DNA of 64,000 bases from Eubacteriaceae bacterium. Its GTDB lineage: Bacteria > Bacillota > Clostridia > Lachnospirales > Lachnospiraceae. The DNA lies in assembly GCA_902362875.1 (NCBI GenBank), contig CABIYF010000004.1, positions 62,001 to 126,000 on the forward strand, in the 5' to 3' direction. The notes beneath the pieces were generated by a model. It made no database searches. It was not told the origin of the DNA and was given only the letters and a program-made list of their open reading frames with translations. The position numbers and the translations under genes were made by a program. Of the stretch, positions 1 through 64,000 are shown in pieces. Each line of letters begins with the position of its first letter. The first letter of the stretch is position 1.

Positions 1-185
1 CTCAGCCCAATTGGACGAGTGTCTGAGCTCCAAAGTCTCCTGTCTGAAACAAAACTTCAGAGCGAGTTCTCGTAGGAAATTGGGCGGATAAGCGATTTGT
101 TCAAAATATGAGCAAAATTCCACCGCTGCGCTTTCGGTTGCTTATTTATTTTTTCTCATATACTGAAAGACTTCAGTTGGCCAAT
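1..185. repeat. Partial copy of a palindromic intergenic repeat
   Basis: This stretch follows the stop of the ABC exporter gene and matches, with divergence, the right half of the long palindromes at 27.25-27.51 kb and 53.2-53.46 kb. Shared marks are a gcgagtt-tcg-aggaaa core near 62-79, gcggataagcga at about 85-96, gttcaaaa followed by gagca, and the terminal ttttctcatatac near 160. The segment acaaatcgcttatccgc (minus sense) also occurs in the repeat at 25.2 kb. The left part is cut by the window edge. No gene is evident. Confidence 0.5.
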
Positions 186-200
186 TATAAAATTAAAATT

Positions 201-2039
201 CTAAGCATTTTCAAACTGGCTATTATAAAGATCTGCATAGAATCCACCCTTAGCCAGCAATTCCTCATGATTTCCCTGTTCCACAATATCTCCATGATTC
301 ATAACCAGAATCACATCGGCATCCTTGATCGTTGATAATCGATGGGCAATTACAAAACTTGTTCTTCCCTGCATCAGATTATCCATTGCCATCTGGATTC
401 GTTCTTCAGTTCTTGTATCAACGGAACTTGTTGCTTCGTCAAGGATCAGGATTTTTGGATCTGCAAGGATTGCTCTTGCGATCGTTAATAACTGTTTCTG
501 TCCTTGGGAAATGTTATTGCTTTCTTCATTGATCTCCATATCATAGCCGCCTGGCTGTGTTTCGATGAAGTGGTGGGCGAATGCGGCTCTTGCTGCTCCT
601 TGGATTTCTTCCTCAGTTGCGTCTAATTTACCATAACGGATGTTATCTCTGACGCTTGCATTGTAAAGCCATGTATCCTGTAATACCATACCGAACATTT
701 CTCTTAAATCACTTCTCTTGAATTCTCTGATATCATGACCGTCAATCTTAATGCTTCCGCCATTGACATCATAAAAACGCATCAGAAGCTTGATCAGTGT
801 TGTCTTTCCGGCTCCGGTTGGACCTACAATAGCTACTTTCTGTCCTTCTTTAACATTGACGGAGAAGTCATTGATGATCGTCTGGTCTTCATTGTATCCG
901 AAGTTTACATGTTCAAATGTAACATTTCCTGAAAGTGTATCGACTGGTACGACATCTTTTTCTACTTCGATTTCTTCCTCTTCTTCTAAGAATTCAAAGA
1001 CACGTTCTGCGGAAGCTGCGGTTGTCTGCATCATGTTACCAACCTGTGCTAACTGTGTGATCGGCTGGCTGAAGTTTCTTACATACTGTAAGAAGGACTG
1101 AATCTGTCCAACTTCGATCGTCTTCTTGATTGCCAAATATCCACCTAAAATAGATACTGCAACATATCCTAAGTTTCCGACAAACTGCATCAGTGGCATC
1201 ATAGCTCCTGAGAAGAACTGTGATTTCCATGCAGAATCGTAAAGTTTTCCATTGACATCTTTAAATTCTTCAATAACGCTTTCTTCTTTGTTGAACGCCT
1301 TGACGATGTTATGTCCACTGTAGATTTCTTCTACCTGACCATTTAATTCTCCAAGGTGTTTCTGCTGTGCCTTGAAGTATGGCTGGGATTTGGACATGAT
1401 CAGTCCAATAAGTCCCATGGATAATGGCAGTGTCAGTAAAACGGCGATCGTCATTGGAATACTGATTCTGATCATCATGATAAATACACCAACGATCTGT
1501 GTCGCAGATGTGATGATCTGTGTCATACTCTGGTTTAAACTCTGTCCGAGTGTATCAACATCGTTTGTCACTCGTGATAAAACCTCACCATAAGTTCTGC
1601 TCTCAAAATATTTCATCGGCATGCGGTGAATCTTTTCTGAGATATCTTTTCTCATCTGGTAGCTGACGTTATTTGACACATGTGTCATGATCAGTCCCTG
1701 AATAAATGAGAAAACTGCACTGGCTACATATAAACTTAACAGTAATAATAAAATATGTGTTACTTTATCAAAATCAATTCCGCTTCCACCGGATACTTTA
1801 TGGATCAGCCCGTTAAAGATCTCCGTTGTCGCATCTCCTAAAATCGTTGGTCCGACAATGTTAAATACGGTACTTGCAATGGCGAAAATGATAACCATAA
1901 CGATTGGAAGATAAAAACGTCTCATATATTTGATCAGTTTTACCATTGTTCCTTTCAAGTCTTTTGCCTTCTCGCCTGGTGCCATTCCTCTGCGGCCTCC
2001 CATTGGGCCTCTTCCTCTCATGCTGTTGTTATTACTCAT
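201..2039 (-). CDS. ABC multidrug exporter half-transporter, second subunit
   Basis: This is a 612-residue type IV ABC exporter: an N-terminal six-helix membrane domain and a C-terminal nucleotide-binding domain. Walker A reads GPTGAGKTT, Walker B ILILDEATSSVD with the catalytic Glu, and the H-loop IAHRLS. The signature motif is ISQGQ rather than LSGGQ. The ATG at 2039 follows a GGGAGGT ribosome site and overlaps the previous stop by 8 bases, so the longer reading to 2072 is unlikely. The N-terminus is Arg/Gly/Met-rich (RGRGPMGGRRG). It pairs with the subunit encoded just upstream, downstream of a MarR gene, in the usual layout for a heterodimeric drug or lipid exporter. The substrate cannot be read from sequence. 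Confidence 0.9.
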   Translation of the reverse strand: MSNNNSMRGRGPMGGRRGMAPGEKAKDLKGTMVKLIKYMRRFYLPIVMVIIFAIASTVFNIVGPTILGDATTEIFNGLIHKVSGGSGIDFDKVTHILLLLLSLYVASAVFSFIQGLIMTHVSNNVSYQMRKDISEKIHRMPMKYFESRTYGEVLSRVTNDVDTLGQSLNQSMTQIITSATQIVGVFIMMIRISIPMTIAVLLTLPLSMGLIGLIMSKSQPYFKAQQKHLGELNGQVEEIYSGHNIVKAFNKEESVIEEFKDVNGKLYDSAWKSQFFSGAMMPLMQFVGNLGYVAVSILGGYLAIKKTIEVGQIQSFLQYVRNFSQPITQLAQVGNMMQTTAASAERVFEFLEEEEEIEVEKDVVPVDTLSGNVTFEHVNFGYNEDQTIINDFSVNVKEGQKVAIVGPTGAGKTTLIKLLMRFYDVNGGSIKIDGHDIREFKRSDLREMFGMVLQDTWLYNASVRDNIRYGKLDATEEEIQGAARAAFAHHFIETQPGGYDMEINEESNNISQGQKQLLTIARAILADPKILILDEATSSVDTRTEERIQMAMDNLMQGRTSFVIAHRLSTIKDADVILVMNHGDIVEQGNHEELLAKGGFYADLYNSQFENA

Positions 2040-4221
2040 GGTCAGACACCTCCCTTGCTTTCTTAAGGTCATCTTCAGACAGCTGTGATTTTGCGATCTG
2101 CTGATAGACTGGACAAGTATTTAATAACTCTTCATGTGTTCCTTTTCCAACAATATTTCCCTCATCTAAAACGATGATCTGGTCTGCATGAAGAATCGTA
2201 CTGATTCGCTGTGCTACGATCAGTGTTGTGCTTCCATGTGTTTCTGCCTGTAGTGCTGCACGTAACTTCACATCCGTCTTATAATCAAGTGCTGAGAAAC
2301 TGTCATCAAAAATATAGATTTCAGGATCTTTTGCAACGGCTCTCGCAATCGATAATCTCTGTTTCTGTCCACCTGATACGTTGGAACCACCCTGCGCGAT
2401 CGGTGAATCGTACTGTTCTTCTTTTTCTTCAATAAAATCTGTCGCCTGTGCGATTCTTGCGGCACGTTTGACTTCATCCATCGTTGCATCTTCTTTTCCG
2501 TATTTTAAGTTGGATTCAATGGTTCCTGAGAAAAGAACACCTTTTTGTGGTACATATCCGATCTTTTCACACAGATCTGTCTGTTTGACATCACGGATAT
2601 CCACACCATCAACCAGAATACTTCCGCGGCTGACATCAAAGAATCTTGGAATTAAGTTGATCAGTGTTGATTTACCACTACCTGTACTTCCGATAAATGC
2701 AGTTGTCTTCCCAGCTGGTGCTGTAAAACTGATATTATGAAGGACTGCTTCATCTGCATCTGGATAGCAGAAATATACTTCCTTAAATTCAACTTCACCT
2801 TTTTTCTCTGGTAAAAATGGTTTTGGTTCTTCTGGATCTTTGATCATAACTTCCATATCAAGGACTTCATTGACACGCTCTGCTGCAACCTGTGCACGAG
2901 GCATCATGATCGATACCATGGAAATAAATAAGAACGCCATAATGATCTGCATTGCATACTGGATAAATGCCATCAGGTCACCTACCTGCATCTTTCCTGC
3001 ATCAATATTGGAAGCTCCAACGTATACGATCAATACAGTTAAACCGTTCATCACAAGCATCATCGTTGGCATCATAAATGTCATGGCTCTGTTTACAAAT
3101 AAGTTTGTCTTCATCAGATCCATATTTGCCTTATCAAAACGTTCTTCTTCGTGTTTTTCTGTACTGAATGCACGGATTACAGAAAGTCCTGTAAGGATTT
3201 CTCTTGTTACAAGGTTTAATCGGTCGATCAATTTCTGTAATACTTTGAATTTTGGCATCGCAACTTTAAATAATACAAGGATGACTAACATGATTGCGAT
3301 CACACCTGCTGCGATCGTCCATGTCATCTTCGCATTGGTTGTTAATACTTTGAAAATACCTCCGATTCCCATTAATGGTGCGTATACGACGATACGAAAT
3401 ACCATCGTCATAAACATCTGAATCTGCTGGATATCATTCGTACTTCTTGTGATCAATGAGGCTGTTGAGAATTTATCAAACTCAGAATTTGTAAATGACA
3501 TGACTTTCTCAAATACCTTTTCTCTCAAGATTCGGCTTAGTCTTGCAGCTAAACGTGCAGATAATAAAGTAACACTGACTGCTGCCACCATGATCAATAA
3601 CGCAAGCCCAACCATCTTCGCACCGGTTACTAACAGATAATGTGTCTGTAACTGATCCACATCGATTCCAATTGCTTTATATTCATTTGTCACAAATGAG
3701 ATTGCTGCCTGGCTGATGATCGTATCCGGCATATCATCAATGTTCATGTTCTTCATCTGCGCCATCATCTTCTTCTGGCTCTTGCTCATAGATGCCGCTG
3801 CCTGAGGATTTGCCTCGATCTGTTTTGCCATTTGTGCGGATAATGTAAGCATTGCCTTTGACATGCTCTTATCAAGATTTTCTCTTTCTTTCTTGGAAAT
3901 ATATCTTCTTACATACAAACGTCCGTCTTTATAATCTTTATATTTTGAATCTTTGACCTGATCCTTTGTATACAGTTTATATGCATCTTCCATGTTATCG
4001 GCATCTTTTTGCTTCATAAGTGCTTTCAGTGCAACAAAAGTCTCTTCTCTCATCACATCAGGCACTGCATCTTCAATCCCTTTTTGCTGAATACCGACAT
4101 TGACGATATTGGATGTAAATGTTGGAAGTGTCAGGTCACAACTTGCCTGCACGACCAGCAATAACACGATCGCCATGATCGGTACATATGCATTTTTTAA
4201 ATATCGGAATAATTTAAGCAT
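2032..4221 (-). CDS. ABC multidrug exporter half-transporter, first subunit
   Basis: This 729-residue ABC exporter subunit is longer than usual. A hydrophilic Lys-rich insert of roughly 150 residues lies between the first helix (about 15-35) and the second (about 200-225). Walker A is GSTGSGKST and the signature is VSGGQ. Walker B reads IFDDSFSALD, with Asp where the catalytic Glu normally stands. Together with ISQGQ in the partner, this is the pattern of one degenerate and one active ATP site in heterodimeric exporters. The start overlaps the MarR stop by 8 bases, which implies translational coupling. Confidence 0.9.
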   Translation of the reverse strand: MLKLFRYLKNAYVPIMAIVLLLVVQASCDLTLPTFTSNIVNVGIQQKGIEDAVPDVMREETFVALKALMKQKDADNMEDAYKLYTKDQVKDSKYKDYKDGRLYVRRYISKKERENLDKSMSKAMLTLSAQMAKQIEANPQAAASMSKSQKKMMAQMKNMNIDDMPDTIISQAAISFVTNEYKAIGIDVDQLQTHYLLVTGAKMVGLALLIMVAAVSVTLLSARLAARLSRILREKVFEKVMSFTNSEFDKFSTASLITRSTNDIQQIQMFMTMVFRIVVYAPLMGIGGIFKVLTTNAKMTWTIAAGVIAIMLVILVLFKVAMPKFKVLQKLIDRLNLVTREILTGLSVIRAFSTEKHEEERFDKANMDLMKTNLFVNRAMTFMMPTMMLVMNGLTVLIVYVGASNIDAGKMQVGDLMAFIQYAMQIIMAFLFISMVSIMMPRAQVAAERVNEVLDMEVMIKDPEEPKPFLPEKKGEVEFKEVYFCYPDADEAVLHNISFTAPAGKTTAFIGSTGSGKSTLINLIPRFFDVSRGSILVDGVDIRDVKQTDLCEKIGYVPQKGVLFSGTIESNLKYGKEDATMDEVKRAARIAQATDFIEEKEEQYDSPIAQGGSNVSGGQKQRLSIARAVAKDPEIYIFDDSFSALDYKTDVKLRAALQAETHGSTTLIVAQRISTILHADQIIVLDEGNIVGKGTHEELLNTCPVYQQIAKSQLSEDDLKKAREVSDHE

Positions 4222-4681
4222 CTGATTTTTCCTTTCTTTCTTTTTTTAATATCTCTGTCTGTTTATCCAGACAATCACAGAATTTATTTAATAAACGATC
4301 AAGTTCTTCGCGCTCCTCTTTTGTAAAATATTCTTCAATCTTTTGCTGTATCATTGTGAATCTCTTATGGCATTCTTCACTGATACTTCTTCCTTTCTCA
4401 GTAAAATAAATCCTGCTTTTTCTTGAATCTTTTTCATCTTGTTTTTTCTCTATATATCCATTCTTTTCCATTCGTCCAATCATTACGTTTAACGTCGGCG
4501 GCTTCACCTGCATGATATCTGCCAGTTCTTTTTGCGTACATCCCTCGCATTTTCCTAAATGAATCAGAAGCGGCATCTGTCTTGGATGCAGATTTTGTTC
4601 TTTTAAAAGTTCAAATCCATAGATTGCACTCTTATGATTTACCTTACCGATCAAACTGTAAATGCCTTCACACTTCTTCAT
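4214..4681 (-). CDS. MarR family transcriptional regulator
   Basis: This 155-residue winged-helix regulator probably represses its own exporter operon. The recognition region QKELADIMQVKPPTLNVMIGRM and the following beta wing (DEKDSRKSRIYFTEKG) are typical of MarR. The start at 4681 follows AAAGGAG at good spacing. A longer reading to 4774 would run through the promoter and operators, so it is rejected. It is the first gene of the marR-ABC-ABC operon. Two palindromes sit between the promoter and the start codon. The ligand is unknown. Confidence 0.9.
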   Translation of the reverse strand: MKKCEGIYSLIGKVNHKSAIYGFELLKEQNLHPRQMPLLIHLGKCEGCTQKELADIMQVKPPTLNVMIGRMEKNGYIEKKQDEKDSRKSRIYFTEKGRSISEECHKRFTMIQQKIEEYFTKEEREELDRLLNKFCDCLDKQTEILKKERKEKSDA

Positions 4682-4712
4682 GTCTGCTCCTTTCTTTGCT
4701 TTCATACTTTTA

Positions 4713-4741
4713 ATTAGACAACTAATCATTAGACGACTAAT
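4713..4741 (-). promoter_or_regulatory. Tandem MarR operator candidates
   Basis: Two 14-base palindromes, attagacaactaat (4713-4726) and attagacgactaat (4728-4741), lie 15 bases apart centre to centre, just downstream of the -10 box. TTAG-N4-CTAA half-sites of this size suit MarR dimers, so autoregulation of marR and the exporter is the likely role. Confidence 0.65.
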
Positions 4742-4745
4742 TGAA

Positions 4746-4774
4746 ATACTAACACTTTGTATACAAAACGTCAA
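4746..4774 (-). promoter_or_regulatory. Promoter of the marR-ABC exporter operon
   Basis: On the minus strand TTGACG (4769-4774) and TAGTAT (4746-4751) are 17 bases apart, a good sigma-A match immediately upstream of the operator pair. Confidence 0.65.
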
Positions 4775-4820
4775 TACTTTTCTTTTATAGAAAGATTCTT
4801 ACTTTGCATAATTTCTACAA

Positions 4821-4860
4821 TTTTTATTTCATAGGGGATTTCATCGAAATTTCCTATAAA
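4821..4860. repeat. Repeated hairpin, copy 1 of 2
   Basis: Thirty-two bases (4821-4852), centred on ataggggatttcatcgaaat, are identical to 37331-37362. The outer arms are imperfect here and perfect in the second copy. It lies between the marR promoter and the terminator of the SEC-C gene. Confidence 0.6.
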
Positions 4861-4866
4861 AATAAG

Positions 4867-4908
4867 AAAAGAATCTTTCAGCTGTTACATTAGCCAAAAG
4901 ATTCTTTT
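4867..4908. terminator. Bidirectional terminator hairpin
   Basis: Arms aaaagaatcttt (4867-4878) and aaagattctttt (4897-4908) are perfect complements followed by T-rich sequence. It sits 30 bases past the stop of the SEC-C gene, which reads toward it. Confidence 0.65.
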
Positions 4909-4938
4909 TATTACATTTATATGCTTAAAACTATCTGA

Positions 4939-5451
4939 TTAAGCGTTTTTTCCGCAGCATTTTTTATATTTTTTACCGCTTCCGCATGGACAAGGATCGT
5001 TTCTTCCGATCTTCTTTCCTTTTACAACTGTTGTTGAATTTCTAGATTCTTTGTACAGTTCTTTTCTTCTTTCTTCTGTAAGAATGTCATCCCATTCTTT
5101 TAAGTTGTAAAGCCATTCTGCACGGCATCCAACCATATTGTAGTATAATTTTTCGAAGTCGATGTCTAAGCTTACCTGTGTATTTTCATCCATCTCTTCG
5201 ATTGGGTTTGCTTCTTTTAAGCTGTCATTGATTCCATCTAAGAATCCTACGAACATCTGTAACTCTGTCTCGTATTTATCTGCTAATTCTTTGACTGTTC
5301 CAGATACAACTGTATCTTTGTCAGCTAATAATTTCTCGTAGATTCCTTTTTCAATGTTGAAGTAATTTAACCAGAACTGCTGTCCTTCTGCTGTTCTATC
5401 GTCAAATTTATATGCGTAATCACGCCATTCCTGTAATAAAGCCATGTTCAT
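4939..5451 (-). CDS. SEC-C motif protein
   Basis: This 170-residue soluble protein ends in a SEC-C zinc-binding motif ([19 protein letters not shown]), like that at the SecA C-terminus. The body is helical and acidic and of unknown function; its start has two in-frame ATG choices (5451 and 5445) behind an AAGGATGG ribosome site. SEC-C tails are known to bind Zn and, in SecA, SecB or ribosomes. A role in protein handling is possible but not shown. It appears to be a single-gene unit. Confidence 0.75.
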
Positions 5452-5644
5452 TCCATCCTTTTCTCTTTAAAATGTTATTTTCCTTTGATACTATAACAAA
5501 TCTTTGGCTTTTTTTCAACAATCGACGGAAATTTTACAACAATTTAGCGGAAATCCCACTCCTTTAGGTGTGGGATTGATAGCGTCGATATAATTCGTGT
5601 ATGTTAATATTGATTTTATACACGCAATGTTATATAATAGGTGT

Positions 5645-6046
5645 ATGAAAAATAATTATAGACACTCTAATACAACTGTATCCTTGATAAATTATCATTT
5701 TGTATTTTGTCCAAGATATAGACGAAAAATTTTTCTGATACCTAAAGTAGAACAACGATTTAAAGAATTGGTCGAATTAAAATGTAAGGAGTTAGAAATA
5801 GAAATTATTGCTATTGAATGTGATAAAGACCATACACATATGTTCTTAAATTGTTTGCCTACACAAAGTCCATCAGATATTATGCACCAAATAAAGGGGT
5901 ACACAAGTAAAATTCTTAGAGATGAATTTTCAGAACTATCAAAAATGCCTAGCTTATGGACAAGAAGTTATTTTGTTTCAACAGCTGGTAATGTATGCAG
6001 CGATACAATAAAACGATATGTAGAAAATCAAAAGAAACGATATTAA
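5645..6046 (+). CDS. tnpA: IS200/IS605 transposase TnpA (HUH, Y1)
   Basis: This 133-residue single-strand transposase carries the HUH metal motif as HTHMF and a downstream Tyr in the helix KRYVEN that would be the nucleophile. Its length is normal for the family. The ATG at 5645 is preferred over an upstream reading from 5597 that would begin inside the left end. tnpB starts 36 bases after its stop in the same orientation, the standard IS605 order. Confidence 0.9.
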   Translation: MKNNYRHSNTTVSLINYHFVFCPRYRRKIFLIPKVEQRFKELVELKCKELEIEIIAIECDKDHTHMFLNCLPTQSPSDIMHQIKGYTSKILRDEFSELSKMPSLWTRSYFVSTAGNVCSDTIKRYVENQKKRY

Positions 6047-6081
6047 ACGGAGAATATATTATTAGGAAGGTGGTGAATACA

Positions 6082-7542
6082 ATGGCAAACTTTATAGTTC
6101 AATTTCCTCTTAAAACAGAAAAATATCAAGAAGATATTTTAGATAAACGTTTTGAAATTGGAAGAAAAATTTATAACTCGTTAGTAAATATAACACAAAA
6201 ACGTTATAAGGAAATGACAAAAACTAAGAAATATAGAAATCTTATGTCGCAACTATCAGGAGACAAGAAGAAAGATAAACCTGTATGGAAAGAAATAGCT
6301 GAAATTAGAAAACAGTATGACATGTCAGAGTATTCATTTCACCATGATGCAAAGAAAATGCAAAAGCATTTTAAAGATAATCTAGATGCTTTTACTGCAC
6401 AAAAAATTGCAACTAGCATTTGGAAATCTTATGATAAACTGTTTTATAGGAATGGTAAGAAAGTTTATTATAAAAAATATGGGGATATGAACAGTCTTGA
6501 AGGAAAATCTAATAAGACTGGTATTCGACTTAAGAATAATACGATTTTGTGGAACGGATTAAAAATACCAGTTGTGATTGACTATAATAATTATTATGAG
6601 TATCAAGCAATGCAATCAGATATTTCATATTGTCGTATTGTTAGAAAATATGTGCGAAACAAATATAAATATTATGTTCAGATAGTTTTTAAAGGAAATC
6701 CACCAGTCAAAGTAGATACAGAAACTGGTGAAATTAAACATCATATAGGGCAAGGTGATGTAGGAATTGATATAGGTACTTCTACTATTGCTTATTCATC
6801 TTCTACCGATGTAAAAATACTGGAACTTGCCGATAATGTTCAAAATATTGAAAATCAGAAACGTAGATTATTAAGAAAAATGGATAGAAGTCCCAGAGCA
6901 ACCAATCCTAATAATTACAATGAAGATGGTACTATCAAGAAACAAGGTAGTAAGAAAGTAACTTGGAAGAAATCAAATCACTATATAAAATATCAAAATG
7001 GATTAAAGGAATTAAATCGTAAACAAGCAGATGTAAGAAAATATCAGCATGAATGTCTGGCAAACCAAATTATCTCTCTTGGAGATAATATTTATGTTGA
7101 AACCATGAATTTTTCAGGACTTGCTAAGAAGTCTACAAAAACAGAAAAGAATGAACAAGGTAGATTTAAAAGAAAGAAACGCTTTGGAAAATCTATTGCC
7201 AATAGAGCACCTTCTATGTTATTAGAAATAATAGACAGGAAGTTATCTTATTATGGAAAACATCTGATTAAGATTGATACTTGGAATGCAAAGGCAAGTC
7301 AGTTTAATCATTTTGATGATACTTATCACAAGAAATCATTATCTCAAAGATGGAATGATTTTGATGGAATTAAAATACAAAGAGATTTATATTCAGCTTT
7401 CTTAATAATGAATATAGCGGATGATTTGAAAAGTTTTAATATTAATAAATGTAATGAGAGATTTGAGAACTTCTATCAACTTCACAACTTAGAAGTCGAT
7501 AGATTAACAGGAAATAAAAATTTAAGTAGTATTGCGATTTAA
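6082..7542 (+). CDS. tnpB: TnpB RNA-guided nuclease, variant without C-terminal zinc finger
   Basis: This 486-residue TnpB has an intact RuvC triad: Asp in VGIDIGTST, Glu in IYVETMNF and Asp in QRDLYSAF. Between the last two motifs, where most TnpBs carry a CxxC...CxxC ribbon, it instead has KASQFNHFDDTYHKKSLSQR and no cysteine pair. This is a recognisable subfamily form, not a truncation, because the RuvC-III region follows normally. The ATG at 6082 has AAGGTGG upstream. TnpB proteins cut DNA guided by an RNA from the element's right end, and the long noncoding tail after this gene fits that. Confidence 0.88.
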   Translation: MANFIVQFPLKTEKYQEDILDKRFEIGRKIYNSLVNITQKRYKEMTKTKKYRNLMSQLSGDKKKDKPVWKEIAEIRKQYDMSEYSFHHDAKKMQKHFKDNLDAFTAQKIATSIWKSYDKLFYRNGKKVYYKKYGDMNSLEGKSNKTGIRLKNNTILWNGLKIPVVIDYNNYYEYQAMQSDISYCRIVRKYVRNKYKYYVQIVFKGNPPVKVDTETGEIKHHIGQGDVGIDIGTSTIAYSSSTDVKILELADNVQNIENQKRRLLRKMDRSPRATNPNNYNEDGTIKKQGSKKVTWKKSNHYIKYQNGLKELNRKQADVRKYQHECLANQIISLGDNIYVETMNFSGLAKKSTKTEKNEQGRFKRKKRFGKSIANRAPSMLLEIIDRKLSYYGKHLIKIDTWNAKASQFNHFDDTYHKKSLSQRWNDFDGIKIQRDLYSAFLIMNIADDLKSFNINKCNERFENFYQLHNLEVDRLTGNKNLSSIAI

Positions 7543-7745
7543 AAACAACACATAAAGGTTTTGATACGAGCCTTATACTATCGCTAATTCGCTCGTTAGA
7601 GTGATTGATAGTGAAAGTCTTATGGGAAACTCATTAGTCTTATATGCTTTCGAGTATATCTGGAAGTGAATGTACATAAGAACCCGACGTGCTTTAGCCG
7701 TTGGAGTATCAGATAAAAATCCCCCATTCCACGGCTTCGCAGAGT
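7543..7745 (+). ncRNA. Putative omega (guide) RNA of the IS605 element
   Basis: About 200 noncoding bases lie between the tnpB stop and the right-end hairpin. They include paired segments around 7588-7612, the run gacgtgctttagccgttgg typical of such 3' regions, and the terminal C/G hairpin. In known systems the TnpB guide RNA spans exactly this region and its guide is the flanking DNA. Boundaries are inferred. Confidence 0.55.
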
Positions 7746-8285
7746 GGGGGAATACTTAAGGGGAGGATAAGTATTTCTCTATCCAGTTCTTTTATTAACT
7801 GGATATTCTTATTATGTCCTCTCTTTTGCTTCTTATACACTTCTTTATAAATTATGTTAAAATCAATCCACTCTTCTGGATGGAAGTGCCATGTCATAAA
7901 TATAACCGTCAATTAATAATGTTCTTTATATATCATTATCATAACATATTTTACTCTTTTAAAACGCTCAAATATATGCTAGGATACCTCATAGGTATAC
8001 ATAGTTACGAAAGGATATTATCATGCAGAAACAAAAACGTATGAAGCAGATCACAGCGATCCTGCTGATCATTATATTACTTGCCATCATCGGATCTACC
8101 ATCTATTTTGCAGTGATCGGAAGTCAGTTATTCTGGATATCACTGTTTTTGATGTTTTTCTTTCCGATCTTTTTATGGGCAATGTCATTTTTGTATAAAT
8201 GGAGTAAAAATAAGAATGAATAAAAAATCCCCACTCTATACCATTGGCAAAGCAGGGGGGATTCTTAAGGGGAGGATATGTATCC
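7711..8285. repeat. Diverged direct repeat of the IS right end
   Basis: Bases 7711-7772 (aatccccc hairpin, then cttaaggggaggata) recur in diverged form at about 8222-8283 (aatcccc hairpin, then cttaaggggaggata). The first copy ends the IS605 element. The second lies between the small membrane-protein gene and rarA and may be a solo right end left by another element, now possibly used as a terminator. Confidence 0.5.
8023..8223 (+). CDS. Small membrane protein
   Basis: The predicted protein has 66 residues: a basic N-terminus (MQKQKRMK) and two hydrophobic helices (about 10-30 and 36-57), then a basic tail. An AAAGGA ribosome site precedes the ATG. I recognise no family. The basic flanks suggest an N-in/C-in hairpin in the membrane. 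The upstream 280 bases after the IS hold only AT-rich sequence and a small hairpin. Confidence 0.6.
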   Translation: MQKQKRMKQITAILLIIILLAIIGSTIYFAVIGSQLFWISLFLMFFFPIFLWAMSFLYKWSKNKNE

Positions 8286-8305
8286 TTCCTTTTTTATTTA
8301 CCATT

Positions 8306-9622
8306 TTACTTTCTGATTCTTTCTAAATATTCTTTGATATTCTTCTCATATCCATTTTCCGTTGGCTCGTAAAATGTTGTTCCCAGAAGTTCATCTGGAA
8401 GATACTGTTGTTTTACATAATGATCCGGATAATCATGTGCATATTTATATCCGATTCCATGTCCTAATTTGGCTGCACCTTTATAATGAGCATCTCTTAA
8501 ATGGTTTGGAACTGCCCCGATCTTATGATTTCTGACAGCTTCTAACGCCTGATCGACTGCCATGTATGCTGCATTGCTCTTTGGCGCACTGGCTACATAG
8601 GTCACTGCCTGTGCCAGAATGATCCTTGCTTCCGGCATTCCGATCCGCTCAACTGCCTGTGATGCTGCAACTGCCACCTGAAGTGCTTGTGGATCAGCAT
8701 TTCCAACATCTTCGGATGCACAGATCATGATTCTTCTTGCAATAAATGTCACACTTTCTCCGGCATCGATCATTCTTGCCAGATAATAAACTGCTGCATC
8801 CGGGTCGGATCCTCTCATACTTTTGATAAATGCTGAGATCACATCATAGTGGTTATCTCCGTCTTTATCGTATTTTGTCACTCTTTTCTGGATACATTCC
8901 TGTGCTACTTCGATATCAATATGAATCTTTCCGTCTTCGGCTGGTTCTGTTGTTAAGATTCCAAGTTCGATCGCATTTAAGGCACTTCTTGCATCTCCTT
9001 CTGCCATATCAGAAAGAAAATCTAACGCGTCATCTGTAATCGTTGCTCCGTAGATTCCCATTCCTTTTTCATCATCGGTTATGGCTCTTTGTATCAACTT
9101 TTTAATGTCTTCTTTATCAAGTGAATGTAATTCAAATACATTTGATCTTGATATCAACGCCTGATTGACTTCAAAATACGGATTCTCTGTCGTTGCCCCG
9201 ATTAAAATGATCGTTCCGTCTTCCACAAATGGCAGCAGGTAATCTTGCTGTGCTTTATTGAATCTGTGAATCTCATCGATGAACAAAATCGTCTTCTTCT
9301 GATACATTCCAAGAGATTCTTTTGCATCGGCTACTGCTTCCTGCATATCTTTCTTGCCAGATGTTGTGGCATTCATCTGCACAAAATTTGCCTTTGTTGT
9401 ATTGGCAATGACTTTGGCTAACGTTGTCTTTCCTGTTCCCGGTGGCCCATAGAAAATGATAGAGCTGATCTTGTCAGCTTTGATCGCCCTGTATAGTAAT
9501 TTATCTTTTCCGATAATATGTTCCTGTCCAACCACTTCATCAAGAGTTGTCGGTCTCATTCTCCCTGCTAATGGGGATTCTTTATCTTTATTTAATTCTC
9601 TTGCATATTCAAATAAATCCAT
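8306..9622 (-). CDS. rarA: Replication-associated recombination protein A (AAA+ ATPase)
   Basis: This 438-residue RarA/MgsA is a clamp-loader-like AAA+ protein acting at stalled replication forks. Visible motifs are the RPTTLDEVVGQEH start, Walker A GPPGTGKTT, Walker B ILFIDEIHRF, sensor region GATTENP and the C-terminal tetramerisation part with NHLRDAHYKGA. Length and ends are normal. The start follows TGGAGGAAA. It appears monocistronic. Confidence 0.95.
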   Translation of the reverse strand: MDLFEYARELNKDKESPLAGRMRPTTLDEVVGQEHIIGKDKLLYRAIKADKISSIIFYGPPGTGKTTLAKVIANTTKANFVQMNATTSGKKDMQEAVADAKESLGMYQKKTILFIDEIHRFNKAQQDYLLPFVEDGTIILIGATTENPYFEVNQALISRSNVFELHSLDKEDIKKLIQRAITDDEKGMGIYGATITDDALDFLSDMAEGDARSALNAIELGILTTEPAEDGKIHIDIEVAQECIQKRVTKYDKDGDNHYDVISAFIKSMRGSDPDAAVYYLARMIDAGESVTFIARRIMICASEDVGNADPQALQVAVAASQAVERIGMPEARIILAQAVTYVASAPKSNAAYMAVDQALEAVRNHKIGAVPNHLRDAHYKGAAKLGHGIGYKYAHDYPDHYVKQQYLPDELLGTTFYEPTENGYEKNIKEYLERIRK

Positions 9623-9768
9623 AGTTTTCCTCCAGATTTTATCTTAGCACAGGGTATTTAGAAAATCTATCAATTGTTAATAGTTTTTTTATAAATAGGT
9701 CATGATTTTATCATATTCCTCTGATATAATAAGAGAAGTTAATAACAAAGCACGGGTTAGGAGTTATC

Positions 9769-10386
9769 ATGAAAAATACAGCAATTGAAAAACTTTCTTA
9801 TACCGAAGTTACGAAGAATATCAGCCAGGCTGAATATGACCAGACACAGGAAGAATACATCCTGTCCAAATCTCCTGATAAATATATGATCAGTCTTCCG
9901 GTCAAGGTATTAATGTTTGAAGGAGCAGAGGACAGTTCCCCATTTACATATTATTTTTATATGGAAAATGATGAAGATCTTTATCTGATGCAGAGGAAAC
10001 GAAACGGATCAGTCGTCGATAAGACTAAAATTCCTCTGACAAAAGAACAAGGACAGAAGATTTTGGATGGCGATTATCAGTTTTTATTAGACAGTGATGA
10101 ACCGTTACTTAATTCTCTTTATTTCCAGTTTACGGTAAATCAGCTGCATCCTTTATATAAGAAGGAGTGCACAAGAAAGATTTTTCATCAGAATCGGTTC
10201 TTAGATGAGATTGTGGATATTCATATTGTTCGAACACCTTTTGAAGAAGATAAAGACTTCTTTGCCACACATGATACGATGCTCAAAGGTGGTACGAAGA
10301 ATAATCTTAGGAGAAATACGAGACAGTATTTGAATATGTCAAAACCTATGGCAGATTTGTTGAATTATCAGAATTCATTAGTATAA
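9769..10386 (+). CDS. Hypothetical soluble protein
   Basis: This gene encodes 205 residues with no signal or membrane segment and a good GGAG ribosome site; a tataat box lies 55 bases upstream. The alternation of basic and aromatic strands (YLMQRKRNG, KKECTRKIF) faintly recalls the beta-tunnel folds of VTC/CYTH proteins, but no diagnostic motif is seen. It is convergent with rtcB and shares a terminator with it. Confidence 0.65.
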   Translation: MKNTAIEKLSYTEVTKNISQAEYDQTQEEYILSKSPDKYMISLPVKVLMFEGAEDSSPFTYYFYMENDEDLYLMQRKRNGSVVDKTKIPLTKEQGQKILDGDYQFLLDSDEPLLNSLYFQFTVNQLHPLYKKECTRKIFHQNRFLDEIVDIHIVRTPFEEDKDFFATHDTMLKGGTKNNLRRNTRQYLNMSKPMADLLNYQNSLV

Positions 10387-10393
10387 TATTTAT

Positions 10394-10444
10394 AAAAATA
10401 ATATCATTCTCAGAATTTATATTTCCTCGAATGATATTATTTTT
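10394..10444. terminator. Bidirectional terminator
   Basis: Perfect 16-base arms aaaaataatatcattc (10394-10409) and gaatgatattattttt (10429-10444) have A and T runs on both sides. They lie between the convergent hypothetical gene and rtcB. Confidence 0.85.
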
Positions 10445-10446
10445 TA

Positions 10447-11652
10447 TTATGAAGCCTTAAAATTAAATACGGGCTTCATCACTTCCACCACATCCACTGA
10501 CTCTCTGACCACATCAATAATATCTTCCAAAGATTTATAAGCCATCGGTGCTTCATCTAGTGTCTGTTCATTAACTGATGTTGTGTAAATTCCTTTCATG
10601 GATTCTTTATATGCTTGCATATCTAACTGATCTTTTGCCTTCGTTCTTGACATTAATCTGCCTGCACCATGTGGTGCTGAATCATTCCATTCTTTGTTTC
10701 CTTTTCCGATTGCCAGAATGGAACCATCTCTCATATTCACAGGAATCAATACTTTTTCTCCTTGATGCGCTGCGATTGCACCTTTTCTTAGAATCATTTC
10801 TTCTGTGTCAATATAATTATGGATTGTATGGAAAGATTCTTCTGCCGTCATACCTGTTCTTTCTAAAATGATCTCTGCCATTCTCTCTCTATTTCTTCTT
10901 GCAAATGCCTGACAGATTTCTACATCATGTAAGTAATCTTCTAAAAATCTTCCATACAACCAGCAAAGATCTTCTGGAATACTTAAAACTTTTGTTTTAT
11001 AGCTTTTCTTTAGCTCTTTTAATGCATCTTGTATCTCATTTCTCCGGCCTGCTGCCTTATAAGTTTTTATGATTTCATCTCTTTTTGCAAAATATTCTTC
11101 TTTTCCCATATGAAGATCAACTGCTAGCTGCTGATAGTATTCTGCCACCTGTTTTCCCAAATTACGGCTACCTGAATGGATAACTAAATAATATGTTCCC
11201 TCTGATGCCTGATCGATCTCAATAAAATGATTTCCACCGCCAAGTGTTCCAAGGGAGCGTTCTAATCTTTTTGTATTGTTTAGATTTCTTCTGCATCGTA
11301 ATTGTTCAAGATTAAGTCGTTCTTCTCTGCCTTCCCATACATTCTTTCCAGAAGGAATATAATGACATGCTTCATCTATTTTTTCGAAATCTAATTCTTT
11401 CTCTTTTAATTTCACTGTATACATTCCACATCCAATATCAACTCCGACAACATTTGGACATGCTTTATCAATGACAGTCATTGTTGTTCCAATCGTACAT
11501 CCAGCTCCTGCATGGACATCCGGCATAATACGGATTTTGCTGTTTCTTGTCAGTTCATAATCACACATCGTTCTGATCTGTTCGATCGCTTCTTCTTCGA
11601 TTACTTTTGCATAACAGATCGCTGTATTTACTTTTCCCTTAATCTCTAACAT
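10447..11652 (-). CDS. rtcB: RtcB family RNA ligase
   Basis: This 401-residue RtcB-type ligase joins 2',3'-cyclic phosphate or 3'-phosphate RNA ends to 5'-OH ends using GTP and Mn2+. Family motifs are PDVHAGAGC, VGVDIGCGM (metal-binding Cys), LGTLGGGNHFIE, VIHSGSRNLG and the guanylylated-His region SAPHGAGRLMSR. It is slightly shorter than E. coli RtcB (408). The ATG at 11652 is chosen for its spacing from AAAGGA; the ATG at 11661 is too close. It lies downstream of two WYL-domain genes on the same strand. Confidence 0.92.
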   Translation of the reverse strand: MLEIKGKVNTAICYAKVIEEEAIEQIRTMCDYELTRNSKIRIMPDVHAGAGCTIGTTMTVIDKACPNVVGVDIGCGMYTVKLKEKELDFEKIDEACHYIPSGKNVWEGREERLNLEQLRCRRNLNNTKRLERSLGTLGGGNHFIEIDQASEGTYYLVIHSGSRNLGKQVAEYYQQLAVDLHMGKEEYFAKRDEIIKTYKAAGRRNEIQDALKELKKSYKTKVLSIPEDLCWLYGRFLEDYLHDVEICQAFARRNRERMAEIILERTGMTAEESFHTIHNYIDTEEMILRKGAIAAHQGEKVLIPVNMRDGSILAIGKGNKEWNDSAPHGAGRLMSRTKAKDQLDMQAYKESMKGIYTTSVNEQTLDEAPMAYKSLEDIIDVVRESVDVVEVMKPVFNFKAS

Positions 11653-11709
11653 ATTTCTCATTCCTTTCTTTTTTCTTTATTCTATCTGGAAATATGCCTC
11701 TTATCATGG

Positions 11710-11784
11710 AAAAAAAGTTGCGAACTGTTTTATCGCTGTCTTATGAAGTTCCATAATTGCGATATTACTGTTCCCAACTTTTTT
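11710..11784 (-). terminator. Possible terminator or attenuator between WYL genes and rtcB
   Basis: Arms aaaaaaagttgcgaac (11710-11725) and gttcccaactttttt (11770-11784) nearly complement each other, giving a stem ending in a T run on the minus strand. It overlaps the stop region of the second WYL gene. rtcB may therefore be only partly co-transcribed. Confidence 0.45.
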
Positions 11785-12682
11785 GTTTTCTTAAACGTTC
11801 TTTGATTAAATTTACAAAATGCTCTGGCTGTACAACTTTGATCATCGGTCCAAATGACAAAATACGAATTACCATCTCTGTCTCGTCATCTTTGTCATAA
11901 TCCACTGTAATCTGATATTTGTTTTTCGCGATTCTTTCCGCTTTCTTTGGAAAATGTGCAAACTGTAATAGAACTCTTTCTAAGGCCTTTCTTTCATCTT
12001 CGAGTTCAAAGATCACTCTTCTTTTTCTTGGTGGAATTCTGTGAATCAGCTTTGTATTCTCGGTTGTTTTTGTGCCTTCACAACTTACAATCCGTCCAAG
12101 ATTGACGGTTCCGCCTAGTCTGCTTCCAAATCCTGCGACACGGAATTTATCATCTTTTTCGGAATATTCAAGATATTTCGGCAAAATCTTCATTGATACT
12201 TTTTGGCCTTTATGATTATATGTAGTAATTTCTAACGGGTATTGATTCTTAATCGCGTCAAGGATCATTCTGAAATTTCTAATATAAACTTTATCTGTAT
12301 AATCATCTCCATCTTGATATTGGTCAAAGATATAGAAATCATCTAGAGTAAATAATGGTTCTATCTCTGGAAAGTCTATTTCTTTCAGATCATCTTGAAA
12401 TAAATGAATTCTTGGATCTTGGCAGATGGATTTTAACCATCGTTTTTGAATTGTTGTAAGTGGCATGGATGGATGATTCTTTAGAACCGTTGTTCCATCT
12501 GACCTAATCAACTGCCATTTTTGTTCTCTTAGTGCTGGTTCTATGCTTAGTACACTTTCTGAAAATGCATATTTCTCTATAATCTTACATATCTCATCTT
12601 TCTTTAATGGATGATCTAATGCTACCTCCAGAATTTTGGCAACTGTCTGATAATACACACTGTAAATTTCATGAAATATCAT
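11765..12682 (-). CDS. WYL-domain regulator, second of a pair
   Basis: This is a 305-residue WYL-superfamily protein. The central region carries the WYL-like beta barrel (LEITTYNHKGQKVSMKILP then the VNLGRIVSCE segment), and the C-terminal part resembles the WCX extension. The N-terminus is helical without an obvious winged helix. Its ATG overlaps the upstream WYL stop by four bases, so the two are coupled and may act together. WYL domains sense nucleic-acid or nucleotide ligands in known cases. Confidence 0.75.
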   Translation of the reverse strand: MIFHEIYSVYYQTVAKILEVALDHPLKKDEICKIIEKYAFSESVLSIEPALREQKWQLIRSDGTTVLKNHPSMPLTTIQKRWLKSICQDPRIHLFQDDLKEIDFPEIEPLFTLDDFYIFDQYQDGDDYTDKVYIRNFRMILDAIKNQYPLEITTYNHKGQKVSMKILPKYLEYSEKDDKFRVAGFGSRLGGTVNLGRIVSCEGTKTTENTKLIHRIPPRKRRVIFELEDERKALERVLLQFAHFPKKAERIAKNKYQITVDYDKDDETEMVIRILSFGPMIKVVQPEHFVNLIKERLRKQKSWEQ

Positions 12683-13923
12683 TGTACTTCACCACCTTCC
12701 AGATCATATAGTTCATACATTTTTTGAATATCTCTTTTAAACTGGGTTTCCAAAATCTTGTTTGAAAAATGAATTTCTGTGATCCTGCATAGAAAAGTCC
12801 TGATCCATGGCACTAGTTCACTTGCATCGTATACTTCTGCATAAAAACGGCTTGTATGATCATCAATCTTTTTGACTTTTCCGCATCTCTTTTCCCGTTC
12901 CAGTCTTTGATGGATATATGGTTCATTTTCTTCATAATGAACTGTAAACTCTACAGTCTCCATCCTCTCTCCTGACCTTGAAGTTGTGCTGACACCCCAT
13001 ATGTGTTTCTTCATGTATTTCAATTTTTTTCTTAATTCTTGAAAATCTTTATCTTCTTTTTCTATTTTTACTGATATTATACGATCTAGTCTGAAAGATG
13101 AAATTCGTTTAAACTGTTGGCTGTACGCCATCAAGTACTGTCTGCCACTTTGTACGCTGATGAAAATTTGTAATGGAATTACTTTCATTTTTGTCTTATT
13201 GCCTGTCCTTTTTTGAAGCATTTGAATTGTCACACTGCTTTTCTTCTGCATTGCTTCGAATAACTGACACATCACATCACTATCCATCGTTCCTGTGATG
13301 TAGTGATGTTTAAATGCAAATTTTCCTTTATGTTTTAGCTGCTGGTCCAGCAAAAATGAACCTATCACCCCGCATGGTACTATTTCTGAGAAATAATCTA
13401 AAATATCTATATTCCCTTTATAAATTTGATCTGATTTCTTATAATATAATGTTTTTCCACATTTTTCAGTTTCTATGATTCCCTCGTTCACATATTCTCT
13501 TAATTTCTTGCGGATTGTTGACTCATCAAATACTTTTGGACTTTCAAATACAGAAAGATATTGATCTACTTGCTTTGTAATCTCATGAATGGAAAGACTT
13601 TCTTTTGCTAATTCTAAAATATCCATTATGATAAAATGGAACGTGATATCACCATCAGTAAAACTCTTTATCTTCCATGCCTGATACAATGGATTATGTT
13701 CTGTGATCCGACTGTCGATGGATAAAAAGACATTTTTCCCATTTTCTGTTTGGTGAAATTGTATATAATTTCCTAGGATACTTTCTATGCGGCGGCGTTC
13801 ATTATCATAAGATCTTGGGCTTTTTCTTGTGTATTCTTCTCGTTTTTTGAAACCATAGACATAGAATTCCCGCATATAGCTACGGATACGGTTGAAGTTT
13901 TTGATCAATTCTTTGTATGCCAT
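12679..13923 (-). CDS. WYL-domain transcriptional regulator, first of a pair
   Basis: This protein has 414 residues. A winged helix-turn-helix is likely around residues 115-170 (SIHEITKQV...STIRKKLREYVNEGII). The WYL domain follows near 220-300, with SVQSGRQYLMAY and SSFRLDRI, and then a C-terminal WCX-like part. It is the first gene of the WYL pair upstream of rtcB. The two genes may control rtcB in response to damaged RNA, replacing the sigma-54 regulator RtcR of proteobacteria; that is inference. Confidence 0.78.
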   Translation of the reverse strand: MAYKELIKNFNRIRSYMREFYVYGFKKREEYTRKSPRSYDNERRRIESILGNYIQFHQTENGKNVFLSIDSRITEHNPLYQAWKIKSFTDGDITFHFIIMDILELAKESLSIHEITKQVDQYLSVFESPKVFDESTIRKKLREYVNEGIIETEKCGKTLYYKKSDQIYKGNIDILDYFSEIVPCGVIGSFLLDQQLKHKGKFAFKHHYITGTMDSDVMCQLFEAMQKKSSVTIQMLQKRTGNKTKMKVIPLQIFISVQSGRQYLMAYSQQFKRISSFRLDRIISVKIEKEDKDFQELRKKLKYMKKHIWGVSTTSRSGERMETVEFTVHYEENEPYIHQRLEREKRCGKVKKIDDHTSRFYAEVYDASELVPWIRTFLCRITEIHFSNKILETQFKRDIQKMYELYDLEGGEVQ

Positions 13924-13998
13924 GGTTTCACCTCGTTTACACTTTTCTGTTCAACTCTTCATAGCTGTCAAGTACCGTTACTGAAAACTTATAAAAAG

Positions 13999-14767
13999 TT
14001 ATAAACCTTTATGTTTCATTCCTACTTCAACGAGTATGCTTTTGTAACGAATCAATTCATGTACTACTCACAAGTTCCTGTACTCTCCATAGGCGTTAAT
14101 TCCTGACTAACGTATCAGTACATATCTGTAATCACTTGAATATATTATGCTACAGATCGTTTCAGAAATTGATCTGCAATGATCACCTGAATATTGTTCC
14201 ACTTAGATTTATATTCCATCTGCCGCCTAAATTCATAAAATCCCTGTTGTTGAACTGCTTTGGATAAATGTCTGTTTTTCATCATTCCCTTTACATTTAA
14301 ATCTTCGATACAGATAAAACTTGGTTCTCGTTTTACGATCTCTGATGTTATATGATGTAAATGATCATGACGGATATCGGTTAGTCTATGATTTAATATT
14401 AATAAAAGTTTTTCCTTTTTGATCACATTCTTCGTTTTACAGTATTCCTTTCCTTGTTTATTGTTCTCGTATGAACGAGAGATGCTACGCTGTAATCTGC
14501 GTTTTTGTTTCTCTAGTTTCTTAACTTTTTTCGTTTTATTGATGTTCTTATATTTATTGCCATCAGAACATATCGCTAAATCTTTAATCCCTAAATCAAT
14601 CCCTATCCCTTCATTGGTGGGAACGGTAACAGAGTCTTCGTATTCAATGCCTACTGTGATCCACCAGTTGATCCCATCATATCTAATACGGGGATTACTA
14701 TAGTTACAATCCGTAGGTATCCGATTCTTTTCCGCAAGTCTGATCCAGTTTATCTTTTGCTTATTCT
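13999..14767 (-). pseudogene. Remnant of an IS605-type TnpB gene
   Basis: The minus strand reads in one frame from about 14767 to 14145 through TnpB sequence: INWWITVGIEYE, the RuvC-I segment GIGIDLGIKDLAIC and the RuvC-II segment FICIEDLNVKG. It then ends in FLKRSVA-stop where the zinc finger should begin. About 130 bases further the typical C-terminal tail EVGMKHKGL-stop appears in a separate piece. The N-terminal third is missing and the gene abuts an Rpn-type fragment at about 14760. It is dead as a nuclease. Confidence 0.8.
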
Positions 14768-15162
14768 TCTTTTTGCTCAGATTTTATAGCATCGTTAATT
14801 AATTTTTGTGATTCAGTAATGCAACCAATTACCATGGCTAATTCGGATGATATATTTTTTTCTTTGTATATATCAGTGATTTTATCATATTTTTCGTCAA
14901 AAATAAATCTGCTAATATTGAATATTGTGTTGACATCGTCGTTGTGAAATTTTAAATATTCGCTTTTACGAAGTTCAATTAAGTTAAATTTATAATCCGA
15001 AATTAAAGGTTTAAAAACATCTGGGATTTCTAGCATATCAATTAGGGAATGAGGACCGTCCCATGGATTTTCCCCATAGTAAATACATATTGTAAGAACG
15101 CTGTGTAATCGATCCGTTTTCTTCATTGTGATTATACTAGCAAAAACAAGAACAAATGTCAA
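14761..15162 (-). pseudogene. Fragment of an Rpn/PD-(D/E)XK transposase-like gene
   Basis: The 133-residue reading contains the family stretch TICIYYGENPWDG and a following MLEIPDVFKPLISDYKFNL. Rpn-type proteins are near 300 residues. The N-terminal part, with much of the nuclease core, is missing. The first residues (MTFVLVFASIITM) are probably not native, and the last bases overlap the TnpB remnant. It is classed as a remnant rather than a working gene. Confidence 0.7.
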
Positions 15163-15407
15163 TATATGTAAAATAAGATAAGCATAAATAATGAAACAAA
15201 AAAGAAGATATGAGCTGCCGAGAGCGATAGCAGATTATTTCTTAACAGATAATTATTGAGTGTTAACACAGAATTCGTCTGATAAGTTCTAAATCATTGG
15301 AAAAGTAGTAGAGGAAACATCCAAAACAAAATTTCAATATCTTAAGAACAAATTAAACGAATATTATATGAATGGTAAAGTAAGAAATAAAATTTTAAAG
15401 ATAATGA
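15163..15407 (+). other. AT-rich spacer with short gene remnants
   Basis: No intact gene. An ATG at 15191 opens 22 codons reading MKQKRRYELPRAIADYF..NY before a stop; this resembles the N-terminal signature of the two nearby small proteins. A second open stretch ends at 15417 (YLKNKLNEYYMNGKVRNK) and is not recognised. Confidence 0.35.
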
Positions 15408-15474
15408 AAAAGAGTTAGGTTTTTATTCAATGTCATCTTAACTTAATGACATTGAATAAAAACCTAACTCTTTT
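15408..15474. terminator. Very long perfect bidirectional hairpin
   Basis: A 29-base perfect inverted repeat (15408-15436 with 15446-15474) surrounds a 9-base loop. A/T runs at both feet make it a terminator in both directions. It closes the minus-strand small-protein gene. Confidence 0.85.
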
Positions 15475-15492
15475 GTTATTATCAGTATAAAA

Positions 15493-15897
15493 TTAAGAAT
15501 GATTTGGTCTGTTTTTGTATGTAGATTTTACATATCCTTGATGATGCCAAGTTCGATTACCACTCTTAGTTGTCCAATAAATGTAGTCTCCTTGTTTAAC
15601 AGAAGAGTAGGATTTTGAATATCGATAACTGGAATCAGTGTATAAATTACAAGGTAAATTTCCTAAACCATCAGTTCCTTCTTCGATCATAGAAACTGCA
15701 ACACCTTTTGAATTTGTGTAAATATGCTGATTTGTATCAAGTCCACAATGTTTAGCAACATGATCTACTCCATAATGACCTTTATCCACTTTATTGGCAG
15801 AATCTATTGAGCAGGCAACACCCCAACAAGCGGCTACATACTCATTGGTCATAAATGTTTCTTCAAAAGCCATAGGACGTTCGTATTTTCGTTTCAT
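15493..15897 (-). CDS. Small protein with YERP...NEYVAAC N-terminus, RiPP precursor candidate
   Basis: The protein has 134 residues. It begins MKRKYERPMAFEETF and reaches NEYVAAC with Cys at position 24, exactly as in the divergent neighbour at 16337. The rest differs: it is rich in Tyr, Ser, Lys, Asn and Gly, has three further Cys, and ends in GNRTWHHQGYVKSTYKN. There is no membrane segment. AGGGGGA lies upstream of the ATG, and a near-consensus promoter drives it. A shared leader-like block before a variable body, next to a radical SAM/SPASM enzyme, suggests a modified peptide, but 134 residues is long for a RiPP precursor. It could instead be an exported or surface protein. Confidence 0.65.
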   Translation of the reverse strand: MKRKYERPMAFEETFMTNEYVAACWGVACSIDSANKVDKGHYGVDHVAKHCGLDTNQHIYTNSKGVAVSMIEEGTDGLGNLPCNLYTDSSYRYSKSYSSVKQGDYIYWTTKSGNRTWHHQGYVKSTYKNRPNHS

Positions 15898-15962
15898 AAA
15901 ATTCCCCCTAATGTATTAATTTAGTCGTAATAAGTATACTTCCCCTTAAAATATACAACATC

Positions 15963-15991
15963 ATTATATAAAGAAAAACTGCTTGAAGCAA
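15963..15991 (-). promoter_or_regulatory. Promoter of the leftward NEYVAAC gene
   Basis: On the minus strand TTGCTT (15986-15991) and TATAAT (15963-15968) are separated by 17 bases, about 65 bases upstream of the start codon. Confidence 0.7.
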
Positions 15992-16223
15992 GTATTTTTA
16001 TGAAAAATTCAATGATTGATAGGTAAATATTATGATATGCGAAGAGATTACATGTGAACTTAAGATTATTCACTGGTAGATTATGAAAAAATAAGGATTT
16101 TTTTACAAATGATTGAAAAATCTAGGATTTCAGACTATAATAAAGTAAAAATATTAAATTAGAAGATGATGGTTTGTTGAAATAGCAGATTACGAAAAAA
16201 AGATGCCTTTTACAGATGGTTTA

Positions 16224-16252
16224 TTGCGTTAAATGGCAGATTCTAGTATAAT
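16224..16252 (+). promoter_or_regulatory. Promoter of the rightward NEYVAAC gene
   Basis: TTGCGT (16224-16229) and TATAAT (16247-16252) have a 17-base spacer. The 5' leader before the start codon is about 75 bases. Confidence 0.72.
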
Positions 16253-16336
16253 ATAGTCATGAAAAAAGATGTTACAGAATGATGATGCAATATAAGATGA
16301 AGATAGAATTTGTATAGAAGGAAAGGGGAAATGATT

Positions 16337-16765
16337 ATGAAAAGAAGATATGAAAGACCAAGTGCTTATATAGAAGAATTTACACCGAATGAGTATGTGG
16401 CAGCTTGTGGAGAGGGTGGAACTATTTATAAATTTCAATGTACAGCAGGTGGAGGAAAAAATGGTGACCTTACAGATATAACAGGTACGATAAATTATAC
16501 AGATGGTGGAAGACATAAGGAGTTAGGTACAGAAAGATATACTAGTTATCATGCATGTAATGCTGAACATAGTGCATCTAGTAGCGATACTTTTGTTAGA
16601 GGACGTTATTATCCTAATGGTGGATATGATAACCTTAAAGGTAAGTATGAAGAAGTGTATATTTGGTTTGAACCAGTAAGTAAGGATTGGTGGGGAAATA
16701 AAGGATATGATATTCATGCAACTACCAATTTAAATCCGGAAACATGGGAAACAGCTAAATCATAA
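16337..16765 (+). CDS. Small protein with YERP...NEYVAAC N-terminus, RiPP precursor candidate
   Basis: The protein has 142 residues. The start at 16337 gives ideal spacing from GGAAAGGGG and aligns with the partner: MKRRYERPSAYIEEF, then NEYVAAC with Cys24. The remainder is Gly/Thr/Tyr/Asn-rich (TAGGGKNG, GRYYPNGGYDN) with two more Cys. A strong terminator follows at once and the radical SAM gene begins 54 bases later, so the small protein should be made in excess of the enzyme, as with RiPP precursors. No database family is recognised, although N-termini ending in NEYVAAC are familiar from other Lachnospiraceae. Confidence 0.68.
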   Translation: MKRRYERPSAYIEEFTPNEYVAACGEGGTIYKFQCTAGGGKNGDLTDITGTINYTDGGRHKELGTERYTSYHACNAEHSASSSDTFVRGRYYPNGGYDNLKGKYEEVYIWFEPVSKDWWGNKGYDIHATTNLNPETWETAKS

Positions 16766-16772
16766 AAAATAC

Positions 16773-16800
16773 AAAAAGAACCGAGCTACCGGTTCTTTTT
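16773..16800 (+). terminator. Terminator or attenuator before the radical SAM gene
   Basis: Perfect 11-base arms aaaaagaaccg (16773-16783) and cggttcttttt (16790-16800) enclose a 6-base loop. Partial read-through would set the precursor-to-enzyme ratio. Confidence 0.8.
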
Positions 16801-16819
16801 TATTACAAGGAGAGTGATC

Positions 16820-17926
16820 ATGGACTTATTTGACACTAATACTACCTTCGAACGCCAACTTTTTGCAAAGGCAGCAAGGAACCGTATTCCGCTTTATGGA
16901 GTACTAGAGTTATTGCCTCTCTGCAACTTAAACTGTGACATGTGCTACGTTCATTTATCCAAACAAGAAATGCAGTCGCAAGGTGGATTGCAGAGTGTGG
17001 ATGAGTGGATTTCTTTTGCTCATCAGATGAAGGATGCAGGGACATTGTTCTTATTGTTAACGGGTGGGGAGCCTTTATTATTTCCGCAGTTTAAAGAATT
17101 ATACTGTGCATTAAAAGATATGGGTATGATTCTCACGCTCAATACCAACGGGACGTTGATCAATGAGGAATGGGCGGAATTTTTTGCGAAGAATAAGCCA
17201 AGAAGGATAAATATAACTTTATATGGATCAAAGAATGAGACATACAAGAATCTATGCCATATGAAGGATGGATTTGACAAAACGATCAGAGGGATTGAAT
17301 TATTAAAAAAATATAAGATTGATGTCAAGATCAATGGAAGCCTTGTGAAGAAGAATTTTCATGACAGGATGGAGATCATAGATATCGGAGAAAAGTATGA
17401 TATCCCAGTTCGGATCGATACTTATATGTATCCATCCGTGCGTGAGCGGATAACTCCTTTTAATTTTCATGAGAGATTAAACCCAGAGGATGCTGCAAAG
17501 GCAAGGGTTGAAATCTTACACCGTGAAATGGGGGATGAACTTTTTGAGCAATATGCGAAGCAGACTATTTATCTGGCAGAACATACAGAAGAAGGAGATG
17601 CCTGTCCGGGGCATATGACATGCAGGGCTGGACAGAGTTCATTTGTTGTTAATTGGCAAGGCATGCTACGTTCATGTGTCGTGTTAGATCAGCCAAGTTA
17701 TGATGCCTTTGATACAACGGATGATTTTATGACATTATGGAATAAGATCGTGAGAGAAACAGAAGAGATCAAAACAAGTGTGGAATGCAATCAATGCAAA
17801 TTAAGACATGTATGTAACACATGTGCAGCGGCAGCAGTTGCAGAATGTGGAGATTTTGAGGGTGTTTCAAAATATTTATGTGAATATACAAAGGAAACAG
17901 TTAGGAATTTAAAAGAGTTTTACTAA
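16820..17926 (+). CDS. Radical SAM/SPASM domain enzyme
   Basis: This 368-residue enzyme has the radical SAM cluster motif CNLNCDMC (near residues 36-43), the LLTGGEPLL glycine motif, and a C-terminal SPASM-type cysteine set: CRAGQSS, a later LRSC, CNQCKLRHVCNTC and a final YLCEY. Such enzymes modify peptides or proteins (thioether, C-C or epimerised residues) or mature partner enzymes. The ATG at 16820 is preferred because AAGGAGAG is 7 bases upstream. No RRE (leader-binding) domain is obvious; the first 30 residues could carry a small recognition segment. Two Cys-bearing small proteins upstream are the likely substrates by context only. No transporter or peptidase gene follows. Confidence 0.88.
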   Translation: MDLFDTNTTFERQLFAKAARNRIPLYGVLELLPLCNLNCDMCYVHLSKQEMQSQGGLQSVDEWISFAHQMKDAGTLFLLLTGGEPLLFPQFKELYCALKDMGMILTLNTNGTLINEEWAEFFAKNKPRRINITLYGSKNETYKNLCHMKDGFDKTIRGIELLKKYKIDVKINGSLVKKNFHDRMEIIDIGEKYDIPVRIDTYMYPSVRERITPFNFHERLNPEDAAKARVEILHREMGDELFEQYAKQTIYLAEHTEEGDACPGHMTCRAGQSSFVVNWQGMLRSCVVLDQPSYDAFDTTDDFMTLWNKIVRETEEIKTSVECNQCKLRHVCNTCAAAAVAECGDFEGVSKYLCEYTKETVRNLKEFY

Positions 17927-17931
17927 GAAGC

Positions 17932-17979
17932 AAAATATGGAGAAAGAAGTTGCATAAAGGACTTCCTTCTCCATATTTT
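17932..17979. terminator. Terminator after the radical SAM gene
   Basis: Nineteen-base arms (17932-17950 and 17961-17979) with one G-U-type mismatch flank a 10-base loop and end in ttttat. Confidence 0.8.
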
Positions 17980-17991
17980 ATACATAATAAG

Positions 17992-18231
17992 TTATTCAAT
18001 ATTCTCAAGATACTTCTGAACCATTTCATCCTCGCTCCAATCTATATGCTTCAATACAAAATCATACAAAGGCTGCACAACATCCGCATCTTCTTCTAAC
18101 TCATCTACAATTTGGTCGAAAGATTTATTTTTATGGATTTTTTTCACGATTAACTTAAGCTTATTTTCGGTTTGTCCTTGTAATCTGCCTTCTAATCGTC
18201 CTTCCTGGCGACCTTTTTCCTCTAATGATTA
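17992..18231 (-). pseudogene. C-terminal fragment of an Rpn-family gene
   Basis: About 78 codons read EEKGRQEGRLEGRLQGQ followed by an acidic helical end finishing LENIE. This repeating EGxxEG tail is the usual C-terminus of Rpn-type PD-(D/E)XK proteins. An in-frame stop precedes it and the nuclease part is absent. It is probably unrelated to the fragment at 14.8 kb, which lacks this tail. Confidence 0.65.
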
Positions 18232-18275
18232 ATCTAAATAAACATGTAGTTTTCTTCCAAAGAAAAAAAGTAACC

Positions 18276-18298
18276 ATATATATATATATATATATATA
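18276..18298. repeat. (AT)n microsatellite
   Basis: About 11.5 uninterrupted at dinucleotides lie within the remnant region. Confidence 0.9.
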
Positions 18299-18319
18299 CT
18301 CTTTTCCATTATATTTTGT

Positions 18320-18870
18320 AATGTTTTTTCTTTGCCTCTGGAATTAAAAATTTTTCATAAAATAAACTACTCATTGATTCCATCGTCAGTAAATTTCTTG
18401 TTTTTTCAATTACATCCTTCAATAATTCGCCATCATCAATCTCTAATATTTCTATATTTCTATATTTCCATTAATAACTTCAAAAATAATTTTCATATTA
18501 TCACTTCTTGAAGTAGCTTTTTTTGTAGATAATCGCTCATATACAATACTGTATCTTCCTGTAACATCTTTTGATAAAATTAACTTATAACGACATACAA
18601 CAAGAGAATCAAGAATTTTCACCATAAAATCGCTTTCAATGGATAATTGGATTGTTTAAATAACCTGAATCTGTAAGAATACTCTTTAAAATCTTAACTG
18701 AAGTCACTATTCCCGATTTTCCCGATCCATTCATTCCGTAAATTCCTTTGATATTATATCCATTCATATCTGGATTTTTAGAAATTGTTTTTTATAAAAT
18801 GATAGTTTCACATCTTCATCTAATGATTTTATCCCTTTAACTGAATAATTAATCAAATATATAAGTTGCA
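18320..18870 (-). pseudogene. Broken AAA-family ATPase gene
   Basis: Minus-strand fragments in shifting frames read KGIYGMNGSGKSGIVTSVK (Walker A near 18730), then ILKSILTDSGYLNNP, and further down pieces typical of an SMC/OLD-like ATP-binding protein. Several stops and shifts interrupt it. No Walker B or C-terminal part is recognisable. It is a decayed defence-type or repair-type ATPase. Confidence 0.6.
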
Positions 18871-18927
18871 CTTTCTGATTACTTCCTTTTCAATTTAGCT
18901 TCCGCCACTTCACACCTTTTACTTCCT

Positions 18928-19090
18928 CTAATAGATAATCTCTCCGTCCATGATCGTAACCAATACTTTCGTATCTAATATTTCTTTTGGCTTAACCTCG
19001 AACAGATTTCTATCTAACACGATCACTTCGGCCAGCATTCCTTCTTTTAATATTTCTGCCATTGTAATCCTTTGATCATCTTTCTTGCTT
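18928..19090 (-). pseudogene. C-terminal fragment of an amidohydrolase gene
   Basis: The reading QRITMAEILKEGMLAEVIVLD continues to FEVKPKEILDTKVLVTIMDG and a stop. This is the standard C-terminal end of YtcJ-type metal-dependent amidohydrolases. The join QRITMAE to LKEGMLAEV skips about 25-30 residues found in intact members, so the fragment is also internally deleted. Confidence 0.6.
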
Positions 19091-19104
19091 TGATCTGTAT
19101 CCGT

Positions 19105-19461
19105 ATGCTAACTAAGATTATAGCTGAATTAATGGTGCATTCTTCCTATGATGTGAAAGAATCCTGCAGAATCTATTTACCAGAGGTTAATGCAGCTCTA
19201 TCAACACAAGAAGATGAAGAAACAGATTATTCTAAATTTTATCTGTTCTGTAAAAAATATTAATTAACCACAAGAGAACAGGATATCTTAAAACTACTCC
19301 TTGATGATATGAACAATACAGAGATCATTGAAACTTTATGTATTTCCGTTGGTACTACAAAAGCTCATATTCATAATATATTTGCAAAAGTTGATATAAA
19401 ACGTAGACGTGATCTGATGCAGATTTATGAAAAATATACAGCTTCTACTGAAGATGAATAA
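19105..19461 (+). pseudogene. LuxR-type regulator remnant with internal stop
   Basis: One frame reads from 19105 to 19260, stops at TAA (19261-19263) and resumes in the same frame as LTTREQDILKLLL through TTKAHIHNIFAKV to a stop at 19461. The second part is a complete LuxR helix-turn-helix. The stop could come from a single CAA-to-TAA change. The receiver or sensor domain upstream is missing. Confidence 0.7.
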
Positions 19462-19476
19462 CAATATGTTTTGCAT

Positions 19477-19520
19477 AAAAATAATACCATTCACATTTTT
19501 TGTTGAATGGTATTATTTTT
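19477..19520. terminator. Bidirectional terminator
   Basis: Perfect 17-base arms (19477-19493 and 19504-19520) with flanking A and T runs separate the LuxR remnant from spoIIID. Confidence 0.85.
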
Positions 19521-19521
19521 A

Positions 19522-19770
19522 TTACTTATGAAGATATTTCTCCTTTGTTGCCATCCCACCCCGGATATGACGTTCCGATTTGTTGATATCAAGCACTTTC
19601 CTTGCTTGTCTTGCAAGTGTTTTGTTGATCATCTCTAATCGTTCTGTCACATCCTTATGTACTGTGCTTTTGCTGACTCCAAACTGCTTAGCTGTCTGGC
19701 GGACGGTTGCATTGTGCTCGATAATGTAAGTTGCACTTTCAATAACCCGTTCTTCCATGTATTTCTTCAA
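19522..19770 (-). CDS. spoIIID: Sporulation transcriptional regulator SpoIIID
   Basis: This 82-residue SpoIIID is a mother-cell DNA-binding protein that adjusts the sigma-E regulon. The core ATVRQTAKQFGVSKSTVHKD is the conserved helix-turn-helix, followed by the basic C-terminus RHIRGGMATKEKY. A TTG start at 19770 behind AGGGGG gives the family's normal length; ATG four codons later is the alternative. A CATAAACT box upstream resembles a sigma-E -10 element but the -35 is weak. Its presence shows the host lineage sporulates. Confidence 0.95.
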   Translation of the reverse strand: MKKYMEERVIESATYIIEHNATVRQTAKQFGVSKSTVHKDVTERLEMINKTLARQARKVLDINKSERHIRGGMATKEKYLHK

Positions 19771-19886
19771 TGGAAAAGCCCCCTGTAAATGTTGTTTTTA
19801 CAGTTTATGCAGGTTTCTAGAGTTTGATAACGTTAATTATTAGTTGAATATTCGCTAGCGGAAGATAAAAGGAATTTCTTTTTCTA

Positions 19887-20804
19887 TTATTTTGATTTAA
19901 AATAGTAGAAAATTCCAATAATGTCCGCCAAAAACCACCCTATCGGCACTGACATCCAGATTCCCGTAACACCAATCACTGGAATTGCTGACAATACATA
20001 GGCCAGTAATACTCTGGTTCCTAACGACGCAATCGTCAGGATCACTGCACTCTTAATTCCATTTTTAATTCGTTTTTCTTCCTTTGCCCCGTAGTTTTGT
20101 GCCACGTAGGTTGAAAATGCATTTCCGAAGTCTTGTACTGGCATGTATGCGAAGGAGTCTATCTTCACTGCGGCGGCAAATGCTGCCATAATAACGGTTC
20201 CAAAGCTGTTTACTAATCCTTGTACCATCAGAATTCCAAAGTTCATGATTGACTGCTGTAAGCTTGTCATAACGGATAAATTAAGGATAAGAGAAAGATT
20301 TTCTTTTCCCCAATACATATCTTCTTTTGTGATCCTGATATCTTTCACTTTCACATATGCATAGATACAGATTCCAATTCCCGATACATATTGTGAAAAT
20401 ACAGTTGCTCCTGCTGCTCCCTGAACTCCCCAGTGGAATTTTAGTACGAACAATAAATCTAAAATAATATTTAAGATTGACGATACTGCCAGAAACAGTA
20501 ACGGTACCATAGAGTTCCCGATCGCTCGCAACAGATTGGCAAAATAATTATATAAAAATGTTGCAAGAATTCCTAAAAATATTACCCATAAATAATCTTT
20601 CATCAATCCTTTTATTGATGTTAAAAATGTCATAAGTGTATAAGAAGAACTAACAGCTGCCAATGCATTGGCACCTAGGTATCTTCCGACAACCCAGGTG
20701 TCTGCTACATTGTACAGCTGTTGTAATAGATTTCCAAACATTAATGGCAGGGCGAAAAGTAATAAATTGACCGTAATCGGTCCTTTTGTTAAATTTCGCT
20801 GCAT
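19887..20804 (-). CDS. MATE family efflux protein, internally deleted
   Basis: The open frame gives 305 residues against about 450 for the family. The N-terminus (GPITVNLLLFALPLMFGNLLQQLYN) and C-terminus look intact, but two blocks appear to be missing in frame: roughly 60 residues after TLMTFLTSI, where KGLMKDYLWVIF follows directly, and about 80 after IKSAVILT, where IASLGTRVLL follows. At least three membrane helices would be lost, so it is probably non-functional although still open. Closest relatives would be Na+/drug antiporters. Confidence 0.75.
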   Translation of the reverse strand: MQRNLTKGPITVNLLLFALPLMFGNLLQQLYNVADTWVVGRYLGANALAAVSSSYTLMTFLTSIKGLMKDYLWVIFLGILATFLYNYFANLLRAIGNSMVPLLFLAVSSILNIILDLLFVLKFHWGVQGAAGATVFSQYVSGIGICIYAYVKVKDIRITKEDMYWGKENLSLILNLSVMTSLQQSIMNFGILMVQGLVNSFGTVIMAAFAAAVKIDSFAYMPVQDFGNAFSTYVAQNYGAKEEKRIKNGIKSAVILTIASLGTRVLLAYVLSAIPVIGVTGIWMSVPIGWFLADIIGIFYYFKSK

Positions 20805-20831
20805 TTTTATTTCCTATCCTAACTTTAAAAT

Positions 20832-21785
20832 CTAGAAATATACCAGTTGTTCTTTTGGTGGTTCTGATTTTTCAATACGGATCGCTGTCAGGATTGGCAT
20901 TGTCTTATCATATGCTTCGTTGTATTCTGAATGAATCTGTGCTGTTAATGTAACCCATTCATTATTGAGAATTCTCTTTAATGTCTTAGATTTTGTATGA
21001 TTCAATCTACACAGATATCCGATAAATGTCATATCATCTTCACAGCAAGTCATTGCTTTACGTCCAGGGATGATCATTCCTGGAGGCATCTTAGGACTTC
21101 TCTGAACCTGAACTCGCATTTCCACTGTCTTTCCTTCATAAACCTGTGGACGTTCCATAGCATCAATATACCAGATTCCATAATCTTCATCTTCGACTTT
21201 GATCACTTCTGCGTTCACATCATATGGAAGAAGTTCATCCTGTTCCATTTCTTTTCCATCGGCACGTTCGAACCCTACCTGTGCTCTTGGATTAACTGCT
21301 TTGATACTTCTTCGGAAACTTCCCATATTCGTGTTATCATCACAGCGGTTGAAAATGACAAGATCTGCCATCTTAAACATTTCCATAAATAAAGATTTCA
21401 TGTTCTTTAGATACATATCAGCTGTGGAGGCATCAACCGTTACGATCGCCTGATATAATTCAAGATCTGTCTCATCGATCACATCCATCAGATCATCAAT
21501 GGAATACATTCCATTGTATTCGATCATAACACGATCTGGATAATAATTTCTCTGACATGCTCTGACAAATTCTTTTGTAAAATCTTCTATTTTTTCAATA
21601 TTGATCACGAAAGAATTTGTCTTCTCCAGCATTTCTTTGTCATATTCGACTTCTCCTTCTTCAAATGTAAGGATCATTGTTTTCTCGCCGTCATTAAAAT
21701 AATCCTGGCTTAATGTTTCTTTGATCAATGTGGATTTTCCACTCTCTAAAAATCCCCATACCAGGTATGCCGGTATTTCGTACAT
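20832..21785 (-). CDS. G3E/CobW-like GTPase, second of a pair
   Basis: This 317-residue P-loop GTPase has Walker A GFLESGKST and a nucleotide-specificity region VIFNRCDDN. The N-terminal motif is short and there is no CxCC metal site. The C-terminal part (from about residue 215) holds a separate domain with MTCCEDDMTF, which may bind a metal. It is encoded 18 bases after a His-rich CobW-type GTPase and is co-directional. The family inserts or delivers metals, such as Zn, Ni or cobalt in cobalamin work. The partner enzyme is not evident here. Confidence 0.8.
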   Translation of the reverse strand: MYEIPAYLVWGFLESGKSTLIKETLSQDYFNDGEKTMILTFEEGEVEYDKEMLEKTNSFVINIEKIEDFTKEFVRACQRNYYPDRVMIEYNGMYSIDDLMDVIDETDLELYQAIVTVDASTADMYLKNMKSLFMEMFKMADLVIFNRCDDNTNMGSFRRSIKAVNPRAQVGFERADGKEMEQDELLPYDVNAEVIKVEDEDYGIWYIDAMERPQVYEGKTVEMRVQVQRSPKMPPGMIIPGRKAMTCCEDDMTFIGYLCRLNHTKSKTLKRILNNEWVTLTAQIHSEYNEAYDKTMPILTAIRIEKSEPPKEQLVYF

Positions 21786-21803
21786 CTTTTTTCCTCCTGT
21801 TAT

Positions 21804-22904
21804 TTAAAAGAATAAACCTTCTAATTCATCTTCTTTTAATTTAGATCCAATGACACAGATTCTTCCTGTGTAATCCGCGCTTCCTTCACGGATTTCATAT
21901 TCCCCTGGAACAAGGTCAAACTGAACCCATGATCCGTCTTCTGTCTGTAAGATACCTTTGGATCTTAAGATCATGCCATAACTGTCATCTTTAGATAATT
22001 TCTGTAAGATTTCTTCCAGTTCTTCTTTCTTATATTTCTTAGGTGTTTCTTTACCCCAGCTTGTAAATACTTCATCTGCATGATGATGGTGGTGATGATG
22101 ATCATGGTCATGTCCGCATCCACATCCGCATTCTTCGTCATGGTCGTGATGATGATGTTCGTGTTCATGATCATGATCGTGTCCGCATCCACATCCGCAT
22201 TCTTCGTCATGGTCGTGATGATGATGCTCATGTTCGTGTTCATGGTCATGATGTCCACCGCATACAGGGCAGATTTCCTCTTCTTCTAATAATTCTTTGG
22301 CCATATCATTTCCGTCTTCCATAACTTTTAAGATCTGTTCTCCTGAAAGTTCATCCCATGGTGTTGTGATGATCGCTGCTTTTTCATTATGTTCACGAAG
22401 AAGTGCTACGCTTTCATTTAACTTATCTTCTGCTACATCTCCTGTACGGCTTAAAATGATAGATCCTGCATATTCTACCTGATTATTGTAGAACTCACCG
22501 AAGTTTTTGATATACATCTTGCATTTCTTTGCATCTGCAACTGTTACAAAACTGTTTAAGTCTAAATCAACATCTTCTGCAACACCCTGTACCGCTTTGA
22601 TCACATCAGATAATTTACCAACTCCTGATGGTTCAATGATGATACGGTCTGGATCATACTGTGTTACAACTTCTTTTAATGCACTTCCAAAGTCTCCAAC
22701 TAAGGAACAACAGATACATCCTGAATTCATCTCTGTTACTTCGATTCCTGCATCTTTTAAGAATCCACCATCAATACCGATCTCACCAAATTCATTCTCG
22801 ATCAGTACGACTTTCTCTCCTTTTAATGCTTCTTTTAATAATTTCTGGATCAGTGTTGTTTTACCTGCTCCTAAAAATCCTGATATAATATCAATCTTTG
22901 CCAT
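21804..22904 (-). CDS. CobW/COG0523 metal-chaperone GTPase with His/Cys repeat
   Basis: This 366-residue G3E GTPase has Walker [10 protein letters not shown] and the metal-binding CxCC motif in [11 protein letters not shown]. Between the GTPase and C-terminal CobW domains, roughly residues 215-280, lies a His/Asp/Glu-rich segment with CGCGCG. A 23-residue unit is duplicated there. Such His loops store or hand over Zn, Ni or Co. It is the first gene of the pair with the GTPase at 20832. No riboswitch or clear operator was found in the 150 bases upstream. Confidence 0.88.
22111..22248. repeat. Two 69-bp tandem units encoding a His/Cys metal loop
   Basis: tgtccgcatccacatccgca starts at 22111 and again at 22180, giving a 69-base period. 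Units differ by a few third-position and spacer bases. Each encodes [10 protein letters not shown] plus a His/Asp/Glu stretch in the minus-strand GTPase. Confidence 0.9.
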
Positions 22905-23067
22905 TTTATATTACCTTCCTTTTGTATTAGTTCGTTCCGTAAGTTCCCTATTATCTTAAGTTCTTATTAGTTAAAGTACTTACACTCAGTATGTTACTTG
23001 CCACCTTAAGTTTTCAGGTACCATGTAAAATACCCCATATAAAGCTATTTTACTACTTCCATCAAAT

Positions 23068-23096
23068 TTGTCAAAACATTCTTTCCGAAGTATAAT
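23068..23096 (+). promoter_or_regulatory. Promoter of the dehydrogenase fragment gene
   Basis: TTGTCA (23068-23073) and TATAAT (23091-23096) have a 17-base spacer, 35 bases before the ATG at 23131. Confidence 0.7.
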
Positions 23097-23130
23097 AAAA
23101 ACAATTAAAATAGAAGGAGTTATAACACTT

Positions 23131-23598
23131 ATGAGAAAATATTACCCAAATTACTCCATTGGAACCGATACATATGCCGACATCCCTATGGTATGTGAAA
23201 AATACGGAACAAAAGCTGTGATCATCGGTGGAAAGCGTGCTTTAGCCGCTGCCGCTGATCTGATCAAAGAGGCCGTCAAAGACAGCAAGATTACGATTAC
23301 AGGCGTCTTTGAATATGGTGGTGAAGCAAGCCGTGAGCATATTGATGAATTAAATTCTCATCAAGAAGTCGTTGATGCTGATATGATCTTTGCCTGTGGT
23401 GGTGGAAAAGCGATTGATACTTGTAAAGTATTAGCGCAGGAAAGTAAACGCCCATTCTTTACATTTCCAACGCTTGATGATATGGATGCTGTGATCACAA
23501 AGGCTTTGTCTGGAATTGATGTTCGTAAATGGCCTTATGAAGTAACTCCTGATATGATCCTTGATGCTGTAAAAAAAATTGAAGAAGTTTCTTTCTAA
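23131..23598 (+). pseudogene. Glycerol-dehydrogenase-like gene, internally deleted
   Basis: The frame gives 155 residues; iron-containing or glycerol dehydrogenases are about 350-370. The N-terminal NAD domain is intact to the GGGKAIDT motif and PFFTFPT, then jumps to a C-terminal helix (LDDMDAVITKALSG...PYEVTPDMI). The whole metal-binding domain is missing without a frameshift. The start at 23131 follows AAGGAG; an earlier reading from 23068 would begin in the promoter. It is unlikely to be catalytic. Confidence 0.75.
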
Positions 23599-23604
23599 AA
23601 AATT

Positions 23605-23637
23605 TAGTGCCTGCTCACTGTTTGTGAACAGGCACTA
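23605..23637. terminator. Terminator hairpin
   Basis: Arms tagtgcctgctcac (23605-23618) and gtgaacaggcacta (23624-23637) pair with one mismatch. It sits between convergent genes. Confidence 0.7.
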
Positions 23638-23663
23638 TTAAAATTATTTTACAGTTACTTTTA

Positions 23664-24119
23664 TCATTCTTCTATAAATTTTTTAAAGGGCCTTGGTGTC
23701 ATAAATGTTCCACTAGCAGTTGCCATGAGCTCTTGTTCTACATATGCTTTTCCAACAAAATTCATGATCGTTTTACCAGCAGACACTGCTTCTGCCTCAA
23801 TTCTTACAATTGCTCCTGTTGGAATTCCTTTTAAAAATGTTGTAGACAGTTGTACAGTCGGTGCTACACTATAATCTCCTAAACCTGCGGTTAATGTTCC
23901 AAATGTAATATCAAACATTCCTACAATTGATCCACCAAACATAATACCAAATGCATTTTCATGAAATTTTGTTGCCTCATAGGTCATTGTAAGACTTTTC
24001 GTATCATAATCAAATCCCGTGATCTTTCCTTTTAGTTCCTTAAACACTCCATGTGCATTTATCTTTTCTAATTCATTCATTCGTTTTCTGATCTGCTTTT
24101 CAAAATTTTCTTTACTCAT
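23664..24119 (-). CDS. PaaI-type hotdog-fold thioesterase
   Basis: The protein has 151 residues. The hotdog helix and active-site region reads NAFGIMFGGSIVGMFDITFG, with Asp in place for the PaaI nucleophile/base, and is followed by the strands VQLSTTFLKGI and GKTIMNFVGKAYV. Such enzymes hydrolyse acyl-CoA thioesters. The substrate is unknown. It is convergent with the dehydrogenase remnant. Confidence 0.8.
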   Translation of the reverse strand: MSKENFEKQIRKRMNELEKINAHGVFKELKGKITGFDYDTKSLTMTYEATKFHENAFGIMFGGSIVGMFDITFGTLTAGLGDYSVAPTVQLSTTFLKGIPTGAIVRIEAEAVSAGKTIMNFVGKAYVEQELMATASGTFMTPRPFKKFIEE

Positions 24120-24266
24120 CTTATTTTTCTCCTGTATCGTACTTTATATTTTGTATATAAACGATATATATGTTTCATTTTCTGTCTGACATTTTATCAT
24201 ATTTTATCCTCTTGATGTATAGAAATTACGATATTCGGTATCCTATAAGAAAAAGGAGTTTTAATT

Positions 24267-24692
24267 ATGGACAATGAAAATTTATTAAACAGTATTTATC
24301 AAAACATTGCAATGGTTTTAGAAACAATCCCAGAAATTCGTAAGATCACAACAGATTGTGATTTTAAAGCTCTGATCGTTGGGCAGGAGGAATCATATCA
24401 AAATTTATCAGACTCTGTAAAAGACGCTATTACTTCAAATGGAGATTCTACTGAAGAATTAAATGATCTATTAAAAACCTATTCTGAATGGATGACAAAA
24501 TTAAAAGCCATGAGTGATAAAAATGTCAGCCATCTTGCTGAAATGTGCATTCAGGGATATACGATGGGAATGGTGAAGGCAATCCAAAAAAGTCATCTCT
24601 ACTGTGACGCTTCAAAAGAAGCAAAACACTTTGGTGAGAAGCTTATTTCCCTTCATGAAAAAAGTATCAATGATTTAAAAAAATATTTGTAA
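24267..24692 (+). CDS. Hypothetical helical protein
   Basis: This gene encodes 141 residues, almost entirely helical and acidic, with AAAAAGGAG before the ATG. It has no membrane or signal segment and a single conserved-looking stretch AEMCIQGYTMGMVKAIQKSHLYCD. The pattern suggests a four-helix bundle, but I recognise no family and no metal-binding ExxH motif. Confidence 0.6.
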   Translation: MDNENLLNSIYQNIAMVLETIPEIRKITTDCDFKALIVGQEESYQNLSDSVKDAITSNGDSTEELNDLLKTYSEWMTKLKAMSDKNVSHLAEMCIQGYTMGMVKAIQKSHLYCDASKEAKHFGEKLISLHEKSINDLKKYL

Positions 24693-24742
24693 TCGTCAAA
24701 TCATTGTGCTATGATTAATTTTGTTATTGATAGATTTTAATG

Positions 24743-24815
24743 TTCACGACCGATACGGATGCATTTATTTATTTCTATGAATGCATAAAACAAGTAATGG
24801 TTCGTGGACTTTTTC
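24743..24815 (+). terminator. Hairpin between the helical protein and the cold-shock gene
   Basis: Outer arms cacgacc/ggttcgtg (24745 and 24799) and inner arms atgcat/atgcat (24760-24786) make a long stem followed by a T-rich run. It may terminate the upstream gene or shape the 5' leader of the cold-shock mRNA. Confidence 0.5.
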
Positions 24816-24898
24816 TTTTTTATAAAGAATTTTTATTAAAATGGCTGTCATTAACAGTTACATGTATTTTTTATTAATAAGAAAGTAGAGGTACCCAG

Positions 24899-25099
24899 AT
24901 GAGTAATGGTACAGTAAAATGGTTTAATGCAGAAAAAGGTTATGGATTTATTTCACAGGAATCCGGAGATGATGTATTTGTTCATTTTTCTGCTATTCAG
25001 GGAAACGGATTTAAGACTTTAGAAGAAGGTCAGAAAGTAAGCTTTGACATTGAGGAAGGACCTCGCGGAGCACAGGCTTCTAATGTAGTTAAATTGTAA
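24899..25099 (+). CDS. Cold-shock protein (CspA/CspB family)
   Basis: This 66-residue single cold-shock domain has both RNA-binding motifs, RNP1 KGYGFI and RNP2 VFVHFSAI. It acts as an RNA chaperone and antiterminator. AGAGG precedes the ATG and the roughly 80-100-base leader is typical of cold-inducible genes. It is monocistronic. Confidence 0.95.
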
Positions 25100-25122
25100 T
25101 TTGCGACGATAGTCTTTGGTTA

Positions 25123-25213
25123 ATGTGACAGAAATAAGATAACAAGAAATATTTATAATATACCGGTGGCAACACGCATATTTTAAGAACGTTTTTTACA
25201 AATCGCTTATCCG
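25123..25213. repeat. Left half of a palindromic repeat split by the IS element
   Basis: From tgtgacagaaataag to aaatcgcttatccgc, about 75-90 bases are an inverted copy of 26945-27043, with small differences (for example acgc versus gattagc near the centre). The two halves flank the IS110-type element, so the element sits in the loop of a former hairpin. Confidence 0.7.
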
Positions 25214-25249
25214 CGCCTGTTCCTTTGAAAACTGATATGTAATGACCTT

Positions 25250-25660
25250 TGTCAATAGTAAATTAACAGAAATCACAACAAATTTTTATTTTATTGTTTC
25301 TGAAGACATCCAGAAAGAGTTCCGATGTATCAGTTCCCGGCATTGGCCACTCTGATATACGTGGATTGGTTACCGACAGGTCAATGGTCCGCCGCGAACT
25401 CTAGCTGTCTCCCTGGCGTGGATCACAGATGATACTGTGCCAACAGAGTTTTCTCGTAGATAGTTCAAACCTAAACATGTTCGAAACTCTTTCGGGATGC
25501 CTTCAGTTGCAACTTTAATTACAGATTGGATGATGTATGCGGCAGAGGCCGGCTTACATCATCTTGATTATCATTTATAGCACATCGATCAGTATGTCAA
25601 GACTACGCAGTACCGCCTTTGGCGGCTTGGTCTTGATATGGTGATCGATGTGTTATATTT
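25250..25660 (-). ncRNA. Putative bridge/seeker RNA region of the IS110-type element
   Basis: This 410-base noncoding segment lies downstream of the transposase gene, inside the element. It includes several short pairings, such as cgatcagtatgtcaagac with gtcttgatatggtgatcg near 25585-25645, which may be a terminator. In IS1111-type elements the targeting RNA is encoded on this side. The actual RNA ends and guide loops are not determined. Confidence 0.4.
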
Positions 25661-25663
25661 ATA

Positions 25664-26782
25664 TTAGTAAATATTATCTGTCATCATTCCCCATATGAAA
25701 CAGGCAAGCTCTCTTGCAACGGCTGTTTTTGCAATATTATATTTCTTGCCATCTTTTAGGACCATCTTATAATAGCGCCGTCTCAGACGTTCATTTGCTC
25801 TGTCTGCATAATTGATCACCTGCGGTGAATTCCCTGCCTGTCGTAATCTTAGGACTCTTGATTTATATCCAATCTTTCCACGGGTATAACTTTGTGCTGA
25901 TTCTGTCAACAGTCTGCGTACATGTGTGTTCCCTGCTTTCGTAATGCCAAGTCCGTTTCTGTCATCGCCGCTGGAATGCTGTCCGGGTACCAGTCCAAGA
26001 TACCCTGCAAACTTTCGTGCGGATGCAAAACGCTGAAAATCTCCAACTTCAACGATCACTGATAAAGCAGTGTGTGTCCTGATCCCCAGAAAACAGGTTA
26101 ACTTACTAACAGATTCTTTATACTCTTCTTTAGATGCCAGTTCTTCAATTCTATGATCCAGACGATTCAGTTTATCTGTCAGAGTTGTATAAGTCAGCAG
26201 ATATTCATCCAGAATCTCTTTGTAAAGCCCTACTGGTTTTAATGATCTCAGCCATTTCACATGTTTTTCTGTCCAGTTACCACTTCCATCATACTGATAA
26301 CCCTGACGTAAACAGAAAGAAAGGATCTGTTGTTTGATCTTTTTCAATTCCGCTTTATGATCATCACGCATACGGATGAATTCTTTTGTCTGATTATCTG
26401 TTTCCGTTGGAATATGTACCGGACTGTAATTGTGCTGTGCCAAGGATCTGGCAATGATCTCCGCATCTCTTTTGTCTGTTTTGATCCTTCTTTTGCTGCG
26501 TTGTTCGAGCATTGTAGTTGGTGCAAGGATCACACATTCCACATTGAAACTTTCTAGCTGACGATACAAAGAATATCCAAGGCATCCTGCTTCGTAACCA
26601 CACACGAATCTAGTATCGTCTCCATATATGGTGCGGAGAAATTCAAGATATCTTAATACATTCTTGTAACTGGCTTGTGTTCTTTGATAATGAGATGCCT
26701 TTTCATCTTCATATTTGCAAGAACAAAGAGTAAAACTTTCCTTATGAACGTCCATTCCTACGTAAACTGTGTTATAATTCAT
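25664..26782 (-). CDS. IS110/IS1111 family DEDD transposase
   Basis: This 372-residue transposase has the N-terminal RuvC-like DEDD domain, beginning YVGMDVHKESF and continuing through KTDKRDAEIIA, and a C-terminal Tnp_20 domain with the catalytic Ser region PGQHSSGD and ITKAGNTHVRRLL. It acts with a noncoding bridge RNA in the known family. The ATG at 26782 follows GGAGGTC; the longer frame to 26938 would enter the left noncoding end. It looks intact. Confidence 0.92.
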   Translation of the reverse strand: MNYNTVYVGMDVHKESFTLCSCKYEDEKASHYQRTQASYKNVLRYLEFLRTIYGDDTRFVCGYEAGCLGYSLYRQLESFNVECVILAPTTMLEQRSKRRIKTDKRDAEIIARSLAQHNYSPVHIPTETDNQTKEFIRMRDDHKAELKKIKQQILSFCLRQGYQYDGSGNWTEKHVKWLRSLKPVGLYKEILDEYLLTYTTLTDKLNRLDHRIEELASKEEYKESVSKLTCFLGIRTHTALSVIVEVGDFQRFASARKFAGYLGLVPGQHSSGDDRNGLGITKAGNTHVRRLLTESAQSYTRGKIGYKSRVLRLRQAGNSPQVINYADRANERLRRRYYKMVLKDGKKYNIAKTAVARELACFIWGMMTDNIY

Positions 26783-26944
26783 ATAATGACCTCCAATTTG
26801 TATGCGGTAATCCCTGTTACCATTGATGTGTTTCCAATTCATAGTATACAGGTAAATCCACGATGCTACAAACTTGGGGGTCATTACATATTGTCTCCCT
26901 CGCTGTGAGCCAAAATGCCCACAGCCATGGTCAAACATTCAACC

Positions 26945-27043
26945 ACAGGGCGCTGCGAATTTGTAAAAAACGTACTTAAAATATGCTAATCGTTGCCACC
27001 GGTATATTATAAATATTTCTTGTTATCTTATTTCTGACACATA
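26945..27043. repeat. Right half of the palindromic repeat split by the IS element
   Basis: Inverted partner of 25123-25213 across the IS110-type element. The shared arm includes aaatatttataatataccgg and the gttgccaccggt block. Confidence 0.7.
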
Positions 27044-27054
27044 AAGCGAAAGTC

Positions 27055-27520
27055 TATCGAAATCACTACAGTATGTGTATGTTAAACGATATTAGCTGAT
27101 AATCTTTGTGCTCGTTAACGGAAGCTGAAAGGAATTTATCAACATCGATTTGCAACTTGGCAAACTGAAGTTTGGAAGTCTAAAGCCTTCCATCTACGAA
27201 ATCCAAAATCATCAGCCAATACCGTACAACATACACACCCATAGTGATTTGAATAGCCGTCCGTGTATATGAGAAAAACGAAATAATAATATAAAGGATC
27301 CAGAACCATTGAAATTTTGCCGTCGTTTTGAACGGTTCGCAGCAAATTTGGTCGATTGTTTGAGCATCAAAGACTACTGATTTTAGTATCCTTGAGTGCG
27401 AGTTATCGAAGGAAAGTTTGCGAATCAGCGACCGTTCAAAACGGCGAGCATAAATTTCTGGTCTGGATCTGCTATGCTATTATTTCGTTTTTCTCATATA
27501 CAATGAACGACTATCCAAAT
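27055..27520. repeat. Composite palindromic intergenic repeat, copy A
   Basis: Two adjacent imperfect palindromes. The first (27055-27250) has arms around aatcacta...gtgtgtatgtt. The second (27255-27515) has arms tatatgagaaaaacgaaata near 27266 and its complement near 27482-27501. The whole unit recurs in inverted orientation at 53195-53655. It abuts the glgA stop, so it could act as a 3' hairpin. Short frames inside it look non-coding. Confidence 0.8.
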
Positions 27521-27526
27521 TAAAAT

Positions 27527-29350
27527 TTACCTTGGTGTCAACTCCAAATACATATTCTTATACTGCCATGCACTCGTCTCCCAAGATACATCTTTATTCA
27601 TATCGCGAACGACCATATCATCCCAGTTTGCTCTATTCTCAAAGTAGCAAGTCTTGGCTCTATTGATCGTATCATAAAGAAGTCCGCTTTCATATCGGTC
27701 AAATGTAAATCCATTTCCTGTATTATCAAACATGTTATAAGGCTGAACTGTATCTCTAAGTCCTCCTGTTTCTCTGACTATTGGAATCGCACCGTATCTC
27801 ATAGCGATCAGCTGTGTCAGTCCGCATGGTTCGAATCTTGATGGAACTAAGAGTGCGTCACATCCTGAATAAATATTGTGAGCAACATTTTCATCATAAG
27901 CAATATAGGCACAGAAACTTCCTTTATATTGATTCTCATAAGAACGGAAAGCATCTTCATACCAAGAATCACCCGTACCAAGGACAACTACCTGTGTATT
28001 TCCATCCATCACACCTGGAATTACGTCATTGACCAAATCTAATCCTTTTTGATTTGTAAGACGGGAAATCAGTCCGATCACCATCTTATGTTCATCGACC
28101 TCTAATCCTAAAGATTCCTGCAATGCTTTCTTATTCTTCTTTTTATTTTCGATTGCTGTCTTCGCATCGTAATTTGCTTTTAACAGCTTGTCTGTAGATG
28201 GATTCCAAATGTTAACATCAATACCATTTACAATTCCTCTGATCTTATTTTGATGGTATCTTAAATGCTCTGCAAGACCCTCTCCATATTCTTCTGTCTG
28301 AATCTCTCCGGCATAGGTATTACTTACGGTTGTAATTCTATTACAGTAGGTGATTCCACCTTTTAGCATATTCGCATCCAGCCAGTTCTGTGTCAGGCAG
28401 TCTTTATTGAATACATAATCTGGAAGTCCTGACCAGTATTGGATCATTTTTCTGTCATAGATACCTTGGAATTTTAAATTATGTATCGTAAGTACTGCAC
28501 TTGCACGTCCTACGTTTGTATCTTTAAAGAATGTTCTCAGGTAAAGTGGTACGAGTGCTGCCTGCCAGTCGTGGCAATGTACTACATCAGGAACCCAATC
28601 CAGATAATTCAGTGCCGCCAATGCTGCCTTGGAAAAATAGCAGAACTTTGGAATATCGTCGATTAGATTCGTATATGGATTACCCCAAGAGAAGAATTCT
28701 TCATTATCAATAAAATCATACACAACACCGTCTTCCTGATATTCCATAATACCGACATAATATTGTCTTCCGTCGGAGCAGAGATCCATATAAAAAGATC
28801 CTTTATACTCCATCTTTTCTTGGTATTCCCAAGGAATACATTTGTATCTTGGAAGAATGACTTTCACATCTACATTTAATTTTGCAAGGCTCTTTGGAAG
28901 TGCAGACATAACATCTCCAAGTCCTCCTGTTTTCACAAATGGATAGCATTCTGAGCCAATGAAAACGACACTTCTTCTTGGTCCAAGATCTGCATATTCT
29001 TTTGGCTGTTCCTGCTCTACAGGTGCTTCTTCTTTAACAACTGCTTCTTGCTTAGCTGAAACAGTTTCTTTTTTTGTAGTGGAGGCAGCTGTCTTTTTCT
29101 TAGCTGTCTTTTCTACTGTTGAAGCAACAACTTTTTTCTCTTCTGTCTCTTTTACTACTGGAGCAACTTCTTTTTTCTCCTCTGTCTTCTTTGCTGCTGG
29201 AGCAGCTACAGTTTTTTCATCCGTATTCTCTACTGTTGAAACAACAGCTTTTTCTGTATCCGTATTCTTTGCTGCTGAAACAGCAGCTTTTTTCGTTCTA
29301 GTTTTTGCATTCGCTTTTGTCTTACTTCTTGTTCTGGTTTTTCTGCTCAT
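27527..29350 (-). CDS. glgA: Glycogen synthase (ADP-glucose type) with Lys/Ala-rich N-terminal extension
   Basis: This GT5 glycogen synthase has 607 residues; usual length is about 480. The catalytic part starts near residue 126 (VVFIGSECYPFVKTGGLGDV, with the KTGGL ADP-glucose motif) and includes HCHDWQA, TVSNTYAGEI, the C-domain ISRLTNQKGLD and PSRFEPCGLTQL. Residues 1-125 are low-complexity Lys/Ala/Thr/Glu with repeated units of the type EKKxVAxxVxKTxEKK, like histone H1 tails. The ATG at 29350 has GGGAGG upstream, so the tail is probably translated. No other glg gene is adjacent. Confidence 0.93.
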   Translation of the reverse strand: MSRKTRTRSKTKANAKTRTKKAAVSAAKNTDTEKAVVSTVENTDEKTVAAPAAKKTEEKKEVAPVVKETEEKKVVASTVEKTAKKKTAASTTKKETVSAKQEAVVKEEAPVEQEQPKEYADLGPRRSVVFIGSECYPFVKTGGLGDVMSALPKSLAKLNVDVKVILPRYKCIPWEYQEKMEYKGSFYMDLCSDGRQYYVGIMEYQEDGVVYDFIDNEEFFSWGNPYTNLIDDIPKFCYFSKAALAALNYLDWVPDVVHCHDWQAALVPLYLRTFFKDTNVGRASAVLTIHNLKFQGIYDRKMIQYWSGLPDYVFNKDCLTQNWLDANMLKGGITYCNRITTVSNTYAGEIQTEEYGEGLAEHLRYHQNKIRGIVNGIDVNIWNPSTDKLLKANYDAKTAIENKKKNKKALQESLGLEVDEHKMVIGLISRLTNQKGLDLVNDVIPGVMDGNTQVVVLGTGDSWYEDAFRSYENQYKGSFCAYIAYDENVAHNIYSGCDALLVPSRFEPCGLTQLIAMRYGAIPIVRETGGLRDTVQPYNMFDNTGNGFTFDRYESGLLYDTINRAKTCYFENRANWDDMVVRDMNKDVSWETSAWQYKNMYLELTPR

Positions 29351-29432
29351 ATTGGCCTCCCATCTGCAACATAAGTCCTGTACTTTGTAATAAATTTGAT
29401 GATATTCTCATCTATATTTTTATTATATCACA

Positions 29433-29484
29433 AAAATAACGGCACTGTATATCACTTTAGTAATATACAATACCGTTATTAAAA
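29433..29484. terminator. Bidirectional terminator, repeated hairpin copy 1
   Basis: An imperfect stem (aataacggcactgtatat with atatacaataccgttatt) lies between the glgA 5' side and the XRE gene 3' end. It is almost identical to 59976-60022. Confidence 0.7.
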
Positions 29485-29491
29485 ACATTAT

Positions 29492-29953
29492 TTATCGAAC
29501 GATCATCTTTGTTACTAATTGTGCAACCGGGCAGAGCACTCCTGCAAAATTTTCTGATATTCCAGCCTTCTCACTTAGTCCTGCCAAAGCAATTAATACT
29601 ACTGGAGATGCTATACATAATGAAACGCCAAAAGCTACGATTGGTACTGTCTTCTTTCTATGACTGATAAAGTCATTTGCTTCTTCCATTGTAACTTTTC
29701 TTACGTTCTTTGCATTTTCTGTCGTTTCAAAGTCTGTTATATTCTGTGTCGTTTCTATTTCATCTTTTAATAAATAATCTGTTGTGACTCCAAAAATCTC
29801 TGCCAACTTTAAAACCCTGTTTAGATCCGGCACTGACTGGGCACTTTCCCATTTTGAAACGGACTGTCTTGAAACTGATAATTTCTCTGCCAGTTCTTCC
29901 TGACTCCAGCCATTTTTCTTTCTCTGCTCTGCTATTTTCTCTGCTAAAATCAT
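29492..29953 (-). CDS. XRE-family regulator with C-terminal membrane segment
   Basis: The protein has 153 residues. An N-terminal helix-turn-helix (residues 5-60) contains [23 protein letters not shown] linker follows, then a hydrophobic segment near residues 103-125 ([21 protein letters not shown]). Longer relatives of this type carry a larger membrane domain, so the short C-terminus ending KMIVR may be truncated. It may regulate its own expression; no target operon is adjacent. Confidence 0.75.
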
Positions 29954-30096
29954 ATTTTCTTTCCTTTCTGTTCGAACATCTTGATTTTACCATAACTGGC
30001 TGGTTACAAGCTATATAGCCGTCTTGGAAATTTGTCAACTGGTGGTTGCAACCATGAATATTGGACTATTTTCTATAATAAATGCAGGCAATTGCA

Positions 30097-30166
30097 TTGA
30101 ATACTGACCTGCTGCATATTATAATAATTTATATAGGATCACAAGTGTATGTTAGCACAAACTAAC
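30097..30166 (+). promoter_or_regulatory. Promoter and operator upstream of the BAAT-type gene
   Basis: TTGAAT (30097-30102) and TATAAT (30120-30125) are 17 bases apart. Downstream, gttagcacaaactaac (30151-30166) is a GTTAG-N6-CTAAC palindrome also found at 33289-33304. Confidence 0.6.
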
Positions 30167-30196
30167 TTATGACATAAGTAGAGAAGAGATGTCCCC

Positions 30197-30947
30197 ATGT
30201 TTTTAAGAAATTAACCAAATATGAACCTGCAAAACGTTTCAATATCCGTGATCATGGTTTCCATGGAAGTTATTACAAACCAAAACAAGATCTCTTTCCC
30301 GGAAAAGTCATGGTCATATTTGGTGGTTCTGCCGGCAGTTTTACACTTACCGAAATGACTGCGGAAAAATTCTATGAAGCCGGGATGAATGTAATGGCAG
30401 TTGCTTATCGTGATGTGGAGGGTGCTCCTTCCACACTTTCTGGTATTCCAGTAGAACTAATTGCAAATGCTGTATATTGGTGTAAAGAAAATGTGGCAGA
30501 AAAAATTGGTATCTGGGGAATTTCTCTAGGTGGTCAGCTTGCATTGTTTCTTGGAAGTTTATATAACAATCTGATTTCTTGTGTTGTTGCTATCAATCCG
30601 ATGCATTTCTTGCAACAGGGAATGTCGTCTTTTAAGAAAATGGAATTTGAAGACTGCTCCTGCTTTACTTTTGAAGGGAAGGATCTGTTTTACTGCTCAG
30701 TGCAGGAATGGACTGTCTGCTTCCTTCTGAATTGATCTGCCAAACGATAGAAAACCGTTTGATCAAAAATCAATTTTCTTATCCACTGGAACATCATAAT
30801 TATGAAATTGCCAGTCACTATCTGCTTCCAATCAAACCAATGACTGCAAAAATGTTTCGGGTAGAGCGCAAGCAATCTGCTGAATGTGATCGTAACAGAG
30901 AGGTTGCATGGCAAGACACCTTACATTTTTTAAAAGAAAAATGGTAA
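30197..30947 (+). pseudogene. BAAT-type acyl hydrolase/acyltransferase gene, frameshifted
   Basis: Fragments of an alpha/beta hydrolase resembling the C-terminal domain of bile acid-CoA acyltransferase/acyl-CoA thioesterase. The reading KKLTKYEPAKRFNIRDHGFHG joins to VIFGGSAGS and IWGISLGGQLAL (nucleophile elbow Gly-x-Ser-x-Gly) but has no in-frame ATG: the ATG at 30197 is out of phase within a T5 run. A second shift near 30700 moves the C-terminus (CLLPSELICQTIENRL...) to another frame. At least two lesions make it inactive. Confidence 0.75.
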
Positions 30948-30950
30948 TTA

Positions 30951-30977
30951 AAAAAGCCCTTTATTTGAGGGCTTTTT
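30951..30977. terminator. Terminator
   Basis: Arms aaaaagccct (30951-30960) and agggcttttt (30968-30977) lie just after the BAAT-type stop and before the convergent small gene. Confidence 0.8.
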
Positions 30978-30992
30978 ATAATCGTATTTCTA

Positions 30993-31259
30993 TTATCTAG
31001 GCGAATTCCACATAACTGCCTTTGCTTTGTCTAAGTCTTTTCTCGCTACGAAAATTTCATACTGTATAGACTGTGCCGCAGGATTGCCCACACTTCCGAA
31101 GTTTCCACGAAGTGTTCCAGTTCCTGCCCATTCTCCTAAATGATTGTATGTTTTGTATTTGTACTTAATCCTTTCCCGATCCAAGATGTCCCTGATCGCA
31201 TTAAATTGCACCATATCTGTTCCGATCCATAAGCTTTCTGAATTAAATATTGTAAGCAT
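30993..31259 (-). CDS. Small DUF2007-like protein
   Basis: This gene encodes 88 residues when started at the ATG at 31259 behind GGGAGAG; the frame is open to 31286. The layout (LTIFNSESLWIG, then FNAIRDILDRERIKYKYK, then a YEIFVARKDLDKA end) resembles DUF2007-type signalling proteins with a short ferredoxin-like fold. Function unknown. It follows the zinc-ribbon gene on the same strand, about 70 bases downstream. Confidence 0.65.
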   Translation of the reverse strand: MLTIFNSESLWIGTDMVQFNAIRDILDRERIKYKYKTYNHLGEWAGTGTLRGNFGSVGNPAAQSIQYEIFVARKDLDKAKAVMWNSPR

Positions 31260-31331
31260 ACTTCTCTCCCTTCTTGCAAATTCCAAATTTGTTTAACTGG
31301 ATTTGCAGCCCTCTTGTGAAAAATTTCATTC

Positions 31332-31532
31332 CTATTCTTCCTGCTGCTCATAATCAATGATAATCTTCTTACAATCCTCACATCTATAAGCAACACTTTC
31401 GTATTCCAATGGTTGATCTGCAAACCATGCTGAATCAATTGCTAATACCCTCTTTTTTCTGTTCCATCCAAGACCATGCCTTGACTGGATATATCCTTTT
31501 TCCATTTCTTTGTTACAATATGGACACTTCAT
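31332..31532 (-). CDS. Zinc-ribbon protein (DUF6487-like)
   Basis: The protein has 66 residues with two Cys pairs, CPYC near the start and CEDC near the end, bracketing GYIQSRHGLGW. It is a small zinc ribbon typical of DUF6487. The ATG at 31532 is placed 7 bases from AAAGGAGGGG; a GTG two codons earlier is possible. Function unknown. Confidence 0.75.
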   Translation of the reverse strand: MKCPYCNKEMEKGYIQSRHGLGWNRKKRVLAIDSAWFADQPLEYESVAYRCEDCKKIIIDYEQQEE

Positions 31533-31620
31533 CGGCACCCCTCCTTTTGTAGCATGTCAAAGTTTCTTTTAATCTTTCGATTAATTACTTATATTTTACC
31601 ACAAATTCCTTCTTATTAGT

Positions 31621-32409
31621 TTATTTTTTCCCATAAATAATCCCCATTCCACTGATCATCCATGGTGTTGTTACAAATCCCGGAATAAAGTCTAACTTCT
31701 TTTCCAAATTTCCTATGTAATGAACTTCTGAAATGCCTTCTTCTTTTAAAATCTTAACAAATTTCTCCATATCTCCATATAATGCTTTCTGTGAAAACAT
31801 ATCTTGAAAAGAAAATACACCGCCTTTTTTCACAACTCTCAGTGCTTCTTTTACAACATCCCGTTTATCTTTTGCTGTCCGTACCTCGTGAAATACAAAA
31901 TTGCTCACTGCTGCATCAAATGTCTCATCTGGAAAATCCAGTTTTGCTGCATCTCCTTTTTGAAAAGAGATATGGTCTGCAACGCCTTCAATCTTTGCAT
32001 TTTTCTCACACTGCTCTTTTGCATAATTCCATTCCACACCCCAATAATCCATCGCTGTGATCCGTGCTTTTGGAAATGCTTTAGCACAACGAACAGTAAG
32101 TGCTGCTGCTCCGCATCCGATGTCTAGAAGTTTCCCTTCGCCATCCCAGTCAAGATGTTTTACCAGATGCTCATGAACCCCTGCCATCATATTCCCTTTT
32201 CCAAATGCAAATGTCTCATGGCAGATCAACATATAAACTGCCATTACCATAGTTAAAATACATAAAACTCCCACTGCAATTGCAATAACAGTTTTGCCTA
32301 AAAGTACTTGTACAGCCACCGCAATGATGCCCAAAATAATTGTTGCTCCAAACAACATATACAAAGCCTTTTCTGGCACCCAGTTTCCATAATTTGCTTT
32401 TTCTTTCAT
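31621..32409 (-). CDS. SAM-dependent methyltransferase with membrane anchor
   Basis: This 262-residue protein has two hydrophobic helices near residues 15-36 and 42-62, then a class I methyltransferase domain with LLDIGCGAAALTVRCAK (motif I) and the acidic MDYWG. Later motifs include FDAAVSNFVFHEV and LRVVKKGGVFSFQD. The substrate is unknown; a lipid or membrane-bound molecule is a reasonable guess from the anchor. It starts 36 bases after the hydrolase gene and probably shares its promoter. Confidence 0.82.
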   Translation of the reverse strand: MKEKANYGNWVPEKALYMLFGATIILGIIAVAVQVLLGKTVIAIAVGVLCILTMVMAVYMLICHETFAFGKGNMMAGVHEHLVKHLDWDGEGKLLDIGCGAAALTVRCAKAFPKARITAMDYWGVEWNYAKEQCEKNAKIEGVADHISFQKGDAAKLDFPDETFDAAVSNFVFHEVRTAKDKRDVVKEALRVVKKGGVFSFQDMFSQKALYGDMEKFVKILKEEGISEVHYIGNLEKKLDFIPGFVTTPWMISGMGIIYGKK

Positions 32410-32445
32410 CTTTCTTTCCTCCTATATAAAAATATATGTACATAA

Positions 32446-33189
32446 CTAATCCGTACAAATAACTGTATCCAACATCTTAGCAAAACCTTCTGGATCAAGA
32501 ATCTGCATCTGCATATGATTCTCATTTTGAAATACCGGAAAATGACTGTGCGGACATGCATTCTTTACAGCATCCCGGTATTTATAATGTTCCTCGATGC
32601 TTCCAAATTCAAAGAAAATGGTTCTTTGAATCTCTTCTGATAACTTTGGAAATTCTTTATCTTCCAAGCTGTCCATCATCTGTCGATATAGATTTTTATA
32701 CCGAAGGTTTTTCCCTGCTTCAATAAAATATGGTTTTATACTTTCTTCACTGCACCACATAATTTTGCTCAAAGTCGCTCCTTTGCTCCAATAAAGGCTC
32801 TTGATCGCCAGATACAAAAAAGGAACCATGATCTTCCTTGTCAATCTAGAAATTTGTGCAAATTGACCACCATCAAAAAAAGTATGCTCAATTGGGATTT
32901 TCGTCTGCGAAAGAAATGTAAGTCCTAAATCCGCTCCGATCGATGAAGCAACAACAAGCGTTATTTTTTCTATTCCTTGCTTCTGAAGATACTCTTCTAT
33001 CTGATGAATTTCATCTTGTTTACTTTGATATTTTTGATTCTGGCAATAAACCGTCGATGTCGGCATCACACAGAAATATTTATCTTTTAAATAATCTGCT
33101 ACTCTGTAGCTGCTTTCTCCGATTACCCCCATTGCATGGAAAAATAATATGACTGGTTTTTTCTTGTTTCCCATCGTTTGAAACTTCAT
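32446..33189 (-). CDS. Alpha/beta hydrolase
   Basis: This 247-residue hydrolase has the fold's first strand as VILFFHAMGV and a nucleophile elbow ASSIGADLG near residue 85. A His candidate lies in NENHMQMQIL near the end. The ATG at 33189 is best placed from AGGAGG; ATGs at 33195 and 33207 are too close to it or precede it. It is the first gene after a promoter with a GTTAG-N6-CTAAC operator and is followed by the methyltransferase. The regulator that binds this site is not encoded nearby. Confidence 0.8.
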   Translation of the reverse strand: MKFQTMGNKKKPVILFFHAMGVIGESSYRVADYLKDKYFCVMPTSTVYCQNQKYQSKQDEIHQIEEYLQKQGIEKITLVVASSIGADLGLTFLSQTKIPIEHTFFDGGQFAQISRLTRKIMVPFLYLAIKSLYWSKGATLSKIMWCSEESIKPYFIEAGKNLRYKNLYRQMMDSLEDKEFPKLSEEIQRTIFFEFGSIEEHYKYRDAVKNACPHSHFPVFQNENHMQMQILDPEGFAKMLDTVICTD

Positions 33190-33286
33190 TTTCATATTCC
33201 TCCTCATAAGAAAATATGTTTCATACTAGAAAAAGTCTACCGTTTATTCTACAGTAGACTTGTCTGGTTTTTCTTATTATGTCTTT

Positions 33287-33315
33287 ATGTTAGCATAGAC
33301 TAACTATTTTGTCAA
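33287..33315 (-). promoter_or_regulatory. Promoter with embedded operator for the hydrolase-methyltransferase pair
   Basis: On the minus strand TTGACA (33310-33315) and TAACAT (33287-33292) have a 17-base spacer. The palindrome gttagcatagactaac (33289-33304) covers the spacer and -10, the classic placement for a repressor site. Confidence 0.65.
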
Positions 33316-33779
33316 TTCTATTCGTTTATCCATATACCGCATCAACCTATTGCACCATATTCATATCAAGTCTTATATCATTTTTTGTGAATATCTTATA
33401 TTCTACCTGGGAACATTTAAAACTCTTATTTTTTCCCATGCTGTTTCTCACAATTTTGGAATATTTTCTGCATACAAAACCTCTTCCTGATAACTTTCTG
33501 CAATCCCGTACTCTAGGAATTCTTGCTGGAATGGGGTTCATTGTCTCTGGATTTTATACGATTCAGGGAGTTCTTGGGAAAAACTATGGTTTTCTTAATA
33601 TTTTGCTGTATTATATAGCTGTTATATTTAGTTTGTATGTCGAAAATAGAATCCAACAAAATAAAAATTTTAGCTTTCCTAAATCTTTTGCAATCATTTT
33701 ATTAAGTTTAATCACCATTTGTTTTTTCTTATTTACTTATTTTCCACCGAATATTGGAATTTTTATAAGTCCCGTATAA
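33309..33779 (+). pseudogene. DUF6512-like membrane protein, 5' truncated
   Basis: About 150 codons with four or more hydrophobic helices. STWEHLKLLFFPM is the diagnostic stretch of DUF6512-type membrane proteins, normally preceded by another 40 residues and helices. Here the upstream part does not continue the family, and the frame begins at a TTG inside the neighbouring promoter. No ribosome site is visible. It is probably a remnant. Confidence 0.55.
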
Positions 33780-33821
33780 TCTTTATGAAACAAGCTGATA
33801 TCTAAAACAGGCAGCCAGATT

Positions 33822-35086
33822 TTACTCGTCTGACTGCCCATAAATACTTACTTTACATCGTTTCTTATAACATACGATTCCATATTTTAAAATTCGTTCC
33901 ATGCCTTCATCACGAAGTTCTTCCTCATACCTCGTGTCTTCAATCTGCTTTAATGCTTCCTTGCATCCTACATCCAAATCTCCATCATGTGCATATTTTA
34001 CTTCTATAATAATACCAGTATCATCATCTGTTTCAATCATGATATCACTGTATCCATCTCCTGCTTCACGATTTGAAAATACTGCCCACTGCTCTTTCAT
34101 TCCAAGAATTCCAAGCAAAATTCCATGAAAGAAATTTTCTTTTAGATTCTTTCTTGCAAATGTATCACGAATACTGATCGTCTTTTTCAGATATGCAGTA
34201 AAATATTCCTCTACTTTTGGTGCATTTCCCTGCTGCAATGCATCACAGAGAAGTCCTAATGTTTCTCCATCTTTTGCAACATTTGCTTTTAACCAATTCA
34301 TGATCTGTGATGTATAAATATTACGAATCTCCATATTCGGGATTACAAGACGAAATCTATTGCCCTCTGCCCTTCCACGCTGTGTGAGATAACCTGTTGT
34401 AAACAAAACACTCCAGATATTATCAATACTTGTATACATTTCTTCATATGTTAATTCCTGATGAAGTTCTTTTATGATCTCTTCTCCTGCTACCAATCGC
34501 TCAATCTCTCGCTTTGTTGTCAGATTGTCCGTTTTCTCGATAATCTTTTTTACAATATCATTACTGCTTGTATTCATCCAGTAATTCTGCGGTTCTATCG
34601 CTGGATCTGCCAGAAGTTTTCTGCAATGGCAGATCACATCCCATGGACAATATACATCTACATTTCCAAAATGATATCCGTCATACCAATTTTTGATTGA
34701 TTCATAATGGTTAGACAATTCATAATCTTCCAAAAGTTTTTTGACTTCTTCATCTGTAAATCCGAAGTATTCATCGAACTCTACATCTGTAATAGACATG
34801 ATATTAAAATTACGGGGAATTTTTGCATATACTTTTCGCATAACGCTTCTTCTTTTGTAACTTTCAAACCATCGAATAGTTTTCTATCACTATGAATTGA
34901 AAAGAAATTCTTTAACATACTCATATTCAGGGATTTTCCAAAACGTCTTGGTCGTGTGAATAATGTCACTTCTGATTGATTTTTTAACAATTCTATGATC
35001 AGACCTGTTTTATCTATATAATAATAGTCTTCTTGTATCATTTTTTCAAAATTTTCAATTCCTAGAGGAAGCATCTTTTTGTGCAT
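33822..35086 (-). pseudogene. AAA-ATPase-like/PD-(D/E)XK (DUF1703 type) gene with internal deletion and frameshift
   Basis: The 5' frame (35086-34781) encodes the N-terminal AAA-like part with LFTRPRRFGKSL. The 3' frame (to 33822) holds DEYFGFTDEEV, NWYDGYHFG and the C-terminal nuclease core GIIIEVKYA. The two overlap out of frame near 34800. Compared with intact 550-580-residue relatives, about 150 residues, including the ATPase Walker B region, are missing between KYMQKFPVI and NFNIMSITD. Confidence 0.8.
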
Positions 35087-35229
35087 GTTTATTTCCTCCT
35101 TTCATCTCACTACTTCTACTATTAATCTTTATCCTATTATCAGGATGGATATTTATTTTAGTATAGCAGATTTTGCAGATATTTCCTATATATAATCATG
35201 ACCCTCTTATCGATATTAATTGCTGTAAT

Positions 35230-35823
35230 CTAACAAATATCCACACAATCCATGATCATCTTCTCACACCTTTCATAACCCAACTGCGAGCTGTTTAACG
35301 ATAATGTATAATTCCTAGCCATTCCCCATTTTTGTTCTGTATAGAAATTGTAATTTGTCCTTCGCCTTTTATCTGTATCCTTGATCAGTTTTACCGCTCC
35401 ATCTTCTGTAACATCGTATAACTTGCATATACGTTTGATCTTCTCTGGCATATCTCCATGTATAAACACGTTTAACACATCATCTCTATCTTTCAGTATA
35501 AAATCAGCATTTCTTCCAATCATAACGCATGGTTCTTTTTCTGCAATTTCCAAGATTACCTTTCTCTGTGCCTCATACAGCATATCATCCACGGATTTTC
35601 CTGTGATATCACGACCTGAAAATGCATAGGCAAAGAAGCCTTTTTTGGGAGATAATTCTGCATTTTCTTCGATATATTCTGGTGATAATCCTGATTGCTG
35701 CGCGATCTGATCTATGATATTTTCGCTATAATAAGCAATTCCAAGTTGTTTTGCTACTTCTTCTCCGATAAAACGGCCGCCACTTCCAAATTCTCTGCTG
35801 ATTGTAATGATTCTTTTTGCCAT
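35230..35823 (-). CDS. Cytidylate kinase-like protein
   Basis: This 197-residue P-loop protein of the cytidylate-kinase-like family (AAA_26 type) has an N-terminal ITISREFGSGGRFIGEEVA with the nucleotide-binding glycines and a C-terminal DTDKRRRTNYNFYT lid segment. Substrate unknown; the family is widespread in gut Firmicutes and not proven to phosphorylate CMP. It lies 16 bases after the MATE gene and is probably co-transcribed. Confidence 0.82.
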   Translation of the reverse strand: MAKRIITISREFGSGGRFIGEEVAKQLGIAYYSENIIDQIAQQSGLSPEYIEENAELSPKKGFFAYAFSGRDITGKSVDDMLYEAQRKVILEIAEKEPCVMIGRNADFILKDRDDVLNVFIHGDMPEKIKRICKLYDVTEDGAVKLIKDTDKRRRTNYNFYTEQKWGMARNYTLSLNSSQLGYERCEKMIMDCVDIC

Positions 35824-35839
35824 AATACCTTCCTCCTTC

Positions 35840-37210
35840 TTAATGTGTTAACCGATCCACTTTTGTTTTTCTGATCTTCTTTAAAAAGACAAATCCGATC
35901 AGACATGCTGCAAGTTCCGTGATTGGGAATGCCCACCAGATTAAAGATACTCCTGCCTGAGCATTTCTTACAAAGACTGAAAAAATTTCTGCTAATGGTA
36001 AAATGATCACAAGCTGTCTAAGCAGTGAAATAATGAGTGATTCCATACCTCCATCTAATGCCTGATATATTCCCTGATATGCTACATTGATTCCTGCAAA
36101 AATAAAACTGATTGAGATGATCCTCATTGCACCGATAAAATATTCTCTGGAACTTCCCGCGTTAAATAACGTTACAAAAAAGCCTGGAAAACCTTCTGTG
36201 ATCAAAATTCCGAAGATCATTAATACAATTGTATACATCAAACCATATTTGATTCCATCTTTTATTCTCTTTTTACTTCCCATTCCATAAGCAAATGCTA
36301 TGATCGGCGTAATCGCATCTCTCAGTCCAAATGCTAAAAATAGGACAAACTGCTGTACTTTGTAAAACAGTCCGTAGGCCGTCTGGGCGGAAGGACTGAA
36401 TTTTAAAATAAGATTCATTACATATACCATAATAGACATCAATGCCTGTGCAATGATCGCTGGAAGTCCGATGGCGTATATTTCTTTGATGATTCCGGCA
36501 TCTGGCTTCATATATTTTGCTCCATGTTCAAATTCCTTGTTTAGCTTCATATGGAAGACAAATAATAATGCTGCGGATGCCACCTGTCCGATGACTGTTG
36601 CATAAGCTGCACCTTCAACTCCCATTTCCGGAACTGGTCCAATTCCATAGATCATGATCGGATCAAGAATGATATTTACCACTGCTCCCACAACCTGACC
36701 GATCGTTGAATAGAACGAACGCCCTGTTGCCTGTAACAACTTTTCAAATAGTGAAAAGAATATAATCCCCACAGAAATTACACAACATATTCTAAGGTAA
36801 CTTGTTCCCATAGAAATTACTTGTGGATCAACAGTCTGTGATGAAATATATGCTTCTACTCCCAAAATTCCAAATAATAAACAGATCACATAAATGATCA
36901 CGCCTAAAAACAGACTGTTTCCAGCAACCTTGGCTGCTTTTTTATGATTTCCCTGTCCAAGGGTCCTTGCAAGAAGTGCATTGGTTCCTACCCCAGTTCC
37001 AATTCCTACTGCAACCATCAGCATCTGGACTGGAAATACCAGCGTTAGGGCATTTAGGGCTGCCTCGCTTCCTGCTCTCATGTTACCTACAAAAGCACTA
37101 TCTACAATATTGTAGACCGCCTGCAATGCCATCGATAAGATCATTGGAATTCCCATCTGGATCATGAGCTTATTGACTGGCATATCCTTCATCTTGTTAC
37201 TTTCTGCCAT
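35840..37210 (-). CDS. MATE family efflux transporter
   Basis: This 456-residue, twelve-helix MATE antiporter has the conserved start [29 protein letters not shown] and a repeat of the same architecture in the second half. The ATG at 37210 follows GGAGGAAAAA; the longer frame to 37291 has no ribosome site. It is intact, unlike the MATE gene at 19887. Confidence 0.9.
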
Positions 37211-37230
37211 TTTTATTTTTTCCTCCTTTT

Positions 37231-37330
37231 TTTGCATATAGAATCCTATTTTGTAGGATTCTCCGCCTGCGGCGGGTCGCTTCAGCGACACATTACCCCT
37301 CCGCCGCAGTGCGATCCTGCCCGGAGGGCT
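37231..37330. repeat. GC-rich nested palindrome
   Basis: In AT-rich surroundings, an outer stem ctgcggcgg (37267) with ccgccgcag (37301) encloses gtcgc-ttca-gcgac (37276-37289), and gcccggagggc plus T6 follows. A separate hairpin gaatccta/taggattc lies at 37243-37262. It lies in the 400-base gap upstream of the MATE gene. Confidence 0.7.
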
Positions 37331-37376
37331 TTTTTATTTCATAGGGGATTTCATCGAAATTTCTATGAAATAAAAA
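37331..37376. terminator. Repeated hairpin, copy 2 of 2
   Basis: Perfect arms tttttatttcatag (37331-37344) and ctatgaaataaaaa (37363-37376), with an inner atttc/gaaat stem. It shares 32 identical bases with 4821-4852. Flanking A and T runs allow termination in both directions. Confidence 0.75.
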
Positions 37377-37460
37377 AAGAATGCAGTTTATCAGAATAAG
37401 CTGGACTTACGCTGATTCGCTACACACTTTTTAATGACGTTTTATGATTTTTTAAATAGA

Positions 37461-37515
37461 AAAAACGAGCAGCAAAACTGGATTTACGCTCGTTTGCTAC
37501 TCGTTTGGTTTTTAT
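37461..37515. terminator. Terminator downstream of the sugar-transport operon
   Basis: Arms aaaacgagcagcaaa (37462-37476) and tttgctactcgttt (37493-37506) pair with one mismatch and are followed by ggttttt. It lies beyond the MsmK-like stop. Confidence 0.6.
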
Positions 37516-37611
37516 TATATTTTTATTTTTTGAAAAAGTCAAATATAATTATTCAAAAAATGAGTTGTTTATATTTATTTAAAATTTTACTTTCAGATCA
37601 TCTGATCCTAC

Positions 37612-38724
37612 TTAATTAATGATCGTTTTTGATGTTTCTTTATCAAAAAGGTGTATTTTATGTATGTCTAATGCAATTTCTGCTGTATCACCTGTTTTAA
37701 TTGTTGTTTTTGGATCAACTCGTGCTGTTATTGAATTTCCATTGATATCAAAATATAAGAATGTTTCTGCTCCAAGCATTTCCATGTCTGATACTTTCGC
37801 ATGTAGCATTACCTTATCAACATCACTCTCTAAAGATTCTCTATCATAAATATCTTCAGGACGAATTCCCATGACAATCTTTTTATCAGCATAATTTTCT
37901 TTAATCAGCTTTTCTGATTTCTCTTTTGGAAGGTTGATCTTATTATTTCCAACTTCTAAATATGCCTCATCATCTTTAACTTTACATATTGCATCTAATA
38001 AATTCATCTGTGGTGACCCAATAAATCCTGCAACAAATATGTTTTTAGGTTTGTTATATAAATTGTATGGAGTATCAATTTGCTGTACGACTCCATCTTT
38101 CATAACTACGATTCTTGTTCCCAATGTCATAGCTTCTGTCTGATCATGAGTTACATAAATAATAGTAGTTCCTAGCTGTCTGTGAAGTTTTGAAATTTCT
38201 TGACGCATCTGTACTCTTAATTTTGCATCCAGATTTGACAATGGTTCATCCATTAAGAATACCTTTGGGTTTCTTACAATAGCACGTCCCATTGCAACTC
38301 TTTGTCGCTGTCCACCTGATAATGCACTCGGTTTTCTATCCAATAAATGTTCTAAATCTAAAATTTTTGCTGCATGAACAACCTTTTCTTTAATTTCTTC
38401 TTTCGGTAATTTTCTTAATTTTAACCCAAAAGCCATATTATCAAATACAGTCATATGTGGATACAATGCATAATTCTGAAATACCATCGCAATATCTCTA
38501 TCTTTCGGTTCTACATCATTCATTACTTTTCCATCAATTTTTAATTCTCCACTACTAATATCTTCCAATCCTGCTATCATACGTAATGTTGTTGATTTTC
38601 CACATCCAGATGGACCTACAAAAATAATAAATTCTTTATCTTCTATTTCTAAATTAAAATCTTTTACTGCTTCAAACCCATTGTCATATACTTTATTAAC
38701 ATGAGATAATGATAAATTTGCCAT
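37612..38724 (-). CDS. msmK: Carbohydrate ABC transporter ATPase (MsmK/UgpC type)
   Basis: This 370-residue ATPase has Walker A GPSGCGKST, signature LSGGQRQR, Walker B VFLMDEPLSNLD and H-loop VTHDQ. The C-terminal TOBE-type domain (from about 240) is typical of MsmK/MalK. It energises uptake by the permeases encoded upstream and may serve other sugar transporters. It is last in the operon, 17 bases after the GH36 gene. Confidence 0.9.
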   Translation of the reverse strand: MANLSLSHVNKVYDNGFEAVKDFNLEIEDKEFIIFVGPSGCGKSTTLRMIAGLEDISSGELKIDGKVMNDVEPKDRDIAMVFQNYALYPHMTVFDNMAFGLKLRKLPKEEIKEKVVHAAKILDLEHLLDRKPSALSGGQRQRVAMGRAIVRNPKVFLMDEPLSNLDAKLRVQMRQEISKLHRQLGTTIIYVTHDQTEAMTLGTRIVVMKDGVVQQIDTPYNLYNKPKNIFVAGFIGSPQMNLLDAICKVKDDEAYLEVGNNKINLPKEKSEKLIKENYADKKIVMGIRPEDIYDRESLESDVDKVMLHAKVSDMEMLGAETFLYFDINGNSITARVDPKTTIKTGDTAEIALDIHKIHLFDKETSKTIIN

Positions 38725-38741
38725 ATAAATCTCCTTTCACT

Positions 38742-40940
38742 TTAAAGCAATGCTTCTTTTACATAAAATGTCATTGTTTCATATTCTTTCACTCTCATTG
38801 GAACTGGTATTCCTGCATACATAAGAGTTTTTCCATAATATTTTCTCGTGTTTCCTTCTATCACATAGATTTTTTCTGGATCCAATCCTTTAAATTTTAA
38901 TAAATGGACTCTTCCATTGCTGTTACTATTTAATGCCGTATAAAACATCAATGCTTGCTCTTTTTCTTCTGATACAAATTCCCATGCAGCAAATTCAGTA
39001 TTTTCCATCGGATTTGTAATCCTGTAATATTGTCCCTCACGAATTATATCAGCATATTTTTTATACTGTTCAATCTGTATCTTTACTGCTTCTTTGTCTG
39101 CATCATTCATCTGTGTTAAATCCAGCTCATAGCCAAAAGTACCTGCCATAGCTACAGCACCTCTTGTTTCAATCGGAACCGTCCTTCCAGTCTGTTCATT
39201 TGGACACACTGACACATGAGAGCCAACAGAACTAATTGGATAGCCAAAGGAACTTCCATATTGAATTTTTATTCGATCAATAGCATCTGTATTATCGCTA
39301 CACCATGCCTGTGGGGCATAATACAACATTCCAGCATCAAATCTTCCTCCGCCTCCAGAACAAGACTCAATCAAAAGATCTGGATATCGTTCTACGATAG
39401 CATTTAACACATTATACAAACCTAATACATATCGATGAAGTACTTCCCCTTGACGTTGTGCTGGAAGATCATTTGCATATACATTTCCAATACTTCGATT
39501 CATATCTAACTTGACATATTCAATATTGGCTTGATCCATTATATCAAAAAAGCATTTTTTAATGTATTCTTGCACATCTTTTCTTCCCATATCAAGTAAC
39601 AACTGATTTCTTCCTCTAAATGGTTTTCTCCCTGGAACTGTAAGACACCACTCTGGATGCTCTCGATACAGGCAACTGTCTTCGCTTACCATCTCTAATT
39701 CAAACCATAGTCCAAATTTCAAACCGATCTCATTAATCTGATTGACAAACTCTGACAAACTGCATCCTAATTTTTCTTCATTTACAAACCAATCACCAAG
39801 TCCACTGTTATCGTCATCACGCTTTCCAAACCAACCATCATCCATAACAAGCATTTCAATCCCAAGATTTTTTGCCTGCTTTGCAATTTCTATCAATTTT
39901 TCCCCTGTAAAATCAAAATAGGTAGCCTCCCAATTATTCACAAGAATTGGTGGTCTTTTGTTGATATAATTACTCCTGCAAAGATTCTCTCTAAAAATTT
40001 TATGATAATTATGTGATAATTTTTCAAAACCGCAACTACTATAGCTCATAACTACTTCTGGTGCAATAAATTCTTGTTCTGATTCTAAGATAAAACTAAA
40101 ATCATGTGGATGAATTCCCATTGCCATTCTTGTTTGAAAAAATTGATCTTGTTCAACTTCTATTACAAAGTTTCCACTATATAAAAATGAGAGTCCATAA
40201 CAATCTCCATATGTTTCTGATGCATTTCTCTCGCAAAGAATTCCAAATGGATTCTGCTGATGACTAGAAGTTCCTCGAATACTTCCTATTTGGTAAATTC
40301 CCTGTGTTACTTTTGATCTTTGCATCTGTCGTTCCATGGTATGTCGTCCTGTAAAATTGATAATATCAAAATCTCCATATGAAAAATCAAGATTGGCAGA
40401 AAGAATTTTCTCAATTTGCACTTTTTCTTTACTATGATTTTTTACGATCACAGACCTTGTTATAACATCTTGTTTTTCAAATACTCCGTATAATAATCTT
40501 ACTTCAAGTCCTGTGACATCATCCTGCATTAAAATTTCTAATGTCTGTGCATCCCCTTTATGATCAAACAATGCCGGCAATCCATCTAATGAATATTTTC
40601 CATTGTATATCTTGTGAGATTTGTATTTCAGATCAACTTGTCTGTTCCCATTTTTATTGCAAACTTCCAAGCAGCAAATTCTATAATCCCCATTATCTGC
40701 CCCTGTATATTCTTGTGGAAGTACATCAAGCGAATATGTTCTGTCATTTCCAACCTCATTAGGATTTGGAGAAAATCCTCTATCATATTTTTGGATCAGA
40801 TAGCTTAAATCATCATCTCCTATATTTTTTCCATAATATAAATGAATCAATCTATCATATTTATCAATCTGCATTTGATACATTGAATTTTCTGTATCTA
40901 TTTGTATGATCTTATTATCTTTTTTAAAGTGAATACTCAT
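38742..40940 (-). CDS. Alpha-galactosidase, GH36
   Basis: This 732-residue GH36 enzyme removes terminal alpha-1,6-galactose from raffinose-family sugars or melibiose. The nucleophile region KLDMNRSIG (Asp), the acid/base region CSDNTDAIDRIKIQYG, and MLVMDDGWFGKRDDD with WEATYFDF are all characteristic. There is no signal peptide, so hydrolysis is intracellular after import. It lies between the permease genes and the MsmK-like ATPase. Length and ends are normal. Confidence 0.93.
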   Translation of the reverse strand: MSIHFKKDNKIIQIDTENSMYQMQIDKYDRLIHLYYGKNIGDDDLSYLIQKYDRGFSPNPNEVGNDRTYSLDVLPQEYTGADNGDYRICCLEVCNKNGNRQVDLKYKSHKIYNGKYSLDGLPALFDHKGDAQTLEILMQDDVTGLEVRLLYGVFEKQDVITRSVIVKNHSKEKVQIEKILSANLDFSYGDFDIINFTGRHTMERQMQRSKVTQGIYQIGSIRGTSSHQQNPFGILCERNASETYGDCYGLSFLYSGNFVIEVEQDQFFQTRMAMGIHPHDFSFILESEQEFIAPEVVMSYSSCGFEKLSHNYHKIFRENLCRSNYINKRPPILVNNWEATYFDFTGEKLIEIAKQAKNLGIEMLVMDDGWFGKRDDDNSGLGDWFVNEEKLGCSLSEFVNQINEIGLKFGLWFELEMVSEDSCLYREHPEWCLTVPGRKPFRGRNQLLLDMGRKDVQEYIKKCFFDIMDQANIEYVKLDMNRSIGNVYANDLPAQRQGEVLHRYVLGLYNVLNAIVERYPDLLIESCSGGGGRFDAGMLYYAPQAWCSDNTDAIDRIKIQYGSSFGYPISSVGSHVSVCPNEQTGRTVPIETRGAVAMAGTFGYELDLTQMNDADKEAVKIQIEQYKKYADIIREGQYYRITNPMENTEFAAWEFVSEEKEQALMFYTALNSNSNGRVHLLKFKGLDPEKIYVIEGNTRKYYGKTLMYAGIPVPMRVKEYETMTFYVKEALL

Positions 40941-40987
40941 CCTTCTTCCTTTCTATGGTGTCAATTCTAAAACCTTTCATTTTACAT

Positions 40988-41854
40988 TTATTTTACTGAA
41001 CCATTTACTACACCGTTAATAATCTGTTTCTGTGCAAATAAATATAAAATCAAAATAGGTACTAATGCTAATAAATAGGATGCAAATGCCAAGTTATAAT
41101 TAGTTCCAAACTGAGTCTGGAATAAAAGCTGTGCTAAAGGTAATGTTGTATCCTTACCACTTCCACCACTTAGAATAACCAGTGGCGTCATAACATCATT
41201 CCATACACTCAGTGCCGTTAAAACAATAACTGTGGCATGCATCGGTTTTAATAATGGAAAGATCACTTTCCAAAATGTTGTCCAAGTCGTTGCACCATCT
41301 ACATAAGCCGCTTCTTCCAACGCTAATGGTATATTCTTTAAATACCCTGTATATAACAATAAATTCATCGGGAAGAAAAATACCGTATACAGTATGATCA
41401 ATCCAAGTTTATTATCAATTCCAATAATACTTGTCTCTTTTACAAGCGGAAGCATCAACATTGAAAATGGAACAAACATTCCACTGATAAAGTATAAATA
41501 AAGGAAGTTAAAGCTCTTATGTTTATTCATTTTTCGTCCAATCGCATATGCTGCCATAGAATGAAAGATAACAACAACAATCAATGTCACGATTGTGATA
41601 AACAAAGAATTACCTATTGTATGAAAGAAATCTGTTGTCTGAATCGCCTGAATAAAATTTTGAAAACTGAAATGTCGTGGAAGCGCCAATGCTCCAGAAA
41701 CATCATTTGTCATCTCTGTAGGCTGTTTAAATGCAATTATCACTGTCATATATAAAGGAAAAACTATTGTCAATGCCAACAGAATCAGCAATAAGGTCCT
41801 TCCCCAAACTGCCATATTTCCTTTATCCTTTATTCTTTTCTTAATCGTTGCCAT
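40988..41854 (-). CDS. Carbohydrate ABC permease (MalG/MsmG type)
   Basis: This 288-residue inner-membrane permease has six helices and the EAA loop EEAAYVDGATTWTTFWKVIFP. It ends ...INGVVNGSVK, the usual C-terminus of CUT1 permeases. The start touches the stop of the first permease, so they are coupled. Confidence 0.92.
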   Translation of the reverse strand: MATIKKRIKDKGNMAVWGRTLLLILLALTIVFPLYMTVIIAFKQPTEMTNDVSGALALPRHFSFQNFIQAIQTTDFFHTIGNSLFITIVTLIVVVIFHSMAAYAIGRKMNKHKSFNFLYLYFISGMFVPFSMLMLPLVKETSIIGIDNKLGLIILYTVFFFPMNLLLYTGYLKNIPLALEEAAYVDGATTWTTFWKVIFPLLKPMHATVIVLTALSVWNDVMTPLVILSGGSGKDTTLPLAQLLFQTQFGTNYNLAFASYLLALVPILILYLFAQKQIINGVVNGSVK

Positions 41855-42723
41855 TATAACTGTACCTCCCTCTTATTTAAAAACTTCATCTGAAATACAG
41901 AAATTAATACAATTACTATAAAATAGATTACTGAGTTTGCACACTGATATCCAAACTGACTTCCGCTAAGTCCTGTCTTATAAATAAGATATGATATGGA
42001 TTCTGTAGAACTATTTGGTCCTCCTCCAGTCATTGCTACAATCTGATCAAAAGCCATTAAAAAGTTTTTCATACATAATACCATATTAATCGTAAAAAAT
42101 GGTGCTATCAAAGGAAATGAAATATGCCAGAATTTTTGCCATGGACTAGCTCCATCAATGGCTGCTGCTTCATATACATCCCCAGGAATTGTCTGTAAAC
42201 CAGAAATGTAAATAATCGTATTAAAGGCAATTGCCTGCCATGCTGTACATATAATGATCGCAAACCAAGCAGTACTTTCATTACTTAAAAGACTGGTACT
42301 TAAAAATTCATTTCCGATCAATTTTCCAAAGCTTGGAAGAATAAATGTAAAAAAGAAATTAAATACATAACCTACAACTAATCCTCCAAGAATATTTGGT
42401 AAAAAATACAGACCTCTGAAAAAACTTTTTCCTTTAATTTTTGAATTTAACAAAACTGCAAGGCAGATACTGATCACATTTACTATGATTGTTGCTGTTA
42501 TTGCAAACTTAAATGTAAAGAAATATGAATTCAAAATTCTGCTATCCTTAAACATATCGAAATAATTCTGAAACCCTACCCAGTTGAAATCTCCAAAACC
42601 TCTAGAATCTGTCAAACTGTATACAACTGCATTAATTAACGGGAACGTGTTAAATGCAAAGAAACAGATCAATATTGGAAGTACAAATAATTTATAGGTT
42701 TTTCCAAGTTTAACTTTCTTCAT
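41854..42723 (-). CDS. Carbohydrate ABC permease (MalF/MsmF type)
   Basis: This 289-residue permease has six helices; the EAA loop reads YEAAAIDGASPWQKFWHISFP. It forms the channel with the neighbouring MalG-type subunit. The gene follows the binding protein by 13 bases. Confidence 0.92.
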   Translation of the reverse strand: MKKVKLGKTYKLFVLPILICFFAFNTFPLINAVVYSLTDSRGFGDFNWVGFQNYFDMFKDSRILNSYFFTFKFAITATIIVNVISICLAVLLNSKIKGKSFFRGLYFLPNILGGLVVGYVFNFFFTFILPSFGKLIGNEFLSTSLLSNESTAWFAIIICTAWQAIAFNTIIYISGLQTIPGDVYEAAAIDGASPWQKFWHISFPLIAPFFTINMVLCMKNFLMAFDQIVAMTGGGPNSSTESISYLIYKTGLSGSQFGYQCANSVIYFIVIVLISVFQMKFLNKREVQL

Positions 42724-42736
42724 AACATCCTCCTTT

Positions 42737-43999
42737 TTATTTCTGAAGTTTTCGAATTAAATTTCGATTACTCTTCTTCCATTCTGTATCAAACTTATTT
42801 AAAAATGTTTTCATATCATTGTTCATTAAGTATCCTTGGATCATATCACCTGCTGGAAGATCTGCTGGATAATGATGATCTGGAAAGTCAACAACCTTAT
42901 TATTATTAAAATATTTTTCCATTTCTTTTAAATCAGCTGGAACAGGGAATTTTCCTTTGATGCAGGAAACAGAACTAGATTGTTTCATATAGGTTGCAAC
43001 ATTTTCATCTTGTAACATAAAGTCAATAAATTTTAAACATTCTTTTTTATGATCTGCCTTCATAACGCTAAACATAACATCAATTCCTGATACTAATTTT
43101 GTTTTTGATGCATCATTTAATACAGGTAATGTAAACGCACCAAGATTCATGTCTGGATTTGTACTTCGAATCTGAGGAATTGCAAAGTTTCCAGTAAGAA
43201 GCATTGCAGAATCACCTTTACTAAAAGCAGTCGTTCCATCATTATAAGAATATGCAAATGGATCCTTCTGCCCATAATTTAAAAGTTCTTTCAATTTTTT
43301 AGCCGGTTCTCCATAATGATTTGAGAAAGAATCTTTTCCTTGATTAACGTTATCATAAATTGTTGTTGAAGTAAGGTTTGCTGCTAATGCATTCCATGGA
43401 GTAATTCCTGTCCAGGAATCTTTTAACATAAAATAAAAAGGTGTCTCTCCATCTGATTTAATCTGTTTACAAAGAGCGATAAATTCATCCCATGTCTCAG
43501 GAATCTTCCATCCATATTTTTTGAACATATCTCTATTATAAAGAACACCCGCAGCATTTGCTGCATATGGTACACAATATGTTCCTTTTTTCTTACTCAG
43601 TTCCAATTGCTTTGCCATATCTTTATAAACATCTTTTACTTTATCAAGTCCTTTATAATCGCTTATGTCTACTATCGTATCTGCATCTACAAAATCAGCA
43701 TAAGAACGTTCACCACCTAAAATCGCTATATCTGGTGGATTTTCTTTTACCAAACGAGTTTTCAAAATTGTCAGGGCATCACTTGGTGAATCCATCTGAA
43801 TGTGAATATTAGGATTTTCTTTTTCAAATTTATCAATCATCTTTTGCAAGATGTCTACGGTCTCCCTTTTATAATTTAATATATTAATAGTTACCTTTTT
43901 ACCTGAATCTTGATTCGAACGACCACATCCTATCGATACCACACTAATCATGCATATTATCATAATAAATGAGATAATTCTTGACCATTGTTTTTTCAA
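42737..43999 (-). CDS. Extracellular sugar-binding lipoprotein
   Basis: This 420-residue family 1 solute-binding protein has a signal peptide of about 24 residues ending in a lipobox-like VVSIGC. The mature body has the usual two-lobe pattern with AANAAGVLYNRDMFKKYG and PETWDEFIALCKQIK. It would capture an alpha-galactoside outside the membrane and pass it to the permease pair. It is first in the operon and divergent from the AraC regulator. Confidence 0.9.
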   Translation of the reverse strand: MKKQWSRIISFIMIICMISVVSIGCGRSNQDSGKKVTINILNYKRETVDILQKMIDKFEKENPNIHIQMDSPSDALTILKTRLVKENPPDIAILGGERSYADFVDADTIVDISDYKGLDKVKDVYKDMAKQLELSKKKGTYCVPYAANAAGVLYNRDMFKKYGWKIPETWDEFIALCKQIKSDGETPFYFMLKDSWTGITPWNALAANLTSTTIYDNVNQGKDSFSNHYGEPAKKLKELLNYGQKDPFAYSYNDGTTAFSKGDSAMLLTGNFAIPQIRSTNPDMNLGAFTLPVLNDASKTKLVSGIDVMFSVMKADHKKECLKFIDFMLQDENVATYMKQSSSVSCIKGKFPVPADLKEMEKYFNNNKVVDFPDHHYPADLPAGDMIQGYLMNNDMKTFLNKFDTEWKKSNRNLIRKLQK

Positions 44000-44102
44000 A
44001 TGCTTATCCTCCTTTTTTATAATCTTTGTACAACTATTCCTCGAGAAACTGACTTTATTATAGCATTATACACAAAAACAAGGAATGGATTAACTTAAGA
44101 TA

Positions 44103-44165
44103 TTATATATCAAAATACTATCTATCCCTTTTTTTGTTGAACTCATCTAGCATTTTGATATATAA
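44103..44165. promoter_or_regulatory. Inverted-repeat operator between binding protein and AraC gene
   Basis: A perfect 14-base inverted repeat, ttatatatcaaaat (44103-44116) and attttgatatataa (44152-44165), is centred between the divergent starts. The 35-base gap suits AraC-type half-sites on neighbouring helical faces. It probably controls both directions. Confidence 0.6.
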
Positions 44166-44209
44166 TAAAAAAAAAACCTTATATTCATTTATTTATGAAA
44201 GGAGTCTCT

Positions 44210-45070
44210 ATGAGCCAAAATACTTTTTCCATGTTCCCGAATGAACGATTTATTGATCTTAATATATACCAATTTGGTTATGAACAATGTTCCCCCTTAC
44301 ATTCCTTTGGACCATTTGTCAGGAATCATTATCTCTTTCATTATATAATTTCAGGAAAAGGAACTCTTCTTTCTACTTACCAAAACCAACTACGAGAATA
44401 TAAATTAGAAAAAGATATGGGATTTCTGATTTGTCCAAATACGATTAATCACTACTTTGCCGATGAAAATGATCCCTGGGAATACACTTGGGTTGAATTT
44501 GATGGTATGAAAGTAAAAGAATTTCTTGATCAATCTGGGATTACTTTCAAAAATCCTATTTATCACCCCAATTCTATAGAATCAGCTCATAAACTTCGTG
44601 ATCTAATTTTATATATAGCCCATCATTCGAATGAACCTCCCCTTCATTTAATTGGTTATATGTATCTGATTCTAAATCAGTTGATTCAGTCTTCCAGCTC
44701 TAAACATGATGTTCAATCTGGAAAATTAAGCGATTTTTATATAAAAGAGGCTATTTCATTTATTGAACAAAATTATATGCGCAATATTACTGTCGAAAAT
44801 ATGGCACAATTTTGTAACCTTAATCGAAGTTACTTTGGAAAGATCTTTCATGATAACATCGGAAAAAGTCCACAACAATTTTTAATTTCTTATCGCATGG
44901 GAAAAGCTGCTGATCAATTAAAAACAACAGACCTTCCTATCAAAGATATCTGTGAAAATGTTGGCTATCCAAATCAGCTACATTTCTCACGGGCTTTTAA
45001 AAATACATATGGTATATCTCCAAGTGAATATAGAAAACAAAACCATATTATCAAAAAAGATGATGAATAA
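44210..45070 (+). CDS. AraC family regulator of the sugar locus
   Basis: This 286-residue regulator has an N-terminal cupin-like sensor (HYIISGKGTLL, DMGFLICPNTINHYFADE) and two C-terminal helix-turn-helices (NITVENMAQFCNLNRSYFGKIF and IKDICENVGYPNQLHFSRAFK). The ATG at 44210 follows AAAGGAG; the ATG at 44195 is part of the ribosome site region. By position it should activate the alpha-galactoside operon. It belongs to the MsmR/RafR type. Confidence 0.9.
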   Translation: MSQNTFSMFPNERFIDLNIYQFGYEQCSPLHSFGPFVRNHYLFHYIISGKGTLLSTYQNQLREYKLEKDMGFLICPNTINHYFADENDPWEYTWVEFDGMKVKEFLDQSGITFKNPIYHPNSIESAHKLRDLILYIAHHSNEPPLHLIGYMYLILNQLIQSSSSKHDVQSGKLSDFYIKEAISFIEQNYMRNITVENMAQFCNLNRSYFGKIFHDNIGKSPQQFLISYRMGKAADQLKTTDLPIKDICENVGYPNQLHFSRAFKNTYGISPSEYRKQNHIIKKDDE

Positions 45071-45073
45071 TCT

Positions 45074-45103
45074 AAAAAAGCTGCCACATAGGACAGCTTT
45101 TTT
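45074..45103. terminator. Bidirectional terminator
   Basis: Arms aaaaaagctg (45074-45083) and cagctttttt (45094-45103) lie between the convergent AraC and phosphoesterase genes. Confidence 0.8.
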
Positions 45104-45121
45104 AAATTTCTTATTTATTTT

Positions 45122-45712
45122 TCACCATTCAATTACATAATGATCATATGCATTTACAATGATCGTGTTTTTATATTGTGATACTCTGTTCATATCGTGT
45201 CCATAATTTAAATGAATATGTCCATGAACAAAGAATCTTGGATGCCAGTAGTCTATAATTTTTTGAAATGCCTGAAATCCCTGATGTGGATAATCTCTTC
45301 CATCATTCACCTTAAATGCTGGCGCATGCGTCACTAAAATATCAATTCCACTATGCTTTTTTAAAGCAAACCATAATTTTCGAAATCTACGATTCATTTC
45401 TTTTTGCGTATATTGAAATTTTCCACCATTATAATCAATGGATCCTCCCAGACCCATAATTCTGATTCCTTTGTATACAACGATCCGGTCTTCCACAGAA
45501 ATGCATCCAAGCGGTGGATCACTCTCATAAATTTCATCATGATTTCCATGAACGTACAGCACATCCCCATGAAAAAAAGTAGCCAGAAATGATAAATATT
45601 TTGGATTTAAATCTCCACAAGAAATAATCAACTCAATTCCTTCTAACTTTTTTGGATGAAAATAATCCCATAAAGATTTGGATTCTACATCGGCTATTAC
45701 TAATATTTTCAT
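45122..45712 (-). CDS. Metallophosphoesterase
   Basis: This 196-residue calcineurin-like phosphoesterase has VIADVES, SCGDLNPKYL, VHGNHDE and HGHIHLNYG in family order, with metal-binding residues present except that the first DxH is replaced by DVES. Its substrate is unknown. It follows the ParB/BMP-type gene with a one-base gap, and behind that the sucrose phosphorylase gene, which implies a shared operon and a linked job. Confidence 0.8.
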   Translation of the reverse strand: MKILVIADVESKSLWDYFHPKKLEGIELIISCGDLNPKYLSFLATFFHGDVLYVHGNHDEIYESDPPLGCISVEDRIVVYKGIRIMGLGGSIDYNGGKFQYTQKEMNRRFRKLWFALKKHSGIDILVTHAPAFKVNDGRDYPHQGFQAFQKIIDYWHPRFFVHGHIHLNYGHDMNRVSQYKNTIIVNAYDHYVIEW

Positions 45713-45713
45713 C

Positions 45714-47567
45714 TTACAATCCTTTTTTGGCTGTTTTTGTTCCTTGCAACTCTACAATTTTTTTTGCTGATTCTTCCAAATTATCAATCGACGGAATTTC
45801 TCCTATAATATTTTCATAAAGGAAATCCATCCCAATTATATCTGTCGCACACATATCTTCATAAATTCGAAACCTTCCATCCGCAATTGATTGTTTTACA
45901 AATTCTATGAATCGTTTTGTTTCTTCGTCTAGACAACTAGTATAAGCAATTGAAACTGCCCCTGCAGATAATCCCCACCAATAACTGATTGCTTTCCCTT
46001 CCTTCAAAAAATTATTACGATCCCAACTTTTATCAAAAATACTTTTTATAATCTTTTCATAGAAAACATTCCAATTCCATATCGGTATTGCAATATGTTG
46101 AATTTCATCTCCTTTTTTAGAAAATAATCCAAATTCGCTACATTGCTGATCCGGTGTTGTTAAATCCTGTCCCAAAATATAAGTTATATTCTGATCATCC
46201 AATATTCTCTTTGTGTCATTCTTTACTGTAGACCACACTAAATGTATCTTTGCTCTAGGATTTGTCATCCTTACTCCCAACGCAAAAGCATTAATATTTG
46301 AAATCATTCCATATATCGGATAATCTGCTATGTAACCTATTTGATCTGTATCTGTTAAAATTCCTGCAAGTAAACCTAGAAGAAATCTTGTCTCATAAAA
46401 CTTTCCATAATAGGTTCTCATGTGTCCGCACCATATATTTAAAGAACAATTAAGAATTTTAATTTTAGGATATTCTACTGACATTTTCAGACTTGCATTT
46501 AAAAGAACAGGTGTTGTTGTAAAAATCACCTGACATCCTCTTTCAATTGCATTTTTTATAGCCTGAATTGCTTGTTCCTCATTTTTTATATCATCATATG
46601 TTATCACTGAAATTTTATCCCCAAATTTCTTCTCCAGTTGTTTTTTCCCTTCCATATGGCTATATGTCCATATACTTGTTTTTGCTGACTTTACATTAAT
46701 AAAAGCTATTTCAAGATGCTTTTTCTGAAATAGTAATCCCATTTTTGCTTCAGATTTTTCAGGCATTTCCAACAATTTTGTATCATTCTTTTTTCCAAAC
46801 AAAACCATATAATCCCATGCTTTTAACATATTTTTCTGCATCTGCATTTTATCTTCTTCCAGCCATGCTTTGGCCCCAAAGATTTTAATATATGATAATA
46901 TTGCATCTCCTATTGTTCCTGGATATTTTTTCATTTTTTTCATAGCCATAACCATATTATAATATGATGACTGAAAATCTTTCTGATTTTTTTCACTCCA
47001 TGGAATTTCAAATATATTCAAAAAATAATTCGCTAATTCTGAAAATCTTTGTGATTTTTGAAAATAGATATTATAATTTTTGGATAATCTGTAAAAATCC
47101 AAAAACTCATAATAAATCTGATTTTCTTCTGTATGATCTTTTTGAGGAATGAGTCTTATGACATTGGCTAAAACACTGTCTGCTCCTTCATACTTTAATA
47201 CACTGACCCTCTTATTTCCTTCTTGAATATAAAACTGATGCATAAACTCATAAGCGATAACTGGTTCACGAATTCCTACTTGTAAATGACTTTGATACAA
47301 AGCATCCCACTTTATAGCGAATTCTGATTTTTCATCCAGCAGTGGATAAAAGCTCCTTGAAAAAGCATTCGTTCTTCCTTTTGTCTTTGTCCCAATGATC
47401 AGGTCGATCGGGATATACAGCAAACCTATATCTTGCTCTGCTACAATATCTGTAAATGATAATATCTCATCTAACACCTGAACATAGGGATATCTGCCTT
47501 TGACAGAATCCCCTCGATATTCTTTTAACCCTAACTTTCTTGCCTTTTCATATTCTTCCAATGCCAT
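45714..47567 (-). CDS. ParB-like domain fused to BMP-type ligand-binding domain
   Basis: The protein has 617 residues and no signal peptide. Residues 1-170 look like a ParB/Srx-type fold: IPIDLIIGTKTKGRTNAFSRSFYPLLD, then YIQEGNKRVSVLKYEGAD. Residues 280-590 resemble the BMP (nucleoside-binding, periplasmic-binding-protein-like) family with IGYIADYPIYGMISNINAFALGVR and ISYWWGLSAGAVSIAY. In ABC transporters such a domain is exported; here it is cytoplasmic, suggesting an intracellular ligand sensor. It lies between sucrose phosphorylase and a phosphoesterase. Function unknown. Confidence 0.7.
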   Translation of the reverse strand: MALEEYEKARKLGLKEYRGDSVKGRYPYVQVLDEILSFTDIVAEQDIGLLYIPIDLIIGTKTKGRTNAFSRSFYPLLDEKSEFAIKWDALYQSHLQVGIREPVIAYEFMHQFYIQEGNKRVSVLKYEGADSVLANVIRLIPQKDHTEENQIYYEFLDFYRLSKNYNIYFQKSQRFSELANYFLNIFEIPWSEKNQKDFQSSYYNMVMAMKKMKKYPGTIGDAILSYIKIFGAKAWLEEDKMQMQKNMLKAWDYMVLFGKKNDTKLLEMPEKSEAKMGLLFQKKHLEIAFINVKSAKTSIWTYSHMEGKKQLEKKFGDKISVITYDDIKNEEQAIQAIKNAIERGCQVIFTTTPVLLNASLKMSVEYPKIKILNCSLNIWCGHMRTYYGKFYETRFLLGLLAGILTDTDQIGYIADYPIYGMISNINAFALGVRMTNPRAKIHLVWSTVKNDTKRILDDQNITYILGQDLTTPDQQCSEFGLFSKKGDEIQHIAIPIWNWNVFYEKIIKSIFDKSWDRNNFLKEGKAISYWWGLSAGAVSIAYTSCLDEETKRFIEFVKQSIADGRFRIYEDMCATDIIGMDFLYENIIGEIPSIDNLEESAKKIVELQGTKTAKKGL

Positions 47568-47570
47568 TGC

Positions 47571-49025
47571 TTAATCTCCCAGCAAATCATTTTGATAAAT
47601 TACATTTTCCTCTTTAACAATACAAAAATCAAATGTTTGCAAATCTGCTTTTAATGTAATAGATTCATTCCCATAACTTCTTGTAATTTCCAGTGAATGC
47701 TCTCTTGGAATTTTCACTTCAATTTCTCCTTCCAGAGCAAATGCAGATTCCGTATTTCTTAATTCCATCAATCGTTTTAATTCCTTAACAACTTTTCGTT
47801 TTTGTTGTTCTTCTATCTCCTCCATTGAAAAGTAATGTCGATTGATATCTCTACCATTTTTTGTCTTTTCCATAAGTTCAATATCATTTTCCCCTGCCAT
47901 CATTCCTACATAATATACCTGTGGTATTCCTGGTGCAAAAAATTGAATAGCTCTCGCAAGCAGATATGCTGCATCATTATTCCCAAGTGCTGAATAATAG
48001 GTTGTGTTTACTTGATAGATATCTAAATTATTATAGGCTTCTGTATTGTAGATTTTTTTTACATTTGCCCCTTTTACAAACATCTGTTCTTTTGTTTTTT
48101 CTACTTCTTCATCCGGAAGTAAGTCTTTTACATCAACGATTCCGATTCCATCATGTGTGTCTAACGTAGTAAATTGCTTTTTAGGAGACATTTCTAGCCA
48201 GTGTTTTAAGTATTTTCCTTCTCCATTATATAATGCATTCAAAACTAATACAGGAAGTGCAAAATCATAAATCCAAAAGCCTTGTTTCGCAATTTTCATC
48301 TGAATGCTATAGTGCTCATGGATTTCAGGAAGAATAACTACCTGATATTCTTCTAATATATCTTCAATCTCATGTAAAAGATTCCATATATCCGGCTCTA
48401 CAAAAAAACAACTAGTGTTGGCTTTTTTTACTGCATAAGCAAAGGCATCCAAACGAATGATCGAAGCTCCTTTTTTACACATATTGATCAGTGTATTTTT
48501 AATAAACTCTTTTACAACAGGACTTTGTACATTTAAATCCACTTGTTCCGCATCAAAAGTACACCATATCTTTTCTTTTGTCCCATCTCCAAATTCTACT
48601 TCTATATATGGTGCTCTCGGTTTTCTCTTATAAATTTTATCTACCTGTTCTTGTGTTGGCTCCCCATTTTCCCAAAAATCTTTGTAACGAATAAAAAAAT
48701 CTTTATATTCTGATTCTTCCTTTTTTTCTTTAAAATCATTAAAATATGTTGAACTTCTTGAAATATGATTTACCATAAAATCAAACATCAGATAATAATC
48801 CTTACTTAATTCCTTAACATTCTCAAAACTTCCAAAACGTACATCTACCTGATCATATTGCATCGGAGCAAATCCTCGATCTGCTGAAGACGGAAAAAAC
48901 GGAAGAATATGAATTCCTCCAACAGCTTTTGCATAATATTTATCTACAACAGATTTCAATTCATTCAAATCATTTCCTAAACTATCTGCATAAGTGATCA
49001 ACATGATTTTGTTATTTAATTTCAT
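47571..49025 (-). CDS. gtfA: Sucrose phosphorylase, GH13
   Basis: This 484-residue GH13_18 enzyme converts sucrose plus phosphate to glucose 1-phosphate and fructose. Catalytic regions are RLDAFAYAVK (Asp nucleophile), ILPEIHEHY (Glu acid/base) and TTLDTHDGIGIVD. It is cytoplasmic. Sucrose would come from raffinose after GH36 removes galactose. It is first in the operon with the ParB/BMP and phosphoesterase genes; translation is close-coupled (gap of 3 bases to the next gene). A related glucosylglycerate or sucrose 6-phosphate phosphorylase cannot be excluded. Confidence 0.88.
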   Translation of the reverse strand: MKLNNKIMLITYADSLGNDLNELKSVVDKYYAKAVGGIHILPFFPSSADRGFAPMQYDQVDVRFGSFENVKELSKDYYLMFDFMVNHISRSSTYFNDFKEKKEESEYKDFFIRYKDFWENGEPTQEQVDKIYKRKPRAPYIEVEFGDGTKEKIWCTFDAEQVDLNVQSPVVKEFIKNTLINMCKKGASIIRLDAFAYAVKKANTSCFFVEPDIWNLLHEIEDILEEYQVVILPEIHEHYSIQMKIAKQGFWIYDFALPVLVLNALYNGEGKYLKHWLEMSPKKQFTTLDTHDGIGIVDVKDLLPDEEVEKTKEQMFVKGANVKKIYNTEAYNNLDIYQVNTTYYSALGNNDAAYLLARAIQFFAPGIPQVYYVGMMAGENDIELMEKTKNGRDINRHYFSMEEIEEQQKRKVVKELKRLMELRNTESAFALEGEIEVKIPREHSLEITRSYGNESITLKADLQTFDFCIVKEENVIYQNDLLGD

Positions 49026-49286
49026 AAATTTCTCCTATCTTATCAATACTTTTTGTTTTTCATATTGTATCATTATAGGAACAATCATGTACATGACTAC
49101 ATATTTGTTAAAATATACCATTATGCTATATTTCCATTAAATAATAGTACATAACTAGCATTAAGATAATTTCTTTTTCTGTGACAGAATTAATCATATG
49201 TGTCATTGCTGACTTGTTTATCAGAAATCATTATTCCAATTTTCGGTTAACTGCATAAGTGTTTTGCTGGTAATTGTAATCTATGA
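49026..49286 (-). promoter_or_regulatory. Upstream region of the sucrose phosphorylase operon
   Basis: A TATAAT box lies on the minus strand near 49072-49077. The perfect 12-base palindrome tcatgtacatga (49085-49096) overlaps the expected -35 position and may be an operator. The rest, to 49286, is AT-rich with nothing recognised. Confidence 0.45.
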
Positions 49287-49463
49287 TCAAACTACCGTTT
49301 TTCCATCACGAATTGGCAAATAAACAAATTCACCTAACGGACTGCTTAAAGTTACCTGATCACCAACTTTCAAATGATCCAACATATAGTTTGATCCGAT
49401 TCCTCTAGGAACCCTTTTGATCGTAAGTATATATTTGCCTTCCAGAACTTCTTTCGGTGACAT
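49287..49463 (-). pseudogene. Fragment of a ferredoxin/flavodoxin reductase-like gene
   Basis: The 58-codon frame reads SPKEVLEGKYILTIKRVP, GSNYMLDHLKVGDQVTLSSP and LGEFVYLPIRDGKTVV, then stops. This is the FAD-binding barrel of an FNR-type oxidoreductase; the N-terminal part and the NAD domain are missing. The upstream side abuts an IS605-type hairpin, which suggests disruption by transposition. Confidence 0.6.
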
Positions 49464-49465
49464 AC

Positions 49466-49606
49466 TCCCACCACTTAAATCCCTGATTTTGAAGTGGGGG
49501 CTTCTTGCTCAATGGCTCCTTCACGGATGTTGATTGCTGCATTGCATAATCTATTCCAAGTATCTTCTGTCGGATAAATTCGGAAACGATATGCTATGTT
49601 TAATAC
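49466..49606 (-). pseudogene. IS605-type remnant with internally deleted TnpB
   Basis: A hairpin with gtgggggc-type arms near 49467-49501 adjoins a 44-codon frame that starts like TnpB (NIAYRFRIYPTE) and continues directly into what looks like the TnpB C-terminus (CNAAINIREGAIEQEAP), stop at 49475. Nearly the whole nuclease has been lost. Such miniatures can still be moved by a TnpA in trans, such as the one at 5645. Confidence 0.6.
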
Positions 49607-49673
49607 TTTTTCTCTCCCTGAGTTTCAATATATTGACGGATCACTTTTACTGGAGCGCCTGCTACTGGCACTT

Positions 49674-50082
49674 TTATAAGCATTGATAAAGTTTCCATCC
49701 TTCTGTGATAAATACTTGTCCTTCTTCTATATCGCAGGCATGCTCCATAGGATTTTCATATTTTTTCCATCAGATCTTTATATTCTGTTTTCCGAATTGC
49801 AGTAATTTTACATCTTTTCACTGGTTTGCTCCTTTCACATTTTGATATGTCAAATTTCTGTACAGGGCCATCTGTTCCATTCCAGTCAAAGCCGTCCAGT
49901 TTTGTTCCATTCCACCATTCTTTATTATATCGTATTCTATTCATCAGGCTGCCATTTTCAGCAAATCGAATTTCATCATTTGATACAAGTATTCTTTTTG
50001 CCTCATCATTTTGGATAGAAAGAATGAGTGAGATAATTTCGTTATCAAATTTTCCGTTATATGTTTCTATTTTCAAAATCAT
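49674..50082 (-). pseudogene. Chimeric remnant: GNAT start joined to a TIGR04076-like protein
   Basis: From the ATG at 50082 (AAGGAGAAG upstream) the frame begins like a GNAT acetyltransferase (LILSIQNDEA). It then passes through a Trp/Asn-rich middle (NKEWWNGTKLDGFDWNGTDG) into KRCKITAIRKTEYKDLMEK, the start of a TIGR04076 protein. An extra A in an A6 run shifts the frame there. After correction it reads YENPMEHACDIEEGQVFI and soon stops at 49674. It is not functional as either protein. Confidence 0.55.
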
Positions 50083-50195
50083 CTTCTCCTTAAATTCCGA
50101 TTTATTCCTTACATGATGATTCAATCACATATGGCTGTATGTTTGTGCTTTTATTATAATTAATAGTATCACATTGCCTCACGAAATAAAACACA

Positions 50196-52142
50196 TTAGA
50201 TATCTAACGCTGCATGATATCCTTCATATACAGCATTTGTGATCGTAGAGACTTTGGATGCATCTCCGATCACTGCCACATATGGTGCTCCATCTCTTAA
50301 TGCATCCACGACATCTCTTCTGGAACGTTGTCCAAGTGCACAGATGATACTGTCTCCTTCAACAAGCATCTGATGTCCTTCTTTATCTTCGCAAAGAATT
50401 CCTTCTTTACTGACTTCTAATCCCTTACAGCCAGCATGTACAGTTGCATATTTATCAATTTCTTTCAACAAAAGTGGTCTATGTCTGATATTAGCATCTG
50501 GAGCGAGTTCATCTCTCATTTCTATGATATGGACTTCTTTTCCTTCCATTCCAAGATGGATCGCACATTCACATCCTGCAAGGCCGCCGCCAAATACAAC
50601 GACTTTGTCTCCTACTTTTTCTTTCTCTAAATAATAATTATTTACAAGAACTACATTCTCACCATCAAGACCTTTGATCGGTGGTACTAGTGGGCTGGAA
50701 CCTACGGCTATGATCAATGCATCTGGATTTTCTTTTTCGGCATATTCTGGTGTTACTTCTGTGTTCACTCTGATTTCTACACCTGCATTTTCAGCCAATT
50801 TCTTGTATGTATTTGCAAGTTCGTACATTTCATGTTTGAAAGGAATTGCCTGCTCGCTTTTTAAAATTCCTCCAATTTTAGATTCTTTTTCACATAAAAT
50901 CACCTGATGTCCTCTTCTTGCTGCTGTGTAAGCTGCATACAATCCTCCTGGGCCTCCACCTGCGACTAATACTTTTTTCTTTTCAGGTGCCAGATGTATT
51001 TCGCATCCTTCCATCTCTCGTCCGATCAGAGGATTGACTGTACATCTTCTTGTGGATGTCATCGCACGTTCTGCCATACAGGTAAAACAACGAAGACATT
51101 TTACAATCTGATCTTCCTTATTTTCCATGACCTTTCTTGGAAGAAATGGGTCTGCAAGCAAGGCTCTTGCCATGTATACAATATCTGCTTTTCCGGAAGC
51201 AATGATTTCTTCCATCTGCTCTGGATCATTCAGTCCACCAATGGTCGCAACCGGAACACTGACATGTTTTTTGATCTCTGCTGCCAGATATACATTACAT
51301 CCATGGTCTTTAAACATGGATGGATGTGTATCTCCAAATCCTCTTTGATAAGTTCCTGCAGATACATGGAGAATATCCACATATGGCTCGATCATCTGTG
51401 CGATTTTCACTCCTTCTGAAAGATCATATCCTCCTTCAAACAATTCAGAACCACTCATACGAAACTCAATCGGAAATCCTTCTCCCACTGCTTCTCTTAC
51501 AGATTTTAAAACTTCAATTGCAAGACGGCAACGATTCTCAAGACTTCCTCCATAGCCATCTTTTCTATGATTAAAATAAGGGGATAAAAACTGATTGATC
51601 AGCCAGCCATGACCACCATGGATCATTAACATTTCAAACCCTGCTCTTTTGGCTAGGGCTGCTGTCTGTCCATAAGCTTCTACGATCTCCTTGATCATAT
51701 CTGCTGTCAATGCTTTTACTTTGACTCCATCTGCTCTTACGGTGTCATCTGGTCCCCATTGATGCATGGATTTTTGTTTGCTCTTATCTGTCATATAGGT
51801 TCCTGCATACATTCCAGAGTGAGACAATTCAAGGCTTGCGATCGCTCCATGTCTTCGAATCGCATCTGCAGTATAAGTTGCGGATGCCAGTGAATTTAAG
51901 ATGGTTGTGTCTAAATGGTATGCATGAGAACCATCTGTCTTTGGATGTACCATACACTCACTGACGGTCACTGCTCCTGCACCACCTTTTCCTCTTAATT
52001 CATAAAATGCTGTGGATTTTGGCCCGATACAGCCATCATTTGTAATATCTGTTCCACCCATTGGTGCGGAAAACATACGGTTTCTAAATGTCACTCGTCC
52101 AACCGTGATCGGACTGCATAAGTGTGGGAATTTTCGTTTCAT
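50196..52142 (-). CDS. NADH:flavin oxidoreductase/NADH oxidase (2,4-dienoyl-CoA reductase type)
   Basis: This 648-residue enzyme has two modules: an old-yellow-enzyme FMN barrel (residues 1-370; FRNRMFSAPMGG, MIHGGHGWLINQFLSPYFN, RKDGYGGSLENR), a 4Fe-4S motif CLRCFTCMAERAMTSTRRCTVNP, and an FAD/NAD domain from about 385 (VLVAGGGPGGLYAA; VVVFGGGLAGCECA). Members reduce enoyl or enone groups; BaiCD/BaiH act on bile acids. The actual substrate here is unknown. The LysR gene just upstream on the same strand is the likely regulator. Confidence 0.9.
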   Translation of the reverse strand: MKRKFPHLCSPITVGRVTFRNRMFSAPMGGTDITNDGCIGPKSTAFYELRGKGGAGAVTVSECMVHPKTDGSHAYHLDTTILNSLASATYTADAIRRHGAIASLELSHSGMYAGTYMTDKSKQKSMHQWGPDDTVRADGVKVKALTADMIKEIVEAYGQTAALAKRAGFEMLMIHGGHGWLINQFLSPYFNHRKDGYGGSLENRCRLAIEVLKSVREAVGEGFPIEFRMSGSELFEGGYDLSEGVKIAQMIEPYVDILHVSAGTYQRGFGDTHPSMFKDHGCNVYLAAEIKKHVSVPVATIGGLNDPEQMEEIIASGKADIVYMARALLADPFLPRKVMENKEDQIVKCLRCFTCMAERAMTSTRRCTVNPLIGREMEGCEIHLAPEKKKVLVAGGGPGGLYAAYTAARRGHQVILCEKESKIGGILKSEQAIPFKHEMYELANTYKKLAENAGVEIRVNTEVTPEYAEKENPDALIIAVGSSPLVPPIKGLDGENVVLVNNYYLEKEKVGDKVVVFGGGLAGCECAIHLGMEGKEVHIIEMRDELAPDANIRHRPLLLKEIDKYATVHAGCKGLEVSKEGILCEDKEGHQMLVEGDSIICALGQRSRRDVVDALRDGAPYVAVIGDASKVSTITNAVYEGYHAALDI

Positions 52143-52227
52143 TTATTTCATCCTTTCTGCTTGCTTTCGATGTATTTACAATAACAGAAAAAAAGACTGC
52201 CATCCATCAAGTGAATGACAGTACCTA

Positions 52228-53106
52228 TCAACATTTTGTTGATACCTTTGCGAAGCTTTTTAGTTTATGGATGATCTCTTCATTTTTCATCGTTTCTTTA
52301 TATACAAATGAAATCTTCCATGGAATGGCATCTTTGATTGGTATTTTATGTAAAGGTTCTAATAATTTGGAATCATGATGAATATCCGCATCAATCCCTA
52401 TTCCCATTTTTTCTTTACAAAAACGATAGATCAGAGAACTTTCCATCGTATGGATCACAATATCCGGAGAAAATCCAAAGTCCTGACATCTCTGATTTAA
52501 GCTGTGATAAATAAAATATTTTTCGTTGAGACTGATCAGCTTCTGCTGCTTTAAATCTTCCATGCTGATCTCATCTCTGTCGTAATATGGATGTTCTGGA
52601 TAAACTAATGCTGTCATATTTCCCTGATAGACTGTTTCACACACAAACCCTTCCTGCATCGTCGTTCCGATCATAAATGCTGCATCAAGAGAACCCTTCT
52701 TTAACTGATGAAGTGTTTCTTTATTTTCAAATTCATCCCATTCAAAGATTATATCTGGGAATTGTTCGCTTAATTTCTGAAATTGTTCCAATGGAAAGAT
52801 ATTTAATACTCCACAGGAAAATCCGATGTGAAATGTTTTTTCTTTTTGATTCATCTTTTTAATCTGAAGTTTCAGGTCATCCAGACGATAAAGGATTTCA
52901 AGACTGTGTTCATAAAAGTAGTGTCCACTTTCTGTTGGTACCATGCCTGTTGGTGTTCTTTCAAACAGAGGTGTCTGCAGTTCTCCTTCTAGTTTTGTGA
53001 TGATACGGCTTAAGCCTTGTGGTGTGATAAATAATTGTTTTGCTGCTTGATTTATACTTCGGTCTTCGTATACTTGACGGAAGGATCGGAGGTCTTTTGT
53101 ATCCAT
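52228..53106 (-). CDS. LysR family transcriptional regulator
   Basis: This 292-residue regulator has an N-terminal winged helix (RSINQAAKQLFITPQGLSRIITKLE) and a C-terminal substrate-binding domain. The flavin oxidoreductase gene begins 85 bases downstream on the same strand. Unusually for LysR it is not divergent from its presumed target. Confidence 0.9.
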   Translation of the reverse strand: MDTKDLRSFRQVYEDRSINQAAKQLFITPQGLSRIITKLEGELQTPLFERTPTGMVPTESGHYFYEHSLEILYRLDDLKLQIKKMNQKEKTFHIGFSCGVLNIFPLEQFQKLSEQFPDIIFEWDEFENKETLHQLKKGSLDAAFMIGTTMQEGFVCETVYQGNMTALVYPEHPYYDRDEISMEDLKQQKLISLNEKYFIYHSLNQRCQDFGFSPDIVIHTMESSLIYRFCKEKMGIGIDADIHHDSKLLEPLHKIPIKDAIPWKISFVYKETMKNEEIIHKLKSFAKVSTKC

Positions 53107-53194
53107 GATTGTTGCTCCTTAATTTTTCTTTGAGTTTGTTTTATATATTATAGCAAAGTTCGTGAGAAATATATACTTTTTGAATTTTAATTTG

Positions 53195-53655
53195 AATGGG
53201 AGTCGTTCATTGTGTATATGAGAAAAACGAAATAATAGGATAAAGGATCCAGACCAGAAATTTATGCTCGCCGTTTTGAACGGTCGCTGATTCGCGAACT
53301 TTCCTTCGGTAACTCGCGTTCCAAGGTACTCAAACCAGTATTCTTTGACGCTCAAACAACCGACCAAGTTCGCTGCGAACCGTTCAAAATGACGGCAAAA
53401 TTTCAATGGTTCTGGATCCTTTATCCTATTATTTCGTTTTTCTCATATACACGGACGGCTATTCAAATCACTACGGGTGTGTATGTTATACGGTGTTGGC
53501 TGATAATTTTTGTGTTCGTAGACGGAAGGCTTTAGCCTTCCAAACTTCAGTTTGTTAGAATATTCATAATATCAACAACTCACTAATCTTCTGTCTTTGA
53601 GTGTAAAAATTTTCAGCTAATATCGTTTAACATACACACCCACTAGTGGTTTCAA
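53195..53655. repeat. Composite palindromic intergenic repeat, copy B (inverted)
   Basis: The unit at 27055-27520 recurs here in opposite orientation. The long palindrome (53195-53460) has a perfect 42-base arm pair, 53212-53253 with 53411-53452. The short one (53465-53655) includes ggaaggctttagccttcc (53524-53541). It lies between the LysR start and the ATC-hydrolase-like gene. The frame at 53119-53406 is created by the palindrome and is not taken as a gene. Confidence 0.85.
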
Positions 53656-53659
53656 TTAC

Positions 53660-53825
53660 TGAAATTATTGAATATTATAAAAATGGTTATCTGTCGGCGA
53701 CCGTAGGAACACGTCTGCACTTAGTGAGTGGATGATCGTTAGATCATTCAGGAACTTAGTACAGCTACGTGTGAGTCGAGCGAGAGCGCGTCGCAGACAG
53801 ATAACCATTTTTATAATATTCTGCC
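53660..53825. repeat. Third palindrome
   Basis: A perfect 26-base arm pair begins gaatattataaaaatggtta near 53669 and closes near 53822, around a GC-richer loop of about 100 bases. It directly adjoins copy B and the stop of the next gene, and is not shared with copy A. Confidence 0.75.
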
Positions 53826-53840
53826 AATACCTTCAGCCTA

Positions 53841-54335
53841 TCAAACTACAATCTTTCGACTCACTAAAAATCCATCTTCATCTTTTACAATTTCATATTC
53901 CTTTGCCATAGGATTTTCAGACCCAACAACGCAATAGTCGCATTTGTCAGAATTTCCGCAAGTACCGCAGCTGATCAAAGTTCCGTTAAGCTGGCTGATT
54001 CCCCAATAATCAGAGTTGCAGAAAAGTGGAAGTGTATGCATCAGGTTATATTTCTTGGCAAATTCTGCATTCGGACATTGGGTAAAATGGTATCTTGCTG
54101 CATGGTTCTTTTTATCGTATGGTTCTGATACATTGCAGAAACATGCTGGATATTGTGCATATTGTTTTCGATCTTTCTTTCCTACCATTTGGAATACCTT
54201 GTTGATCAGGCGCATATCAAAGCTTCGATTTAGATTAATGACTTTTCCTAATCTTTTGAAACCAGACATAAACAGATTTGTGACAAACTCTTGCAGTTCT
54301 TCCACTGGGGGACTGTCTGGCAGTAGTGGGTACAT
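53841..54335 (-). CDS. ATC hydrolase-like protein, probably 5' truncated
   Basis: This 164-residue frame resembles the L-2-amino-thiazoline-4-carboxylate hydrolase family, with the conserved Cys-rich end FTQCPNAEFAKKY, PLFCNSDYW and CGTCGNSDKCDYC. Family members are usually longer, and no ribosome site precedes the ATG at 54335. The start MYPLLPDSPP may lie inside an older, longer gene. Cofactor or substrate unknown. Confidence 0.6.
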   Translation of the reverse strand: MYPLLPDSPPVEELQEFVTNLFMSGFKRLGKVINLNRSFDMRLINKVFQMVGKKDRKQYAQYPACFCNVSEPYDKKNHAARYHFTQCPNAEFAKKYNLMHTLPLFCNSDYWGISQLNGTLISCGTCGNSDKCDYCVVGSENPMAKEYEIVKDEDGFLVSRKIVV

Positions 54336-54380
54336 GGAAAAGATTATGAATGTACCTTTTTATTTATATTATAACATAAA

Positions 54381-54410
54381 AAAAGAGAACAGTTTTCGCC
54401 ATTCTCTTTT
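54381..54410. terminator. Terminator between the ABC permease and ATC-like genes
   Basis: Arms aaaagagaa (54381-54389) and ttctctttt (54402-54410), T-rich on both feet, lie 60 bases past the permease stop. Confidence 0.65.
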
Positions 54411-54473
54411 CTACAAACTGGAAGTTATCTATTTCTCCTCTTCGTTAAGACCTAGTTCATTACATATTACTTG

Positions 54474-56918
54474 CTATCCATCATACCTTATTCTTTCTAC
54501 CAGCGTTTCCTTTTTCAGATTACTGCTTAAAACGCAGGAAAGTACAATCTGCAACAGACCGACCAAAAAAATCATAATAAAAATTGGTACGATTGGAACA
54601 TGATAGATATTCATTCCAAATATTCCATTATGTTTTGCATAGGAAAAAAGTGCATAGCCGAGCGGCAGACCAATGATCAAAGCTACGCATATGGCACCAA
54701 CCGTAAACATCAGTCCCTGTAACTGCAGGCATAAATTTAATTGTTTATTTGTCATACCCACAGCCTGTAATATACCATATTCCTGCTTTTTTGTCGTAAT
54801 ATTCATGATCATGGTATTCGCCATATTCATAAACCCGATGAGTCCTACAATAGCCATAAACAGATAACAGCCAAGCTTCATCATGCTGCTTGCAAATTCG
54901 GCAGATTGTAACTGCGCATGATAAGTATCCATTTTTATATGCGAAGTATTAGAAATCAAAGTATTCAGACTTTGTTCTACAGATGCCACATCTTTTTTAT
55001 CACAGTCCACCCACAGATAGCCATAGGCTGTTCCTCTCGGATTCATGGAACGATATACACCTTCCGGAATGACAAGATAAGTGTCCGCACTTACAAAAGA
55101 TCCTGCAATCTTTCCCTGATAGGTATAGGTTCCACTTCCATTCTCAAAGTCAAATGCAATGAATTCACCCGAAGCATATCCATCTTGTTCCATCCACGTT
55201 GACCAGCCAAAGAAAATATCACCATTCTTTACCGCCTGATCATAGTCCATAGAGCCAATATCCCCTTCTTGGCGCATAAAATCAAAATCCTTTTTACTCA
55301 CAATAGTAGCCGGAAATCTTGTTCCGTTCAGATTTACAGAGACAATCTCTCTCGTCATGACATCTGTTACTCCCGGAATGCTTTTGATTTCTTCAATCAG
55401 CGAATCATTCAATGGATCATCCGTCAGAATCGTATCCAGATTATTCTCCGGATATCTTTCATCATACTCAGCAGAATAGTCAAGTTGCAGTTCAAATTGT
55501 CCATGATTAACGGAAAGACGTGCTTCATGCTCCGTGTCAATATTTCCCACATAATTAGAGATAATCACAAACAATACGCAAGAAAAACCCATTGTGAGGA
55601 TAGTACCAATAGTTCTTTTGGGATTACCCGTTACATTTGCCATTGCCATAGAAAACACGGTGACATTTTTTCTGCCATTTCGTTTTCCTTTTTTTTGTGT
55701 TTCTGCATTTTCTAAATACCGTGTTGCTTCGATAGGTGAAATCCGTGAAACAATTTTCATTGGTTTACGCAGTGCCAAAGCAACGGTAAGAAATGATACG
55801 AAAATACAGAGAAGCATAACAGGCAGGGAAAACAAAGGAACCTGCTGATTTTGAACTCCCATAGAGCCAGTTCCGGTTGATACAAGGTTCCCCTGTTCTA
55901 CCAGCCAGTTAAAACCGCATTTTGCAATCAGAAAGCCAAAAAGCAATCCAAATGGTATTGAAAAAAATGTCAAAAAAATGCCCTCTCTGAAGATCAGTTG
56001 TTTCATCTGCTTTTTTGTCGCTCCCAGAGCCTTGATTTTTCCATACTCCTGTATCTTGTTGGCAATACCGACCTGAAAAATATTATAAATAACCACAACA
56101 GAGAAAAGTACAATTGCAAGAATCAAAACCCCGCATACCGCAATCGTTTCATAACTCGGCTGCAAGACCCATTGCAAATAGAGATCATTGACTATAACGT
56201 TTTTTTCTTCGATTCCACAAGCTGCTGCAATCTGCTTTATAACCGAATCAATATTATTCATAGATACATTTGCAGAATCATTTAAAGTAAAATAAATATT
56301 ATACTGTCTGTCATTCTCTGCGACGTGCTCATCATAAAACTCCTGTGACCCGAAAGCAACATAAGATGCCTCGATGGTATACTCATCCCGATCATATAGG
56401 ATTCCGCTGACAACAAATTCTTCCGGCTTATATTCTGACTGCATCCCTGCGCGGTAATCCAGTGTAACCGTATCTCCGACCTTTACATCATCATATCCCA
56501 TTTCACTAAAAAATGCTCTTCCTGCGGCAATTTCCTGCGTTCCCACCGGATACTTTCCTTCCTTTAACTCATATTCCTTATTATAGGGAAGCATTTTTCT
56601 TGCAGTCTCATCCATGCAGACAAAACCACCATTTTCGTTGCCTTTTATGATACCTTCGGTGCACATAGTGCCTGTAGCATCTATTTCCGCATGGCGGTTT
56701 ACTTCTTTTAACTGCGATCCGTCTGCAGAAACAAACAGACCATAATTGCTTCCATATGATCCTGCCGCCTGACTTTTCTGTAAATGAATTACCCCATTTC
56801 CCACAGTACTGATGATAACAAGCAGCATCGTGGTCAGACAGATTGCCATCATGATCAGTATGCTTCTTGTCCTGTTCCTTTTGTCATTGCTATATGCAAT
56901 CCTGCTTATTGTTTTCAT
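54474..56918 (-). CDS. FtsX-like ABC transporter permease
   Basis: This 814-residue permease has an N-terminal helix (IMMAICLTTMLLVIIS), a large extracellular domain, an FtsX core near residues 255-390, a second extracellular domain and a C-terminal FtsX core near 690-800. It resembles the BceB/MacB/SalY class moving peptide antibiotics or lipids. Its ATG overlaps the ATPase stop by four bases, so the two are coupled. Confidence 0.9.
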   Translation of the reverse strand: MKTISRIAYSNDKRNRTRSILIMMAICLTTMLLVIISTVGNGVIHLQKSQAAGSYGSNYGLFVSADGSQLKEVNRHAEIDATGTMCTEGIIKGNENGGFVCMDETARKMLPYNKEYELKEGKYPVGTQEIAAGRAFFSEMGYDDVKVGDTVTLDYRAGMQSEYKPEEFVVSGILYDRDEYTIEASYVAFGSQEFYDEHVAENDRQYNIYFTLNDSANVSMNNIDSVIKQIAAACGIEEKNVIVNDLYLQWVLQPSYETIAVCGVLILAIVLFSVVVIYNIFQVGIANKIQEYGKIKALGATKKQMKQLIFREGIFLTFFSIPFGLLFGFLIAKCGFNWLVEQGNLVSTGTGSMGVQNQQVPLFSLPVMLLCIFVSFLTVALALRKPMKIVSRISPIEATRYLENAETQKKGKRNGRKNVTVFSMAMANVTGNPKRTIGTILTMGFSCVLFVIISNYVGNIDTEHEARLSVNHGQFELQLDYSAEYDERYPENNLDTILTDDPLNDSLIEEIKSIPGVTDVMTREIVSVNLNGTRFPATIVSKKDFDFMRQEGDIGSMDYDQAVKNGDIFFGWSTWMEQDGYASGEFIAFDFENGSGTYTYQGKIAGSFVSADTYLVIPEGVYRSMNPRGTAYGYLWVDCDKKDVASVEQSLNTLISNTSHIKMDTYHAQLQSAEFASSMMKLGCYLFMAIVGLIGFMNMANTMIMNITTKKQEYGILQAVGMTNKQLNLCLQLQGLMFTVGAICVALIIGLPLGYALFSYAKHNGIFGMNIYHVPIVPIFIMIFLVGLLQIVLSCVLSSNLKKETLVERIRYDG

Positions 56919-57589
56919 CTGAAATCCACCACCTGTCCATCCTCAATCACCAGAATACGATCAACGACCTGTGCGATTTCGTCATCATGGGTAATCATTA
57001 CAATCGTCTGACCATATTTTTTTGCTGTCATCTTAAGCAGAGCGATTACCTCATCACTGGTCTTAGAATCAAGATTTCCTGTCGGCTCATCTGCAAATAT
57101 AATTTCCGGACGATTCACCAGTGCTCTTGCAATTGCTACTCTCTGCTGCTGTCCTCCGGATAACTGATTTGGCAGATTATAAATCCGGTTTTCAATCCCC
57201 AGAGTTGCAATGATATCATTTACATACGCTTCATCCACTTTTCTTCCATCCAGCCCCAGTGGCAGTACAATATTTTCCCAGACATTAACAGATGAAACCA
57301 GATTAAATGCCTGAAAAACAAATCCGATTTTTCTTCTGCGGAAAACAGCAAGGGCATCTTCATTCATCCTGTATAAATCTTTCCCTGCTAAAGTAACACT
57401 GCCTTTTGTCGGGGTATCAAGCCCTCCAAGCATATGAAGTAATGTACTTTTACCGGAACCTGACTTTCCGACAATTGCGACAAATTCTCCCTGCTCAATC
57501 TGAATGTCCACCTGATTGACTGCTTTAACCTGATTCTCACCTGTGCCATAAAACTTACAAAGCTGCTTGGTTTCTAATATTACACTCAT
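56915..57589 (-). CDS. ABC transporter ATP-binding protein (MacB/LolD type)
   Basis: This 224-residue ATPase has Walker A GKSGSGKST, signature LSGGQQQR, Walker B IIFADEPTGNLD and H-loop ITHDDE. The ATG at 57589 follows AAGGAGG; an upstream GTG/ATG at 57607 lacks one. It partners the FtsX permease. It lies 200 bases after the histidine kinase gene, past a hairpin, so it has its own or an attenuated transcript. Confidence 0.93.
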   Translation of the reverse strand: MSVILETKQLCKFYGTGENQVKAVNQVDIQIEQGEFVAIVGKSGSGKSTLLHMLGGLDTPTKGSVTLAGKDLYRMNEDALAVFRRRKIGFVFQAFNLVSSVNVWENIVLPLGLDGRKVDEAYVNDIIATLGIENRIYNLPNQLSGGQQQRVAIARALVNRPEIIFADEPTGNLDSKTSDEVIALLKMTAKKYGQTIVMITHDDEIAQVVDRILVIEDGQVVDFR

Positions 57590-57745
57590 GTGTTGCCTCC
57601 TTTTCAATTCTGTAAAGAATTTGTCAGCTTACGCTGACCAGAATCACGCGCCAAGTCTCGCAGCTGCTCGACTTGAAATATTTCATCATTTTTCACATAC
57701 ATCCAAATTATATCAGGACAATCTTTCATTTCACTTTCAAAAAAC

Positions 57746-57781
57746 GAGCAGAACCCTTACAGAATTGTAAGAGTTCTGCTC
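57746..57781. terminator. Hairpin between kinase and ABC genes
   Basis: Arms gagcagaacccttac (57746-57760) and gtaagagttctgctc (57767-57781) pair with one mismatch. No long T run follows on the minus strand, so partial read-through from kinase to transporter is possible. Confidence 0.65.
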
Positions 57782-57790
57782 ACTTAAAAT

Positions 57791-59035
57791 TTAACCAACA
57801 TATGGTAATTGAATCACAAACGTGCTTCCTTTTTTCTTTTTGCCGGAGGTTACCGTAATCGTACCTTCGTGTTTTTCGATAATTTCTCTCGATAGAAAAA
57901 GTCCGATTCCTGTACCACTCTTTTCCATGACCTCCTTGGAACTTCCTCTGTAAAATCGTTGAAAAATTTTGTGATACTCATTCTGCGGAATACCAATTCC
58001 CTGATCCTCAATTTCCATTCTTACAAGATAGTTTCTTTTTTGTAATCGGATAAATATTTTTGAACCACACGGACTGTACTTGACCGCATTATCCAGAACG
58101 TTGATCACAGCTTCACCAAGCCACCTTTTATCCTGCATAATCGTGCATGTTTCCAGCTCTTTTTCATAGTCAAAAACGAATTCAATTTCTTTCTCATCCG
58201 CTTTAGGATAAGTGCGGTTCACAGCAGATATGACAGTATCCATAAGCGAAAGTTTTTTCTTATTAATCTGAATCAGTCCAGTTTCCATCTTGGATATTTC
58301 AAGAAGCGACTGCAATAATGTCTCCAGTCCATCCAGAGCACTCCGACAACGGATACGAAACTCCTCCTGTTCTGTGGCACTTAAGTCATTCTGCATCAGC
58401 ACACTAAAACATGTATCCAAAGCTGCAACCGGTGTCTTTAACTGGTGAGAGATATCAGAAACCATTTCTTTCGTGTTCTCCTTTTCTGCCCTTGCTTCTT
58501 CCTTTATCAACTGAATATGATGTCCGATTGCTTCAAGCTGGTCATTCAATTTTTCCAGTTCTGCATGATTTTCCGTTTTCAGTAAATCATCAAATTTATT
58601 TTCACGGAATCTGATCAGAATTTCTTCCAACTGGTCTAAAATTTTCTGATGACACGCATCTTCTTTTTTCTTCCAATAAAGTAAAAAAGTCAAAAGAAGC
58701 ACGCATATCACAGTGCTTACAGCACCGGCCACCATAACCTGATGCCGGAATTGCGAATAAAATGCATTCCCTTTATTCCCCCAGTATCCATATTGCTCCA
58801 ATAATCGCCTTCCCTGTTCGTTAGTTTCAATATCCTTATCCTTAAGCAATTCCGAAACAGCATCCAGCCCGGAAAATTCTTCCTTTGCAGCAATCTCTGT
58901 CATAAGATTCATTTTATATTTATAATCTTCATAAAACACATACGTGGTAAAGCAATTTAATATTGCAAACAATAATATGACAGATAATACCAAGGAGAGC
59001 ACTACTGTAATCTTCTTGCGATATCTCTTTGTCAC
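57791..59035 (-). CDS. Sensor histidine kinase
   Basis: This 414-residue membrane kinase has helices near residues 10-32 and 100-123 flanking an extracellular loop of about 65 residues, then HAMP-like and coiled sections, the phospho-acceptor DISHQLKTPVAAL, and the ATPase boxes VLDNAVKYSP, DQGIGIPQ and GTGIGLFLS. The GTG at 59035 overlaps the regulator stop (GTGA) behind AGGAGGT and is preferred over an ATG at 59056. It probably senses envelope stress or a peptide and drives the neighbouring ABC transporter. Confidence 0.9.
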   Translation of the reverse strand: MTKRYRKKITVVLSLVLSVILLFAILNCFTTYVFYEDYKYKMNLMTEIAAKEEFSGLDAVSELLKDKDIETNEQGRRLLEQYGYWGNKGNAFYSQFRHQVMVAGAVSTVICVLLLTFLLYWKKKEDACHQKILDQLEEILIRFRENKFDDLLKTENHAELEKLNDQLEAIGHHIQLIKEEARAEKENTKEMVSDISHQLKTPVAALDTCFSVLMQNDLSATEQEEFRIRCRSALDGLETLLQSLLEISKMETGLIQINKKKLSLMDTVISAVNRTYPKADEKEIEFVFDYEKELETCTIMQDKRWLGEAVINVLDNAVKYSPCGSKIFIRLQKRNYLVRMEIEDQGIGIPQNEYHKIFQRFYRGSSKEVMEKSGTGIGLFLSREIIEKHEGTITVTSGKKKKGSTFVIQLPYVG

Positions 59036-59721
59036 TGCCTTACCTCCTGATTCCATATATACCCAAGACCTCTGATATTCTTTATATAGACCGGTGCAGC
59101 CGGATTGTCTTCGATTTTCTCACGGAGTCTTCTGATATTGACAGCGATTGTATTTTCATCCACAAAATCCCCTTCCAGATCAAACACATTTTCCAATATT
59201 TGTGTTTTTGAAAGAATCTGTTTCGGATTCTGAAGAAAAAAAGTCAGCATTTTCAACTCCGTTTTTGTCAGACTGATTTCACGACTCTTTATCAGGACTT
59301 TCATTTCTCCTGCGATAAATACGATATCTCCCGAAATCATCTTTCCGGCTTCCGCTTTCTCCTGTCTGCGACGGAAATGTGCTTCTATTTTCAAAAGAAG
59401 TACTGAAAGACTAAACGGCTTTGTAATATAATCATCTGCCCCTGCTTCATATCCCATAACCTGATCCATCTCCTGATCTAGTGCTGTAAGGCAAATAATG
59501 TATGTATTATAATTGCATCTCATCCACCTTACAAATTCCAGTCCATTCCCATCCGGAAGATTCACATCACAAATGGTAACATCCACATTATTATCACTTG
59601 CAATTCTTTTCGCTTTTTTCACTGATTCTGCTGAAAAAACCTCATATCCGGATTTTTTCAGTGAAAATGTAATTCCACGATTTAAATTTTCATCATCTTC
59701 AACCACGAGTATACCTGGCAT
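59032..59721 (-). CDS. OmpR/PhoB-type response regulator
   Basis: This 229-residue regulator has a receiver with the acidic pair VVEDDE, the phospho-acceptor Asp in ICDVNLPDG and the conserved Lys in ITKPFSL. A winged-helix DNA-binding domain ends in VNIRRLREKIEDNP and IRGLGYIW. It is paired with the downstream kinase and preceded by a small membrane protein. Confidence 0.93.
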   Translation of the reverse strand: MPGILVVEDDENLNRGITFSLKKSGYEVFSAESVKKAKRIASDNNVDVTICDVNLPDGNGLEFVRWMRCNYNTYIICLTALDQEMDQVMGYEAGADDYITKPFSLSVLLLKIEAHFRRRQEKAEAGKMISGDIVFIAGEMKVLIKSREISLTKTELKMLTFFLQNPKQILSKTQILENVFDLEGDFVDENTIAVNIRRLREKIEDNPAAPVYIKNIRGLGYIWNQEVRQ

Positions 59722-59745
59722 AGCATATGCACCTCTCTTTATTAA

Positions 59746-59922
59746 CTATTTTTCCTCTTCGTTACATATTTGTTCTGCCTCAATATCCTCGGCAGTGACT
59801 TTCCCTGTAATATCCCTATAGGCTTCTTTTATTCCATTTTTGACCGCCCACTTAACTATAAAATATAATGCAAGTAAGACGATTAGTGCTGTGCCAAAAC
59901 TAATTCCTAATTCTTCAAACAT
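59746..59922 (-). CDS. Small membrane protein, DUF6019-like
   Basis: This gene encodes 58 residues: a single helix (GTALIVLLALYYIVKWAV) followed by NGIKEAYRDITGK, a pattern seen in DUF6019-type small proteins next to bacitracin-type regulatory genes. A weak AGAGG precedes the ATG at 59922. It lies 24 bases upstream of the response regulator and probably starts that operon. A role as a sensor accessory is a guess from context. Confidence 0.65.
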   Translation of the reverse strand: MFEELGISFGTALIVLLALYFIVKWAVKNGIKEAYRDITGKVTAEDIEAEQICNEEEK

Positions 59923-59975
59923 TTCATTACCTCTGTCAATTCCAATTTGTTAAATTCATATCCGCATTATAGCAT

Positions 59976-60022
59976 AAAAATAACGACACTGTATATCACT
60001 TTCGTAACATACAATGTCGTTA
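59976..60022. terminator. Repeated terminator hairpin, copy 2
   Basis: A stem of the form aaaaataacgacactgtata with its complement through tacaatgtcgtta is almost the same as 29433-29484. Here it lies between ssrA and the small membrane-protein operon. Confidence 0.65.
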
Positions 60023-60104
60023 CTTTTATTTTCTTCGATACACCAAACAAAACATATTCCTGTATACGATAATATCATATACAGAGTTCGACTTGTTCAG
60101 CTTT

Positions 60105-60446
60105 AGTGGACTAGGCGAGAATCGAACTCGCGTCCAAAAGCCAATTCACATGAGGCTCTCCCATTACAGTCAGTCTTTTGACATTCCCTCTACTATGCTC
60201 CGACTAACAGGATCACAGCTTCAGTAGCTTCATCAATACTTTAACCGGCACAAAGCTTGACCGATCAAGGGTCCTGCATGTTTGAAGCCAGGATTCCAGA
60301 CTGCAGGTGATCCGGAGCTGACTGCTGCAAACTAGGCAGCGTACGCTAATTTATTATCTGCGTTTATATTTAAGTTTGTACCGTAAGGTGGTCCCTCCCA
60401 ATGGCTCCTCAAGCTTCATAACCCCTGTCGAAACCTTTACTAGCCC
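60105..60446 (-). ncRNA. ssrA: Transfer-messenger RNA
   Basis: About 342 bases. The 5' end gggctagtaaaggtttcgac and the 3' T-arm/acceptor gttcgattctcgcctagtcc pair as a 7-bp tRNA-like acceptor. The tag frame reads approximately TNLNINADNKLAYAA followed by TAG, giving the usual hydrophobic degradation end. Conserved pseudoknot runs are visible between. It rescues stalled ribosomes with SmpB, encoded just upstream. CCA does not appear fully encoded (ACT follows the acceptor), so it would be added later. Confidence 0.95.
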
Positions 60447-60463
60447 GGAATTAATAAGCTTGG

Positions 60464-60493
60464 TTCGAGACTGAGAACTTTCCCAGTCTCGAA
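60464..60493 (-). other. Leader hairpin between the ssrA promoter and mature tmRNA
   Basis: Perfect arms ttcgagactg (60464-60473) and cagtctcgaa (60484-60493) lie in the 5' extension of the precursor. It may serve as a processing signal or as the smpB terminator. Confidence 0.55.
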
Positions 60494-60498
60494 ATTAT

Positions 60499-60527
60499 AT
60501 TATATAGTGTCTTGTATAAGATGTCAA
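60499..60527 (-). promoter_or_regulatory. Consensus promoter of ssrA
   Basis: TTGACA (60522-60527) and TATAAT (60499-60504) on the minus strand have a 17-base spacer, a perfect sigma-A consensus. It overlaps the region just past the smpB stop. Confidence 0.9.
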
Positions 60528-60531
60528 GTCT

Positions 60532-61008
60532 TTATCCAAAATTACGCACTTTGAAGTCTCTCTGTGCTTCTCTTAACTGATCTCTCTTTGAGATATCCTG
60601 TCGTTTGTCGTAGAGTTTCTTACCTTTACATAATCCGATCTGAACTTTCACCAAACTTCCACTAAAGTATACTTTTAACGGAATCAATGTATATCCTTTC
60701 TGATTGATCTGTCCGATCATCTTAGAAATCTCAGATTTATGCAATAATAGTTTTCTTGTACGAAGTGGATCTTTGTTGAAGATATTTCCTTTTTCATAAG
60801 GACTGATATGCATCTGATGAATAAATACTTCTCCATTATCAATATCAACAAAGGATTCTTTGATGCTGCAGTGTCCTTGCCTTAAGGATTTTACTTCGGT
60901 TCCATGAAGTACGATCCCTGCTTCAAAACTGTCTTCTACAAAATAATCATGTCTTGCTTTTTTATTGTTTGCAATGAGTTTAATTCCATCCGTCTTCGCT
61001 TTGCTCAT
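60532..61008 (-). CDS. smpB: SsrA-binding protein SmpB
   Basis: This 158-residue SmpB binds the tRNA-like end of tmRNA during ribosome rescue. Motifs: [30 protein letters not shown] and the C-terminal tail [14 protein letters not shown]. The ATG at 61008 is 9 bases from GGAGG; ATGs at 61014 and 61017 are too close. Its start lies 29 bases inside rnr, so the two are coupled, and ssrA follows immediately. Confidence 0.96.
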
Positions 61009-63139
61009 AATCATCATCCTCCACTAACTCAAAATCAATATTCTTAAGCATCATATCCACATCTTTGACACGGATCTTCGCTTTCTCTCCTAATTTAAAT
61101 GTCCTTCCAGTTCTTTCTCCTACCATGGAATACGTCTTCTCATCATAGTAATAATAGTCTCCCGGAAGAATGGATACATGCACCATTCCTTCAATCGTAT
61201 TTGGAAGTTCCACATAGATTCCCCAGTTTGTCACACCGGAAATGATTCCTTCATGTACTTCTCCAATCCTTCTTCTCATGTATTCCGCTTTCTTAAGCTT
61301 ACATACTTCTCTCTCGACTTCTTCTGCACGGCGTTCCATCTTAGATGACTGTTCTGCTACTTTTGGCAGAATTGCATCGTAATGGCTGAATCGTCTTGTT
61401 GTAAATTTATTATGCAGAGTTTCCTTGATGATCCTGTGAATCTGAAGATCCGGATATCTTCGGATCGGTGATGTAAAATGGCAGTAATATCTTGTGGACA
61501 ATCCAAAATGCATAGAGCTGTATGCAGAATATTTTGCCTGTTTCATGGATCTTAATGTCAAACGACTGATCAATGGTTCTTCTGGTGTTCCTTCGATCTT
61601 TGTCAGTAACTTCTGTACTTCCTTTGGATGAATCTCATCATGACTGCTCTTTAAGTAAATTCCAAAGTTTTGTAAAAACACCTGTAATTTGTCAATCTTC
61701 TCATGGTCTGGAATCTCATGGATTCGATATAAAAATGGAATCTCTCTCCAGTAAAATTCTTCCGCGATCGTTTCATTGGCACACAGCATAAAATCTTCTA
61801 TGATCTTTGTTGCTGCATTTCTTACCTGTGGATAAACATCAACTGGTCGGCCTTTTTCATCCAAAATGATCTTAGATTCTGGGAAGTCAAAATCAATGCT
61901 TCCTCTTTCATGACGACGATGTCTTAAAATGTCAGATAATTCCTTCATTAATTCAAACATTTCTACAAAATCTTCGTATTTGTTACGTTCTTCCATATCT
62001 CCATCCAAGATTTTAGCTACGGATGTATATGTCATACGATGATCGACGTTGATCAATGTTTCCGCGATCTGATGATCGACAACCTTTCCGCTTGGATCAA
62101 CTTCCATGATACAACTTAATGCCAATCTGTCGCATCCCTGATTTAAGGAACAGATTCCATTCGATAGCTGATGCGGAAGCATCGGAATCACACGGTCTAC
62201 AAGATATACACTCGTTCCTCGTTTTAATGCTTCTTTATCTAATGGAGAGTACTCTGTTACATATTCGGATACATCCGCAATATGTACTCCAAGTAAATAA
62301 TTCTTTCCTTTTCTTGATAATGTGATCGCATCATCCAAGTCTTTGGCATCTTCCCCATCGATCGTTACCATCGGCCAGTCTCTGATGTCCATACGATCTT
62401 TGTGATCAGATGCTTTGATCTCTGATGGAATCGTATCAACCTGCTGCTTGACATCATCCTCAAACTGGGTTGGGATTCCATAGGCTTTCACAATTGATAA
62501 AATATCAACTCTTGGATCATCTTTATGTCCAAGAACCTCTATGATCTTTCCTTCTGGACTTCTTCTGACATCTCCATAATCCGTGATCTCTACCATCACT
62601 TTAAATCCACTGGTAAGATTCTTACACTGGGATTTTGACACGAAAATGTCGCTGTCAAATCTTAAATTATCTGGAATCACAAATCCAAAGTTCTGGTTCT
62701 TCTGAAGAGTTCCTACCACCGTTTTGATTCCTCTCTCCAGAATCTTGACGATCTTTCCTTCTTTTCTTCTTCCAGCGGTTGGGTGATCGTCCAATACCTG
62801 CATCAAGACTGTGTCTTCATGGAAGGCTCCGTTCATGTTCTTCTCATGAATGTAGTAATCGTCATCTTCCCCTTCCACAGTTACAAATCCAAAGCCTTTG
62901 CTTGTACAGCTAAATGTTCCTTTCACTGTCTTCACACTTGGCGGCATGTATTTTCCGCGTTTACTTACTTCAATCGATCCTTCTTCTACCAGTTCATTTA
63001 AAATCTCAACAAACTCATCACGATCTTCTGGTGCTACCTGCATCAGATAGCCAATCTCTCTTTGTTTCATTGGCTGGTAATAAGGATCGTTGATCAACGC
63101 TTTAATTTTCTTCTTTCTGTTAAATCGTTTATCTGTCAT
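60980..63139 (-). CDS. rnr: Ribonuclease R
   Basis: This 719-residue 3'-5' exoribonuclease has an N-terminal winged helix, cold-shock domains ([10 protein letters not shown] and NFGFVIPDN), the RNB catalytic core ([15 protein letters not shown] with the metal-binding Asp residues) and a C-terminal S1 domain ([24 protein letters not shown]). It degrades structured RNA and helps tmRNA quality control, which fits the next gene, smpB. The ATG at 63139 follows CAGGAG; the frame extends to 63160. Confidence 0.96.
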
Positions 63140-63238
63140 TATATTCTCCTGTATATTCAACTCTTTTTACTATATATTTAATCTTATGGAAATATCATTT
63201 TCATATCGTGAACATCATCTATGATGTTATGACATAAA

Positions 63239-63271
63239 AAGCACCTCTTAAAACAAGTTTAAGAAGTGCTT
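63239..63271 (-). terminator. Terminator after secG
   Basis: Arms aagcacctcttaaa (63239-63252) and tttaagaagtgctt (63258-63271) with one mismatch; a run of A on the plus strand gives the U tract on the minus transcript. rnr begins beyond it, so secG and rnr are mostly separate transcripts. Confidence 0.75.
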
Positions 63272-63278
63272 ATCTTTT

Positions 63279-63515
63279 CTAAATAAATCTTGAGCAAAGG
63301 ATTGCTGCTGTTACGAAAAATACGATCGTAAAGAATGTTGTCACTTTGATCAGTGTTCCTTCCTTAGAACGACCTTTGTTCTTGCTCCAGTATGTTCCGC
63401 TGTCCGTTGCACCGGTTAAAGAACCTAATCCCGCTTCTTTTCCTTCTTGCATTAATACTAATATGATTAATAAAATTGATGCTATAATAAAAATTACAGT
63501 TAATGCTGTTTTCAC
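63279..63515 (-). CDS. secG: Protein translocase subunit SecG
   Basis: This 78-residue SecYEG subunit has two membrane helices (residues 3-22 and 56-75) around a polar loop EGKEAGLGSLTGATDSGT. Order eno-secG-rnr-smpB-ssrA is common in Firmicutes. Confidence 0.93.
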   Translation of the reverse strand: MKTALTVIFIIASILLIILVLMQEGKEAGLGSLTGATDSGTYWSKNKGRSKEGTLIKVTTFFTIVFFVTAAILCSRFI

Positions 63516-63624
63516 AATATGCCTCCTAATATATTTCCATTCACTGAGGTTTATTCTAACATAGACATATCAAACTTGCAAGGAAAACAGCAACACTTTC
63601 GATAGTTTTTACATTTTTATCCTT

Positions 63625-64000
<376 letters not shown>

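Follow-up and report, generated by a model that had tools for sequence, protein, structure and literature searches.

PqqD-like proteins are typical leader binders. One of them belongs to the SynChlorMet cassette, which is not known to have been characterized. For the lasso peptide paeninodin, PMC9266682 names PadeK as the kinase acting on the C-terminal Ser of its precursor, and for pseudomycoidin it names PsmN, a nucleotidyltransferase homologue, as the protein that puts a hexose onto the phosphorylated Ser.

The locus considered here lies in the window, by which I mean the whole 64-kb stretch of DNA that was analyzed. The window is Anaerostipes hadrus-like, and the nearest named relative of its leftward small protein comes from that species (99% identical). 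A preliminary description of this DNA took two small proteins with a common N-terminal block as possible substrates of a neighboring radical SAM/SPASM enzyme, an interpretation that is partly supported by the results that follow.

Genes and Elements of the Locus

The features of the locus are as follows.

15418..15464, minus strand: 20-pair terminator-like hairpin 3' of the leftward gene
15493..15897, minus strand: leftward NEYVAAC protein gene, 134 aa, body type B (CWGVAC ... RPNHS)
15496..15498, minus strand: leftward C-terminal Ser134, proposed kinase target on the basis of the Ser ending of 93/95 proteins from the loci
15811..15825, minus strand: leftward core motif WGVAC (aromatic-x-hydrophobic-x-Cys), residues 25-29
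15826..15897, minus strand: leftward leader block, protein residues 1-24 (family alignment and profile comparison)
16113..16141, plus strand: promoter-like TTGAAA-17-TATAAT, about 195 bases 5' of the rightward gene; the count of such sites in the region is not above chance
16337..16765, plus strand: rightward NEYVAAC protein gene, 142 aa, body type A (CGEGG ... WETAKS), cognate of the adjoining enzyme
16337..16408, plus strand: rightward leader block, protein residues 1-24 (alignments and profile comparison)
16427..16441, plus strand: rightward core motif YKFQC, residues 31-35
16760..16762, plus strand: rightward C-terminal Ser142, the same in all of 36 type-A rows and proposed as the target of the kinase
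16773..16800, no strand assigned: 12-pair hairpin between the precursor and enzyme genes
16820..17926, plus strand: radical SAM/SPASM enzyme gene, 368 aa, of the clade that accompanies type-A bodies

The two oppositely oriented small genes of the preliminary description, alike from the N-terminus to NEYVAAC, were both found, and inspection shows both open reading frames to be intact. Their proteins are identical at 17 of the first 24 residues; six of the 17 differ in codon, and DNA identity over the leader is 53/72. The two are the only matches to the leader profile with E < 0.5 in the 64-kb window, and neither was matched by Pfam or NCBIfam. Each gene had also been credited with a near-consensus promoter having a 17-base spacer. 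That of the rightward gene stands at 11/12, but the only leftward site found with that spacer reaches 9/12 (16108-16080), and the ten sites in the region do not exceed the number in shuffled sequence (mean 12.3, sd 3.7). The hairpin 3' of the rightward gene proved real (12 pairs, 16773-16800). An interval of exactly 54 bases does separate the rightward stop from the radical SAM/SPASM gene, whose best start is ATG 16820, preceded by AGGAGAG, and the resulting length of 368 aa is like that of its closest database relatives.

Linkage of the Leader Gene and the Enzyme

Species genomes were scanned with an alignment of the enzyme, and the best 80 of at least 457 relatives, that is, the closest, gave 76 loci. 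Genes within the loci were called as longest-ORF guesses. Enzyme genes were counted at a profile score of 300 or more, which gives 94 in the 76 loci from the best 80 of at least 457 relatives. A leader gene lies directly upstream on the same strand of 66 of these 94, in 57 loci, and the other 28 have none in that position (both counts from the best 80 of at least 457 relatives). The figure of 66 pairs applies to leader matches with E < 1e-3; a looser leader cut gives 67. Measured from called ORF starts, the gap between leader gene and enzyme gene has a median of 77 bases. In 55 of the 66 pairs (best 80 of at least 457 relatives), the 70 bases past the precursor stop contain a stable fold (z < -2, with 30 mononucleotide shuffles per region as controls). 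A hairpin between the genes would fit production of the precursor in excess of the enzyme.

The block is tied to the enzyme clade across genomes as well as across loci. Among 397 genomes of Lachnospiraceae, 13 contain the leader and 28 contain the enzyme, and all 13 fall within the 28 (hypergeometric 5e-17), the remaining 15 enzyme-bearing genomes giving no leader match. A block common in the absence of any radical SAM gene had been named as a finding that would speak against the proposal, and the number of block genomes lacking the enzyme is 0 of 13. These 13 genomes hold 25 leader genes, of which 13 have an enzyme gene no more than 1 kb downstream and 12 do not; 19 lie on a contig with the enzyme. 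The linkage is partly ascertained, because the leader profile was built from neighbors of the enzyme.

A Common Leader-like Block and Sequence-Unrelated Bodies

Comparison of the two family profiles by hhalign aligns 25 leader columns (E 7.9e-17) and the bodies nowhere, which confirms that the proteins diverge past the leader. Twelve body families (blastp, E 1e-6) are represented among the leader proteins of the loci. Models made from the family alignments have a mean pLDDT of 81.1 and 81.3 for the two small proteins. The means by block run from 49 to 63 over the first 20 residues, are 61 and 78 in the next block, and lie mostly between 81 and 96 in the body, a pattern that predicts a leader with little order, followed by a body folded as a beta domain of about 110-120 aa. 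A search of PDB folds with the models found no match at E 0.001 or better. A segment common to sequence-unrelated bodies, with a low-confidence N-terminus ahead of a confidently modelled body, bears out the view of the N-terminal block as leader-like. The bodies, taken for substrates in the preliminary description, are modelled as protein-sized domains and not as loose peptides.

The bodies have several features in common despite their unrelated sequences. Leader proteins end in Ser in 93 of 95 cases, across all 12 body families (loci from the best 80 of at least 457 relatives), the two exceptions being a 35-aa fragment and a protein ending in SSI. Database relatives of the leftward protein end in Ser in 109 of 120 cases, and of the other 11, seven end early, two carry another tail, and the last two have Pro as the final residue. 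Trp and then His stand ahead of the terminal Ser in 90/95 leader proteins (best 80 of at least 457 relatives). At the other end of the core, an aromatic-x-hydrophobic-x-Cys motif falls within the first 14 residues in 84/95 cores (shuffled mean 2.4, maximum 8); the motif is missing in 8/12 body families, all with one or two members. The family alignments also show conserved Cys, Trp and His within the bodies.

Protein-sized bodies that are predicted to fold and that conserve Cys, Trp and His might not be exported products but subunits or enzymes, with the radical enzyme making a protein-derived cofactor or a cross-link inside them. The gamma subunit of quinohaemoprotein amine dehydrogenase is an instance of such construction by a radical enzyme. 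I regard this as quite unlikely here: one leader serves many sequence-unrelated bodies, no conserved partner oxidoreductase appears among the neighbor families of four or more loci, and exporter, peptidase-like and capsule genes recur in the loci.

The Enzyme and the Body Type It Accompanies

With residues numbered from base 16829, the radical SAM cysteines C32, C36 and C39 are invariant in 16 rows of the enzyme alignment, as are seven SPASM cysteines (C265, C283, C320, C323, C329, C332 and C351), so that the pattern of cysteines for a radical SAM cluster and two SPASM clusters is present. The Pfam SPASM match is below cut-off (14.5 vs 21.5 bits), and among the best 25 of 69 NCBIfam models there is none whose cut-off the enzyme reaches. 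By sequence, SkfB (E 2.1e-14) and 5v1q (E 4e-12) are among the solved structures nearest to the enzyme. Maturases of ranthipeptides and sactipeptides of the PapB and StsB type were considered and rejected, at 53.2 of 340 and 53 of 625 bits, respectively.

The top NCBIfam scores, 100.1 bits for AhbD and 90.1 for NirJ2, could be taken to mean that this is an AhbD/NirJ enzyme of a haem pathway, an ordinary sulfatase maturase or some other radical SAM enzyme outside RiPP synthesis, standing next to a leader gene by accident. That is extremely improbable. Both scores are far below their cut-offs of 500. The score for anaerobic sulfatase maturase (TIGR03942), a clade that the preliminary description had named as contrary to its interpretation, is 58.9 against a cut-off of 349.45 bits. 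Furthermore, the linkage to a leader gene extends across 57 loci (best 80 of at least 457 relatives).

Endings separate the bodies into type A (...KS, with close variants), type B (...NRS), type C (...NAS), type D (...NHS) and further types. On a quick enzyme tree (15 of 64 branches starred, and one very long branch, L047), body type changes 7 times, as compared to a mean of 27.7 when types are shuffled, and 0 of 200 shuffles gave a number as low. Nine loci (best 80 of at least 457 relatives) contain two pairs of different type, and within them the enzymes group by body type and not by genome. The enzyme clade thus tracks the body family. The enzyme of the window is one of five type-A enzymes that form a supported group, and therefore the leftward type-B protein is without its usual partner in the window; relatives of that protein elsewhere precede a radical SAM paralogue of their own. 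The assignment of both bodies to the adjoining enzyme consequently holds for the rightward protein and needs correction for the leftward one.

Accessory Genes in Related Loci

Neighboring genes were counted from clustering and from gene maps of the 76 loci (best 80 of at least 457 relatives). Within that set, a kinase-like gene is found in 50 loci, a PqqD-like gene in 47, an ABC exporter in 33, a Wzz-type gene in 33, an Ig-like gene in 32, NTP_transf_5 (PF14907) in 30, an S24/S26-like gene in 27, CpsB in 23 and LCP in 16. The PqqD-like gene is immediately upstream in 30/66 pairs and the kinase immediately downstream in 20/66, and 18 of the 38 loci over 20 kb have the kinase and NTP_transf_5 together (all from the best 80 of at least 457 relatives). 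The earlier remark that the locus adjoins neither a protease gene nor an exporter gene is true of the window but fails in many relatives. Pfam confirms representatives of PqqD (two tested, above cut-off), LCP, CpsB, the ABC exporter, the Ig-like protein and NTP_transf_5. The Peptidase_S24 match of the S24/S26-like representative falls just below cut-off; in this family Ser33, His72 and Asp87 are invariant, and among solved structures SEC11A comes nearest to it (E 4.2e-4).

The kinase family matches ScmC of NCBIfam in 29/29 rows (best E 5.9e-11) and HprK_rel_A in 28/29, below cut-off wherever a cut-off is given (the first ScmC row has 31.2 of 125), and Pfam Hpr_kinase_C weakly in 6/29. His152, Lys173 (the Walker Lys) and Asp192 are invariant in 29 rows. 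The His-Lys-Asp-Asp set of HprK is incomplete, since the residue after Asp192 is R in 48/57 kinases and K in 6/57; unlike HprK, with its two Asp, the kinase has one. At E 1e-100 or better, a cut set after the list had been inspected, the kinase is found in 13/13 leader genomes and 0/384 of the others among the 397 Lachnospiraceae. At 1e-20 it is found in 86/397, including all 13 leader genomes, and NTP_transf_5 at 1e-20 in 96/397, including 12 of the 13. In one genome the enzyme and the kinase are fused (L011 9983-11935, 650 aa, with the enzyme at 7-369 and the kinase at 371-649), and the fusion adjoins a type-A gene.

Wzz, CpsB or LCP genes occur in 24 of the 38 loci over 20 kb (best 80 of at least 457 relatives), as might be expected if the N-terminal block were a tag for export or for binding a partner and the radical enzyme acted on something else, a capsule sugar for example. 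Such an arrangement seems distinctly improbable, given that enzyme clade tracks body type, that precursor and enzyme genes are regularly spaced with a hairpin, and that proteins of the PqqD kind stand directly before the pair as often as noted above.

The Situation in the Window

The 64-kb window contains no PqqD, kinase, NTP_transf_5 or S24/S26 gene. Its two best ABC matches, at 303 and 283 bits, are generic, as compared to 1119.7 bits for the exporter of the system in another genome. The nearest relative genome compared, G012, has 91% DNA identity at rarA and gave no leader or enzyme match. From rarA to window position ~19527 there are 9.9 kb in the window and about 3.1 kb in G012, with little DNA match apart from a repeated IS-like element, and the locus is placed in a variable region because of this difference.

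These facts lend themselves to the view that the locus has been orphaned in this strain, or is decaying, with the precursors and one enzyme left in a variable region after loss of the accessory genes; the leftward protein, lacking its enzyme type in the window, would be a further sign of it. I consider this somewhat unlikely, however, in that the three reading frames are unbroken and conserved, and G012, which gave no leader or enzyme match, keeps an intact pair of kinase and NTP_transf_5 genes at another site, far from rarA. Accessory genes can therefore sit elsewhere, and it is likely that they act from elsewhere in the genome of this strain.

Proposed Mechanism

The reading I prefer, with a probability of roughly 0.6, is that NEYVAAC marks a leader on protein-sized substrates, that the radical enzyme modifies the core, and that the kinase tags the C-terminal Ser before export. 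It draws on the linkage, the modularity of leader and body, the matching of enzyme to body, the conserved hairpin, the C-terminal Ser, the accessory genes and the one fusion of enzyme and kinase. From these I infer that residues are modified at all, each chemical step, the order of the steps and the service of a kinase and a nucleotidyltransferase, located elsewhere in the genome, to the genes of the window.

On this reading the rightward gene and the enzyme would be the core pair of a leader-guided system of protein modification, and the leftward gene would encode a second protein of the substrate type. Residues 1-23 (MK...P......F..NEYVAA) would form the leader, recognized by a PqqD-like protein, by the enzyme, or by both. 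The dedicated radical SAM/SPASM enzyme would modify the folded beta domain, and the likeliest place for this is the aromatic-x-hydrophobic-x-Cys strand that follows the leader, or its vicinity. Where the locus is complete, the HprK-like kinase would then phosphorylate the C-terminal Ser and the PF14907 protein would add a group to the phosphate, the radical SAM modification coming either before or after this tagging. The combination of terminal Ser, HprK-like kinase and nucleotidyltransferase fits the tagging logic of lasso peptides, applied to a folded protein. The peptidase-like protein and the exporter suggest removal of the leader and export: the SEC11-like peptidase may cut near YVA-A-C, and the ABC exporter would move the product out, beside a capsule locus. 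The capsule genes suggest a surface location.

A bolder extension, which I put forward as speculative and unlikely in its full form, is a class of protein-sized, leader-guided products, comprising unrelated beta domains that bear one leader, each with its own radical SAM enzyme acting on the aromatic-x-hydrophobic-x-Cys strand. The terminal Ser would be phosphorylated and then joined by the nucleotidyltransferase to a sugar or capsule polymer, giving surface display free of sortase.

If the preferred reading is true, common gut Firmicutes make a family of enzymatically modified small proteins and not just peptides, a family in which the leader is modular, the bodies have several folds and the enzymes are matched to them. 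Radical SAM chemistry would be coupled to tagging of a C-terminal Ser, of which the fusion of enzyme and kinase would be direct support. Gut commensals would have a testable route by which to decorate or defend their surface, and the leader and matched pairs of enzyme and body could be used as tools for modifying folded proteins.

Comparison with Known Systems

Among the papers searched there was no account of NEYVAAC proteins or of the cassette, which, to judge from relatives, would modify, tag and export small folded proteins and is apparently undescribed. It is like those radical SAM RiPP systems whose recognition protein is of the PqqD type in having a small gene with a conserved N-terminal block and an adjoining radical SAM/SPASM gene, an arrangement conserved in relatives (66/94; best 80 of at least 457 relatives). 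It is also like them in combining a conserved leader (25 aligned columns) with a variable core (12 body families). As for a leader-recognition domain (RRE/PqqD), a PqqD-like gene is present in 47/76 loci (best 80 of at least 457 relatives), the two tested being above the Pfam cut-off, and the window has none. The cassette differs from those systems in that its cores are predicted folded domains of about 110-150 aa from several unrelated families, and in that the enzyme is below the cut-off of the NCBIfam models (best 25 of 69). SkfB, StsB, PapB and SuiB-like maturases are comparable in that SkfB and 5v1q are among the closest solved structures; unlike maturases of sactipeptides and ranthipeptides, the enzyme does not reach the cut-off for PapB or for StsB, and its substrate has few Cys. 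AhbD and NirJ are the highest-scoring characterized sequence families, but the enzyme scores at most one fifth of the cut-off, and its partner is a leader-bearing protein.

With paeninodin and pseudomycoidin, as they are presented in PMC9266682, the loci have in common a conserved C-terminal Ser, an HprK-like kinase and a nucleotidyltransferase, all three occurring in the same locus set. The radical SAM enzyme and the folded protein substrates set the loci apart, and clustering of the neighboring genes places neither a lasso cyclase nor a B2 leader peptidase among the recurrent neighbor families of four or more loci. Resemblance to the SynChlorMet cassette lies in the matches of the kinase to ScmC and of the enzyme to ScmE and ScmF, but the scores are well under the cut-offs (ScmC, first row, 31.2 of 125; ScmE 73.8 of 400), and membership was rejected on the NCBIfam cut-offs of ScmC, ScmE and ScmF. 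The system is a leader-guided radical SAM variant whose parts are nearest to those of the SynChlorMet cassette and of the Ser-phosphorylated lasso peptides, although on the tests applied it belongs to neither.

Relatives of the Enzyme and of Its Accessory Genes

Among enzymes related to the radical SAM/SPASM protein, those of four loci (L017, L023, L066 and L070) have a PqqD-like gene in the upstream slot instead of a leader gene, and these enzymes may act on other substrates. Three others (L039, L047 and L069) lie on contigs labelled Prevotellaceae or Bacteroidales, which could reflect transfer or mis-binned contigs. A single frame of 650 amino acids, in which the radical SAM enzyme is fused to an HprK-like kinase, was encountered at L011 (9983-11935, plus strand) and L114 (8202-10154, plus strand); these two loci are one and the same contig. 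The kinase and NTP_transf_5 genes also occur as a pair (L112, 17389-19496, minus strand) in a genome where neither leader gene nor enzyme was found.

The Variable Region

The region from rarA to the next shared segment (window ~9622-19527) is variable, spanning 9.9 kb in the window and ~3.1 kb in G012, the closest relative compared. Adjoining the enzyme gene, positions 18100-19300 contain a run of AT dinucleotides and numerous short fragments of genes, which gives the impression that remnants of decayed mobile elements have built up there.

Features in and near the region

14019-14093, minus strand: RAGATH-18 RNA, directly 3' of the TnpB-like frame
14145-14790, minus strand: TnpB-like reading frame, apparently broken
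21804-22904, minus strand: GTPase-like protein with long His/Asp/Cys-rich repeats that presumably bind metal, as judged by eye alone

At least four near-identical copies of 13973-14775 are present in G012. RAGATH-18 RNAs have been published as guides of IS607 TnpBs (PMC11061315).
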